A stretch of DNA of 64,000 nt. It comes from Phlyctochytrium arcticum. Lineage: Eukaryota; Chytridiomycota; Chytridiomycetes; Chytridiales; Chytridiaceae. Positions 1 to 64,000 of this stretch are shown one piece after another. Each line of letters begins with the position of its first letter. Position 1 is the stretch's first letter. The stretch spans positions 62,001-126,000 of the forward strand of contig JAHLKI010000043.1 of the NCBI GenBank assembly GCA_025602905.1, given 5' to 3'. The notes beneath the pieces were generated by a model, which saw only the letters and a program-made list of their open reading frames with translations, did no database searches and was not told where the DNA came from. Position numbers and translations under genes: made by a program.

Positions 1-1488
1 TATTCCAGCCATCAGGATCAAAGACCGATGTGGACGACTATGAGGGCGGTATGCCCGAAGATCACCCGCCTGAGTCAGAACTGGTTCCACCATCTGACCC
101 TCACATCTTGCGCATACGATTGCCGCCGATGCCAAGACGATCCATCACCACGGACACGTCGGCGGACGCACTCTCATCCATCAGCAGAATTACTAGCATG
201 CAAACGCCGCAACAGCCGGAGGCGGAGGAGCAGAGCGAAAACGACGATGACGATACTAGCACACGCGACAGACGAACCTTCTGCCCAGCCGACTTCAGAG
301 AGGATATCCTAACGATGATGGAGCATCATTATTGTGCCCATCCAATGATTCCGGGGTACAGTGCCCCAAACCCCGCTGCGATCCGAAAGTGGGCTGCTCA
401 AAATATGTACAACTACTGCGAGGATAATGACCTCCCTGAAGTATGGGCGTGCCTTTGGGAGAACTGGTACCGAAAAGGACGATGGGAGCTATGGGCACGC
501 TGTGTGCATGAGGATATTCCTGTTCTGAGGACGACAATGATGATTGAATCGCAGTGAATATCGATGAATACAGTAGCGGCATAACACACTGACCTATTGG
601 AACAGCTGGAGTCGTCTTAAAAGGGGCTTTCTGCACCAGTTCCACATGCCTCGATGCGACTTGCTCGTCTGGATCTTGATCACCAAGCTAGGGCCCACGT
701 ACTCCCGGAAGCTGGATCGACTCTTGAGTCCAGAGCATAAGCGGAGCAGGTACCGAGAGCCTCCGGTCTGGAGAAAGGCGTTTAAGAAGATGTGGAGGAA
801 GCTGGAGACCACGGCGGTCCCGCAACCTACAAACGATAAGTACCAGCCGGATGCCCATTTGTGGAAGTGTACTTGTCCATCGTTTGTGATCAACAGGTTC
901 CTTATATGCAAGCATCTTGTTCAAAGGGTACACCGGGTGCCAGTTGTGTTCTTCTGGGAGGTCAAGCGCCGGCGCACAGCTCCCTACTGGCAGCACCCGT
1001 CACTTCGTGTCATCTATGATGATGTTGATGACGATGACAACGACGAAGAGAACGGCGAAGGTCTCAGTGATGTGAGAGACGTGGCTGATGAAGGGGGCTG
1101 TATCCCAGATGCAGAAGACCACGCGGACGACGAAGACGACGACCAGGACGACGACGACCAGGACGACGACGAGGAGTCGGACTCGGCGCAAGAGGAGGGT
1201 GAGGAGGATGATGGCGATGACAACCAGCAGACATTTGAAGAAGAGATGACTGAAATCTGTCGCGTTGTATCGGAATTTGCGCGGGGACTGGAGTACCAGG
1301 TCCAGTTCCGGGACCACAGAATGCTAAGCGCACTCAAGCGGGAGGGTGCCTCATTTCTGAGGATGGCGAGGGGAGCATTGAAGAAGGAGAGCACCCGCGG
1401 CAGAAATGCCACTACGTGGGACTCAACTGCAACCAACGGTGTCATGTTCTATCGCGCTCGACCCTCCGTGACTGATCAAGACACTTGA
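1..1488 (+). CDS. MULE-like transposase with SWIM zinc finger, 3' part (5' end outside window)
   Basis: The reading frame is already open at the left edge, so the N-terminus is missing. Two exons are joined by an intron at about 554-605 (GTGAAT...AACAG); splicing turns the end of exon 1 into the motif IESHWSRLKRGFLHQF, which fits the last catalytic-Glu region of MULE-type DDE transposases found in many fungal genomes. Downstream lies a SWIM zinc finger (CTCPSF...CKH, near 868-915) and then a long Asp/Glu-rich stretch (about 1015-1230). SWIM fingers are the usual C-terminal module of Mutator-like transposases. The preceding segment with NMYNYCEDNDLPEVW is typical of the same family. It may be a mobile element remnant or a domesticated copy; the missing 5' half prevents a decision. 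It is a different lineage from the complete MULE at 2.06-5.32 kb. Family assignment is confident, activity unknown. Confidence 0.75.
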
Positions 1489-1496
1489 TCGTCTGA

Positions 1497-1790
1497 TTGT
1501 TGTCATTCATCTTCTACAAGGCCTTTTCTCTCCTCTCTCCACTCTCTCGTTTTCATTCCTTCTATTCTATTCCCTTACTTTCTTTTCCTTCGTTCATTGT
1601 TTCTCTTTCTATCTATCACTCTCTCTCTTTCTATCCATCTTGTTTCTATCTTTCGCGCTCGTTCTCTTCTTTTCGCCGTCGTACACTGGTTTCTTTCGGG
1701 CAGCGCACTTTCTGGCGTACCATCCTCTTATCTACGTTGTCTTTCCTTTAGTCTGTTAGTTCACTCTGTTTTTTGTCCGACATTTTAGTC
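1497..1790 (+). repeat. CT-rich low-complexity tract
   Basis: The plus strand is strongly pyrimidine-rich for nearly 300 bases just 3' of the SWIM gene, with many TTTCT/CTCTCT runs. Open frames here encode only Phe/Ser/Leu-rich low-complexity peptide. No gene is supported between 1489 and the transposon at 2063. Confidence 0.7.
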
Positions 1791-2053
1791 TAGTCTCCAT
1801 TTATTATTCTATTTACTGGCTTCCAACTGGGCCGACCATTCAATCTTCTGATGCCCCCTGGCAACTTGCAGTCCCAGGATGCCTGTGAACTCAGCACACT
1901 CACAATTGATTAGTCTGGCCACGTCATTTGATTAATTTACATAGCAATCAGATTCCTGATAAGTCTCCCTGTACTCAGGCTTCCTTAGAATATGCATTGA
2001 CGAGCAGATTGACGAGAGAGTCGCGCGCAGTCGGACTTGAGTCTCAGGCGTGA

Positions 2054-2062
2054 GTCTTGACG
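2054..2062. repeat. Target site duplication, left copy (9 bp)
   Basis: The sequence GTCTTGACG directly precedes the left end of the MULE element and is repeated exactly at 5319-5327 after its right end. Nine bases is the usual duplication length for Mutator-like elements. Confidence 0.9.
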
Positions 2063-2063
2063 A

Positions 2064-2150
2064 GAGCGCCTCGAATGCACGGTGCCGATCGCTAAAATGC
2101 GGGGTTCTCCCACTGGGGGACGCGCTATATCCTTTTTAGGACAACTTTTT
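2064..2150 (+). repeat. MULE left terminal inverted repeat (87 bp)
   Basis: It starts GAGCGCCTCGAATGCACGG and is the exact reverse complement of 5230-5316. One extra base (2063) lies between it and the TSD. Transposase binding normally occurs within such TIRs. Confidence 0.93.
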
Positions 2151-2384
2151 GTCTTTGTGCTGCCAGATGTGCTCCCAGAGCCTCTAAACCACGGTTTCGG
2201 ACCTACTTTTCACAATGTCCACAATTCGACAGATTTTTGCCAGACACACCCAACAACGATTATGATAACATTGAGAATGAAAAATTATGACAATAAATAG
2301 AACAGGTGGTCAAAGAGAAACAAGACAGCAACAAAAAAAGACAGATTGCCATAGCAACGAATGTTTATTACGGACGTCAACACT

Positions 2385-4694
2385 TCACGCACGCGTAGAA
2401 CCACCATCGCGACCTCGTCCTCTGCGTCCTCCTCGACCTCGTCCAGTAGTCTTGGGCTTGGGAGCTGCCTTCCGAACCTTCCCACACTGCTTCAGAACAT
2501 GGTCGTACTGGTGCTCGGTCGATCCGCACCCTGTGCACCGACGCTTCGTGGGAGGCTTTGTCAAGTCCAAACCAAGACTAGACGCGTCCTCACCCGCCCC
2601 CATCTCCATATTCTCAACACTGGCGCACAGTGCACGCAAATCAGCCATAAGATCGTCCTCCCCACTCAAGTCAATCATCTCGTCCTCGTCTTCCGGGTCG
2701 GACTCCGGAATTGGCTGGTCTCCTGGCGCGCTCAGGTCGTCTTCGCCATCTTCAGCATCTCCAGCAAGACCAAGATCCTCGCCACTACTGTGAATGCGGG
2801 GTTCTTGCCACTGGTTTCGTGGTCTTCCAATGCCTTGCTTTTGCTGCGGTTCTCTAGCGCCGGCAATGTCTGGAGCAATTGTGTTGTCTTGGGGTTCATC
2901 GACTAAGTACCATCGCGCGTCAAACTGCCGGTAGCTGAGCTGCTCCTTCTTCTCGAGGATACTCATGACTTCATGGCCGCACGGCACACCATAAACTTTG
3001 CGAATTGTGCACCGGCACTCCACATCACCATCGTCGATTGCTGCCGTCACGCTCTTCCAAGATTTCGATGTCAGGTTGATCGCAAATCTGGAAACAATTT
3101 GCTGAAGCGGCAAGAACATGACGTTGAAGGTGGTGACAATGCCGTTGATCTCGTTATTGTACCGAATCTCGGATTTCTTCTGCATGCTTGCTACCGTCAA
3201 GGATATCTTCTTGTACGTGTGGGCAAGAGTTCCGACGGAAGACTTCAGGTTTTGTTTGATCCGCCGATGTTGGCTCTCGACAATGGATGTCTCCGTATGT
3301 CTGCAGTGTTTGAGTTGGTTGGTAGAGAAGCCGGCGAAATGTTCCTTGAAAGGTAACTTGTTGGATGTGATGTAGTTAATTGTTTCTGGGCTAACAAGTT
3401 TCGCAATCTCGCTCCAGGCTTGTTTGAAGAGGGCTTCTGTCGGCTGCTCCAACATATACTTCCAGTCCTTTTCGAATTTGGCCCATGTATATGCTTCCAA
3501 GTTATCATCAGACGCTGTCACAAAGTATTTGTGGCAGTTGGATTTGATGTTGAGAAGGATATGCCACCGGCAAAGGAGTCTCTTCGTCTGGGGCCAAACT
3601 CCTTTCAAGGCTCCTATCAACGCTTTTTCGTGGTCGGTTACTACAATGTCAGGTGCCCTGCCCAAAACTTGCGTCAACAACTGTAGGAACCAAACATAGT
3701 CGCCGCATTCTTCCTGCTCAACAATTCCAAATGCAATGGAGAATGTGTTGTTGGTAGCCGTGAATCCAACAGCATGCATCATTGGCATCTTGTACTTGTT
3801 GGTTTGGTAAGTGGCATCAATAATTACCACATCCGCGTACTTCCTAACGTTTGGATTACCATCGGCTGACCAAAACAAACGACGTACGGTACGGTCGGCG
3901 TTCAGTGTGAAGTCCGCCACCAAATGATTTTGTTTCATTCTCGTCAACAGCGCCTCCATCATCGTCATAGTTCCAAGCTCTTTTCTCTGCATTCGGGCGA
4001 CAATGTTGGAGACATCCCGAGCAACGATCAGGATCGGTCTGTCCGGATTGTCATCAGCAAGCGACTGAACTATTTCACCGGGACTACGGGCATCAGCGTA
4101 CATATCAATAATCTTGGCGAGAATGACACCATCTGCAAGTTTTTGGGTGGCCCTTGCTGCAGGCAGACTGGCAAGCTCTGCGGTGTTCCTCTTTGGATGG
4201 TTGATGTGCTGGTCGTGCCCGTCGCCAAATTTCACAATCCTCCAAACTTCTCCAACCAAGCTTAAACGGACTCTGTAGGTGCAACCGACCTTCTTACTCT
4301 CCCGCTTTCTCTTCGAGTTTGGAATGTTTGCTGGAGGCGACCCACCCTGACAACAATGAAAGATCACCATACGAACAATTTTCGGATTGCCCCAGTGTTC
4401 CTTTTTCTTCTCAGAAACAGCAAATCCCTCGGAAAGCGCGTACTGATGAACACCGTCAATCCCCTTTTCCATCGTGGCAAATTCAACATCCGGCGCAGCT
4501 TGAGGAAACCATGGAGCGTGGCGGGATGCGGCTTGCGCGATGATAGCATTTGCCAAAGCAGCTTGAGGGGCGGCCAGGCTACTGGGAAGAACGATTGCCT
4601 GTTCGGGGGTCAACCCGACCACAGTGGCAACCTCTGTTGGCGGTCTTGCGCTGGGGCGTGCGATAGCTGTGTCTGCAGAATTGGCGGCTTCCAT
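2385..4694 (-). CDS. MULE transposase (FAR1-like / DDE / SWIM), full length
   Basis: A single uninterrupted 769-residue frame occupies most of the element. From N to C: a FAR1/WRKY-GCM1-like DNA-binding region (about residues 70-175, with basic KRKRESKK, VGCTYRVRL and a C-terminal GHDQHINH); the MULE DDE core with first Asp in VVIIDATYQTN, second Asp in IVVTDHEKALIGAL followed by CRWHILLNI, and a candidate third acidic residue in SIVESQHRRIK; a SWIM finger (CRCTIRKVYGVPCGHE); an acidic tail; and a last Cys/His cluster (CTGCGSTEHQYDHVLKQC) resembling a zinc knuckle, followed by RG-rich basic residues. Every expected catalytic and zinc residue is present, so activity is plausible. The 5' leader within the element is about 620 bp and the 3' trailer about 320 bp. 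Confidence 0.93.
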   Translation of the reverse strand: MEAANSADTAIARPSARPPTEVATVVGLTPEQAIVLPSSLAAPQAALANAIIAQAASRHAPWFPQAAPDVEFATMEKGIDGVHQYALSEGFAVSEKKKEHWGNPKIVRMVIFHCCQGGSPPANIPNSKRKRESKKVGCTYRVRLSLVGEVWRIVKFGDGHDQHINHPKRNTAELASLPAARATQKLADGVILAKIIDMYADARSPGEIVQSLADDNPDRPILIVARDVSNIVARMQRKELGTMTMMEALLTRMKQNHLVADFTLNADRTVRRLFWSADGNPNVRKYADVVIIDATYQTNKYKMPMMHAVGFTATNNTFSIAFGIVEQEECGDYVWFLQLLTQVLGRAPDIVVTDHEKALIGALKGVWPQTKRLLCRWHILLNIKSNCHKYFVTASDDNLEAYTWAKFEKDWKYMLEQPTEALFKQAWSEIAKLVSPETINYITSNKLPFKEHFAGFSTNQLKHCRHTETSIVESQHRRIKQNLKSSVGTLAHTYKKISLTVASMQKKSEIRYNNEINGIVTTFNVMFLPLQQIVSRFAINLTSKSWKSVTAAIDDGDVECRCTIRKVYGVPCGHEVMSILEKKEQLSYRQFDARWYLVDEPQDNTIAPDIAGAREPQQKQGIGRPRNQWQEPRIHSSGEDLGLAGDAEDGEDDLSAPGDQPIPESDPEDEDEMIDLSGEDDLMADLRALCASVENMEMGAGEDASSLGLDLTKPPTKRRCTGCGSTEHQYDHVLKQCGKVRKAAPKPKTTGRGRGGRRGRGRDGGSTRA

Positions 4695-5229
4695 TTCGGG
4701 TGTTGTGTTGTGTTGGTGTTGGACAGGTTCTTCGATTCAGAAGAATGGGGCGAACCTGAGTGGCAATCGGACGGCCGGAGCGGAGTTTTGGTTGCCAAAC
4801 AGCGCTGAGCCACATCTCGGACAAGGATTCGGACGTGGTATGATTTGGCAGATGCCTTTACTATTAACCTTTCATTTTCAGAACAGCAAGCGTCGACATG
4901 TACCACTAGGCTAGTTCTTTGTTTACATTTCAACGGTTTTGCGTCACTATCTAGTTCGCCTTTTTTCAATACACTGCAATTCAGTTACTACAATGATTTC
5001 TTTTCGTTTTACAATGCGAGTGTTCACATTTGGTTCAGTCAGTACTCTGTTCACATGTGGTTTATATGGGAAAGTGTGATCCGGATGCATAGCACACATT
5101 TGAGAGCGATTGCTAATGGAGTATAAACAAAAGTTGTTAAACGAAAAAGTTGCGATGGCCAAGGACAGTGCCGAAGCCGTGGTTCATCCGCACATGGGAG
5201 CACAAAAGGTCGCAATGCGAACACCAACG

Positions 5230-5316
5230 AAAAAGTTGTCCTAAAAAGGATATAGCGCGTCCCCCAGTGGGAGAACCCCGCATTTTAGCGATCGGCACCG
5301 TGCATTCGAGGCGCTC
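5230..5316 (-). repeat. MULE right terminal inverted repeat (87 bp)
   Basis: Exact inverted copy of 2064-2150. Two extra C bases (5317-5318) separate it from the right target duplication. Confidence 0.93.
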
Positions 5317-5318
5317 CC

Positions 5319-5327
5319 GTCTTGACG
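5319..5327. repeat. Target site duplication, right copy (9 bp)
   Basis: GTCTTGACG, identical to 2054-2062. Confidence 0.9.
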
Positions 5328-5607
5328 CGTAACCCTATCTCTTTTGGCAATTTAACCCTTTTGGTCGATGTCCCGAGTAGTGGGAGCCTCTCGGGCGAGG
5401 TAATATCCGGTTCCAATCGCTCGCCGGGGGAGACGATCGGCACTTTCTCTTGCCTTCACAGCTTCACTGTAATCGTGATTATGTAATAATGGTTCGAATC
5501 TTTGCGAATATAGTAAGAGCGAATCACGTGCTCCGCTGTGCCACTGACAACTGATTTGGCTGGAATTTGGGCAACCTCACCGATATTGCAGACCAGAAAT
5601 CTCAACG

Positions 5608-6343
5608 ATGGGCGCTCTCGAACGACTTATAACGAAGCATTTTGGTGGAGTCCCCAAATCCTTCCGGGACTTGGAATGGATCATTCGTGCGGTATGTCTG
5701 CTGCAGCATTGAGAGTTCGCTTGCAAACGTCCCAAACTCATATCGTTTGAACGATACCAGCGTGCGGACGTACCTCCTATCTTGGTGAAGGTAAGCTTTC
5801 TTGCTTCCATCTTTTGAGCGCATGATCGCCTTCCAAATCACAGTTCTAAAAAATATATCTAGGCTGATCAGTACCGAGTAGTCTCTCCAGGGTAGATTCA
5901 GAGTGCTGTATGCGTACTGCTGGATATTTCTCTAATTCCTTTCATTGAAAAACAGTTCACAACCAGACTACCACCTGGTAGAAGAACAGAAGTTGTCCAA
6001 GAACTATTACTTCACGCGCGACACTCGACGTGCTTATCCCCAAACCGTTGTATATACCGCTAATGACATCCAGAAGCTCCTCCCTGAGGGAGTAGAGATC
6101 AAACAGTGAGTAGCCGTGACCATATGACAGAACATTACCTGCTAAGCTTTTGCGTTATGTAGAATCGGCGCGAAATCCACCAACTCTGTATCAGCTACTG
6201 CCACGTCCGCAGAAAGTCACGCTGCATTTACTCCCAGCCATCTTCCCCCAATCATCAACAAAAAATACCATTGGACAAAATCATCGCCGCACCTGGATTC
6301 AGATGCAGGCAACCCTGATTTCAGTATTCGTGGGGCTAACTAA
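5608..6343 (+). CDS. NDUFA7: NADH:ubiquinone oxidoreductase subunit NDUFA7 / B14.5a (fungal NUZM-like)
   Basis: Accessory subunit of mitochondrial respiratory complex I. I reconstruct five exons: 5608-5691, 5761-5790, 5863-5891, 5956-6105 and 6163-6343, all in phase, giving 157 residues, close to the family length. The diagnostic stretch is KLSKNYYFTRDTRRAYPQ, matching the conserved KLSNNYYxxRDxRR core of NDUFA7, followed by a Pro-rich C-terminus with PPIINKKYHW. No transmembrane segment is evident. The two middle exons are only 30 and 29 nt and gene finders will easily miss them. About 280 bp of unassigned sequence lies between the transposon and the start codon. Identification rests on the short core motif plus overall layout. 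Confidence 0.8.
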
Positions 6344-6535
6344 GGATCTACTAGCGTCTACGTTCCTTGGTCATCTCAATTTACCGCGCGGCTAAGAATC
6401 CTTCAACTCTGCTTGGTCGTGGTGTTTTTGAAATGAACAGACTACCCCGAAAGATCAGTAGCTAGTACAGTTTTATTGTTCAAAGGTGCTCCAAGAATAC
6501 ATGCGATACATTTTAAATCACAATCGAGGTGAACC

Positions 6536-8129
6536 TCATAGTTTTGCAATTTCATGGACCGTGATATGAGGAAAATCAACATTGAGCAATGCCTCGTCAT
6601 TGTGTTCATTTGCGTTGGATGTTTGAGTTGACCCTCCACGACGTAGTGTTTCGCGAACGCCCTATAGCCCTAGAAAAGGGCGGGGGTATTGGTATGGGTT
6701 CGACCGACTGAGTTGGATATGTCGAATAAATAAGTATGTGAGAGGATATGGTAGATGCGACGGTAATAACCGCTCGGGCGCCCAGTATGTTGCTATGTTG
6801 GGGGGGCGAGAACATTGAAAACACGAAGATTCCCTTCCGGTGTCTTGTGGTCGCGACTACTCACATCGTCGCCGGCGTAAGCAAGGATATGTTTACTTGG
6901 ATGCCAAGCAACGGAATTCATGGCGGCACTACATGTGATGGTGTGAATTGTTTCGCCAGTTTCAACGGCACTCTGGGAAATTGGGGAAGATTAAACCAAT
7001 AACCATTATCGAGCAAAAAACACCGCTTACAATGTTGATGATTCGATCTTCGCTTCCACTGGCCAGCAGTTCGCCGTCTCCACTAAAGCTGATTGTGCGG
7101 ATTGGCCATTCAAGCTTTGAAAAGGTTCGGATACAGACAAATTCTTCCGCATCCCATAGACAAATCAAAGCGTCTGCAGATCCGGTTGCAAAATAGCGAC
7201 CTCGCGGATCGAATTCTACACAATAGATATTGGCGGTGTGGGCAGGAAGGGAAAAAAGAGGATCAAACGAAGGAAATGATAATACATTTACAGTTCCTGC
7301 ACAGTCGCGTGGTCAACCTTTCGCACACGTTCCATACAGCGAGTACCCTTTCATACCTTGGCCGGTCGTCATGAAGAAAAGGTCTCCGCCGTAATTCCAA
7401 GAAATCTCGTTAATTTCCACATCGTTCTTGATGGAGTGCCAAATGTACTTTTTCTCACTCTTGCTATCGCCCCCGCCCCTTGGATCTATGAAGGAAACGA
7501 CATCCTCCTTGTTGCCAACCGCAATGTATCGTCCATCGGGCGACCAACATATATTTATGTTTTCGCCCGTGGTGGGAACCTTCCGCGAATAGGGATGCGC
7601 GCGTGTTTTGTCGGCAGCTATGAGTCCCCTGATCAGTATTTCCTCCTCGGTCCAACTCACGAACGAAGATGGTAAGTAGGCTCACATACTACGAATATCC
7701 CAAATCATGATGGAGCTGTCCAATGATGCTGTTGCCAGACGATCCGGATGTGTTGGATCCCAGCATAACTGATCGACATCTCCAGTGTGCCCTTTAAGTT
7801 CCAGTGCATCCTTGTTGCTCTGAAAACATAGACTCTCTAATTATATAATCGTAATAGGACATAAGTGGACAGCGAGCTCGTACCGTCCGCTCAACGCTTG
7901 TATACACACGGGCAGTCTGATCCGCAGATCCAGACGCCAGCTTTCGACCGTCACTATTCCATCCCACCGTTAGCACCTGGCAAATGCAAACGTTTGTAGG
8001 TCAGAGCCAGAGTAACGAGCGTCAAAATTGTTCTAGATTTCGTGGTACCTTTTGCTTGTGTCCTCGCAATTCCCGAGTATGTGCCGTGGCAAAAGTAGCA
8101 GTCAGCTTGCTGTGATAGGCCGCTGACAT
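6536..8129 (-). CDS. THOC3: THO complex subunit 3 (WD40 protein, THOC3/Tex1-type)
   Basis: Seven-bladed WD40 protein of the THO/TREX complex, which couples transcription to mRNP assembly and nuclear export. The start codon at 8127-8129 begins MSAAYHSKLTATFATAHTRE; first exon 8049-8129, second about 7884-7976, then at least four more exons ending in VHEIAKL at 6536. Repeat motifs in order include GWNSDGRKLASGSADQTARV, GHTGDVDQLCWDPTHPDRLA, NICWSPDGRYIAVGNKEDV, FDPRGRYFATGSADALICLW and TISFSGDGELLASGSEDRI; the last two closely follow the THOC3 consensus, including the DALxxLWD and WPxRTxSFS signatures. It is transcribed divergently from the JmjC gene with about 250 bp between start codons. Confidence in orthology is high; exact exon ends in the 3' half are approximate. 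Confidence 0.88.
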
Positions 8130-8380
8130 TTAGTTGCTAGATCTCTGAATCTTTCCCTGGGGAAAAGACTATTGATTGCTTGCCAAAGCGTGAGTCACAG
8201 CCACCCGACCCACAATTTCCGCGCAGCCGTCAGGGGCAAAAGGAGCCACAATGATCTCGACCTTCATTCCGTTAACTTTTTCGTAAGGGCGACATACTAT
8301 TTAGACCACAACGGACCAGCTACGAACGCCCCTTTGGTTTCTCCACTGAGAAATTGGGAGAGAACCCGCCCGCCGCCGCA
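8130..8380. promoter_or_regulatory. Shared divergent promoter region (THOC3 / JmjC gene)
   Basis: The 251 bases between the two divergent start codons carry no coding signal and must contain both promoters and 5' UTRs. I see no TATA box or other motif I would name. Confidence 0.5.
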
Positions 8381-11300
8381 ATGGAACCTCCCGCGGCCAC
8401 GACGGCTGGCGTCTCACACCGACCTTGGGAGTCCTCTTTCTCGCAGCCGTTGCGTGAAGCAACCGCTGCAAATGTAATAGAGAACAAGAATATCGACAAT
8501 CAAAGTCCTTTGATTCCAGTGCAGAACCCACCAAGACTGGACCCGAGTCTGGGGCCAACGGAATCACTACCACGCAGCATTTCTGGAGAAGTAAATTCCG
8601 CCGCAACCTGCGTGAAAGAAAGTCCATCCCGCCCTGTTCTACCAAGTCCACACCTTAATGCGTTACCACCGCTTCACAGCCAGCCTCAGTTTTTGCAACC
8701 GATTCTGCCGTCTCTCGCCCATGTCGCAAAACTTGCCAACCCTTCGCCCTCTGTGTCTCCATCCGTAACGGCTTTACCTTCACCAGCGGGTGGGATGCAG
8801 CCAACGCCTTCCCCCCCATCTGTCGCGCAACCACCCGTTCCAGTAATTCCAAAGCTGCAGATTAAGCCAGATCATTATTACGAGCCCGATGGTGTTCCAG
8901 TTTTCAAGCCCACTATGGAAGAATTTGTCGATTTTCAAGCGTTTGTACATGCGATTGAACCTTATGGAATGGTTGCGGGCATTGTTAAGATTGTCCCTCC
9001 GAAAGAATGGCTGGATAAACTCCCGAATGTTACTAAACAGTTGGAAGGTGTTCGAATCAAGAAACCCATCATGCAAGATTTTACGGGAGGAGGACTTCCT
9101 GCAGGGGCGTATCGACAAATGAATTTGGAGCAGCGCCGAACGTACACTGTTCAGGATTGGTACGATGTTGCGAATGATTCTGTACACCGACCTCCCCAGT
9201 TTGATGACAACGGCAAGCAAATATTTGAAAAGCCTCAACGATCTCCGGCGAGAAAGCGGCAGCGGAAATCAGATCCCTTGCCCGCTGAGGAAGTTCGTTT
9301 GAGTACACCAATGGAGAGCGTAGAAGAGAGTGCCCCCGCGACAGATCTGCCTAGTGATACACCGAGCGATGTGCAGAAACGTGATGATACTTGCAAGATG
9401 GAGAACGAGGATGGCAAAGAAAATGTGGATGTAAATCCGACTGCTGTAGACCAGGAGGCTCCGACTTCACCGAAACACGAACCTCCAAAATCTGTTACCT
9501 GTGTAAAAACCAAAGAAGAAATTTTGCCTGGTGATGAAAAATCTCCCAGAGAACCCGCCCAGCATGATAACAATTCAGCGCTGCCAACCCCCGAAGTTTC
9601 AAATGACTCTGGTAAAGTTAAGGCGGATATGGGTAGTTCCGGGCCATCCGTTGATTCCGGTACTTTAGCTACTAGCAACGGGGCAGAGCCTAAGGAACCT
9701 TCTCAAAAGCTCAATCCGCGGAAACGCTCAATCGCCGAAAGTGTACCAAGCGGGATAACGTTTGATCTGAAGGAAGTCTCCGGAGGATTTTCTGACGCTT
9801 ACTGTGAGGCTTTGGAGCGGCATTACTGGAGAAATCTTCCCTACGTTTCCCCGATGTATGGTGCAGACATGCTCGGATCGCTCTTCAACCAGATCTTGAA
9901 AAAGAAGGCGCCATGGAATCTAGCCCATCTGAACAATCTCTTGCGAAGAGTCAATGTGTCGTTGCCCGGAGTGAACAGCCCGTATCTGTATTGGGGAATG
10001 TGGAAGGCAACGTTCGCATGGCACGTAGAAGATATGGATCTATACTCCATCAACTACATCCATTTTGGTGCCCCGAAGCAATGGTATGTCATACCTCCGG
10101 CCCACAGAAGCAAGTTTGAGCTGGTTGCTCGCGGGGTTTTTGGTGAAGAGGCCAATAATTGCGCAGAATTCTTACGGCACAAGACATGTGTCTTATCCCC
10201 GAAATTTCTCAAGGCACGCAATCTGCCAGTTAATAGGGTTGTACAGAGAGCTGGAGAGTTCGTCATCACTTTCCCTTATGGCTACCATCAAGGTTTTAAT
10301 CTTGGTTTCAATTGTGCCGAATCAGTGAATTTTGCCATGGATCGGTGGGTGGAAATTGGAAAGCAAGCTGGATACTGCGAATGTGTTGGTGACAGCGTGA
10401 AACTGGACGTTGCCGGGCTTTTTGATCCACCAGCGAAACGCGTGAAGAAACTCAAAATAAAAGTATCAAACAAGGACGGATCCGAATATAATGGAACGGA
10501 TAGTCCTCTCAGTGGAAGAACTAGCGCAGAAGGAACTGAAACGCCCGAGGGGTCTAGTGAGCATGGCGCAGCGTCGCCAACTCTGAAGAAGAGAGGGGCG
10601 CCTAAAAAGGATAAGGCGCAAGTTTTGAAAGAGAAGAAAGAAAGGGAACGCAAAGAACGTTTGATGCAAGACGAGATAGAGCGAAATAAACCAAGATGCG
10701 TTCTGTGTACGGCGTCAGGTGGTCAGCTGTTGGGAACTGACTGTGAATATCTTGCACACAAACGATGTGCTGAATTTGTACCCGAGACTTGGATTGAAAA
10801 TGATCCAAACGACCCGTCACGCGAAATCATCAAAGGAATTATGACTGTCGACAAAGCCCGATGGCGTCTAAAATGCGCAATATGCAAACCAAAGAAAGGG
10901 AGGGGCGATAAGGGCATGGGAGCGTGCATTCAATGTGTTAAAGGAAAGTGTACCCGTGCGTATCATGTTTCTTGTGCTTTTAAGCACCACCTCTTAATTG
11001 AAGAAGGAGACGGGCGTTCATGTTATTGGTAAGATTTGATCCTTTCACCTTGCAGCTTACTTTTATAGCTGACATTGCTTTGATTTAGCATGCAACATCA
11101 TCCGAATCGACGGGAAATCCTAGAAATCATAAAGAATGAAGAAGCTAGAGAATCGACGCCAGAAGATTTCTCGGTGCCGGTCCCTCAACCCCTTACACCG
11201 ACCTTTGGAAGGCAAACTCTACCGCCATCGAATCAGCAGCAACATGTGGTCGCGAATCATCCGAACTATAATGATGCATTAGCCTTGGCGAGTCTGGCTC

Positions 11301-12253
11301 ATCGTCAGTATCCGACCAGCAAGCCATTCCAGAAGATAGGTATCCCTTCTCCTAACATGGCCGATCGAAGTTCTCGATATCCGCCCAGCGCGGATCAGCG
11401 CGGTTTCCCCAACTATTCTCACTCATCGCAACCACAACGACCTGCTTCCAATTCCGCAACCTCGCAATTACAGCTTGCGAACCAACACCCGCTGCCAGCG
11501 TACCATTATCAGCAGCAATACATGGCTTCAGCCATACCGCATTCCATGTGGACACCAGGATCGCAGGCGTATCCACTTTCCAATTCGGGTTACCAGCATT
11601 CGCCATATTTGCCGTCCTTGGCTGACGTGAATCAGCAGAATGTCCCTACATACTCTTCTCAAATGCCCTATTCAAATTCCTACAATCTTAGCAGCATGGG
11701 TGCTATGCATTCGCAGATGAGTGGTCAGATGCCTCAGCTGCCTCCAATACAAATGCTCTCGGGTGGCACTTCGCAACCGAATCTGGCTCCGATTCATGGC
11801 GGACACCACGGAGGACGTGCACTTCCATCCCCAAGCGCAGCTAGCGGTGGCTATTCTACGAGCTATGGGCCACCACAAGCTCAACAGTCTTTACCATCGC
11901 TGGGCTACTCGATTCCCCAGCATCATCCGTACATGGGAATGCCATCGGCTCAACAGCCATCTTATCTTTCGCAGCCACCAATGCAACACACATCCATGCA
12001 GCCATTAGCGTATCAAACGCATCCTGGCAATCCTTACTCCCAACCAGTCTACCAATCGCCTTCCGCACACGCCCACGCGCCCGGGCCAAGCGGTTATCAG
12101 CAATCCCCTAATCCTTCACGACACCACCAGCCAGCACAGGTATCCAATGTGACACCTCTTCCGACCAATAGTCACCCGTCTGGAAGCGCACACTTTATAC
12201 CCCCACCAACATCTCCAGCACAGCAGCAGCGTCCGGCCCCCCCGCAACGATGA
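8381..12253 (+). CDS. KDM4/JHDM3-family histone lysine demethylase (JmjN-JmjC-extended PHD)
   Basis: Fe(II)/2-oxoglutarate-dependent demethylase, expected to act on trimethyl H3K9/H3K36 in the nucleus. Exons 8381-11028 and 11089-12253 encode about 1,270 residues; I chose the ATG at 8381 because upstream in-frame codons are not ATG. Order: disordered Pro-rich N-terminus; JmjN (VPVFKPTMEEFVDF, about residue 175); acidic linker; JmjC with SGGFSDAY..., the Fe ligands H and E in WHVEDMDLYSINY and the distal His in PYGYHQGFN; basic linker; extended PHD (CVLC...CAICKPKK...CIQC...YHVSC). The intron splits the last zinc ligands (CYCMQHH). Exon 2 is a Gln/Pro/Ser/Tyr-rich low-complexity tail of nearly 390 residues. 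All catalytic residues are intact. No Tudor domains are seen, unlike animal KDM4A-C. Confidence 0.92.
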
Positions 12254-12485
12254 TTGGTCATTCTTCCTTAATCTTTACCACTTTCATATCATGTAAAACG
12301 GACTGACTACCTTCAGTATCACAGCCTGAAACTTGCAATTGTACACTGTAAAATTTAATGTGATTCAGGAAGTCAAAATTCCCAGTTCAATAACGATTGA
12401 GTCATGTTGAAGGCATTGTTCCAGTTCCAGGGCAGCCAGACTTTTCGGGATTGCAAGGGCACTCGCAAAGCTTGCCAGATATCCA

Positions 12486-13980
12486 ATGAGTACCTATCCC
12501 GCTCTCTTTCCTCGCAGCCCACCAGGTCCGACCGGCATACGTGCAGACTTCAAAGTAGTTCCCCCTCTCGTGGATCCACATTCCGAAGTTCATGTTGCAC
12601 ATCTTCATGAAATCCTGCGAGATCGACGCGCCTGCCTCATTGTCGGTGCTGGGATATCCGTTTCTTTAGCCGATAGCGAGGAGAACAAACGTTTGGTAAC
12701 ATGGAAGGGGTTCCTGGACCGACTGGCTCTTACAGTCAAGGAAATGTTGAACCTGCCGCAAGAATGGTACGAAGAAGTGGCGAGTATGCTGGAGGTGGAT
12801 AAGACAAAGAAGCACGGTGTTCGGGAGCGACACTATGCTCTACGACTCGACAAGGCTGCAGAGATGATTGAACACCACGTCAACACCGGGCAGCTGGGGG
12901 GCTCAAGTGATCCTTTCATGCGGTATCACCACCTCGTATTCAAAATTCTGCATAAACTCCGCGCGGACCGAACTGCTCCGATTGCGCACATCTTACACAA
13001 CTTGCGGGCCCCTATTTTTACGACAAACTATGATGTTTTGCTGGAAGATGCCACGGGACGTTTTACCCTCTCTCTGGAAGATTTGCTGAAAGCACAGCGA
13101 ACCTATCGACTCCGCTCTGACCAACATCCATTGTCTGAACATCAGCAATATGTTTTCCATCTACATGGCATCTTTTATGACGACCCGGAACGAAAGTTTG
13201 TGCTCACATCAAGAGAATATGCTGTGACTATCGATGATTTTATCATGGCCCTCAAACCGGTTATTGTGGATGTGGGAAGTAAGATTAAAACGGGTGGAAT
13301 GGCGTACCATCGAAGTATGATATTTATCGGGACCGGGGGGACCCTCCAAGATTTACATTTTACTAGCCTATTTGCATCACTATACGAGTAAGCAACGTTC
13401 TCTTCGATTTTTCTAACGATACTTTGCCACGCTAATGCCTTCACTCCTCGCTTATAGACATAATGTGTTCTTGGAAACGAATGGCTTTGAGCGCGTTCTG
13501 CACTATGTTCTACTGAACGAAGTGGAAGCACAGAATGTTACAGATTTTGAATTCGAAGATTCGCTTGGTCGCAGCATTCATGCACATGAGTTGCTCGTCC
13601 CGGTTATTTACGGTAAAACCTATAACGAGTTGCCAGTTTTTCTCGGAAAGGTTCTTCAGATGCTGAAGGACGATGATGAACGAGGTCTCCAACAGCCCCA
13701 ATTCCCGGGGGCCCCCGAAATTGGGAGAAGAAATTCCATCTTTCCATCCAGCCGCAATCTGACCGCAGATACAGAAGATAGTAGTCAGATCAGTCGTCGA
13801 CCGAGCTTACTACGCCGCGCACTCGACTCCCAAGCGAAGATTTCGAATCCAATTCAGTCTCGCATTGGCATGGCAGGCATCATACGTGCGAATTTATCGC
13901 CAGATATGTGCCGGGAAAAAGCGCAAAGCGCCGGCTCGCTGTCTGAAGATGATTTCTCGCCCAGCACATCACCACATTAA
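12486..13980 (+). CDS. SIR2-like (SIR2_2-type) NAD-binding protein
   Basis: Two exons (12486-13387 and 13458-13980; intron GTAAGC...TTATAG) give about 474 residues. The N-terminal 300 residues are a SIR2-like Rossmann fold: LIVGAGISVSLAD (NAD-binding GAG), IFTTNYDVLLEDA (the TNxD/TQND-equivalent Asn-Asp), YVFHLHGIF (candidate catalytic His) and MIFIGTGGTLQD. This spacing fits the SIR2-like/SIR2_2 group seen as NAD-hydrolysing effectors in bacterial antiphage systems and as stand-alone proteins in fungi, rather than classical zinc-containing sirtuins: no CxxC pairs are visible. The C-terminal 150 residues are Ser/Arg-rich and probably disordered. Catalytic residues appear intact; substrate (NAD hydrolysis or deacylation) is not determinable. 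Its 3' end converges on the next gene with only 77 bp between. Confidence 0.8.
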
Positions 13981-14057
13981 ATGTTACGCCATCGATTCAA
14001 AAAGAGTGCCCAATTTCAACTTTCCGCCACCGAAACAAAAAACAGTCGGGAAAGCCA

Positions 14058-15007
14058 TTAGGCTCCCTTGTACTTATATTTTATTTTTTCTAGACCATTG
14101 ACACCTTCCTCGACATCATTCATCATAAAATATGCGTACCACTGCACCATCAGCATTCCCAATGGAACGAACGAGATGAGCATGGGCAAGATATCTTTTC
14201 CAACGGCCATAAATATTAGCCAAGGGGGAAGGGCCGCCAACCCGAGCAGTAATCGTGTCCGCATGTATTCTGGGACAACTGCGCGTGGAAGGAATGGATG
14301 ACCGAATATGAGGAAAGGGGAAATGATGATGTTGAGACTGGCGAGGATGTAGGGCATACGAAGCGACGGGAGGTTGAAGGGTAAATTGTTTGGAAATCCG
14401 CCAGCTACTAGAAATCTGCCACCACGTAAAAGAGAGAAGAGAACATAATAGGAGTGATTTAGTGCTTTTGCCAGTATAGTTTTGATGATTAGCTGTAAGC
14501 TTTGTACGATAATTCTTTGACGGAGTTGTAAATACTTATAAAATCCGTCGCGCCCACAGCCAGTGGGAGCATTTAATGTACTTACAATCCGCTGACGCTC
14601 GCGCACACCGCAATGAAGATATTGCGATATGCTTCGCGAAACCGATCACTCCGCCCTCGAAAATGTTCAATCAAATCTTCTTGCTCTAAAGATAATGAAT
14701 GTTAAGTTTGACATCCTTCAATGATAAAGTGCAGCTGAAAAAGTTCCGGATTTGTGCTCTGCCTTGGCAAGGAAAGCACAAAGGCAATATCTAACCCGAA
14801 TCTGCATGCAAAACACTACTTACGCTGCTCGTCCATTATCAGTGGATCATCCTCGTCTGCCGACAAGATGGGTGCCGTGGAATCCTTGGGTATAAACGCG
14901 GTACGTTTGTACGGTTGTCGCATGTTTGCGATAATCTCTCCTATTGAGCCAGAGCGTCCCTTGGGAGAAACTTCAGACTCGGTATGAATGTGTTCTTCAC
15001 TGAGCAT
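14058..15007 (-). CDS. Small integral membrane protein, unrecognised family
   Basis: Three exons: 14824-15007 (MLSEEHIHTESEV...), a short exon around 14587-14678 (QEDLIEHFRGRSDRFREAY), and a last exon ending at 14058. The predicted protein is about 200 residues: a charged, likely cytosolic N-terminal 90 residues, then about four hydrophobic segments (NIFIAVCASVSGLFLVAGG; YILASLNIIISPFLIF; LLLGLAALPPWLIFMAV; LPMLISFVPLGMLMVQWYAYF) and a short charged tail KIKYKYKGA. Phases agree at both introns. I do not recognise the family; endomembrane location is inferred only from the helices. Confidence 0.65.
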
Positions 15008-15283
15008 TATCGAAACTGCTTGTCAACCCAAATTGCCGCAGAGGCAAGTTGGTGAATCTTGCTTGGCACGCGTGACAAACGTTTCTGTGCAGGTTTCTGG
15101 TGTGTACACCGCTCTCAACCAAATTTCCAACCAACTCCAAAATATTTATCAAGAGCAATACAAAGAAAGTAAGGGAAGAAACAGCTAACACTAGATTTTT
15201 GTAGTAGAACTATGGGACCGTCTGCTATTGACCCGTGCACGCACTCTATAATGTATGGCCACTTGGACGATTAAGGTGATCTC

Positions 15284-16051
15284 TCAGTACCGGAACAGCG
15301 ACACTCCCCCAGTTGTTTGTTGTGCAAACAACTTGCCAGAGGGCATGTCCGGATGCATTCCCAGTCCCATACCCGGTTTACGCTCCAGCTTGGGTATTAC
15401 TTCCGGCATATCTTTGAACTTTTTCGCCAGAAGCGACGACAACTTGCGGAACTCTTCGGCGTGGTCCACCACCAGCGCTGCGTAGTTTGATGTCCCTGTC
15501 ACCGACTCGTAATGTTTTCGCACATAGTCGCAGACGTTGTTGTGGTATGAATCAAAGCTTGCCCCGCAACGTGCAGCCCGCTCATTAAATGTGAGGCGAA
15601 CGGCGAGGAGAACCGATGTTGGCGAAAATTCAATGCAGGTGAGAGCGCGGATGGCACATGCCATTGGGGGGTGGAAATCGAGAAAGTCGGCAAATCGGTA
15701 TACCTCCAAAATCTCCGTCACATCCATATCGAGAAGATATGTCTCGTAGAACTCATATAGAGACTGAATAGTGGCCTCCACCGCCTTGGAAGTGAATAGT
15801 TTCGGGATTGTGATCACAGTCAGGTTTCGTTCGGCGGGTCGAGTTGTCGTTGTAAACAGTGAATAAAAGTATGGTGCACGGGCGAGAACACATTTATTGG
15901 CCGTAATTTCAAACTTGTCCCGTTCGCAAATGATTTTGACATCATGCAATTTTCGATCTGTTCGGAGGTATGGCAGGAAATTATTGAGTGTATTGGCTGG
16001 CCCTGGATGACTAGGATTTTCACCGAGACGCAAAATGCCGTTGGGTGCCAT
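15284..16051 (-). CDS. BTB/POZ domain protein
   Basis: Single-exon frame of about 255 residues from the ATG at 16051; in-frame codons further 5' include no ATG. The BTB fold is shown by DRKLHDVKIICERDKFEITANKCVLAxxxPYFYSLF-like spacing (residues about 30-65), followed by TIPKLFTSKAVEATIQSLYEFYET and LEVYRFADFLDF, the typical BTB alpha-helices. The C-terminal 120 residues resemble a BACK-like helical region and end Gly/Met-rich. BTB proteins commonly dimerise and serve as CUL3 adaptors; no Kelch, MATH or ankyrin partner domain is present, so partner and substrate are unknown. Confidence 0.8.
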   Translation of the reverse strand: MAPNGILRLGENPSHPGPANTLNNFLPYLRTDRKLHDVKIICERDKFEITANKCVLARAPYFYSLFTTTTRPAERNLTVITIPKLFTSKAVEATIQSLYEFYETYLLDMDVTEILEVYRFADFLDFHPPMACAIRALTCIEFSPTSVLLAVRLTFNERAARCGASFDSYHNNVCDYVRKHYESVTGTSNYAALVVDHAEEFRKLSSLLAKKFKDMPEVIPKLERKPGMGLGMHPDMPSGKLFAQQTTGGVSLFRY

Positions 16052-16474
16052 TGGGATACCGTCAAATGGATGGAAAATGTAAAAATACCAGGTAAAGGTG
16101 CGAGCCAAACCAGATTAAAGGATAAGGGATCTGTCTCTGCTTACGAAAAAAAAAGCCCGTAAACTATGGTTGCCTCCAACGTTCAATCTGTATATGATCA
16201 GGTACACAGCTACTGTACCTGGCAAGACGGTTCAACCCAACCATTGTTTTCTCGTGAAGCTCCTCAAAACATCTGGTGGAGGAACAATGTTTGTGATGTG
16301 GCAGTTATCGTATTCTGTTCGGACTCAAGAGGCCAATCAGAAAGAAACCACTTGACATTATGGCTCCACAAATCAAAACTCCTTTTATTCTCTAGAAGAC
16401 GAAGGTCCCGAAAGAAGAATGTGAAGGGAACAAGAAGATATCGAGCAGGAAATGTGAAAAATCAAAAAAAATAG

Positions 16475-16558
16475 TGAAGAGTGTGGGACTTGAACCCACA
16501 AGGTCTGTTGACCATTGGAACTTAAGTCCAACGCGGCTACCGATTTCGCCAACTCTCC
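16475..16558 (-). tRNA. tRNA-Leu (anticodon UAA), intronless
   Basis: On the minus strand the 84-nt sequence starts GGAGAGTTGGC, pairs its 5' GGAGAGT with ACTCTTC at the 3' end (one G-U), and has an anticodon stem TTGGA/TCCAA enclosing CTTAAGT, giving anticodon TAA. A long type II variable arm and a GTGGGTTCAAGTCCCAC T-arm confirm a class II leucine tRNA. Discriminator base is A. No intron interrupts the anticodon loop. Confidence 0.95.
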
Positions 16559-17234
16559 TTGATGAAATTCGAGGGTCAGCGCGTTTTTATAACCCTTGAA
16601 AATATACAGTACGCTCCATACCTCCGCTGGCAATAGATTAGATGTCCTTGTATTTAGAGGCTGACAAGACATCTGACAAGACCTTGAGAGTTTGAGATGG
16701 ATGCAGTAAGTCTCAGCAATTGCCTTTGAACACATGCTCTACCGAAAAATGACATGAGAGTATTACAATCATCGTGCTGTTGATGTCCCCCAAAACGAAC
16801 CCACCCTCCCGGCGCAATAAGAGAACATTCATACATAGACGGGCTTCCATATGTTGAAATACATGGTCGCCAAACTAGATCACATCAAGAGCATGGCCTT
16901 GGATCAAGGCAAATTGATGCACTTTTGATGTTGTACAGTACAGTATTACTGTTTTTGGGTGGCACAGGCACGGTATGCAGCTGTCCGGTTTCAAGAAGCA
17001 AGGTCGACTTCCAACTCCAGGTCAAAACCCGCTACTGTCGAACTTGGGTTTAGCTGCTGCCTTTATAGATTTCAGTCGTGACCTCCCATTGGAACAACCC
17101 TTGTAAGATACATGCTCGCTCTGTTCGTCTGGTGGGCAGCAACAAACCTTTTTATTGCTGCAGGTTTACAGGGATCTCCAGATCGGGACCGCGCCCACAT
17201 ATCCCCACCGAGTACCACTAGAAACACTGCCAAC
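16559..17234. other. Intergenic region upstream of exportin-1
   Basis: About 675 bases between the tRNA and the XPO1 start codon. Small frames on both strands show no domain or consistent coding signal. It should hold the tRNA 5' flank and the XPO1 promoter. Confidence 0.5.
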
Positions 17235-20200
17235 ATGGAAGGAATTCTGGACTACAATTCCGAACTGGACATAGCGCTGTTTGACCGCGTCGTCTCGGCC
17301 ATGTTCATGACTGGACCTGAGGTATGTTGTAGTTTGTTTCGCCTCTGGCCGGCAACGATTGAGTACTAACCTGCGATCTCCCACGATTCAGCAAATCGCT
17401 GCAAATAATGTTCTTGAGCAATTCCGCCAACATCCAGATGCATGGAAACGAGTTGATGCCATTTTGGAGAACTCTCAGGTCATGCAGTCAAAAGTAAGGC
17501 TTAAGCGCACGTCACTAGCTGTTCACCATGCTGACCATTTTCCAGTATATTGCGCTGTCTATCCTAGAAAATCTCATCAAAAGCATGTGGAAGGTGCTCC
17601 CGGCTGAGCAACGAACGGGTATGGTGAAAATCAGTGATACACTGTACAGCAGCATACTTACCGAGGGTCATAGGCATTAAGAATTTTATTGTTGCATTCA
17701 TTATCAAAAATTCATCGGAAGACGATGCTTTGGAGAGGAACCGCCTGCTGCTGGGAAAGCTCAACATTGTGCTGGTTCAGGTACAGAGCCTGCCGGCCGC
17801 ATGGAGTATGACCAGACTCTTAACTTGTTGCAACTTAGATCTTGAAACATGAATGGCCACACAACTGGCCCACCTTCATCCCGGAAATTGTCAATTCTAG
17901 CAAAACCAATCTAGCTCTCTGTGAGAACAACATGAACATTTTGAAGCTACTCAGGTACGGCAGCTGCATCCCGTTAGTACGGCAAGCCCCACTGACAGAA
18001 TGATCAATAGTGAGGAAATCTTTGACTTTTCCGCGGAACACATGACGTCAAAGAAGGCCAAGAATCTGAAGAATACCATGTGCGCCGAGTTTTCAGAGAT
18101 TTTCCAGCTATGCCATGAAGTACTGGAAAAGGCCCAGAAAGCCAGTCTCATCAATGCTACTCTTGAAACTTTGCTCCGGTTCCTGAACTGGATTCCTCTC
18201 GGCTATATTTTTGAGACCAATCTGATTACTATCTTGCAAACACGGGTATGTCTTTTCTCGGTTTTATAAAGGGGAGGTGGGGAAGTATTAAGTTGTTGGT
18301 TTTTTCTCAATAGTTCCTCAATGTTGGCACATTCCGCAACGTAACCCTAAAATGCTTAACCGAAATTGCCGGTCTTCGCATTGGCAGTGAATACGGCGAA
18401 AAATTTGTGTTGCTGTACAACATGGTGATGGGTGTCATTCCGACCATGCTCCCACCGGATACGAGTAAGTAAAGCCCTCGTCACCGCTTACCAGTATGAG
18501 TTGACATGTTCTTGCAGACATTGCGCGGGCATGGGACACCACATCCGACTCAGACCAGCAATTCATACAAAATTTCGCCCTTTTCCTCACAAACTTCTTG
18601 GGTGTCCACTTGAAGGTCTGGGGACTGCCACAGTGATTGAGGTTTGCACAACTAACGTTACGAACAGTTGGTGGAAGCCGCGGCAGCTCAGCATGCGCCA
18701 ACAAAGGAAGCATTACTTCTCGGACACCAATATTTGCTCCGGATCTCTGAAGTAGATGATCGAGAGGTTTTCAAAATCTGTCTGGAATATTGGGCAAAGC
18801 TGGTTGGTATTAAAGTTTCTCAATCCGTAAAAGTGTCTTACAACTTGTATCTCAGGTCGAGGAATTGTTTGAAGAAATTCAAGCTGCACCACATGGAGTA
18901 GAAATGCCACTTCTCAACCTATCTTCCACGTCATCAAATCGCTCAAATTTTGGAGCCAATTTACCACTTCGCAAAAACATCTATGCCGCCGTGCTTACCA
19001 AACTGCGAGTAATTATGATTGAGCAAATGGTCAAGCCAGAAGAAGTGAGTGGCGGCCGTTGCTTATTTCAATTGCTAAGCTCACTCATAACTCGTATTCT
19101 AGGTTATCGTAGTGGAAAATGACGAAGGAGAAGTCGTACGAGAATCTCTAAAGGAGAGTGACACGATTGTTCTTTACAAGAGCATGCGAGAGGTTCTGGT
19201 TTACTTGACTCATTTGGATGTGGAAGATATGGAGCGAATAATGTCTGACAAGCTTGCGCGCCAGGTTAGCATTTTTTTCCAGTTTCGTTCAACAGTTGTC
19301 TGATTAATCTGAATTGTTAGATGGATGGGTCTGAGTGGTCATGGGCTAATCTAAACAAACTTTGCTGGGCCATCGGATCAATCAGTGGTGCAATGAGCGA
19401 GGACGTTGAGAAAAAATTCTTGGTCACCGTTATCAAGGATCTCCTGGGTCTTACAGAAATGAAGCGGGGAAAGGACAACAAAGCCATTGTCGCCTCCAAT
19501 ATCATGTACATTGTAGGCCAGTATCCCCGATTCTTGAAGGCGCACTGGAAGTTCCTGAAGACAGTCGTCAACAAGTTATTCGAGTTCATGCACGAATTAC
19601 ACGAAGGTACGGTGATAGCAAAATGTCGAAATCGGGCCTGCTCTTGAGCGAAGCTTTCCCCATAGGTGTTCAGGAAATGGCATGTGACACCTTCATCAAA
19701 ATTGCCCAGAAATGCAAGCGGCATTTTGTAATCCAACAACAACAAGAGAACCGTCCATACATTGATGAAATTCTGGAGATCATGGCGACTATCACGTCGG
19801 ACCTGCCCCCACCGCAGGTTTGTTGCGTACCTCTCTCAAAAATCAAAACCCAATCTGAGTATTTCCTTATAGATGCATACTTTCTACGAAGCGGTCGGAT
19901 ACATGATTTCGGCCCAGCCTAATAAGCAGCAGCAGGAACGCTTAATCGGCAAGTTCATGGAGGCGGCAAATAGTGCGGTAAGTCACAAATTATACTACTT
20001 TTTTGCTATCTGTACTCAAATTCCGCAAAGTGGGACAGCAAAATGATTCAAGCCCGAACCAACCCTGAAATTCTCAACGATGCCGATACTGTGAAGCTGC
20101 TTTCGAACATCATCAAAACCAACGTATATGCATGCACATCAGTCGGAAGCCCATTCTACGTTCAAGTAGGACGGAATTTCATGGATCTGCTTGCCTTGTA

Positions 20201-21666
20201 TACGGCCGTTAGCGGTCTGATCTCGGATCAGATTGCAACGCAAGGTAAGAATACCACGCGCCACTCGTCTGATAGTTTTCAAATAATGTCTTTCAGGATT
20301 GATTGCCACGAAAACACCAAAAGTGCGAGGGTTGCGAGCGATCAAGAAGGATGTACTCAGATTAGTCGACACGTACATCACCGCCGCCGAAGACATAGAG
20401 AGTGTTATGCAAAACATGATACCACCACTCCTAGAGACAGTTCTTGGAGATTACGCCCGCAATGTCGAACCAGCCAAGGATGCCTTTGTTTTGAATGTCA
20501 TGGCCAGCATCATCAAGAAATTGGGCGTAAGTCTGCTGTTGGTATACAAGTATAGTGCGTTTGGTTCTCATACAGCGAAATAGGATCAAATGGACGATAA
20601 GATCCCAGCGGTTCTGGACGCGGTATTTGAGTGTACATTGAACATGATCAACAAAAACTTTGAGGAATACCCGGAGCACCGGGTCAGCTTCTTTACCCTG
20701 ATGGGAGCAATCAACGAGAACTGCTTCAAAGGTTGTTTATATGTCACTTTTTCCCATGACGGTGAATCTAATTAGACTTCTGCCATATCAGCTTTGTTAC
20801 AATTACCTGCGCCCCAGTTTCGCCTGTTCCTGGACAGTATTGTGTGGGCTTTCAAACACACCATGCGGGATATCAGCGATCTTGGACTCAACATCATCTT
20901 GGGAATGCTGAATCATTTCTCACTCGTGGATCCCCATTTGGCCAACTCTTTCTATCAATCATACTTCCTCAGTCTCCTCCAAGATATTTTCTTTGTCCTT
21001 ACCAATCCATTCCATAAATCTGGTAAGAATTGCAGCAATGTTTCAAGATATGAGCTCAGGCTGACGAAAATATCCAGGTTTCAAACATCAAAGTATGATC
21101 CTGAAAGACATGTTTGCTTTGGTGGAGTCTGGTCAAATTGGAGTACCACTCTTTGATCCAGCGGTGGTCACCAATCCCAACATGACAAACCAGCAATTTG
21201 TGCGTGAATTTGTCATGGATCTACTGCAACGCGCGTTCCCGCATCTCCAAGCGTAAGTATCTGAAGAGGACCCAGTTAACGTAACTCTAACCGGGCTGAC
21301 TTTTATACAGAAATCAAATATCACAAGTTGTGGAAGGTTTACTCAAGCACTCCAGAGACGACGCTGTGTTCAAGTCGCATCTCCGAGACTTCCTTGTTAC
21401 GTTACAGGTATAGCATGTCCGTCATCTTGCTACAATTGATCATTTTCTCATACTTCTTTAACAGGAATTTGCGGGCGACGACAGCAGTGATCTGTACATT
21501 GATGAGAGGGAAGCCGAAGCTGAAATGAAGAAGAAGCTGGAGATGGAGAAGGCACTGAGCATTCCAGGCATGGTGAAACCGAGTGAAAGGTAAATGATTG
21601 AGTTTTGTTCTTTGGTTATTCTGTCTGACATTTGAATAATACAGACCCGATGAGATGATGGATTAA
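17235..21666 (+). CDS. XPO1: Exportin-1 (CRM1), nuclear export receptor
   Basis: Importin-beta-family karyopherin that exports leucine-rich-NES cargo with Ran-GTP. The gene is cut by well over ten short introns. Start at 17235 ([20 protein letters not shown]) aligns with the family N-terminus; stop at 21664-21666 after PDEMMD. Highly conserved blocks appear in order: [155 protein letters not shown] and [18 protein letters not shown]. The Cys codon at 19683-19685 corresponds to the leptomycin-B-reactive cysteine of human and fission-yeast CRM1. The HEAT-repeat architecture spans the whole length. Confidence 0.96.
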
Positions 21667-22369
21667 GCTCGGAGTAAAGCAAGGGAGCATTTCCTCGTTC
21701 ACCCTATTATGTATCTAAGTGCGAGTTGAGCAATAGTACTAGCAGTACACATTTTCGGATTTTGTCCAGAAAAAACCACGTTTGCCAGGCGCATTTGATG
21801 AGTGGAACGTGGAAACCGACTGGTTTACTTCATCCACTGGTAAAACGGCTTTATCGTTTCGAAGGACATCAACGTTCGGCAGCGTCAAGATGTATCATGC
21901 TATGACATTTTTCAGTTCTGAAGGGAAGGGCGAGCGGATGCTTTTTTTTGGATTTACAGAAGACTCATATGAATATTGAAATGCAAGGCGCAAAGTCGGG
22001 AGATATTACAGATTGAAATAACGTGTCATTGTGCTGGTGCTAGATTGGGGGATACCTCGCTGGTGATCGATGTCACACTGACTGTTATTCGATATGTCGA
22101 AATCCTGCAGTCCACAGCAGGGGCACGAAGTCATCTGATAAAATCTCCCGTTGATTCGCCGATCTTGCAGGTGACAGTCGGTCGTTGCCCCCGGAGGTCC
22201 TTCACCATTTGGTTTCATTGCGTCCAATCAGTGAGACGCACCAACTTCATCGGACAAGCAACGCACGGATAATCGGAATGCAGAGCCATTACGGCACTAT
22301 CGTGATTACAATTTTGAGCCGAGTGTCGCCTGCAATTCAATCGGTGTTTTCTGAGCCGGCCATATTTTG

Positions 22370-22720
22370 CATTGTACTGAACCGACATTGCTATGCACAC
22401 GCGATTTCGTCGTTGAAGTGTTTGGCCTTGTTGTACGTTCATTCTGTAAATGCTGTCCCTTTACGTCCAGTCGAAATCATACTGTCTCGTCCTCAACTGA
22501 AGCTCCTCGTCCGACAACAATCGAACAACTACGGGCCTTCTGCATTGACATGGCCCGGTGAGTAATTTGTCCTGATAGCGGAGTACACGGAACCGGTAGC
22601 GAACTAATTTTAATGTGGCAAGTACGCTTCTTGTAACGGTTTTTGCTACCGCTTCAAACTTTCGGATTTCCGTGGCCTTCAAAGACGTCAGACACGATGA
22701 TCGTCAACCGCAACGCGATT
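22370..22720 (+). pseudogene. Possible decayed cyclin-box gene fragment
   Basis: Between XPO1 and NAA38 a plus-strand frame contains RDFVVEVFGLVVRSF and, further on, PTTIEQLRAFCIDMAR, reminiscent of the start of a fungal PHO80/PCL-type cyclin box. A plausible intron (GTGAGT...GGCAAG, about 22560-22622, with CTAAT branch site) leads to TLLVTVF, after which the expected YRFKLSDFRG-like continuation is found only one reading frame over. That pattern suggests a frameshifted remnant. The similarity is short and I could not test it, so this is a weak call. The rest of 21667-22812 shows no gene. Confidence 0.3.
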
Positions 22721-22812
22721 TTCCGTCAGCGCGCTGTTCTCTCCATAAACAATGCTGGAAGCAGCCACTATACGATTTGATGCTTGCAAAGCGTGACACC
22801 AGAATAGGGTCA

Positions 22813-23125
22813 TCACATGTAGGCACCATCTGGATTTTCGAGTTCCACTTTCATCAGATGGTTCCCTGGGATCATGATCAAACCCACAAATCGCCCTTCA
22901 ACGGTATCTGTAGGGACAATGGTTCACATATGTGGCATGGTGCTGGGTATCGAGACACATACCAGGGTGAAACTCCTCTGCAAAACTCAGAATCATATTT
23001 CTCCCCTTGTCGATGCATACAAAATTTCCAACAAACTTGCGGCCGTCAGAGATCGTTACTCGCGAACGCGCGTTTAAATATTGCCGAAGTTGCTTGACTA
23101 GCTCTGTTTCGGGTGCTTTGTCCAT
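22813..23125 (-). CDS. NAA38: LSM-domain auxiliary subunit of NatC (NAA38/LSMD1/Mak31-like)
   Basis: Two exons with an intron of about 55 nt (GTATGT...CTACAG near 22905-22960) encode about 85 residues starting at MDKAPETELVKQLRQYL. The Sm1-like motif SRVTISDGRKFVGNFVCIDK is followed by NMILSFAEEF and an Sm2-like RFVGLIMIPGNHLMKVELE. The combination GLxMIPGxH is characteristic of NAA38 rather than of spliceosomal LSm proteins. NatC acetylates N-terminal Met followed by hydrophobic residues on ribosome-bound nascent chains. The frame stays open upstream to 23233; I chose the internal Met because the resulting length fits the family and the LSM fold starts right after it. Confidence 0.82.
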
Positions 23126-23581
23126 ATTCCTTGAGATCCGAATTGACGAGTAGTTCCAAGAAGATCGCCTCAGCGCAACCCAAGATTTTGGCGCCAAAAA
23201 TTTACATAAGCAATGTCCGACAGCCCGAACCATTTCCGCGAGAATGAAGGGATACCTGAAAGTGACCCAATTTCACCCAAACTTGATATAAAATAACGAA
23301 ACCGAGTAAACGAGAATGAAGGAAACATATCTAAGAAGCTAAGGAAAACATGGCCGCTACCTCAGACTATATAAAGGATAGAGTTTGACCCGAAAAACCA
23401 ACAGTCTAAGCGCATCTAAGAATTTGATGGGGTACGTGAAATGCGTAAGCATGGTGAGATACACGAGCTACTGAGTTGATGTTGAAACTGATGATTCTAA
23501 ATAGTGTTTGAAAGAAGGTTGTTAATCGCTCATAGCCGGGAAAAGGACGCAACTCGCGAGACACTGAGCGGTACCTCTGGC
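23126..23581. other. Intergenic region, nothing recognised
   Basis: About 450 AT-rich bases between NAA38 and the transposon-like gene. I looked for inverted repeats matching 26.47-26.76 kb and found none convincing. Confidence 0.5.
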
Positions 23582-25951
23582 TTAATTACCTTCATCATCA
23601 CGCACAAGTTCCTTGTCAATGTTGTTTGAAAAATGCTTCAGGGACTTGGTTGCAATCCACTGGTACATTACTGTACATTGGCAGTTGAAGATCACGCAAC
23701 CGCAAGCGGTCAGATCTTGCTTCAGCGAGTCTGATTTTAAGAAATCTCGCACTGTGACTTTTTTGGCCTTACTGGGAGATGGCCCATTCGTAATGTCAGC
23801 AAGAGGGGTCTTCGCGACCGGCATTGGAACACTTTGAAACCCTTCAACATCGATGTGGTTGCCGAGATTTACGAAGGGTTGACGGCGCAGCGGCAAAGGC
23901 AGAAGTGACTCCCGGATGGTAGCTAAGACTACCACGGGGATCTTTTCTGCGCTGGCTGGAGGGAGGTTTACCGTAGTGTTCTCTTTGTTGGTTGTAGCTG
24001 ACCCGGAAGAGAGTACAGGGTTGGTGACGGGTGGGGCTGGAGCTGGAGGGCGGAGAATCAGGTTGTAATGCGGCAGAGCAGACGCATATGGAATCTTATC
24101 ATGTTGTCCAACGACGTCAAAAGTGAACTGAGAAAGGGTGGAGAACAGGTCCTTGAGATACGCAACCATCCTCGGGACGACATCATCGGCTGCCTTTTCT
24201 AGCGGGGATAGGGCGGGAGTACGGGCCGGACCAGAGGTACCTGGCTCGACTTTGATTGGCGAAACTGGTTGTCCACGTAGCGCCAACTCCCTTTCTGTCA
24301 TAGCCGCAAGCTGCTTGATGGCAGACTCACCCCTCATGGCGGTTATCAACATTGCCTTTCTTGAGACCTGCGCATTAGTATCTTGAAAGCGGATGGCGGC
24401 CCGGAGGATGGAGTGAAATACTTCCAAATCCTCACTTGAGAAAGTGGAGAAAAGGAAAGCCATTGCAACATCTTTTGGTAGGTGGGAGGGAAGCTTTTCT
24501 AAGAGACCAAGCTGGTAGAGGACAATGTTCACGTAGTTTTTCTTTCCCAAAAGAGTGAACAACGGGAACAGCCGCTTGAGGCACATCTTGATCTGTTCGA
24601 GATCCCCACTAGACAGTAAATACGGACAATCCACCGCAAGAGGAATGTGATCTTCGAAAAGCGAGATGATCGAATCCACCATCGCCTTGCGGACAGGTGT
24701 TGCCTTTATATTGCTGGATGCCGCCGCCTTGTAGGAACGCAAGACTTCCTTACGGCACTCTTGCCAAGCGGTCATAGAGAGGGCCAACATTGCCGTCCTG
24801 CGCTTTGGCCGCATGTTGATGGGAGCTGTGTTTTCCACGTCCGGATACCCGGCAACCCACAGCCGGTGTATGATTGTCCAACCATGGACAAGGACTGCCT
24901 CCTGTATGTTCAGGGCTATATGCATATTGTCCGGGACCGGTAGGACGTGAGGCCTGAGATTACTATACTTGGCTGATCGCAGCAATTTGCTAGCGTACAT
25001 CCAAACATAGTAATCGCCGGCCAAAACCACAGACTTACTAAATGAACCGTCTTTGTCAGGATAGTTGACTTTCGCCAAGAATGTCTCGATATTGTCCATC
25101 ACTGGTTCCAAATCGAGAGCGGACTTCATAGGCTTGTTGTCGCTGCCGATAATGTGGAAATCCTCTTGCGATCCGGCCTTGGTAGCCATACTGTAGGCGT
25201 ACATTTTTTTGGACAAAACTTCACCGTTACGTAGTTCCGCATACGTCTGCGTTGCGGGAGCACACAGGACTGAGGGAATCCATGTTGTGTCCTGCAACAC
25301 AGAAGCTAGAACATCGGTGATTGCAGGAGGAAGAGGTGGCAGTTCCCTGTGAAGCTTTACCGCATAGTTGGCGGTGGTCCTCGCACTCGTAAACTTTCCG
25401 GGTGCGTTTGCGGCATCTGGTACAGGGCGGACTTGACACCAATGGAAGTCATCAATGGTGACGACCAAGAGTGGGTCATTCTCCAAAATATCTTTCACAA
25501 CGCGCTCGTGGGCCGTCATGATCATGTTGTTCATCCGCGTAATCGATTTTGACGGATGATAGCCCAGATTCACCCGTGAAAGAAGCCGTTGGTCTGTGTG
25601 GGATCCCGTGATGAAGACAGATCCGATATATCGTTTGACGTAATCAGTCTTCCGGTCCATACACTGTCCCTCATAGCATATGGCAAAGATCAAGTGCCGC
25701 TTCATTCGATCGTTGTAGAGAACAGAATACCGGCTTTCGTCATGTCCGACCATGAGTGACTTGAGCTCATATAGGCGGGGATACTGAGCGACAAATTCGT
25801 CCATCTCGACGAACGGATTTCCTCCGAACGGATGAGCAATGAAGTTGCGCATTTCTTGGTGAAAATCAGCAAGAGTCGCAGGAGATGGTCCTGATGTTTC
25901 AGAAATATCAACATCATCGCCTTCAGGTTCCGGAAGCTCGAAGTCCGTCAT
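23582..25951 (-). CDS. Large transposon-like protein of unrecognised family (about 789 aa)
   Basis: One uninterrupted frame from the ATG at 25951. Recognisable features: an acidic N-terminus; VVTIDDFHWCQV and VVLAGDYYVWMYASKLL, each with acidic residues after a hydrophobic strand; LPVPDNMHIALNIQEAVL followed by a long helical region; a Pro-rich linker; and a C-terminal Cys cluster TACGCVIFNCQC. The order strand-Asp, strand-Asp, then PxxxHxxLN resembles RNase-H-like transposase cores of little-studied eukaryotic families (for example DUF6589-type proteins), but I cannot assign one. An upstream zinc-finger frame overlaps its start by a few bases in another phase (see next entry), suggesting one protein split by an intron or frameshift. 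No terminal repeats or target duplications were found. Confidence 0.6.
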   Translation of the reverse strand: MTDFELPEPEGDDVDISETSGPSPATLADFHQEMRNFIAHPFGGNPFVEMDEFVAQYPRLYELKSLMVGHDESRYSVLYNDRMKRHLIFAICYEGQCMDRKTDYVKRYIGSVFITGSHTDQRLLSRVNLGYHPSKSITRMNNMIMTAHERVVKDILENDPLLVVTIDDFHWCQVRPVPDAANAPGKFTSARTTANYAVKLHRELPPLPPAITDVLASVLQDTTWIPSVLCAPATQTYAELRNGEVLSKKMYAYSMATKAGSQEDFHIIGSDNKPMKSALDLEPVMDNIETFLAKVNYPDKDGSFSKSVVLAGDYYVWMYASKLLRSAKYSNLRPHVLPVPDNMHIALNIQEAVLVHGWTIIHRLWVAGYPDVENTAPINMRPKRRTAMLALSMTAWQECRKEVLRSYKAAASSNIKATPVRKAMVDSIISLFEDHIPLAVDCPYLLSSGDLEQIKMCLKRLFPLFTLLGKKNYVNIVLYQLGLLEKLPSHLPKDVAMAFLFSTFSSEDLEVFHSILRAAIRFQDTNAQVSRKAMLITAMRGESAIKQLAAMTERELALRGQPVSPIKVEPGTSGPARTPALSPLEKAADDVVPRMVAYLKDLFSTLSQFTFDVVGQHDKIPYASALPHYNLILRPPAPAPPVTNPVLSSGSATTNKENTTVNLPPASAEKIPVVVLATIRESLLPLPLRRQPFVNLGNHIDVEGFQSVPMPVAKTPLADITNGPSPSKAKKVTVRDFLKSDSLKQDLTACGCVIFNCQCTVMYQWIATKSLKHFSNNIDKELVRDDEGN

Positions 25952-26472
25952 CAAGATGACACTGCCATTCGCCCCGCATCGACAACGTTGTCGTCACTGA
26001 CTTGAGCGTTCACTGCTGCATCCACCACATTGTCGGTACTGATGCTGGCTTCCTGAATGGCCGCAACCTCATTGGGTTGAGCAGGGATGATGGGCCTGAC
26101 GGCGGGCTGTCGAATGATCCCTGCTTTGTACCAGCGGGTTCGACACGCATTGCAAGCATACGGATCAGCAGCTCCTGGTCCAACCTGGGGCCTCAAACGT
26201 GCCGCCCGACGGCTGTCAAGTTCAGCCCAAATGAACTTGTGAAATCGGGTTGAGCTCTTGGTCCCGCAGCCGATGCATCCAGGGTTATAGCCATATTTGT
26301 TACCCCTCTTACCGGGTACCTGATCGTACCAGCTAAGTCCGTCTGAGACCTGGCGCTATAATGGTTGTAATAAGAAGAAGTAAAAGAATGAGTGAACTGA
26401 CTCCTACAGCCGGATAAAGGCTTGTTTTCGAGATCATGAAGATGCCCATCTCACCTTTCTTTTGGGCGGCAT
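25951..26472 (-). CDS. Zinc-finger N-terminal module adjoining the transposon-like gene
   Basis: Starts MPPKRK (26455-26472), splices over a 99-nt intron (26356-26454, GTGAGA...TTATAG) and continues RQVSDGLSWYDQVPGKRGNK. It carries two CxxC pairs (PGCIGCGTK and YACNACRTRWYKAG), a GATA/treble-clef-like arrangement, then a short internal repeat of DNVVDA. The frame ends in TGA at about 25951, overlapping the ATG of the 789-aa frame. A phase-0 intron such as GTCAGT...TTCGAG, or a one-base shift between about 25955 and 26010, would fuse them into a single zinc finger plus core protein of about 920 residues. I favour one gene. Confidence 0.5.
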
Positions 26473-27182
26473 CCTGTCACTTGCGCGTCGTAATTCTAAA
26501 GATCCTGTGAGAGAGGTTCAGATAAAGTCACACAGCCTCCTTCTAATACCGGCTGAGGTGAGGTTTGAAAGTTTACTGGAGGTGTATAGTTGAAAAGATC
26601 GCGTGGAAATGGACAGATGGTGAACAAATGTTTTGCAATAACGTACAGTAAAACGGCGAGGTCGGATCTGCTTACTTAATGCCACAATGACTGTGCCTCC
26701 CTATAGTAAAAGTCGGGTTGCGCTGAGAAGATCGCTTGTCTCCGAGTCTCCGCCGCGGGTAGGGTTCATCACGTGACTGTTAGTCGGTCGGCCATCCAAG
26801 CATCGTCGACCGCATCCGAATTTGCTCCTTCCTTTGGCCGTATTTGAACGACTGGTAAGTAGCCTGCCGGAGCGGACGAAGACGATGCGGAGAGAGGAGC
26901 TGGATGATCCACGGACGAATGCGGAAAAAAGTTTGGCGGATTCGGTACGAAATCAGCGGATGGATGGATGGATGGGTTGCTTGTTTGCCATGTCGGCGAT
27001 CAGCAAAACGAATGGAGAACAAAGATGTCGAGCCCTGGACTATCGGAATGGACGACGCTGAGAGGGAATTGAGACTTTCTGCAACCGTTCGAGTACTAAT
27101 TGTATGGTATTTTTCTGGACAATAGCGTTGCCGTACCTTCACTTTTTCGGCAATACTCCAGTTTGAGAGCCCAACTGCAACC
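26473..27182. other. Intergenic / promoter region of ribosomal protein uS2
   Basis: About 700 bases. It contains a CACGTG E-box-type palindrome near 26772 and a short GGAT tandem repeat around 26957-26975. Small frames here show no domain. The proximal part should be the RPS0 promoter. Confidence 0.45.
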
Positions 27183-28096
27183 ATGAGCAAGGTTACTAAA
27201 GTTCCCGCCGTCCTCAACTTGACTGAGGCGGACACTCAGTCCATGTTGGCTGCCCAGGTTTGTACTTGCATTGGATTTGCAAGAAGATATGATGCATTTT
27301 GTTGATGTCAAACTTGTCTATTTTCCAGACTCACGTCGGCACCAAGAACTTGGACAAGCAGATGGCTCCCTACACCTGGAAGCGTCGTACCGACGGTATC
27401 CACATCATCAACATTGGCAAGACCTGGGAGAAGGTTGTCTTCGCCGCCCGTATCATCGCCGCCGTTGAGAACCCCGCAGACGTCTGTGTTATCGCTGCCC
27501 GCCCATACGGCCAGCGTGCCGCTTTGAAGTTTGCCCAGTACACTGGATCCCAGGCTATTGCTGGTCGTTTCACCCCCGGTACCTTCACCAATTACATCAC
27601 CCGTACTTTCCGTGAACCCCGTGTTCTCCTCGTTACCGACCCCCGCACCGACCACCAGGCCATTCAGGAGGCTTCATACGTCAACATCCCCGTCATTGCG
27701 TTCTGCGACACTGACTCCCCCTTGAAGTACGTTGATGTTGCCATCCCCACCAACAACAAGGCCAAGCACGCCATTGGTCTCGCTTACTGGCTCCTTGCCC
27801 GTGAGGTCCTTCGCCTTCGTGGAACCATCTCCCGATCTGCCCCATGGGAAGTTATGGTTGACATGTTCTTCTTCCGTGATCCCGAGGAAGCCGAGAAGGA
27901 GGCTGAGGCCGCCGCCGCCCCCGAGAAGGGTTTCGGAGAGTGGGGTGCCGCTCCTGTCGCTGGTGAAGCCGAGGTTCCCGTCCAATGGGAGGCCAGTGGT
28001 ACCGGTGTTGCCGACGTTGCCGGACTTGCATCTGCCCAGATCGAGTCTGGTGAGTGGGGTGGTGCTGCTGCCAACACCCAGTGGGGTGACCAATAG
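27183..28096 (+). CDS. RPS0: 40S ribosomal protein uS2 (RPS0/RPSA)
   Basis: Exons 27183-27257 and 27329-28096; phase-0 intron after [20 protein letters not shown]...AAQ. Conserved uS2 blocks: [122 protein letters not shown], followed by an acidic C-terminal extension with FGEWGA and QWEASG and a final QWGDQ. Codon use is sharply biased to C-ending codons, unlike neighbours, as expected for a highly expressed gene; this bias creates the long antisense frames over 27308-28153. It acts in small-subunit assembly and translation. Confidence 0.97.
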
Positions 28097-28379
28097 ACGG
28101 ACCCTCCGATCCACCTTTTTTCGTAGTGCACATTTATGTACTCTATCTCTCAACCAGAGTTTTAATATTAAAAGGTCATACGCGCTCGATTACGCTTTTG
28201 CCGTCCAATTATGATTAAATTTCCGTGCATACTCACTTTGGTGAGCATATGCGAAAAAAGGTATGCCATTAAATATAGAATCTACCGTAGACTGTTGACT
28301 GAGGGTGTAAATGGGATCTATGTACAACAAAGTAAAATAACGTACGAAACTCAGCACTAACTGCCAAACGAAAAACTTA

Positions 28380-30680
28380 TCAAGCTTCCTCAATGTTCAG
28401 GCTGCGCTTGTACTGATTGACAACTCCCGCACCATCTCCAATCTTGCTCTCAAATCGAGTCAGAATCTCCTGATCACAAACCCATACTTCATTGCACACA
28501 GCGTCCAGGAAGCGCTCGTCGTGGGAAACGATGGCTATACCTCCCTTGAACGCCCGAAGAGCAGATGCAAGAGCGTCAATAGAATCCATATCCAAGTGAT
28601 CTGCAAAGGAGCGTGGATGTCAGAACGCGCCAGCTAACTGCACAATGGCCAATCCGAAACTTACTTGTCGGTTCATCAAGAATCATAATGTGAGGATTTG
28701 TCATGGCCATCCAAGCAAACACAGCTCGACTCTTTTGACCTCCACTGAGCGTTCCAATCGGCTGCAGTGCAGTTGTTCCCGTCAACCCATACCGACCCAA
28801 GACGCGTCGATAATCCTCCTCCTGCATACCGGGGAACTTTTTCTGCAAAAATTGCACACTACTCGCCCCCAACTCTAATTGATCAACATGATGCTGGGAG
28901 AAGAGAGCAATACGGAGACGCCCATGACGCTGTACGATTCCACGATTTGGCTCCAAATGACCCGTCATCAATTTGATCAGAGTGGATTTACCCGCACCGT
29001 TAGGACCAACCACTGCAATCTTGGAATCCATTTGCAAGTCGAACGACACCCCAGTGAGAATCGTTCGTTCCTTGGTATATCCAAATGTAACATTGTCCAT
29101 CCGAAGAATGGGTGGAGAGAGCTTTTCTGGTTCAGGGAAGGAAAAGTAAATATCCTGGCCGGCTCCAGCAATTCCCTCCATATCATCCTTTGGCGGTGGA
29201 TCCAGTGGTGGAAGCTTCTCCAAGAGCTTGATTTTCGACTGCGCTTGAGCAGCTCGTTTAGCATTATATCGCCATCGATCAATGAATGCCTGCAAATGTT
29301 GTCGATATGCTAATTGCGCCTCATACTCGCGGATCTGGTTCTTCCGTCGCTCGGCCTTGGTACCGACAAATATGGAGAAGTTACCCTTGTAGTAATCGAG
29401 CACGCCATCATGCAAGTGGAGGATATCAGTTGAAACGGCGTCCAGGAAAGATCGATCGTGAGATACAACCAACAGGGTCGCCTGCCATTTTTGGAAATAA
29501 CGCTCAAGCCAAACCACAGCCGGGAAATCCAAGTAATTTGTTACTTCATCAGCCAGTAGCAAATCAGGTTTGCAGAATAGAGCTCGAGCCAGGGCCAGTC
29601 GCATTCGCCATCCACCACTGAAGGTGCGAGTAGCGGCCTTCTGTTGCTCAGGGGTGAATCCTAGACCATTCAGAATGGAGGACGCCTTGGACTCTGCAGT
29701 GTCCGCATCAATCTCTTCCAGCCGTTGGTAAACAAACTTGAGGCGGGCCTGATTCTTCTCCGCAAGTTCAGGGGTTATTGAAAGTTTTGAGAAACTGGCG
29801 TTTAGCTGCTTCTCTTCTTCCAAAAGTGCTGTACGCTCCGTGTCGGCCAAAAGAACTGACTGCAATGCTGGTGTATCATCTCCGGCAATTTCTTGTTCAA
29901 CGTGCAACACGCGGATATGACTTGGTAAGCGCAGCTCCTCGTGCGCGATTGCTCGTAATAGAGTAGACTTTCCAATTCCGTTTTTTCCAACAAGGCCATA
30001 ACGGCGTCCATAGGCTAATGTCAGAGTCGCATTCTGCAAAATCTTCTTTCCAGCAAATGCAATATCAAAGTCCTCCAATTTAATGTCTTTGCTCATATTC
30101 GTGGATGTGGACTTTGCTTGGTTCACAACCATGGCAGGCTTGACATCTGGGTTCCATGTTGGGATAACGTCGCCCTCGTAAAGTCCACCCCGTGCAGCTT
30201 TTTTATCAGCAAGCTTCTTTTCTGCGTTCCGCAACTTTCGCTGATCTACAGTCGAGCTCTTGGGACCGCTGACAGTCGTTCCATGGCGAATATCGGTAAC
30301 AGCAGACCGAGTAAACTCCAGGGTACTTGATAATGTCTGATTCATGAGAATCGGTCCATCGAGGGCCACAACGCCATTGCCGTGACCGACGGGTGCTGCT
30401 GGAGTGAGCTCTGCGAGCTTTTCACAGAGGGCGTCTATTTGATCCTCGGTACACCCCGATTCCGACAACAGAGGCTGGAGAAAGTCAACAAGGCCATCCT
30501 TAGTTCTATCGCTGGAGCCATCTTCAAAGTATCCAAGCACCTGACATATTCCGACTGATTTTAGTTCCTGTGAAAACGATGTTAATGCTGGGTGCAACCT
30601 ACATATTCCATTAGATCTCCGTCAAGCCCGGGGGCCGCTTTTTGGATAAAGCTGCCCACATCTCTGCTGGTTGGGGCCAT
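28380..30680 (-). CDS. GCN20: ABCF-type ATPase GCN20/ABCF3
   Basis: Three exons: start MAPTSRDVGSFIQKAAPGLD at 30680 with an intron near 30567-30602, and a last intron near 28584-28670 that splits the final NHLDMDSID motif. Soluble twin ABC ATPase with no membrane segments. The N-terminal 180 residues match the GCN1-binding region of the family. NBD1 has Walker A GLVGKNGIGKSTLL, signature FSGGWRMRLALARAL, and a Walker B written LLLADEVTNYLD, followed by VVSHDRSFLD. NBD2 has VVGPNGAGKSTLI, LSGGQKSRAVFAWM, MILDEPTNHLD and IVSHDERFLD. With GCN1 it activates the eIF2-alpha kinase GCN2 on stalled ribosomes. The Pro-to-Val change after DE in NBD1 is unusual. Its start lies 183 bp from the divergent MMAB start. 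Confidence 0.93.
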
Positions 30681-30863
30681 CTTGTTTCCTAGTGTTTAAG
30701 ACAGAGCGTAGCCGTCTGAAATACTCAAGCTATTGGGTTCGTGGGGCAGCCAATCCCTTCACAATTTCGTTGGGAATTGCGATTTGACGAAGTTGGCGGA
30801 AGTCACGTGCGGGCATTTTGAACTGCAAGATGGTCGGAAGTTTCGCATGATGATAACTTGCAA

Positions 30864-31809
30864 ATGCGTTACAATCTGCAGCAGATCTGGACTTCCCTTC
30901 CCAAACAACGCTTCTGCCGCCTTCAAGCCCCTCACAGGTTTCTTACAACTTCTTCAGTGATCATGTCGGACAGCGAAGAACCGCGCAGGGTCAAAGTGTA
31001 CACGCGTACCGGCGACAAAGGTTACCTTGCAGAGCAGAAGTCAATGCAATAAACATTTTTGACGATGGACTGTAGGAACCTCCTCTTTGTTTAATGGGGA
31101 ACGTCGGCCTAAGAACGATGATGTTTTTGAAGCCTTGGGGTCCACAGATGAACTGTCCAGCCTACTAGGACTTGCGCAAGCACACGCCAGCACCGACAAC
31201 GCTTTTTTGAACAGCAAGATCCAAAAGGTGCCACTTAAATGCACTTAGCGAGAGCGCAATTCATTCCAGTACTGAACACTTGCAGATCCAAAGCTTGCTT
31301 CAAGATATTGGCTCAAACGTTGCAACTCCTCGTACAAATGCTACTGAAGCCCGTCTCGGTGAGTTGACGCTCTGTTTGGAATTCCTGGAAGCAAGGATGT
31401 CACTTATATTGCATTTTTTTATTTAAAATAGCACGCACCCAGTTTGATCCCGACGGTACCCTGGTAAAGGAACTGGAGAATTGGATCGATGAGTTCGATA
31501 CCGAACTTCCCCCAATACGAAATTTCATATTACCATCTGGAGGGAAAACAGCATCTACATTGCATGTTGCTCGCAGTGTTTGTCGTCGTGCCGAGCGTCG
31601 AGTCGTGCCACTTGTACAAGACGGACTGGCTGACGAAAGCTGTGCCAAGTATCTGAATAGGTAAGCTGTTTTTTGCCTTCCTGGTTGCCGTGGTGTTATT
31701 AACGTCTTTCTCAAGATTAAGTGACTTTTTGTTCACCGCCGCCCGATTCACAGCGAAGAGGGAAGGTCAAGAAGAGACAATCTACCGCAAATTCACCGAG
31801 AAAGAATGA
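30864..31809 (+). CDS. MMAB: Cob(I)alamin adenosyltransferase, mitochondrial (MMAB/PduO type)
   Basis: Adds adenosyl from ATP to cob(I)alamin, making the cofactor of methylmalonyl-CoA mutase. Five exons with compatible phases. From the ATG at 30864 the protein opens with an Arg-rich, acid-free stretch ([20 protein letters not shown], then LTTSSV) typical of a mitochondrial presequence; an alternative Met (MSDSEEPRR) lies 33 residues on. Family motifs follow: [11 protein letters not shown] then [86 protein letters not shown]. The ATP-binding TKTGDxG and the RRAER segment are intact. Intron 1 uses a GTTACC donor, weaker than the others. B12-dependent enzymes are lacking in most Dikarya, so this gene is informative about lineage. 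Confidence 0.93.
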
Positions 31810-32259
31810 TTGAAATCAACAAGGGTATGTACGTAGTTTAGGGTACGTAATTACATGAATATAGTAGAGAACCCATTGTGGGCTCAACTACTGCGTGGTC
31901 AATTAGGTATTTTGAATTTTAGCCCACTCAGGGACATCGTATGTATACATGTCGGGGGACTACGAACTACAGCACTCAATCCAGCTGTTTCCTAGTTGGA
32001 GTTGCCAGCGGCGATACGTATACTGGCAGTCATGCGTAACGTATTTTATTGCAAATAGAAAGGCATTCAGTAGATATCGCTCGATACAGTCAATCTGCAT
32101 CAAGGCCAACGTGTTTCCTCGACGTCGCCCCAATCCGAAAGAAATTATTATGAGGTCAGCAAAACTATGTACATGGTAGAATAGCGAAATGTAGGGCGTA
32201 AGGCGAATGAATATATATAGATATAAGTTAAAGGTTGCATCGTGAAGGACAGTGCGTGT
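31810..32259. other. Convergent 3' intergenic region
   Basis: About 450 bases between the converging stops of MMAB and VPS54; AT-rich with a TATATATAG run near 32212. No gene seen. Confidence 0.5.
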
Positions 32260-35200
32260 TCAACCGCCGCCTGGTAGATTAGAATTTTTGGTCTTGAGCA
32301 TATTCCCAAAGGCAGACGCGAAATTCGTCTTCTTCTGTTGAGCAGCGCTGGTTGAGGATTGTGAGGGAGTTCCAGATGTCGGCGTTGTCTGGAGGGGACG
32401 TCCCGCATCTATTGACCCAGATCGACCTGGGGCGAATTGCTGTTGCTGTTGCTGCGACTGTTGGTTCTGATTAAGTTGCTGCTGGGCGAGTACGGCCCTC
32501 TTGTCTTTGATCTTGACATTATTGACTACGACCTCCAGGTGATTGCCTGGTCCATCGACACCATCCAGAGCCGAAAGCTTTGCAATCAGATACTGGACAT
32601 CCATTAACATTCTATCACAGCTGTTATTAGACTTTTCGAACTGCGACCAGGTAATAGAGTGTCAAACCTATTCTTTCCTGCTCCAGAGTAGAAATCAACG
32701 TTTTTCAGCTGATCGCCAAGGGTGGTGTTGTACTTTTTATATACGTCGGCCATCACAGTCTACAATTCATTGTTAGCAGTGAAATGGGAAGAGTAAAGAG
32801 GCTTACCTTCATAACATCTGACGGCAGGTAACGTGCCAGCACTTTGTGCAGAGTTACGGTCTGCTTGACTAAATCCTGAGTATACGTGCTTGCGCCTTCT
32901 TGGTCGTTGAATTGGCCCGGTTGTGGTTGATCCCAATGCAAATTCTGGAAATGAAGAGCGATTAGGAGTCAATCAAAAATTGACAAGGGGTCAGACGGAC
33001 CTTCAAACGCTCAGTCTGCGCCAGACAGAATTCTTCCATGATAGATAAAAGCTTGCCATATAATTCAGATTGGTGATCTCTATAGTCCTGCGAGACACGT
33101 CAATCGAAGGTCAGTCACGAAGTACGATGACGCGTACCCTCAGAAGTCGGTCAAAATCGCCGAGCAGAATCTTTTGCTTTACAGGCAGATGCTTTGAGAG
33201 ATGGTCCTTGAGATGTGGGATAATTGCGACTATAGCCCCCAGGGCCTGTGCTGCCAGTGCTAGGCAAAAAATGTTGGAAACTGTCAGAACATACTGCATA
33301 AGGGGTACATACCGATATGCTTGGCAGATATATTCTTCAGCCCTGCTGACCTCATGGCGCCGGCCCCAAGAATAACTTGACATGTTCGGGAATTGAAAAG
33401 CTACATTTTAAATTAGTCATAATCCTAAAGCTCAACTCTGGTGTCTAGAACGCACCTTGAGAATGTCCGCTATTCGATTCAGTACATCGGTGGTAAGTGC
33501 CGGTATCTGTTCCATGCATTGCAGATACTCCGTAAGCATCTTTATGAACGTCAAAACGCACTCGACGACATTAAACTTTTTGTCGTCAATCGTAAGGCAC
33601 CGTCGTAATTTTCCATCACCGGCGGCCGCTTTGATGTCGGAATTGGACCCAGCATTGGACGTGCTGACCCCTGCGATACCTAAATCCCCATCATCTTCCG
33701 CGCTCTTACTGCTTTCCGACTTGTGAAGGGATTCGTCACTGGAAGCTAGATGCGATCCTGCTCTCAGTGAGCGGTCCCCAAAGAACTCGTCGATCAGGCG
33801 CTGAAACTCGACAGGAATGTCGGCTTGTGACCATTTCTCATTTTCAACAATATGGGCAAGCTGTTTGTGTTTTTCTTCATGGAACCGGTTAATGAATGCT
33901 TTCGCCTAATGGTAACGTTAACTCAAATCGATATCCCAAGCGTCTAGGCATTCTTACCTGCGAGAGCAATGTTCCTTTCAAACCAAAACACATGCGCCCA
34001 CACAGTGCCTCACCCCCGACCACAAATTCCCACGTTGCTCCAAAAAGTTGGAAGAACTGTGGCGGATTCAACTGTGCATTCTGTTCTGATCTCACACCAA
34101 GCAATTTGGCACAGCGTACGTGGGCAAGATCTGACGCTGAAAATAACACATCGGAAGATTCCGAAATCATTTGTCCAAATGTCGACAAGGTTGAACCATC
34201 TTCTGTTACGTCGGAGGCTGTCGTCACCGCTGGGCTTTCTTCCGCTTTGACATCATCGTCCAGCTCCAAAGTCGCAGTTGAGCCAAATTCATCTTCCTCC
34301 TCGGAATTTTTCTTTTTGAGCTTGCTTATGGGATGCTGGGGAGACATGTTCTCTAATTTTCCGCTGTCGGCCCCAATGATGACGCCTCGTTCTTGGGCTT
34401 CTTTGATAATCATCACTATCAGCTGATGTATGGTGGCCACGCGTTGGAGAATATGCAATAAAGTAATGTAGACCAAGCTAAGCAATTCAAAGAACGAATC
34501 GAAAGCAATGATTCGTAATTGACGAGCCAGAGCGCTATTATGGAGTGATTTAGTTTCTGTTCCTCAACCAACCTGAAACAATGCCTCATGTCCAAACTCA
34601 CCTTTGTTGCTGGCCGGCTTCAGAGCCGGGCGTCATAGGTGATGCCGCCATTGGCGATGCGCCCATTGACAGTTCTTGCAACTGCGGATAATATTTTTTG
34701 GAAAGATTTTTGACCTCCTTCAGGAGCAACTCCTTATACAGCTGCAACGCGCCCCCAAGCCTGTCCGTTCGCAGTAAGCCAAGCAGCATGGGAGTAAGAC
34801 GCGTTTTCAGCCGCTCCTCGCTGGCAGAAAGGCCAATGTCAGGTGTTGGTCCCAAGGGTGAGGTCGTGCTGAGAGTGTATTTGCTTCCCAGAATGTCACG
34901 CACCCAGGGCCCACTGGGCGCATCCCTAACTTTTGGTGCAAGCTGCCTCGCGTCTGTCAAGGCAATGTGCTCTGAAATGTCGTTGAGCATGATTTTGCTC
35001 AACTCGCTCTCCATCATCATGCCGATCGTACGCGAAAGTTGTCCAAGCTGTGCATTGAACGCAGTCAGCGATTTCACCCGTCTCAGGTCGAATGATTGTG
35101 ATATGACTGATGTGCTGCGTAACAACTTGACGCCATCGGTCAGAGTTGCCTGCTCGGTCGCGGGACCGGCCAAGCTGCCTGTGCCGCCGACGCCTCTCAA

Positions 35201-36400
35201 GATAGTATTGGCATGTTCTATCATGTCTAGGGCAGCAACGAAATCCCCGCTCTCCAGCACAGATTGAATCATGGGTTGACTCTGCCTGATTTCCGTCACC
35301 AAGCGAACGCCGCCATAGAGCATCCCCAAATTCCCGCGCCTCCTTTTGAGTCTCACCACTTCCAATCCCTTCTTAGCCGTGGTGTCCGATAGACTACCCA
35401 ATTTTTGCCGTAACCCCTTTATCTGACTCACGCACGTCTGCGTCTCGTTATGTAACGCCTGCAAATTGGCCAAGGCCGCAAAGAATGATGTCGAGCGGCG
35501 TGAGATTTCTTTTATCAGGTGAACCTCTACAGTATCTAGATAGCCCGAGAGTTTGTCCTGAAGATTCGCGTTCGCAGTTGCAGACTCGGTTGAGACCCCA
35601 GAAGTGATGTCCAGGTTATTGCACACCTGGGCAAACGTGTGCGGATTGCTGAGATTAAATTCTGGCTCGAGAAATATCGCAGGGACTGTCTCTAGAGCCG
35701 CAGCATTGGCGGCCATATTCCTGTTTATCTGTCCAGCAGACTGTCTATTTGCCCCGCTCTTAGATCCTTTGCCTGATCGTGACGTAGAAGCAACACCTAA
35801 GCGTGTGGATATTTCTTCGAGATTCGCGTAGGATGGCGAAGGCTGATCGTTGTGACTGAGCATTGGCGTTCCCTCGGTCGCATTAGCGAGTCCCAGAGCT
35901 CGGTTCAGCTGGTACTTGCCGTATACTTCGGCCAGAGTTTTGACATATGGATCAAATTCGTTGGTTTGAATCTTTCGAATCTGTAACGGTGTGACTGGTG
36001 TGACGCTTTCCATGGTCTTAAAGTTGATTCCCTTCTGACCAGACTTTGGTAGATCATGCGGGTCATTCAGAATCCCCTAAGCGTGAAAGTGCAAGTAAGT
36101 ATGAAGCCACCATCCATGCGGGTGACGGAAACGTACAGAGATGGCATTGGTGCCAATATCACGCGTCGTCCAAACATGTTCATCTTGCGTAGCATCTTCA
36201 ATTGGATTCTCTGGGATCGTGTGCCGCTTCAAGCTCGCCAAATTATCCATAGAGGGAGAGATCCTGGGCTCGCGCGATTGTATGGGCGAGGACCCAATAG
36301 TGGACAGCGGCCGGTCCATGGGCGACGAATACGAGCGTTTGGGTCCCTGGGCATCTTGCTGGGTGTTGCGCGTCCATCCGAGGTTCCCAAACAGGGACAT
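32260..36400 (-). CDS. VPS54: VPS54, GARP tethering complex subunit
   Basis: Large subunit of the Golgi-associated retrograde protein complex that tethers endosome-derived vesicles at the trans-Golgi. Start MSLFGNLGWTRNTQQDAQG at 36400; first intron near 36062-36121 and several more in the C-terminal half. The N-terminal block has VPAIFLEPEFNLSNPHTFAQV and LSGYLDTVEVHLIKEISRRS then FFAALANLQ, matching VPS54's conserved coiled-coil core, followed by QPMIQSVLESGDFVAALDMI. The C-terminal VPS54-like domain has FKLFGATWEFVVGGE-like FQLFGATWEFVVGGEALCG, KAFINRFHEEK, and helical repeats ending in a Gln-rich, Ser-rich tail. All key family regions are present; total length is near 1,000 residues. It starts 373 bp from MBF1 on the other strand. 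Confidence 0.92.
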
Positions 36401-36773
36401 GGCTGGATATGTTTAGTGGGTGAGATCGGTGGGAATTGCCATTGGGCAGCTATAATAGCCGTCGCAAGATGTCTTGCAAATTGGTCATGAAGGTCGGGAT
36501 CGCGAAAATGACAAGCTTGCTTACTCGAGTCATGTGACGAGCAATTGCGCAGTCGCAGCCTTTGCTGCCGCACATTCCACATCATTCTTCAGATCTTCAA
36601 GCTACATCGGACTACTCAACACTTTTCCGCTGCAAAACAATCTCTTTCAAACCCACGACCTACTTCCCCAGATCGTATTACCTTGACCCAAACCACAGAA
36701 TATCGAGAAATCGCTCTTCTGTTTGCTGCATAACTCTTCACCTCACACTTTTACCACACCACAAAACTTCACA

Positions 36774-37348
36774 ATGAGCACTGGTTGGGACGATGTTACC
36801 ATTATCCGCAAGCGCCCAGAGACGATGAAGGCGGTTCGCTCAGAGTCAGCTGTCAATGCGGCCCGCCGAACTGGTGCAGCTATTTCATCAGAAAAGAAGT
36901 CGGTCACCAATGCCAATCACGCCGGTATTGATGCAGGCAAGGCAGCAAAGATTGACAACGAGACTGAGGTAAGGCTCGCTTTCATCAGACCTAGCATGGA
37001 GGGACATGTGTTTTTGGTCTCCAAAAAATGCAGTCCCTCTTGCGGCAACGACATCCCTGCAGTTTTAACTAATTCTGCTTGTCGTTGTTTTTTCATTAGC
37101 AATTTACCGTCGAAAGACTGGGTCTGTCCGTCGCAAAAGCTATCCAGCAAGCTCGGCAAGCAAAGGGCCTGACGCAAAAGGACCTTGCAACTAAGATCAA
37201 TGAAAAGGCCACTGTCGTCAACGAGTACGAAACCGGCCGAGCTCCCAACCCCAATCAGCAAGTACTAGCAAAGATGGAGAAGGTTTTGGGAGTTAAACTT
37301 CGCGGGAAGGATCTTGGTCAGCCGCTAGGCGGCCCAAAGAAGAAGTAA
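36774..37348 (+). CDS. MBF1: Multiprotein bridging factor 1 (MBF1/EDF1)
   Basis: Exons 36774-36968 and 37100-37348 encode 147 residues. The N-terminal MBF1 domain opens [16 protein letters not shown] and includes [15 protein letters not shown]; the C-terminal half is a cro/C1-type helix-turn-helix: [20 protein letters not shown] then [19 protein letters not shown]. It bridges activators with TBP and also binds collided ribosomes to limit frameshifting. The intron lies exactly between the two domains. Length and motifs are canonical. Confidence 0.96.
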
Positions 37349-37615
37349 ATGTGGACTTTGATCGGTCTATCTCCAAAATGTTTGTTTATCTTCAGTCCCA
37401 AGTGAAGAGGTGCGAACTCCCACACGCAGGCAATGAAAAGAGGACCCTGCTACGTGGGATTTCTTATTGGATTTGATACTATCATAATATCATTATTTGC
37501 ATTTTGCTTCTATTTTGTGCGAAGAACCATACATGGAAACAGCAATTGCTCAAAAGCAAGTTACAGTGCGGGAAGTTTGCAGGGCCAGATTCGTTCCCCA
37601 CTGATGCAATGGTGG

Positions 37616-39175
37616 CTAAACCCTTCTTCTTCCTCGCCCTTCGGAGGGGGCATAAGAATTCCGCAAGGATGAACCAAACGAGGCTCTCTGTGGAGAATTC
37701 GGGGCTAGTTGTATTTTTGACCTAGACCCCAGTAGCTGACGCGCCGCCGGGGATAAAGTCGCAATACGCTGCTGTGTCGGGGTGAAGCCCGCTCTCGACA
37801 ACTTTGACTTTTTCGCGGAGTCTGGGGGTGTACGCTGCGATGCTGATGCCGGGGTGTGGTTGCCGGGTGTATTTGCCCACTCGCGCGGAGTTACATTTCC
37901 AAGTCCTGGCGTGGTTATCTTGTTATCAGATGACGGCGGAGCATACGTAGCTTTCTTTCTCAGGCTTTTGGAAGCCTTTTCCGAAAGCATTTTTCCAATC
38001 ACTTCCCGATGCGGGGTTTCTGGCATAGAAAATCCACGTCCTCCATTTCCTCGTCCCTCACCGACATCCACCAGCAGGGGCGTTCCTTCAATTACACCCC
38101 ATGTCATCAAATCAGATGGGTCAACATCTTCGTCAGGTCGAATCACTGGTGTTGAAGGCACAAAAAGGTACTCGTCTGATCGCGAAGGGGTGCGAGCTTC
38201 AGTAGCGGGTAAAAGTCCGGGAGTATCCTTCGCCATATCTCGCCAAACTTGTGTGGTGCGCAGACGGTCCTGTGTTTGTCCCGAGACGAGTATCTTTCGG
38301 CTAACCACCTTGGCATCGAAGCGCGTTGCGCTGTGAGTAATTGACTTTGGGTCCCCCCGGGCACCAACTGCATTGGCTTCCTCCGCCAGGGTCAAGGCTG
38401 CGCCGTCCGGAACATACATGAGAGAGTTTACAGCCTCGTACTTCCACGTTTCCACAGGCTTTGGCATCCGATCTCTTGCCTCTCCTTCCTCGATGAGATT
38501 CATTGCCCCGGCTGCAGGGCCCAACTCCAATTTGAGTTGCTTAGATTCCTTGTCCAAAATCCAATTGTACCGCTTCTGACGATCGTCATTTGACTTGTCT
38601 AGAATTTTGGAAAACGACGCATTGTCCTCGCTGGTATATTTATGCTGGAACACATCGAGAGACATGTTTGTGCTCAGCTTTTCTTTTGATGGCGATATTT
38701 CCATGTCCGCCCCTCCTTCTGCCACAGATCGAATACTCTGTGGCGTCCCTGTAACTAAATCGTCCCTCCAACCAGCTTCCTTAATAAGTGGTGTTATACC
38801 GGTTACCCTTGGGGTAGCCTTTTCCGGTGTTTCTGCTCCTGCCGCAGTTGATTTGCGCTTGCTCTGCAGCTGCCTCAATTCTCCGCCCACTTGCCGTGCC
38901 CGAAAGTAGTCGTCCTCCTGAACAGCATCCAGAAAATCGCTCTGTAATCTCAGTTTCTTCAAAGTGGGGAAGAAGTCCCGCTCAATAATGTCGGAAACGG
39001 CTTCCACATAGTCGTCCTCCTCCAGAACCTCGGGATTCCACCGAGGTCGTTTTGCTGTTATGTACGCATCCGAAGCCGTGATTAAAGACGTAGACTGTTG
39101 CCGGGTAGCTAAAGCTCGCAGGGATTCCGGTTGCAACAGTGGTTCAGTCGTTGAAGTCGAGGGTGTCTGTGTCAT
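37616..39175 (-). CDS. ESS2: Splicing-associated nuclear protein ESS2 (DGCR14/Es2)
   Basis: Single-exon frame of about 519 residues from the ATG at 39175 (MTQTPSTSTTEPLL). The Es2 family signature is present: EEDDYVEAVSDIIERDFFPTL near the N-terminus, SLDVFQHKYTSEDNASFSKI in the middle, ETWKYEAVNSLMYVPDG, THSATRF, and MTWGVIEGTPLLVD, then a basic Ser/Thr/Pro-rich C-terminus with several S/T-P sites. ESS2 associates with the spliceosomal C complex and influences 5' splice-site choice. Absence of introns contrasts with its neighbours. Confidence 0.9.
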   Translation of the reverse strand: MTQTPSTSTTEPLLQPESLRALATRQQSTSLITASDAYITAKRPRWNPEVLEEDDYVEAVSDIIERDFFPTLKKLRLQSDFLDAVQEDDYFRARQVGGELRQLQSKRKSTAAGAETPEKATPRVTGITPLIKEAGWRDDLVTGTPQSIRSVAEGGADMEISPSKEKLSTNMSLDVFQHKYTSEDNASFSKILDKSNDDRQKRYNWILDKESKQLKLELGPAAGAMNLIEEGEARDRMPKPVETWKYEAVNSLMYVPDGAALTLAEEANAVGARGDPKSITHSATRFDAKVVSRKILVSGQTQDRLRTTQVWRDMAKDTPGLLPATEARTPSRSDEYLFVPSTPVIRPDEDVDPSDLMTWGVIEGTPLLVDVGEGRGNGGRGFSMPETPHREVIGKMLSEKASKSLRKKATYAPPSSDNKITTPGLGNVTPREWANTPGNHTPASASQRTPPDSAKKSKLSRAGFTPTQQRIATLSPAARQLLGSRSKIQLAPNSPQRASFGSSLRNSYAPSEGRGRRRV

Positions 39176-39451
39176 TTGTGTAATATAGATGTCAGTGTCG
39201 AATGATAATTCAAAGCGAATTTCCACCGCCGCAGCTGGGCGTCGCTGACAACACAACAGTGACAAGGTCCACCACAATTAACGTCTTCCCCAACAAGAAA
39301 GACAAAGGGACGCAAACATCAATAATACTCTCAGCTACATATATATCAAGCTGCAAATCCTCGACGGCCTCGCTATCAAACAAAGATTGTCACCACCCTG
39401 GTATACCGCGATATTCAATAGTCTCTTCCTGCCTTCGCCGCGCGTTGAAGT

Positions 39452-41298
39452 ATGGAAGCGACTCGCGCTTGGCTACGAGGTGTTCTTGGACCGGTTAGTC
39501 TCGAACGGAATTCTCTCGTTCAGCCTACTTTGCGTCTGTTTGCTATGATGCTTCCTTGTGGTGCATACTGACCCAGTCCTGCCTGCAGTATGCCAACCGC
39601 GATCGAGTTTTCCGTGATGCCGATACGGTGCTGGTCAATCACAACGGCCTAGCGCCAAAGACAGACACATACAGTATGTAAGATCCATGGGGTCTATGAG
39701 CAGGTCATTCATTGAATTCCACTCTTAGCACACGAGGATGGGCGGACCGTCGTTCTGCTCTGTTTACACGGAACCATACCCATCAAGTTCCGGAATGTCA
39801 CATACAACATCCCAATAGCCATATGGGTCCCATATTCATATCCCTCTCAACCCCCCATATGCTTTGTCTCCCCAACAACCAGTATGCTCGTTCGGGCTAG
39901 TAAGCATGTTGATCTGAGCGGAAAAATCTACCACCCCTATTTGGCCTACTGGCACATGAACAGCGAGGTATGGCAGGAGTTCCGTGTTGATTGCCACAAC
40001 ATCTGATCAATGCTCTTTAAGGAGTCGCATATGTTGAACTTTGTCCGCATTCTGCAAGAGATTTTTGCCATGGAGCCGCCAGTCTACACTAAACCAAGCG
40101 GGGCGACCCAACTGCCATCTCAACAACAGCAGCTTCAACCACAGGGAGCGATAGGTGGTCAAATTATGTCACCCCCGGGACCGCTCCAGACCGGGCCTCA
40201 GCAACAAGCACCCCTATCTCAATCACAACAATTGGCACCGACAAATTTCCCTCCCGCCCAACGACCCTCTTCCCATGCTCAATCTAACAGCCCATCCAAT
40301 GGCTTCTATCATGGGTCTGCTCAGCCGCTCGCTATGCCCGATCCTCGACGACATGCCTCAACTTCTCCTAACCCGGGCGGTCAACCCCCACCACTTCCAC
40401 CACCACCCACCTACGCCAATCGCAGTGACAGTCCGGCCCAACAATCAAATCCACAGCAACATTACAACCAAGTTCAATCCCTTCCCCATCATCTTCCCCA
40501 ACCGCAACGTTCGCAGAGTACACCGCCACCGCCAATACCAGGGAAGATTCTCGCTGGGCAACCACAACAGGCGATATATCACCAAACTCCACAACAAATA
40601 GCGTATCAAGCAGCTTTGGACGAGCGAAGCGCGCGCTTGAAGACGGGCCGTGAAATTGTTCGTGATAAATTAAGAACCAAACAGCGAGAAATAAACTCTA
40701 CTTTGCCGGTCGAAGTTGAACGGTTGCTGAGTGTAAACAAAAGCCTGAGAGAAGGCGAGAGTCGGGTTGGTAATATAGTTACACAACTACGGGAGGAGGA
40801 GGTATGGCTTTGGTGAATCCAGCAGGTTGGCATCGGTGACTGAAGCATTTCGCGTTTAGGATAAGGTCCGCAAAGCGATTCTCCTACTGCAAGAGAAGAA
40901 TGAGCAACTTCAGTCTCAAGTTGAGCTGATTCAGCAGCAAGCAGATGTCAACGTGGACGAAGTTGTACTTGGATCAGCCGTAGTTTACAATCAGTAAGCT
41001 CTGGACTGTGTTATTCGTGGACTAGCCGTTGGTTAACTGTAAACTGTAGGCTTTTTGACGTTGTGGCGGATGATCACGCCATTGACGATACGCTGTACTA
41101 CTTGGGCAAGGCCTTGGATGCGGAGAGGGTGGAACCAGCGATATACCTGAAGGTATGTTGACGTCTAATGCTTCTGATACGTGTTACTTATTGACTGCTT
41201 GCAAACAGCACGTGCGAAATCTTGCCCGCGAACAATTTTTGAAGCGGGCATTGGTCAAGAAGATACGGCAACAGGTTGGGCTCGTTAATGCTGTCTAA
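39452..41298 (+). CDS. TSG101: ESCRT-I subunit TSG101/VPS23
   Basis: ESCRT-I core protein that binds ubiquitinated cargo for multivesicular-body sorting. Start MEATRAWLRGVLGP at 39452; about seven exons. UEV domain: VLLCLHGTIPIKFRNVTYNI, PIAIWVPYSYPSQPPICFV, SKHVDLSGKIYHPYLAYW, NFVRILQEIFAMEPPVY; like other family members it lacks the E2 catalytic Cys environment. A long Pro/Gln-rich linker follows (about 40090-40600), then a coiled coil (LDERSARLKTGREIVRDKL onward) and the steadiness box near the C-terminus (DDTLYYLGKALDAERVEP...HVRNLAREQFLKRALVKKI). The Pro-rich linker probably binds ALIX/Bro1-type partners. It converges on COQ2 with 76 bp between stops. Confidence 0.94.
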
Positions 41299-41374
41299 TT
41301 ATGTACAAGCTACAGTCAAATTATCTAGATATCTATCTAACAATGTACATGAATCGAACGCTGTTTTGAATCTC

Positions 41375-42882
41375 TTAGCTAGATTTCGTGTCCTTTGCGT
41401 TCTCCGTTTCGGTTGCTAGTGCCTCATCAAGATAGCGCTGATAGAGTACATCGGCAAGAATGCCACTAAACACAATACCACCCAGTGTAGCATTTGACCT
41501 AAACTTCTTGGCTGCGTCGGAAGGGTTGTCTACCTCAAGAGTTGATATCTGCCAACTCAGGTGTGCAGCGGCTCCGCCGACGGAAATGGCATAAAAAGGT
41601 AAACCTTGCGCATTCATGTAACCAGCCAAAGCCAAGAAGGTCACCGTAGATGCGGAAAAGCCAGAAAGCCAGAGCTTGGCATTGTCCCCAAATCGAAGAG
41701 CTGTGGACTTGACACCAGCCTTCACGTCATCGGCCTTATCCTGCAAGAAACCGTTAGTGCCCCGCTATATGGCTCTCAAGAAACATCTACACGCTGTATC
41801 TCACCTGCAGTGCATATATTGAATCGTACACCAGCGTCCAACATACCCCTGCAGCATAAAGAGGAAGACAGACAGCCCAGTTGCATGTACCTAGCATGGC
41901 AGACCATCCCAACAAAGCACCATAGTTGAATGCCAGACCTAGTACTGCTTGGGGCCAGTATGTAATGCGTTTCATCAGCGGATAGGAGACAACAAGACTT
42001 AAAGATGCAGCTCCGAGGAAAATGCTGGCAATTTGCTTGTCACTATGCTAGTCCCGCTAAATATTTTTCAACAAAGGCGTACCTGTACCAATTCAGCTGC
42101 ATGAGCACGGCCAAACCGACACTTAGTTGACAACCAAGGAAAACAAAGGCATCCGCTGTTGTTAGCGTTCCAGCAGCCAATGGCCGAGCCCTTGTTCTCC
42201 ATACCTGCGATAAGGAAGACTATTAAGCCTTGCGGTGTCAGGACGGTTGATAAACAAAGCGGACCTTCTTGTCAATATCTTGATCCCACATATCGTTGAT
42301 AGTGCATCCGGCTCCGCGCATAACCAGCGCCCCAGCCCCAAACAAACCAAGATACCAGGCTGTCGTTGACAGTGGAATCACTCCTGCATACGCCGCCATC
42401 CCAATGGACCATGAACACGGTAGTAGCAAAAGGTATGTGCCAGCAGGCTTATCCACCCGCATCAAGTGGAGGTAAGGCTGAGTCCTACGGGGCATTTTGT
42501 CGATCCAAGAAGGCGGAAGCGTTGGTTGCCTTCTGGCTACCCCGTCAAGTTGGGGGGTGGGGGCGTTGACAAGGGCAGGTTGTACGGCGGGTTTGGTTGC
42601 AGTGAAACGCACCACTAGCAAATTCACTGATAGTGGTAGGTTACGGGAATGCCGTACAGGTGCCATCGCACATATCCGTGGACGTGAAAGCACATAGTTG
42701 GGACGGGCATTGAGAAGGCCCTTTCCGGCTTTAAGGCGAATCATTTCAGTGGATCCCGGCCAGCTTTGCCAAATCCACCAGATCCCACCGGAGCAAGTGG
42801 AAAGTCCGCTCCGTTGTGGTAGTAACAGCACAAGTGGCACAGCAGATCGAAGCTGGGCGAGACTGGCGAGCTTGGAAAGCAT
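41375..42882 (-). CDS. COQ2: 4-hydroxybenzoate polyprenyltransferase, mitochondrial (COQ2)
   Basis: UbiA-family prenyltransferase of the inner mitochondrial membrane; attaches the polyprenyl tail to 4-hydroxybenzoate in ubiquinone synthesis. From the ATG at 42882 ([20 protein letters not shown]) the N-terminal 130 residues are basic and hydroxylated, consistent with a presequence. The first Asp-rich motif is [13 protein letters not shown] and the second [26 protein letters not shown] follows the first. About eight to nine hydrophobic helices are seen. Introns fall near 42212-42265, 42027-42082 and 41737-41806. Both Mg-diphosphate-binding motifs are intact. Its start codon lies only 50 bp from the divergent start of uL3m. 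Confidence 0.94.
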
Positions 42883-42932
42883 TGCGAAATTGCAACTTTT
42901 GACCGAGGCTGCTAGCACCTTACCTGTGCAAA
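42883..42932. promoter_or_regulatory. Very short bidirectional region between COQ2 and uL3m
   Basis: Only 50 bases separate two divergent start codons, so promoters and 5' UTRs must overlap each other or the opposite gene. Both products are mitochondrial, so shared regulation is plausible. No motif is named. Confidence 0.55.
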
Positions 42933-44288
42933 ATGTCGGGAGCCATGCTGCGAACAACGCTCGTAAGGCGAACGCTTTCTGTTTGTAGCAATTCTTCAAG
43001 ACTGTCCGCCGTTTGCACCACCTCCACTTCCTGCTCATCTTTGCGTTCGCAACGTCGATTTGCCCGTACCGCACCTACTTCTTCCTCCTCCACCACCCGG
43101 ACGTCCCGACCCGGCTTGCGCCATTTGGAAGCCCCTCCCCCTGCCCAGTTTCCCGTATCAGATGGCTCAGGACCGGCCCCATCTTTAAAATGGACTCCGC
43201 AAAGTATGCGAACTGGAGTAGTAGGATTAAAGCGGGGAATGACGGCCTTGTGGGATGAATGGGGAGTTCTGACACCAGTCACTGTCTTGCAGGTGGGTTA
43301 CTTCCGCCAAGGAGGATATAGGCCATGTACCAGATCACTAACCCTTTGTGCAGATTGTTGATTGTGAGGTTATTCGAACGCGATGGCACGGAGGAATGGG
43401 ATCGTATCTGGTGGAAGTAGGCGCGGTCAATCAGCCGAAACTTCACCGTGTCACGAAACCTATTTTGTTTCATTACCGCCGATGGACAATCAAGCCCAAG
43501 CGGAAATTGTCTGGATTTCCAGTCTCACCAGATGCATGTTTATCCACCGGTAGGATCCGTATTTTACCCCTTGGCTGTGAGAAACATACTCATTTTTCAA
43601 TGCAACACCAGGCACGAAACTTCTTGCTGCTCATTTCGTTCCGGGTCAATTCGTTGATTGCCAGGCAAAATCGTGAGTATAAATAAACCACCACCTGTCC
43701 AAAATGGGCCTATAACTGACCGGTCGGCATAGAACTGCAAAGGGTTTCCAGGGTGCCATGAAACGATGGAACTTCAAAGGACAGCCTGCATCACACGGTG
43801 TTTCCCTAGCGCATCGTGCCTTGGGATCTACTGGTAACCGAAAAGTATGAAGCTAGCGAAAAGTCCGCAATCACAATGTTTTAAAATGTTGTTTTAGGAT
43901 CCTGGACGGGTTTGGAAAGGCAAGAAGATGGCGGGTAACATGGGAAATGATACAGTCACCGTACAGAACCTCCGAGTAAGACCACATAAGCAATCTAAGT
44001 GCGGAAAATGTGGCATACTGACATCAATAACTTTAGGTCATGAAGGTAGATAACGAGAAAAACCTCGTTTACGTTAAGGGTGCCGTCCCCGGGACTGACG
44101 ATCGCTATGTGCGCATCCGCGATGCAGTCAAGAAGGGATGGTACAACAAGACGTTTCCTCCAGGATCTGAGGTTCCATTCCCAACGTTCCTTGGCAATGT
44201 CAAATCTTTACCTCGTGAACTCGTACCAAATCCACCGCCAACTGACGCCGTCGATCCGTTCTCGCGCCAGCGACGTGAAAAGGCTTGA
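42933..44288 (+). CDS. MRPL3: Mitochondrial large-subunit ribosomal protein uL3m (MRPL3/MRPL9)
   Basis: Six or seven exons. [20 protein letters not shown] begins an Arg/Ser-rich presequence. The uL3 fold follows: [106 protein letters not shown]. Phases require that the exon ending NRK (donor GTATGA after 43840s) join DPGRVW. The KGFQG...GxxxSHG segment is the ribosomal peptidyl-transferase-proximal loop of uL3. About 340 bases without a gene separate its stop from the next gene's stop. Confidence 0.92.
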
Positions 44289-44631
44289 TTACCCATTAAT
44301 TTATGTCCATTGTTCAAATACTACATTCTTGCATTACACCATTTTTCGGATATGATGTTATTGTCCATGGTCTGTGACAGACGTTTGTCACTTAGCACTA
44401 CCTACTCTCTTCCAAAATTCCAATATCTGAATACGATCTCGAATACGATTTCGGAAGCCCTTGAGGGAGGAAGGAACAGAGAATAATAGGTGTATGTGTA
44501 ATAGATTGCGGTCCCGGCGAAAGCTCAGCGCTCCGGCAACCGGACGCATCTTCATAGAGTATTGCTTATTCGTCAATGCGATCAATCAGTGCCAGACATG
44601 CTTTTTTCATGGCGCTACTTTCATCATGCTC

Positions 44632-45701
44632 CTATTGGGAAAGCTGTAAAGTCATCGACAAGCGTAGCAGATCCCACATCGTGCACCCACCTTACTAATC
44701 TTGGATGAACGTTTTTTAGAACCATCAACTCGGCCTTCCATCTGTTTGAGTACCAGCTGCGCACCCTTTTGTCGTTCAGCCACTAAATAACAAGTGAGTC
44801 TTGGAGGCCAAATCCAATATTGGGTAGTATAGGAAAGCAAACATACTTAGCGTCTTGGACTCTTCGCCAAATTCAGTTCCGGCGGTACGAATCTGCTCCA
44901 TCACACTGTCCAATTCCTCTAGTGCTGATTTCATTGCACTTTTGTGACTCTCTATTGTGATCGCCATCTTTTGCAGTACAGTATGCTGGTGAGCGGTTAG
45001 TGCGGAGCAAGTAGTGCTATGACTGTCGACCGCTGGAACGCTATCACAATCTTCGTTATGAGTTGTCCAAGACTACCCGCTTACTGACTTACTATTTGGA
45101 TTCTTGGTTTCTCAGAAATGTATCCAAATTTGTGACTGTTTGCGCAAGGCGCCCCTCGAGAATAGAGTCGACTCGCTTAATCTCTTCCTGTGCTAGATGC
45201 TTGTAATAGCCTAGATTGGAGGTTCGTGTCATTCAAAGATTAGACGTTGGTACATATGAAGAGTACGCACGGTCTGCTGCTACGGCAAGTTGCAAGACTT
45301 CACCACTGCCAAACCATCAGTCAGAATTGGTGCATTGCTAGTGTATGATGGGAAGGAACCGACTCATCTTCATCTTCCGAGTCACTTTCATCCTCTCGAA
45401 CGTCCAAATTAACTCGTCGTCGATTTCGATCGTGCCCAAAGTTTGTCGAGGGTCCGGTTTCATCAAACTTTAACAAGCGGTTCACTTCCTGAGGTTGCTG
45501 TTGCTGTGGGGAGATGCCGTAAAACCGGAATGCGTCTGAGGATCGATGATGTGTTGATAGCGAGGGTAGAGGAAAAGTTCCGTCTGTGGGAAGAGTCAAG
45601 TCAGTCTTTGGGCCATAAGGATCTTCTTCGATAGTACCAGCGAAAATGAGATGCTTCTTGGTCGCTGAAGGCGCTGGAGTTGGAAGTCCTGCTGCCTGCA
45701 T
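44632..45701 (-). CDS. Coiled-coil protein, unrecognised family, with candidate 10-nt microexon
   Basis: Start MQAAGLPTPAPSATKKHLIF at 45701, stop after ISKLSQ at 44632. Exon 1 is disordered with an acidic end (DESDSEDEDE). Downstream exons give SGEVLQLAVAADRYYKHLAQ, EEIKRVDSILEGRLAQTVTN and MAITIESHKSAMKSALEELD...GAQLVLKQMEGRVDG, a heptad-like helical region of about 120 residues. Phases on either side of the interval 44980-45070 disagree unless a 10-nt microexon (45031-45040) is included, which then restores the frame. No domain name can be given. Heptad content suggests a complex subunit such as a kinetochore or lysosome-positioning component, but that is speculation. Confidence 0.6.
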
Positions 45702-45956
45702 ATTTTGGGCTGTCCACAGGTATCCGGTATCCTAAACGTAGCTCTTTTTGATCGGCAAACCCGAAATTGCCGAGCCTCGCGTGGGAATTTGGGAGATGGT
45801 GGCTATGCAATTCATCGCGGCAGGTTGTGCTGTTTCAGCCTGTTTGAAGTTTCTGGAGTGTGACTATTGTACGAAATCTTTGAAAGGCACACATAACAGG
45901 ATCTTTCTGAACAGTCCTACTCTATAGAGTTCTCGTACCAATCACTGCATCCGAAA

Positions 45957-48054
45957 ATGGAGTTCCCGTCCGGCTCTGGCTTGGGAACGTTTGCTGCCGC
46001 AACAGTCATTGCCTTGGCTGTGCTTTGGCAGTCGCGCAGAACGACGGCGACAACACCTGAACGGACCGAATTGGATATGAGTGCATTGGAAGAAGTGGAG
46101 CAGGAAGACGGGCCGTCATTCAAAAGGTAGGATCTCTCTCACCCAATCCCACTCTGCAGGCGATCTGAAACAAAATGTAGTGCGCAGGACAGCAACTCCC
46201 CAACGTCAAGCACGGAACCATCCTCTACACAGTCAGTATCCACAAGACGTTGAATTTTCAATCGCGGGTCCTTTTGCTTTTCCTGTTTGTAACACTGTTT
46301 TCCCTTTTGCATATTTGTTTGTACATAGTAAAGTAACGGGCGATATTGACGAGCCGGCTCACAACCCTCTTGCTACTACAACAACCGATGAAAATAAAGC
46401 TGAACAGCTGTCACTTTTGTCCAGGTGCGTCAATTTTATAGACAATCAATGTTCTGCATCAAAATTTAATCTTATTGGTAGTGTGCGCACACGGCTGGAG
46501 ACCGTCATCGACCACAATACTCTTGATGAAATTGCCCATCTGGATCTTGATGATGCGAGCGGCGAAATTCTGAATTCGAGTTCTCAAAATACTGAGCAAA
46601 ACCCAGTCAGTGAATCTGAAGAATCGCCCTGCCCGGAGGCTCAGAAATCCCCACAAGAAGAGTCGGGGACGTTTGAGCCGGTTCTGTCGTCGAGACCGTG
46701 CGAAGAGAACGATCAGGTTGCTCTTCCAAAAGAGCTACACCTTTGGGAGAAGCACGCCGTTGTGCAAGACACAGAGAATGTTGAGCAAACGGATGATGGA
46801 CTTCTCCCTACTCCGAAAGCCGAAGAGATGACACCGGTTCATGAACCAGAACCTTCTCCTGAGCCAAGAAGTGACATTCCCTCCGACATTAGCGACCATC
46901 CAAGTCATCCGCCAATTGTGGAGAATGTTGTTACAAAATCAAATCCGCAGATTTGTGGTGACTCGCCCGGTGCTGCAGCGCTCACGACTCAACATGAGCC
47001 TTGCACGCCCCTGGATGCTCGAGACAACTCAATATCAGAACCAAAACCTGACCCGATAGAAGAACCCATTGTAACGGAGCACAGTGAACCAAATTCCGCC
47101 TTATTAAAGGACATTCCACCCGAGAGATCTGATGATGAAGCTGGCCATAGTATCAAGGAGGGCAGCGATGACCCGGATGCACTCACGCAAAGTGATAACT
47201 TCTTGACCGATAACGGACTCACGACTTTACCTGTGCAAGAGTTGGACACTGAAGGAGACGATTCAACCGAGCGTGTTTGGTCTGACAGCGGCGCGGAGGC
47301 GAACGTAAAGGACGAATTGGGGGCAGCAAGGGCAGGTCGCTGGAGTGAGGTTGTGCCAACAAACGTCAATACAGCACGAGGGCCCAAGCGAGTGACGCAT
47401 CCACATCCGCCATCCCTACCTTCCGCGAACGATCCCTCTATTCTCCGGATTGATACATCTGCTACTTTGCACAAAATCGAGGCTCTGGAATTCAAGCGGC
47501 GACAGTACTTGTCTAGATCAGCAAGCGACGAAAAGGTGGCTACCGCGTCGGAAGTAGGGCTCGCCAGCATGGCCAAAATTGAAGAGTTGGAGCGGCGTCG
47601 GCAGGAACGCCTAGCAAGCAAAACTGTGTCGGTGGTGGAAGGGTTGACCAATGCACCCAGGCCAAACATGCAAAAGATTGAGGCGATTGAGCGGCGGCGG
47701 TCAGGATTCTTTTCCCCACCTATTTTGGATTACGAGCACGCCAATGGCAAATCGAGCCCACCCACAATTCGCATGCAACGTTCAACCTCCTCGCCGGGAA
47801 TGATGGCCCATGCCCTAGCGCCGCTACCGAGTCAGATCTTGTCGCCACCACTCACACCGAGCATCGCCAGAGCCAAGGGCACTAGCCCTACGAAGAATGC
47901 GGGTGCTGACGGTACCTCTGATATCGATGTAGGACCTGCAGCTGAAAATACATTGCATTGTGAGTTGGAACGACGGGAAGCGCAACGGTCAATGGACGAA
48001 GTAGTGCGAAGGAGGTCCATGTTTATGGAAAAGTTTGAACGCACAGGTGCCTAG
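45957..48054 (+). CDS. Membrane-anchored, mostly disordered protein with repeated KIExLExRR motifs
   Basis: Exons 45957-46126, 46181-46231, 46329-46424 and 46482-48054 give 629 residues with all phases matching. Residues 8-28 (GLGTFAAATVIALAVLWQS) form one N-terminal hydrophobic helix followed by RR, a signal-anchor arrangement. The next 420 residues are Glu/Asp/Pro/Ser-rich and probably disordered. Near the C-terminus three copies of a short charged helix motif occur: KIEALEFKRRQYL, KIEELERRRQERL and KIEAIERRRSGFF, and a looser fourth (ELERREAQRSMDEVVRRRS). No known domain is recognised; the repeats could be short linear binding helices. Confidence 0.7.
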
Positions 48055-48409
48055 ACTTGCCTAGCACGTATTTATCTGTATATATTGTAGCTTTCTCTTC
48101 TTTTCACCATAGTATTCCTTTTTAATATTAATGTACTGTATCATCGAGACATCGGACAACTTTTCCCGCGGCGAAACACCAAAAGTTCAAGGTGACGTTT
48201 GTGTGTCACGACTGAAATCTCTAAGTCCAAACATCACATGCTCCAGATCCAAAGCCCTATTAGTGGAATATAAACTACGTTACCTACTACTATTCAGCAG
48301 CCAGCGGGCAAAGATACAGCATAACATTCAGTAAAGCCCAGACGATCAGTGTTTACCTCATAACAACATTTCCAAATTAGCTGCCCACGACGTGGGCTCT
48401 ACGGTCGAG
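48055..48409. other. Intergenic region
   Basis: About 355 bases, AT-rich, no gene seen. It should contain the transporter promoter; a splice-acceptor-like CAAATTAG near 48373-48380 leaves open an upstream non-coding exon. Confidence 0.45.
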
Positions 48410-50532
48410 ATGCGTGTTTTGGATGCCAGTAGGGAGGAGGGTGGAGCTCGGCCAGTGGCCGTAACGATGCCCCGCGCACGCCGTCGACCCAGCCAGGAAG
48501 ATTTGGATGAGACCGATAATGCCGCAAGTGAACCCTTGGATACTCTGATCGCGGACCCACAAGGAAAGAAGGATTTGAGTCTGCTGGGATTGATTTTGCT
48601 CACAATATCATTGACGGGGGTGCAGTTTACATGTATGTACTGCGATAACCATGCTACAGGGTTCATCGCATATCTCTAATGGTCATTTACAGGGACAGTC
48701 GAACTCGCGTATGGCACGCCATACTTGGTCTCGCTCACCCTCCCAAAATCTCTCACGGCTCTGGTTTGGTTGGCCGGGCCGTTATCAGGATTGCTGATAC
48801 AACCAATCGTTGGGGTTTACTCGGATCGGTGCCGACTGAAGATGGGGCGAAGAAGACCCTTTATGATTTTTGGAGGAATACTGGTATTGATGTCAATTGC
48901 TATGATTGCGTACTCACGGGAAATGGCGGCCCTTGTCTTGCCGGAATCTCGAGTGAGTATGGCCATTTCTTGCATTTTTCGGGAGGTATATCGGAACAGA
49001 TCTGATATATCCCCCTCGTAGCTGAGAAGTGGAACGATTCTTGTAGCCGTGACTGGATTTTACTTTCTTGATTTCTCCATCAATGCCGTACAAGCGTCGT
49101 GCCGTTCTCTTATAGTCGATACGGCACCATTGCATCAACAAGAAACCGCCAATGCCTGGGCCGGTCGTATGATTGGTGTAGGAAACGTCATTGGATATTT
49201 TATGGGATTTCTCGATCTTGTAAAATTTTTTCCTTGGATAGGCGGAACGCAAATGCAGGTTTTATGCTGGCTTGCAGGTTTATGGTTCACTGCCAGCGTC
49301 GGTGCAACCTGCTGGTACGTGAATGAAACTCCGCTGGCAAAGTTGCCGGCAAGCGAAACACTGGCGCGTCAAGGAGAGTCTTGGTACTTGCCCATGCTTC
49401 AAATTCTGCATGCGCTCAGGCGATTGCCAAAACCCCTGCAACGGATATGTAACGTGCAGTTCTTTGCTTGGGTGGGCTTGTTTCCATTTTTGTTTTACAG
49501 GTATAACTTTGCGTGTCTCCGGAAATCCCTTTCTAATCCAGATCTATAAAAGCACAACTTGGGTAGGTCTGAAAGCACCGATGGCTATCCCTCCTATCCT
49601 GCCTCCGTCCCCACCATCAATAAACACCACTCTCTCCTCTCCGCCCATCATCAACTCAGGTGGTGTGCACCCTACCGGTGATATGGATGGCACTCGCGCG
49701 GGGTCTTTTGCAATGCTCATCTATTCGATCGTGTCGCTTGTTACGGGTGTATTGCTTCCACTCCTAACTATTCGCACACCGCCTTCCTCCGAGTCATCCG
49801 GAGTTCATTGGATCTGGCGACTAGTGGGCCGCATTCGCAGCTTACCGGGTGTTTGGGCGGGCTCGATGTTTTTGTTCGGTGGACTAATGGCAGGAACATT
49901 TTGGGTTGATGACCTAACCGGGGCAACGATACTCATCTCTGCCGTCGGCATTTCCTGGGGTGCGTATAATGAAGTTTGTTACTTTGTAAAGCTTTTAGAC
50001 TCAAGAACCACAATTAGGAACGATGCAATGGGTTCCATTCGTTCTCCTAGGTGAAATCATAAACACTTACGCCGCCCACCCCAATCTTCCCACAAGCACC
50101 ACCCCACCCACTATTGAAGATGGTTACGCAAATGTTCCGGACTCGGACACGGATGAGCCAGCGGATGGATGGGCAAATGAGACATCTTCTGATCGCCTTG
50201 TGAGAGACACCAACGCGCCAGCGACCGCTGCAGGCCAACAATCTGGGTCTCAACATCATCTGGAGGCTGGGATGGTTCTCGGCATTCACAATATTTACAT
50301 AGTTCTTCCCCAATTTGTATCGACCTTGTTGTGCTCTATCCTATTTGCTATTCTCGGGGCTGTCAATCCGGAAAATCCAGAGGACGAAAGCGATCCTGGA
50401 GATGCAGTGGGTTGGGTTCTGAGGACAGGGACTGTATTTAGCATTATCGCGGGAATTCTGGCCTGGCGAGTACCTGCTGCGGGTGCGGGAGCGACTGCTG
50501 GTGCTGCAATCTTGGCTGGGGGTGGTCACTAA
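48410..50532 (+). CDS. MFS/GPH-type sugar:H+ symporter (SLC45 / S. pombe Sut1-like)
   Basis: Twelve-helix transporter. ATG at 48410 (MRVLDASREEGG) begins a cytosolic basic tail, then helix 1 LSLLGLILLTISLTGVQFT and, after an intron, WTVELAYGTPYLVSLTLPKS, a hallmark of the SLC45/plant SUC group. GPLSGLLIQPIVGVYSDRC followed by KMGRRRPFMIFGG is the loop 2-3 signature. The central part includes FYFLDFSINAVQASCRSLIV. A Pro/Ser-rich loop (PPILPPSPPSINTT) and a second acidic loop (PDSDTDEPADG) follow, then GMVLGIHNIYIVLPQFVSTL, also typical. About six exons. Expected substrate is sucrose or maltose, imported with protons at the plasma membrane; specificity cannot be read from sequence. Confidence 0.88.
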
Positions 50533-50680
50533 CCACATGCATCGCACTTGTCGCTCAGATTATGAAAAAAGACATTCTAGACCTAAAATTGAAGACTGAA
50601 GCGTATAATCTCTCAATTTTTTTTAACAGAATTACAGTATGGTAAGATAGAAGGGTTATGGCTAAAAATATGTCGCCAAC

Positions 50681-51841
50681 CTACTGCGCTCCGACAGCCT
50701 GCCGGGCGGGGTTGGTGCTCTCCGTGACAGTTGCGTCAGGGAGTAAATCCGCCTTTGACTCGCCCGCCTGCCTTCCACCAGCTAGGGCGGTCAAAGACTG
50801 AAAATGTGCAGTATCTGGGTTATAGGCCAAAAGATCTCCAGCCTTAAAGTCGAAAAACCAGCCATTAACACTAATTTCACCAGTCGACAACTTGTCTTTG
50901 ATCCAAGGGTAGGACACCAAATTTTCCAGGGAGCAGATGATTGATGCTTGTTCGCAAACTCGTGCTTGATGGTCGAAATCCAAATGACCAAAGTTATTGA
51001 GCGTGGTGTCTTTGGCTTGCTGCGCAATGCCCATCCAGGCTTCAATAAATTCGCATCCTGCATAAGAACCGCTGAGAAGGGCGCGGATTCCACCGCAGGA
51101 GGTGTGGCCCATGACAATGATAGACTGGACTTTCAATGCCTTGATGGCAAATTCCATCGCAGCTGACGTTCCGTGTCGGGTACCCATGTCGTTGGGAATA
51201 TAAGGAGGAACGATATTTGCGACATTACGAATCACAAAAAGGTCGCCTGGATCACAGTCGGTAATGATGGCTGGGTCACATCGAGAATCGCAACAACCGA
51301 TCAAGAGGGTTTTGGGAGCTTGACCATGTTGCAAGTTGGAGAATAGAGATGTGTTATCGGCAAAGAAACGCTTGTGGAAGCGTTGGAAGCCAGAGAGAAA
51401 TTTCGACATGTTGGCACGGGCATTTTCATCTATTTTGGAGGTTCATTGAGCTTAAGAAAAAAAATCGTCGCCCACTAATATCTGCAACTCACCTAATTTA
51501 CCAACATCTGATGTAGATGGAATACCAGGCTCTGAAATTTTCTTTCCCCGTTTTCCCAATCCACCCGGCCCCTTTCCATCGTCGGCCTCCTGCGAAATGG
51601 CGTCTTTGTTTTGCTGCATTTTCAGACTAGCGGAAGTGTGTGAATGCGCTGGGACAATCTCCTCATTGGCCCTACGGATGCGATCCGCGACGGTATTGGC
51701 GGTGACGGGAGAGAACTCTTTCGCGACACCAGCATCAGTCGAATGGGTATTGACTGAGGGGCCCGCATTTTTTTGATTGCCTGACATGTTGGGGACTTCG
51801 CTTTCGATGCCGCGAGAGATAGATGCTTGTTTTATTTCCAT
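50681..51841 (-). CDS. Beta-class carbonic anhydrase with long N-terminal extension
   Basis: Two exons joined by an intron near 51429-51490 (GTGAGT...AAATAG). Zinc ligands: Cys-Asp-Ser-Arg in LIGCCDSRCDP and His-x2-Cys in VMGHTSCGGIRAL; RNVANIVPP and EFAIKALKVQSIIV complete the family core, so CO2 hydration activity is expected. From the ATG at 51841 the first 130 residues are Ser/Lys/Gly-rich and disordered, with no clear signal or mitochondrial presequence; typical fungal enzymes lack this. Codons further upstream are open but contain no ATG, so the start may move. The catalytic domain starts around MSKFLSGFQRFHKRFF, which could be an internal start. Confidence 0.9.
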
Positions 51842-52735
51842 AGACTCTGATAATGATCTAGATTTCTCCAATTTTCCTTCAGCTTGCACACTTGCACCGC
51901 TGTGTTGTGAATAATTTAAGGGAATGTGCTTATATAGCGAGAAAAAAAGTCTGAGCCGCTTACCATCCCATTACTGTTTTTAAACTGGGAACATGAGGAA
52001 AATTTCAAACCCCTCTTTATGAGGCAGGGACCGCAGGGTTAGCCCAGGAGAACTGGGAAAAAGGACGGAGTTTCTTGTACGTAAGCATTGATCGAAAGTA
52101 TATCAACTGGAAACTCTGGTAACTGGTATAAAGTTGGAGCACCAACGTAATTGGAAAACCAGGAATTCACCAGAGGTGCATAAGTAGACGACCCGGGCTT
52201 GCCCGTCGACACTGGATAACCACCGGCTTCACGCTTTGACTTTCCAGCTTCAAAAGCATAAGAACGCCGATTCTTTTGCCTCACTACTGGCTAATTACAT
52301 ACAATGATTTCAGTGTCCCATATGAGAATGATTACTATTTAATCGCTCAATAAGATATTCTGACTGGATGGATGCACCAAAGCTTTATGAGATGCTGAGG
52401 TTTCCCTCGAATCATCCTACACGGCAAACAAGTTTTAATTTTGCCTCATTGACCTGTTAGTTCTCCTCTTTCCGAACGTACTGATCCATTCCTCTTCCTT
52501 TTCTTCTCATCTTTGATACTTTATGCTTGATTCTTTCTTTTCGTTCTCTTTGCCGATGGACATTTTATCATATGCCGGCGATTTTAGATTTTGGTTATGT
52601 CCAAAATATTATGTCTGCCCAACATTCACCATACATTGAACCTGAAACGGGGAAGAGCTGTGGTCAAGCGCATAGAAATTGGCGATGTGTGTATTTACAT
52701 GTGTAAGAACAAAGGTGAAGTATAGAAATTTAAGG
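51842..52735. other. Intergenic region with one doubtful small frame
   Basis: About 890 bases. A minus-strand frame at 52039-52284 (81 codons, KREAGGYPVSTGKPGSSTYA in its middle) has balanced composition but no ATG at its 5' end and no known domain. A pyrimidine-rich stretch lies near 52455-52560. Otherwise nothing is recognised. Confidence 0.4.
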
Positions 52736-55700
52736 TCAAATTGTCAAAACGAAAGTAGATACATCTCCACGCGAATTGCCAACAAATATGACAGGTGAGG
52801 GGCCGCCACCAACCGTCATACAAGTAGGGTCATTGGTGGGATACATGGCAACAATCCTCTGCGAAGAATCATCAGAAAATTGCGATTTTGCAGGGTTTTT
52901 ATCGTGACCAGAGTCGAGAGTATCTTTCAAACTCCAGACTCTCATGATATGATCGCTTCCAATTGTCACTATGTAAAGTCCATCGTCCGTGAAGGACCAG
53001 TGTAGTATACGGCCGGACTCATGTCGTAATGTGCAATAGCGTTGTGGTACATCTTGCTGCATAACAACTATAATCCCGATATCTGAGACGGTTGATCGCC
53101 GAATTTGATACGCTGATTGCTCGGTATCGATTCCAGCATACGCAAGGTGTTTCCCGTTGCGATGTGCCAAGCAAGATTGAATAGAAGTAAAATCTCCGTG
53201 CACACCGCCAGACGACCAAAGCGTGTTGTCGAGCCAAAGATCAGATGTTGAGCAATAGGCTATACCAGTAGGTGTCCAGTATATGTCACGTACTTCTTGC
53301 CCGTTTGTTTGGAATGATGTGGACTCATAACCATTTTGCAAGTCCAGAACATACACATGTTGTCCTTTTCCGAGTACAATTTTCGAGCCGTCAGGAGAAA
53401 GCAAATTTTTTGGCACTACAGTGGCATGTCTTTGAAATACTGGAGAAGTGTGGTGGGCTAGAGATCGATCGGGTCTGCGCAGTACTTGCCAAGCCGTGAA
53501 TAACCCTGTGACATCCCATGTACAAAGGAAGAGGTTATGATTTTCCGTTTTGAGACGCACTAAACTTGCTGTTCGGAGTGGTGCTTCCTGGTTCAGCTGC
53601 AATGCAATTTGAAGTGTGTTCATATCGTACGCCGAAACTGAAGCTCCTCCAACGACGACCAAGTAGTTGTCATCTTTGGAATAAGCAATGGCCTGGCCTT
53701 TAAGACCCATAGGTACAACTCTCTTGGGAGAAAATGTCATTCGATTTTCAGTGAGCATCCAGAGAATAAACGTCTCATCACTTGACGTGGATATTACTCC
53801 CACCTCAGCGCTGTTTCCAGGAGAGGAATTTTGCTCGCGGCCGAAAAGTTCTATCTGAAGCACTGCTTTTTTGTGAACAATTTCAGAGCCGGGCGTGTCT
53901 GAACTTTGTTGCCCAAGTGATTTCCAATTCGAATTATTGCAAACCAGAAGACGGTTGCCTAACGTGAGAAAAAATCTTTCTTTTCCACGAGAAGTTCCGA
54001 CACAAATTCCGCTTAAAGAGGCCGCGCCGGACGATATCTTTCGAAGAAGCCGACCATTTTGAATGTTTACCGCATGAATAACACCACTCGAGCTTCCACA
54101 TAACAAGACCGTTTCGTCCGCAGAGAAGCAAAGGGTTTGAACGCTGAACTCCTCCGGTAGCTGAATCAAAGCAATCCGGCTACGGTTATCGATACGCCAT
54201 ATGGTTAGTTGACCGTCGTCGCGAGTGGCAGCAAGCAGATCATGGCTGAGCGAAAAGCATGCTGTTGAATTTTGGGTAATACGAGTTTCGTTGAATCGAC
54301 ACAGTTCCCGTAACTTGGACGCATGGAGTACGATAACGCATTGTTTACGTTCAGAAAGTACGGCCAACCGAGAATGGTCGGATGATACCGCTAATATCAT
54401 ATTGCACGTATTTTCTTCCAAACATCGATCAGGCGCTCGCGCGATCAATTCGGTACGCGAATGAGCAAGTGACTCTATATCCGCAAATAGAATCTGCTCT
54501 AGCTGCCCCAGAGGCGAGCGTTGCCAAAGGTTATGTTTTCCCTCGGAAAAGAAGCACAACCCCCCATTGTAAACACCCTCGGCAATGAAGATCAAAGCCC
54601 CGGAGGATAAGTCAAATAGGCATACATCCTTACTTGCTAGAGCGAACGCTGCGTATTCTGCACCTCCCGGAGAAAGGCAGCACTGAGTCGCTGTCCCGGG
54701 GGGAAAAGGCGAGGCCAAGACTGTACGTAACAGGAAATATGAGTCGACGTCCCATGCTTTAATTGTACCGTCGTCAGAGACGGTCATACAGCATTTTCTC
54801 AGTTCCTTCTGTATGGTAATAGTACTGGTAATGACCTTTGTGGGATGTTGTCCGATAATGATGGATTCTACTTGCGATTCACTAGCCGTTACGCAGTGTA
54901 GAAACAGACGACGCGATTTATCGTTTGCCCTCTCTTTGATTGCATCCTCTCGAACGGAAGGACAAAAAGTCTTTGGAAGGTTATACGCTAGCGTGAAGAT
55001 CATGTCAGGATACGGTCTGAGATATTTTCCGTATGTTTCAACGAAAAAGCTGTAATCACTGAGCTTGGCTACTGCGTCGGCCTGACCTTCCATTTGTGCT
55101 CGCTTCATCACTTCACCCAGAAAAGTGACGATCTCATATCCTGATTCGGCCAAATAAGCGCACCTGAGGAGGCTAAGAGAGCATAAAGCCTGCACGATGA
55201 TTTCCAGCGAAAAGTTTGCTGAAAGCTGATGGTGCACAATGTCCAAGCTTCGACTATAGTCGTAGTCTCTCCAGATTTTATACTTTCCAGCAACCTTATA
55301 GCACACCGACATGAAGTACTCGGCCATTATTCTGTGCTGCTCTTGGGTATCTTTCGCGCTTTTGAAATATCTGTTTCGAATGGCGTTCGAGAAGTCCTCA
55401 TGAAAAGGTATCAAATGTCCAGACTCAGTATAAACCACAAGGTCTTCAAGTGACTGAAATATGAGGTTCCAGCTAACAAAGGGTAGCTTTAACAACCCAA
55501 CGACTTCAACTTCCCGTAATCCAGAGCGAGCAGTCGCCAGAGCTCGAAGAACATTTGCCATATTCTTGCCGTGCTCAATCTCCAGGTCACTCAGTATTTT
55601 GGCAAATATGTCGTTGGTGTTGAATGGAATGTCGTCCAAATTTACCGTCCCATCATTCTTGATCCTTCGGAGCTTGGCTAAGACAGATGCCAAGAACAAT

Positions 55701-58700
55701 GGCTTGGAGAGATCACGTCTGGTAATCAAGGTTCGGATATGCCGGTCGTCCATTGAGGACGGTAAAGTTGATCTGGTCCGGCGAAATATATCTGTTTGCT
55801 CGTTCGGAGATAATCCACCGAGATGCAGGAAATCTGCGTGCGGATGTATCCTTTGTAACGAATCCTTAACTTTGAGATCGTTAGCACTGAACAAAAAGCG
55901 CACAGAATCAAATAGTTGGCTGTTCATCTCGGAACCGAGTGGTAGCCACTTGATATCCAATCTGCGCGTCTGCGCGTCCAACACTCGGTCTATTCCATCA
56001 ACTAGAATTAGAACCTTAAGATCCAATTCTGCTGCGATCTGCAGTAACCGTTTGAAATCACTTTTGATTTCGTCAAACGTCTCTAGGGTATGTGTCCGTT
56101 CGAATATACCGAGCTGACGAGACAAGGTCCTGTGGAACCGCTTCAACATGTGTTGCGCACTAAAGGAGCCATTCCAAGTACGCACGAAATTTGTCAACAT
56201 GATGCATTTTGTCTTCTGGTAGCCTCGAACAATTTGTGAAAACAGCTCGGTCTTTCCGCATCCCGCTTCCCCATACACAAGGATGGTTCCGCGATGCACT
56301 CCTGTGCTTGAAATGACAGGAGCGGTTTGAGTTTTAAATGACGCGAAGGCCAGAATATTACGGATCTTTGTTAACAGTTCAGTTCGCCCAGCGAACGGGA
56401 TCGATGTTTTGTGTGGAAGCCAGGCGCAGTACTCGAGCTCTCGCTGGACAATGGCTTTGTTCAGATCAGCAGTCAGTTGCTTCCCGAAATTCTCCAGCCC
56501 ACCCATACGCACTTTTCTATTCTCAATCCGTGAAAAATACGCTTGATAATTGTGCACATGGTCCCGGTGTGAATTTTCAACAAGATCCAGTTTCAGCAAA
56601 TTCAAGCGAGAGGTTGACTCAAAGTCATTCGAAAGATATTGCGCTCGAAAACTCTTTGGGACAGAACGGGCGAAAGAGGGATCGCGAATGTAGAAGTTTG
56701 ACAGCAATTGGCTGATATGCCTTCTCACGATTGCCAGCTCCTTTTCAAATAAAGAGACATCTTGGCCAGGTTCTGTCTCGATGGTGTTACCAACAAAGCA
56801 GAGTGCTATATCAGTCCGCTTGATCTGCCATTTCAAAGCTGCGAGGTAATCAAGGTTGCTCTGCTGTTGCACGGGATGACCATGTTGGAAATCGACAACT
56901 AGAAGGAGGACCTTCCGACGGAGCCATTGCGCACGAACGTGTGGTAAAATACAGTCGTAGAAGTAGCTACGTTCATTTTCCATGTCTTTACTGGTGCATA
57001 GATAAACAGTAATGCTTCGCATAAGACCTAACGCCTCAGAGGCCCGATCGGGGATAAAACATAGGTCATTGGGCCAATTGAGGTGTTCCATCTGATGTGT
57101 ATCACCCATCGTCAAGGGAGACTTCGAGCCACATAAGCTTACACGATGCAGTAAGGCGTCCACGGGAGCTGTCAGTGACGTATGCACCAACTCAGGTGGA
57201 ACTTCTGATATCGATGGCAGCAGGTTGGAAACTGAGTTCCAATAAGTAATAGGCAGCTGCAATGGCACAGCATTGGAGGATCTGTTCGAAGTGACAGGTC
57301 TGAAGGCGTGTCTGCCCACCCGTAGGTCTGGTTCAGCTACTTCAATGAATAATTTACAACAAGGTAATTGTGAGCGATATCCAGGTCGCACGCACTGTAG
57401 CACCCCGTTAACAGTACAAGCGTTAAGCTCTTGCCAGTCTGTTACTCCATAAGCGGTTGGATACAATGTCCGATCCATGAAGATGGTGCTTATGGCCTCT
57501 TGTAAATTTTCGACGGCAAATAGCGCCTTCAGATTTTCAAAAGCAACCCCGTACTTCTGGCTACATGTTATCATGGCTGCGTACGCCAAGTTGGCAGGGT
57601 TCATCGGGAGCTTCGCACTCAGGATTTTCGGTAAAGATATGCACATGGAATGATGAATGAAATCATGCAAAGCAGCAAGCTCCTCGAAAAACTCTCGAGC
57701 CGAAAGTTGCTGTTGTGCCGAGCTCGATATCCAATCATCAGGGACTCGGTCGTTTACAAGACTCGCTAGACTTCTATTGCAATACTTCACGTCTTCCCGT
57801 AGAATGAGAGTTTTAAGTCCATCTCTTACGGTATGAATTGCTTTGTTGAATGAGTTGGCTTGGCGTAAAAAAATCAGCCGAGCCATTTCCGTATCGTTTC
57901 TGTTCACAGACTCGTACATATCGCGAAGCTTGACGAACTTTGGCGTGCCATTCCATAACGACCCGGCGGTGAGCTGAGGTGATGGGACCTTGGAAGCATG
58001 TGGGCCATAGTCGCTTTCTGATCGTTCGTCATGTATCATCAATTTTCTTAAAACCCCAAGGAAATGTTTGGTCATTTGAGTACGATTATGCTGGTGACTT
58101 TCCATCCGCAGTTTCCAAAGATTCTGCACGCTATTATGCTGCGCGTTTTTGAAACTCCTCTCAAAGTTTTCGTAAGTAACAATGTCAAGTTCGGAAGCAT
58201 TTGTGTATCGTTCAAGTAGAGCAAGGATCAGAAGCCGCCCCGCGTTTATAGGCGTTTCTTCCTCCAAGGTCGTGACTTCCTTCAAATAAATTACCGACAC
58301 GCATATCTCCTCAATCACGTCCGGGGACACGCCCAAATTTACAAGCTGCGTTGTCAAGAATGTGGCCAATTGAAAATCACTGAAGTTTATCTTCAGAGTA
58401 GAGTATTCCAAATTGTTCCAGGTTAATGCCATGCTTTGGGTAGCGGCATGCGTGTATACGAGAGAATATAATGCGCGATTAACTGGTAGCGGAAGCTTGT
58501 GAGGACTTGACACGTAATTGTGCGCCAAGTCCTGAACAAGGATGCTAAAACGGAACATTAGTGCCAATCCTCATTGGAGGTCCGACAAAAGATGAGGCGC
58601 CTCGTACCTTAAGGATTGATCCTTATCAAGAAAAAGTAAATTCACAGCTGCAGCAAGGCCACTGGGCAAGAGATGCTGCATGTATTCGGGACAGACCATC

Positions 58701-61700
58701 CACACCAAACCACCTGCTTGCACTTTGCGCGCATACCACGAAAATTCGGAAATTTTTGAAATCCAGTAATGGTCCAAGTGAACCACTACCCAATCGCCTT
58801 CAACACACGCCCTTTCAATTTTTTCCCGCCAAATATTATCTAGACCCAGTGGCATAAGGAAATGTCCATATGGAAGCCGATCGAAATTACTAACCTTGTT
58901 TGTCTGATTCACCCAAACACACTAACCGGGTTGAATGATGTTCTTGGTCGTCCAAACTGGAACTGATGACATGTAACACGTCCTTTGATGAGTTTGTCAC
59001 CAATACCTTGATTGGCATATGGAATTTCCCGAACAGCGTGTTCCGGTTAAATCCTGGCGGAAGCAATCTGACCCCAGTCGCTTGCATAAGCTCATCTAGT
59101 ACTTGGGAAATACTATCGGGATAAAATAGCCTACATATGAACGCGTAAGAGATCAACTCGGACAAAAGGAATGGAACAGTCTAGTCTCACTTACATAAGT
59201 AGCAAGGCTCGCTCCACCGTCCCCACTCGGCGGTGATATTGGGTTGATACTTCGTGATCTTTTAAAATGTCAACTTGTTGCTTTTGTGCTGTTACTGCAG
59301 CCTCGACGAGTTGTTGAAAAGCAGGTCGTTGGCCTAAACCGCTTTTGGGCAGTCTGCTCATCACTTCCTGCCAACGAATAAGTAACTGCGAATCGAGCAC
59401 AGACAAAAATACACACCTCTGCAAGGAACTCCTCAGGAGTTAGATGGACGATACATTTTTTGAAGAAATCGCTATCAAAATGGCTGACCACCGACAAGTT
59501 GTTTGCCAGCAAGAGAAGAGTAGCCAGCACTACTGGCTCACGATCTGCTGCTTGTATCATGCTGATTGTAGGAACAAGAACTGCAGCCGTCAATGCTGAT
59601 TTAATCACGTCCAAATCTTCCTTTTTCGGGGTCCCACTCTGCAATAAAGCAGCGTGAGGCGACACCGCATCTTCAATGCACGTAAAGAGCATATGATCAG
59701 TGACACCATAGAGTGGTCGAAGCGCTTCCACTCCCTTGACATAAGACTTCAGGGTGGATGAAAAAATTGCAATATGATGGAATGGCTTAAACAAATGCTC
59801 GTTGTGAGACTTGAACGTGCGGTAAATTGCCGCATTTCTTTCGGACTGATAGGAGTTACGCTGATGCACGATGATGTCATGCATCAAGGGATCACTCTCT
59901 GTGATGTTGCTGGATAACATCATGCTGATACAAGATTGGAATGATTCTTCATTCTTTTTAAGTGCGGAACGAACATTGACTCCTAGAACAAAGTTAGGCA
60001 TTGGTCAATGCGACGCGAAGTACAAGAGAATCTTACGCTGAGCCCGTCCCTGAAGGTCAAACGAAGGCCGTACAATATTCATGAGCTTATCCAAGATTAT
60101 ACTGCAAGTTGTTTCGGAAGAATGACAGCAATTGATCACAGAGAAAAACTCTGGAGTCTGTGTGGTGAAACTGGAAAGTTTGGACACCACGATCATTGAC
60201 ATTTCAGCCGACATCCCTGGCCGCCGTTCCTTTTTCCGCTGCTCCTGGATTTTGACTATTTGTGAGCTGATTAAATCATCTTGAAGGTTGGTAATGATTA
60301 TTGGCTTCCATGTTGACTTGAGCACAGCAAGCTGATCAATGAAGTTAGGAGCACGCGCGTCCAACTTCTGCACTTCACCCTTGAGCGGGAAGAGTTTGGT
60401 GCTATCAAGGAAAGGTTCAATTAATCCGTCGGGGTCAAGAATCCAGATATCCTGATTTTGAGATGTGATCAAAGCTATATTCTCTCTCATGACCTTGCTT
60501 TTCTGTAGAAATAATGCGTCGTGAATTGGACTTTCTGTCTTCCTAAATTTGAAACTCCGGCAGTTATCTGGGAATTCCTGCGAAATGATACTCTCAATTT
60601 CTTGAAAGAGTTCGAGTCGTTTTTCTGGTGGAAATGGCCCTAAATAGGTCAAGAAGGCGGATTGCAGAAGAGAATCACCTAGTAAGGTTTTCTCTGCAGC
60701 CGACAAGTCTGCAATTCGTTTGCTGATATCTTCTCCAATTTGACCGAGCGAGTTCGAGAACCTGTTTTGAAATTGCAAGTACTTTCCCGTTCGCTTCCCA
60801 TTGTGAAAGACAAAAATAGCTTGAAATAATTCTGCCAGAAGACTGAAAATTGATGTTCTTGATGAGGCAAGCACAGGTACAGTAACCTGCTGCGCTGGAG
60901 CTTTGAACAGATCCGAAACATTGGCGTTCAGGGAAAGGTGAACAATCCCACCACGGTTATGCGGCAGCTGCTTTCGGAGTCGATCGATTGTGGCATTGAA
61001 TACCCCATTCTTGCGCGCTTTCTTCATGATGAATTCATGGATAAATTTATCAGGCACTGGAGTCTTGTCAGTGGTTTCGCTATGCGCCACCAGCATATAG
61101 TTGCGCAGCGACGAATGCTTATCTCTTGACTGCCTAGTTGGCTGGCCTGCAATGCTGGGAGCTGTACCATCCTCGTGAAGATAATCCGAAAAAGCGTTTT
61201 CCACGGCAACAAAAAGATCATTGGCAAGCTCATAACTGATTAGCATGTCTGATGTAACCACGGTGCCTTTATCGAGACGTCCAAGTTGAGCATACTCAGG
61301 CAGCTTCTTTAAGTAGGTAGTCATTCTCGCATACGCCCTATTTCGTGCTTTAGTTCCAGGCTAGAGCTTGTCTCACTTCAGAAATACATACTTGAAACCC
61401 ATAAGACCCGCCAATGCGTGCGTTACCGACGGCTTTAGCGCGGTTAGCCGACTTTTAGTCATAGCGTCCAAGGTAAAGTAGAATGCTTTCCACGAGAGAT
61501 TGTTGGGGTAGGAAAAGGCAATACCCCAGCCGCGTTTCAGACACATCCATCTCCAGAATTGCATATTTACTAGCGCTTTGCTCCACGGCTGATTCACACG
61601 GAAGGATTGTGCTAATGTCCTGCTGTCGAGTAATGACAGAATTTTCAGTGAAAGAGCTTGTGGCAGCTGCCCGACGATATCAAAATAGATAGAATCAACA

Positions 61701-64000
61701 TGCTTGCGGGTCGCTGAAAGTATATTGGCCAGATTGTACTCTTTCAAATTGTCTTGAATGGTATTGAGCACCTGCGAATCGCTAAATCTTATGTTGGCCA
61801 TCTCCCGCAAGAAAAGTTGCGGGTTACGCAGAATCCATTTGGCTAGTAATGGAGCATCCGCGTTCCAGCCGATCATTGCGCAACTGGTTCTTAGGATAGC
61901 CTCCAGTAGAGGATGAAGATTCTGGGCTGTAATATGACATCTCATGAGGTCCCTATCGGTTTCCTCCAGACGCTTTCGAACACTCTGATAAAGACGGGTA
62001 AGTCTTGATGATTAATAAATGCTCTTGACACGGACCTTCAACGTTTGTAGAATCACTTCAAATGGCCAAAAGGCGGCTTGAACCTCATACTTTTGACACC
62101 ATATATTGTCGAACGTCTTCTTCTCTTGTTTCACCTTCTCTTGGTAATATTGCAACTGCGAGACTACTTGCTGATGTCTAGTCTTATAAGTGCGAACAGC
62201 TGTCGCAATATCGAAGACAGTCATGGCTCCCTTTGGGGCAGTGTACGGCATAATTGCCCTAGACGAGACAGCATTTTTATCTAATACACCGTTAGTGTTG
62301 CCTAGAGAGATTTTCATCGTACACACACCATAATATACGGTCCGATTGTAATCCGAATTGCCCACATTTCGCTTGGCGATCTCTTTCAAATCATCGACGT
62401 CGGAGCTTTGAGCCTGAAATGCAAGATCAGATTTGAACGGAGCTTTTCAAGAGCTGTATAGAGCTCACCCGATCATGTATCAAAGGGACGCTACTCTGCT
62501 CTGGTAGTTGAAGAATGTCTAATAAGATACTGCGAGCGTGAGTAACAAACGGATTACTTGAACCCAAGTCCATCAACGTTGTTATATCGTCCAAGGTGAG
62601 ACTGGAAAGCAGGGTTCGTATTTGCTTCGATTGCTCCTGACCCTCAAAAATATCTGCGGAAAGTAGTCCCTGAATTCCTCCCAGCTCCTGTACTGCTTTC
62701 GCGTAGTTCTCGTGAGCCTTCGCAACATCACCGTTGTCGAAAATAGGGCCATCATCATCGCCATGGAAAGCTTGCTGAATCCACTGGCTTTCTGAAATAT
62801 GGTCGACCTCCCCTGGTTCGTGTCTCTCGAAAATACCTGTTGGGGCGAAAATTTCCTCCAAAAGCGCTATACGCCCAACCAGCTCACGTTTATCATTTTG
62901 AAGGCGGTCATGCTTTTCCCGTAACTCTGCTTCCTCCTGTGTAGCAATTAAAAGCTTATCGCGAGTCTTGATGATTTTTTCCTGAGAATCAGCAGATCCA
63001 ACCATTCGCTTTTGATTTTTCGAAAAACTTTGGGCTTGCTCTTCTCTAACTCTCCGCGTTTCGCGAACGGAGGTGTAAAGGGTAGCTATCCATGAGCATA
63101 ACTCTTTAGCAGCAACGCCCACAACCGCGCAACGATCCGGTCGGAAGGCGCTAGCTTCGACGATTAATTTCAGTTTCATAAGGGTAACATCTGACACGGT
63201 GTCTGGCCCGAATCCGAGAAGTTTGTGCAGGAATGAGTGGCTGGCTAAAATTTTCCGAGCTTCTGCCCACGACGGCGGGCGGTCAAAAAGAATGCACAGA
63301 GCGTTTGATAGCATGACAACTGATGCTGGTAGTTCACCCTCCGTCCGTAGCTCCTGGAACGCGTCCTTGCGCAGCGCTTGTAAGCGTTTCTGGCTGTTTT
63401 CCAGCATCCGTCGAGCGGCATCCAAAGCACCATCAGCTAGGGTCTGTTGTCGTTCCCGCCATTCCCGACCTACAAGATCCTCATCCAGTTTCAGCTTATA
63501 CCGTAGCTCTTTAACAGTGGCTTCGCTGGTGCGTAGGCGACTCCTGACTTCTTCAAGTTCTAAGGCAGTTCGACGCAATTCTTCAGGAAGATGCTTTAGA
63601 CTTTTGCGCGTAGCATCAATTGTCGACGCAATTTTAGTTTTTCCATCAAGAACGCGTTCTAGACAGTTGGAATATCTTTTCAATTGATCTTGGATGGATC
63701 GGCGCTTTTGCTGATACGAACTTGAAAATCTCTGAAGATGGTCCTCAAAACTTCGTAAAGAAAAAAGACGAGCAGAAGTAGACCAGTTGCTCGATTTTTC
63801 GATTACAGCTGAATAGAGACGGGTACTCAGCAACGAAACTTTCGAGACTTCCAGGCCGTCACTCTTAGTGGCTTCATTTACCCCGGTTTGGGTGAGATAA
63901 TGGTTAGCAAAGTCCGCAAGTCCTTCAGCTGGCATATCACGGTACATTGTCAGATCTGGAGCCGAAACGAGTTTCGGGTATTGACCTATGGTTCTCAGAG
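52736..64000 (-). CDS. Giant fusion protein: dynein heavy-chain motor (AAA4 end to C-term) + F-box insert + TEP1-like DUF4062/NACHT/WD40; N-terminus outside window
   Basis: Nine exons (64000-62469, 62413-62036, 61984-61392, 61337-60037, 59982-59417, 59367-59195, 59130-58895, 58839-58608, 58544-52736) join without a phase error into 3,605 codons plus stop; the 5' end is cut by the window. Dynein features in order: end of AAA4 linker (YPKLVSAPDLTMYRDMPAEG), helical stalk, MTBD-like ALCILFDRPPSWAEARKIL, return coil, AAA5 (EKTLLGDSLLQSAFLTYLGP), AAA6 (FYPDSISQVLDELMQATGV; ERACVEGDWVVVHLDHYW; PEYMQHLLPSGLAAAV) and C-terminal domain (YSLVYTHAATQSMALTWNN). Between stalk and AAA5 lie about 650 extra residues with an F-box. 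After the C-terminal domain comes a TEP1/NWD1-like segment (SITVYLCTSKDMENERSYFY; VRMGGLENFGKQL), a NACHT NTPase (LVYGEAGCGKTELF; LILVDGIDRVLD) and WD40 repeats. Dynein orthology is divergent; the domain order is an inference from motif reading. Confidence 0.82.
52790..54800 (-). other. WD40 propeller region
   Basis: Repeated blade endings are seen: DGTIKAWDVD, DGQLTIWRID, DETFILWML, VTGLFTAWQVL and SDHIMRVWSL, with intervening LxxSxDxxxLxxGxxxG strands. Spacing suggests roughly one to two degenerate propellers. Confidence 0.75.
55900..57030 (-). other. TEP1/NWD1-like N-terminal segment and NACHT NTPase core
   Basis: Around 57020 the motif RSITVYLCTSKDMENERSYF resembles the DUF4062 start (V-x-V-F-I-S-S-T-x-x-D-M-x-x-E-R). 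RDPSFARSVPKSFRAQYLSN and VRMGGLENFGKQLTADL match TEP1 spacing. The P-loop GEAGCGKT is at about 56247-56270 and the Walker B LVDGIDRVLD at about 55975-56010. Confidence 0.78.
58190..58544 (-). other. Dynein C-terminal domain abutting the STAND half
   Basis: The first 120 residues of the last exon resemble the start of the dynein C-terminal domain: a xLYSLVYTHAATQ helix in place of LLFALCFFHAVxxER, then WNNLEYSTLKINFSDFQLAT in place of GWNxxYxFNxSDLxIS, then a segment ending RLLILALLERYTNAS in place of RRxLxxxLxxFYNPD. It is separated from the TEP1-like part by about 370 residues without a recognised domain. Confidence 0.72.
61525..61669 (-). other. F-box motif inside the dynein-like protein
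   Basis: The stretch LPQALSLKILSLLDSRTLAQ followed by SFRVNQPWSKALVNMQFWRW and MCLKRGWGI has the F-box spacing LPxxLxxxILSxLDxxxLxxxxRVxxxW...LWxxxCxRRWG, and continues with SWKAFYFTLDAM as in many F-box proteins. F-boxes normally bind SKP1 of SCF ubiquitin ligases. Confidence 0.75.
63078..63329 (-). other. Dynein microtubule-binding-domain-like segment within the stalk
   Basis: Between two coiled-coil stretches the protein reads PASVVMLSNALCILFDRPPS, then ARKILASHSFLHKLLGF, SDVTLMKLKLIVEASAFRPD and AAKELCSWIATLYTSVRE. This follows the helix order of dynein MTBDs (H1 A-x-CILL, then FLxxLxxFxxDxV, then xFxPExV, then LCxWVxAxxxY). Residues contacting tubulin cannot be judged. Confidence 0.7.

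What the first reader, a model, noticed from the sequence alone, without database searches (positions are those of the whole stretch)
52736..64000. A dynein motor fused to a NACHT-WD40 (STAND) module in one gene
Seen: one minus-strand reading path of 3,605 codons crosses eight short introns with no stop and no phase conflict. Its N-terminal part carries dynein stalk, AAA5, AAA6 and C-terminal-domain motifs; its C-terminal part carries a TEP1/NWD1-like segment, a NACHT P-loop and WD40 repeats. The exon holding the dynein C-terminal domain is the same uninterrupted exon that encodes the NACHT and WD40 parts, so that junction does not rest on a splice guess. Known: dynein heavy chains are microtubule motors; NACHT-WD40 STAND proteins are signal-dependent scaffolds. 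Inference: a motor whose cargo end (normally N-terminal tail) is complemented by a nucleotide-switched C-terminal platform. I know of no described protein with this architecture.
Basis: partly seen in the sequence, partly recalled or inferred. Interest (0 to 1): 0.95.

Follow-up and report, generated by a model that had tools for sequence, protein, structure and literature searches.

The report
Dynein fused to an immune-type receptor
Some chytrid fungi carry one giant gene that joins a degenerate copy of dynein, the motor that walks on microtubules, to a complete receptor module of the kind used in immunity and cell death, which suggests a fixed sensor rather than a working motor.

Summary
The fusion is real. 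The window lies in Phlyctochytrium arcticum; my 14-exon model, window 52736 to 72711 (8.7 kb past the right end), equals NCBI hypothetical protein DFS34DRAFT_698061, 6419 aa. One exon, 52736-58544, runs from the dynein C-terminal domain through NACHT to WD40. Full-length relatives occur in Spizellomyces punctatus, S. 'palustris' and Gorgonomyces haynaldii, a C-terminal part in Polyrhizophydium stewartii.

(1) The 'TEP1-like' segment is DUF4062: its profile matches only human TEP1's TIR-like NADase domain in the PDB (E 9e-26), catalytic Glu kept in 5 of 5. (2) The dynein looks dead as a motor: AAA1 lacks Walker B and AAA4 its P-loop in 4 of 4 full-length members. (3) A family-specific insert of about 630 aa with an F-box-like motif sits at the stalk base.

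Best reading: a dynein-derived, microtubule-anchored STAND receptor, not a motor with a new cargo end. Architecture near certain; mechanism inferred, about 0.5. Literature searches found no description, one unexamined ctenophore figure legend aside.

The parts
52736..63985 (-). Window part of the gene (exons 5-14 of 14); protein residues 2835-6419 of P0001; the remainder lies at C43:126044-134711, right of the window
52736..58544 (-). Last exon: end of AAA6 / dynein C-terminal domain, DUF4062, NACHT, helical region, WD40, stop, all without an intron
62889..63848 (-). Dynein stalk: coiled coil 1, microtubule-binding domain, start of coiled coil 2
   Evidence: Pfam MT 3e-8; profile match 99.9% to ordinary dyneins; boundaries approximate
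60791..62888 (-). Family-specific insert of about 630 aa at the base of stalk coiled coil 2 (span includes introns)
   Evidence: no match to ordinary dyneins (probability 0.1% and 8.7% in two settings), whereas the flanking parts end and start close together on the template; present in 4 of 4 full-length members
61538..61669 (-). F-box-like motif inside the insert
   Evidence: Pfam F-box-like 3.6e-5, 23.9 bits against a cut-off of 24.3; PF12937 precomputed for both Spizellomyces relatives, not for P0001 or P0003
59927..60790 (-). AAA5 region (span includes an intron)
   Evidence: hhalign against ordinary dyneins; no Pfam AAA_9 match
58619..59926 (-). AAA6 region (span includes introns)
   Evidence: hhalign; no Pfam Dynein_heavy match
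57596..58618 (-). Dynein C-terminal domain region
   Evidence: Pfam Dynein_C 1.4e-4, 6.8e-19 in the P. stewartii relative; hhalign 99.9%
56423..57019 (-). DUF4062, TIR-like domain of the TEP1 type
   Evidence: family profile against human TEP1 TIR domain 11gz_A, E 9e-26, nearly the whole domain
56738..56740 (-). Codon of the conserved Glu (P0001 residue 5086) that aligns with TEP1 catalytic E1008
55775..56287 (-). NACHT NTPase domain
   Evidence: Pfam NACHT 3.5e-7, 30.7 bits against 26.7; the only match found for this family in the genome, 31 candidates scored
56246..56272 (-). NACHT Walker A, GEAGCGKTE
55982..56011 (-). NACHT Walker B, LILVDGIDRV
54716..55555 (-). Helical / winged-helix region after NACHT
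   Evidence: HTH_NWD1 3.3e-4 in the P. stewartii relative, 21 bits, under its cut-off of 27; 53% identity to S. punctatus
52739..54715 (-). WD40 repeats, about 660 aa
   Evidence: many beta-propeller families in Pfam, best 5.5e-16 but under its own cut-off; ANAPC4_WD40 5.5e-9 is over its cut-off

Best explanation
The gene encodes a chytrid-conserved protein of about 6,400 aa in which a complete but catalytically degenerate dynein heavy chain is followed, in the same chain, by a TEP1/NWD1-type STAND receptor (TIR-like DUF4062, NACHT switch, helical region, WD40 sensor). Shown: the fusion, its order, its presence in five species (four full-length), loss of the AAA1 Walker B and the AAA4 P-loop, retention of AAA3 Walker A and B, of the stalk with its microtubule-binding domain, of the NACHT motifs and of the TIR catalytic Glu, and a stalk-base insert with an F-box-like motif. 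Inferred: the dynein part does not walk. With AAA1 able to bind but not split ATP, and no nucleotide at AAA4, the stalk would sit in a fixed registry, so the ring, stalk and tail act as an anchor on microtubules, most likely in the zoospore flagellum. The WD40 part senses a signal, NACHT switches and clusters neighbouring molecules, and the TIR-like domains, brought together, act by splitting NAD+ or as a protein-binding platform; the F-box may link the complex to ubiquitin ligase.
For: Fusion and conservation. Motor loss: where the sampled dyneins have forms of WACFDEFNRI at AAA1, the 4 full-length members have FLIMRNIERL, FLVFRQLDRL, FLVFRQLERL and FLVLTHYDAL (4 of 4; the two Spizellomyces rows are near-identical sisters, so three independent lineages), with GxxxxGKT kept in 4 of 4; AAA3 GxxxxGKT and F-I/V-DDL kept in 4 of 4; AAA4 P-loop absent in 4 of 4. 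Yeast precedent: the AAA4 ATP-binding mutant is immotile and AAA1 E/Q + AAA4 K/A gives one stalk registry in both directions (PMC7683685, passages). TIR-like domain; E1008 dependence and activity rising with concentration in human TEP1 (PMC13174449, abstract, passages and section 11). The low-confidence fold of this part has the TIR-NLR RPP1 as first Foldseek match.
Against: No transcript, protein, localisation or activity data were available. Microtubule binding is inferred from sequence only, and a flagellar site only from the hosts (zoosporic chytrids). Human NWD1, NWD2 and NPHP3 also carry DUF4062-NACHT but showed no NADase activity when purified, so the domain alone is not enough. Two Arg that support TEP1 activity are not kept: R908 aligns with K, P, P, E, S, and R976 with T in P. 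arcticum and K in the other four. The P. arcticum F-box match is just under its cut-off and its fold model was unusable (pLDDT 51). AAA3 could still hydrolyse ATP, so some mechanical role is not excluded.
Confidence: 0.5

Rival explanations
1. A true motor: the dynein walks and the C-terminal STAND module is a nucleotide-switched cargo or regulatory platform.
For: Linker, six-AAA order, stalk, microtubule-binding domain, AAA1 Walker A, AAA2 arginine-finger region and AAA3 Walker A and B are kept.
Against: AAA1 Walker B is missing in 4 of 4 full-length members and the AAA4 P-loop in 4 of 4; AAA5/AAA6 have diverged beyond Pfam detection.
Confidence: 0.12
2. A structural axonemal subunit: the dynein relic and its added domains are only docking surfaces, and NACHT and TIR are no longer used as switch or enzyme.
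For: AAA1 lacks Walker B; the TIR Arg pair is lost; purified NWD1, NWD2 and NPHP3 were inactive; the insert is among the best-kept parts.
Against: The NACHT Walker A and B and the TIR Glu are kept in 5 of 5 members, although P. arcticum is only 35, 26 and 29% identical over NACHT to S. punctatus, G. haynaldii and P. stewartii.
Confidence: 0.25
3. A decaying relic of a dynein duplicate, as suggested in print for human DNHD1.
For: Long branch, apart from all sampled dyneins; a ghost-gene reading exists for DNHD1 (PMC8754002, passage).
Against: An intact frame of about 6,200-6,500 codons in four species with the same motif losses and the same motif retentions.
Confidence: 0.05
4. Gene-model or assembly chimera.
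For: None found.
Against: Uninterrupted exon over the junction; same order in other genomes.
Confidence: 0.01

Closest known systems
Axonemal dynein heavy chains (DNAH family)
   Same: DHC_N2 linker, AAA1-4 by Pfam, AAA5-6 and C-terminal domain by profile comparison, stalk and microtubule-binding domain; PF08385 (DHC_N1, name recalled) is not listed for P0001 nor for the DNAH1, DNAH3 and DNAH6 rows
   Different: About 18-23% identity in the listed ordinary dyneins; AAA1 Walker B and AAA4 P-loop lost; insert of about 630 aa in the stalk; STAND receptor at the C-terminus; own clade in the tree
TEP1 / NWD1 / NWD2 / NPHP3 (DUF4062-NACHT proteins)
   Same: DUF4062, NACHT, helical region and WD40 in the same order (PMC13174449)
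   Different: No TROVE or vWA match in the exon scans or in the database list for P0001 (accessions recalled); preceded by a whole dynein heavy chain
TIR-NLR receptors such as plant RPP1; Apaf-1 and Dark
   Same: TIR-like domain next to a STAND NTPase; Foldseek first match RPP1, E 1.4e-10
   Different: Low-confidence model, query TM-scores about 0.2; WD40 instead of LRR (RPP1, recalled); the NTPase part matches ORC/Cdc6 as well as NLRs
DNHD1, orphan dynein-related protein
   Same: Described as orphan, possibly non-functional dynein relative (PMC8754002, passage)
   Different: No sequence comparison could be made here
NACHT proteins of the ctenophore Mnemiopsis leidyi
   Same: A figure legend lists DHC_N (dynein heavy chain), WD40 and DUF4062 among domains found with NACHT (PMC11797021, passages)
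   Different: The figure is not held and the passages seen do not discuss it; whether any one protein has this order is unknown

Membership tests
Dynein heavy chain | Linker (DHC_N2) and AAA1-AAA4 modules | tested here: met
   Pfam 2.1e-39, 5.6e-23, 1.3e-20, 4.2e-10
Dynein heavy chain | AAA5, AAA6 and C-terminal domain | tested here: met
   hhalign 99.9% for AAA5+6 and for the C-terminal part, in order; Pfam AAA_9 and Dynein_heavy do not match
Dynein heavy chain | Stalk with microtubule-binding domain | tested here: met
   Pfam MT 3e-8, hhalign 99.9%
Active dynein motor | AAA1 Walker A and Walker B both intact | tested here: not met
   Walker A 4 of 4, Walker B 0 of 4 full-length members; P. 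stewartii row lacks this part
Active dynein motor | ATP-driven movement on microtubules | not testable with these tools
   needs purified protein
STAND NTPase (NACHT-WD40) | NACHT domain with Walker A and B, C-terminal WD40 repeats | tested here: met
STAND NTPase (NACHT-WD40) | Nucleotide-dependent switch and oligomerisation | not testable with these tools
   needs purified protein
TEP1/NWD1-type DUF4062 (TIR-like) domain | Sequence match over the domain, next to NACHT | tested here: met
   11gz_A E 9e-26, profile 9-210 on chain 4-214; single members match Pfam DUF4062 only weakly (5 of 5 at E up to 10, best 0.0048) and the Nephrocystin-3 domain (4 of 5, best 1.9e-5)
TIR-like NADase | Catalytic Glu (TEP1 E1008) | tested here: met
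   5 of 5; chain-to-protein offset of 893 inferred by hand count and consistent with R908, R954 and R976 named in the paper
TIR-like NADase | Supporting Arg R908 and R976 | tested here: not met
   R908 0 of 5; R976 is K in 4 and T in 1 of 5
TIR-like NADase | NAD+ hydrolysis | not testable with these tools
   needs purified protein
TEP1 proper (vault protein) | TROVE and vWA domains (named in PMC13174449) | tested here: not met
   no such Pfam match in the exon scans (last exon 25 of 38 families shown, exon 11 not scanned) or in the database list for P0001
F-box protein | F-box over the Pfam cut-off | tested here: inconclusive
   23.9 of 24.3 bits in P. arcticum; listed for 2 of 4 full-length members, both Spizellomyces
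DNHD1 | Grouping with DNHD1 in a tree | not tested

The most novel reading that the evidence does not exclude
A new class of microtubule- or flagellum-anchored STAND receptor: a dead dynein holds a TIR-like NADase / NACHT / WD40 sensor, with an F-box, on the axoneme of swimming chytrid spores, so that a signal there is turned into NAD+ loss or targeted protein destruction, for example to end swimming or kill an infected or damaged zoospore.
Probability: 0.25. Interest if true: 0.95.

Novelty: new variant of a known kind. Interest (0 to 1): 0.86.

Why it matters
Dyneins and STAND receptors are two large, well-studied protein machines, and I found no printed description of the two in one chain (a ctenophore figure legend that lists DHC_N beside NACHT could not be examined). 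A dynein that has kept its parts but lost its main hydrolytic site, and gained a TIR-like/NACHT/WD40 receptor and an F-box-like insert, would show a motor turned into an anchored sensor. It also bears on whether early-branching fungi have NLR-like proteins: a 2014 survey reported none in chytrids (PMC4986451, passages). S. punctatus holds an equivalent gene, so the idea can be tested.

Tried and rejected
Chimera or artefact: rejected. Motor reading: lowered by the AAA1 and AAA4 motifs. Vault link: Pfam Vault gave no match in the genome, but the control genomes gave none either, so this shows nothing. A second TEP1-type module in the genome: none found with the DUF4062-NACHT stretch at E up to 0.1. 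NCBIfam: only matches of P-loop or AAA ATPase parts, all under their cut-offs; PADLOC: one weak match (mad8, 0.0033) at the NACHT P-loop. Structure models: F-box exon unusable (mean pLDDT 51.3); the Dynein_C-to-NACHT model has mean pLDDT 50.2, with 273 of 1076 residues at 70 or more, nearly all in the DUF4062 and NACHT parts, which also have dips to about 40, so the fold matches are support, not proof; VIA-align rows mainly cover 711-1072 and rank ORC/Cdc6 with NLRs. TEP1 was not among the 50 rows shown in either fold list. Phyletic range: the protein search misses true members (one search missed both Spizellomyces rows; one search missed Gorgonomyces), so absence elsewhere cannot be claimed. 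Tree: 30 of 122 proteins, quick method, midpoint root, the program warned of long branches meeting and of odd letter make-up in three of the four family rows, and no row was labelled DNHD1, DNAH2, 7, 12 or 14. hhalign used 45 of 107 ordinary dyneins. Papers: no hit for the four locus tags, none for a dead-AAA1 dynein term set.

Full report
Where the window lies. It is C43:62001-126000 of a 31.5 Mb genome in 91 contigs. The protein search returned the gene itself as P0001, hypothetical protein DFS34DRAFT_698061 of Phlyctochytrium arcticum, on a contig of the same length, 167859 bases. P. arcticum is a chytrid fungus.

Gene model. Stop-to-stop frames and splice-site scoring gave a 13-exon model that differs from P0001 only by two residues at the start and one extra 48-nt in-frame intron. 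With that intron, which the aligned Spizellomyces and Gorgonomyces proteins support because they lack the 16 residues, the 14-exon model reproduces P0001 exactly. Introns are 48-64 nt. The gene runs from window coordinate 72711 (start codon, outside the window) down to 52736.

Check of the junction. The last exon, 52736-58544, holds 1935 whole codons in one open frame, with Dynein_C, NACHT and WD40-type matches. NACHT is the only match found for its family in the genome, 31 candidates scored. The dynein parts before it are found by Pfam for linker, AAA1-4 and stalk and by profile-profile alignment for stalk, AAA5, AAA6 and the C-terminal domain, each in the right order on a profile of 45 of 107 ordinary dyneins (E-values there are for one template).

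Conservation. Full-length relatives: S. punctatus SPPG_06767 and S. 'palustris' (6481 aa each, 45% identity over linker-AAA3) and Gorgonomyces haynaldii EDD86DRAFT_269734 (6161 aa). Polyrhizophydium stewartii HK105_007140 (2147 aa) covers AAA6 to WD40. The two Spizellomyces rows are 82-95% identical to each other by part, so the full-length set stands for three independent lineages. NCBI files Spizellomyces under Spizellomycetales, Gorgonomyces and Polyrhizophydium under Rhizophydiales and P. arcticum under Chytridiales. Every named part is aligned in the members that reach it. The best-kept part between P. arcticum and G. haynaldii is the first 250 residues of the stalk insert (36%), above AAA3 (29%), linker and AAA1 (28% each) and WD40 (27%); the dynein C-terminal domain is the weakest kept (13%).

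The dynein is altered as a machine. Against DNAH1, 3, 5, 6 and DYNC1H1 rows, AAA1 keeps its P-loop but the Walker B acidic pair is gone in 4 of 4 full-length members. AAA2 keeps Walker A and the Arg region; AAA3 keeps Walker A and the DD of Walker B; AAA4 has no P-loop. By analogy with yeast dynein mutants (PMC7683685, passages) this predicts no stepping and a fixed stalk registry; the analogy is an inference across distant dyneins. In a 30-row tree the family is split from the other 26 rows with SH-aLRT 100; the root is at the midpoint, for drawing only, and the program warned of long branches. The genome has 16 matches to AAA_6, some of them pieces of one gene; this gene's is the weakest that spans the whole profile, so ordinary dyneins are present besides it.

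The insert. Between stalk and AAA5 lie about 630 residues with no counterpart in ordinary dyneins; the parts on either side end and start 9 template residues apart in one hhalign setting and 21 profile columns apart in the other. It contains an F-box-like motif, just under cut-off in P. arcticum and listed by the database for both Spizellomyces proteins.

The receptor module. The segment before NACHT is DUF4062. A profile of five members finds only human TEP1's TIR-like domain among all PDB sequences at E up to 1, E 9e-26. Osinski et al. (PMC13174449; abstract, passages and section 11 seen) showed that this TEP1 domain splits NAD+ and that activity needs E1008 and grows with concentration, whereas purified NWD1, NWD2 and NPHP3 were inactive. 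The equivalent Glu is invariant in 5 of 5 members; R908 and R976 are not kept. Single members match Pfam DUF4062 only weakly (best 0.0048) and the Nephrocystin-3 domain somewhat better (best 1.9e-5, 4 of 5 members). NACHT Walker A and the D-G-I/V-D of Walker B are kept in 5 of 5. After NACHT, P. stewartii matches HTH_NWD1 at 3.3e-4, under its cut-off. A low-confidence structure model (mean pLDDT 50) has the TIR-NLR RPP1 as its first Foldseek match, with bacterial Avs3/Avs4, ORC and Dark among the next rows; VIA-align ranks ORC/Cdc6, NLRs and Apaf-1 together for the NTPase part.

Function. The most economical reading is an anchored receptor: dynein shape for placing the molecule on microtubules, STAND module for sensing and acting. 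That it sits in the flagellum is a guess from the life style of the hosts. Rivals are a real motor, a purely structural subunit, and a relic.

Literature. Ten searches with terms on dynein together with NACHT, WD40, DNHD1, TEP1, NWD1, DUF4062, F-box, chytrid and S. punctatus, the four locus tags, and AAA1/Walker B gave no title or abstract start that describes such a protein. Only the listed rows were looked at: all of 3, 6, 0, 1, 0 and 2 papers, but 20 of 155, 15 of 59, 10 of 22 and 8 of 13. The fungal flagellum atlas of 2026 does not hold the word NACHT in its main text (PMC13358043, term search). The fungal NLR survey of 2014 reports no hits in chytrids (PMC4986451, passages). One possible precedent is a ctenophore figure legend that lists DHC_N among partner domains of NACHT (PMC11797021, passages). 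A main dynein phylogeny (Kollmar 2016, doi recalled) is not held, so a mention there cannot be excluded.

Noticed in passing
50684-51442 (-): Carbonic anhydrase (Pro_CA 1.3e-45) just downstream of the giant gene.
   Followed up: partly
L004:3062-4498 (+), C43:135062-136498: Zinc carboxypeptidase M14 (1.6e-81), divergently oriented next to the start of the giant gene.
   Followed up: partly
C16:573710-574702 and 580323-580661: Another diverged dynein in the same genome: AAA_6 156.7 bits over the whole profile and Dynein_heavy 62 bits, well below the other whole-profile matches apart from this gene.
   Followed up: no
P0012, P0014, P0026, P0031 (oomycetes): Dynein heavy chains whose database domain lists include PF01344, PF00630 and PF01833 (kelch, FHA and IPT/TIG, names recalled), another case of added domains.
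   Followed up: no
C13:305163-306967 (-): Two NPHP3_N-like matches, one over the cut-off with an in-frame stop, possibly a broken or intron-split P-loop gene.
   Followed up: no
whole genome: The NACHT of this gene is the only match found for that Pfam family in the genome (31 candidates scored).
   Followed up: yes
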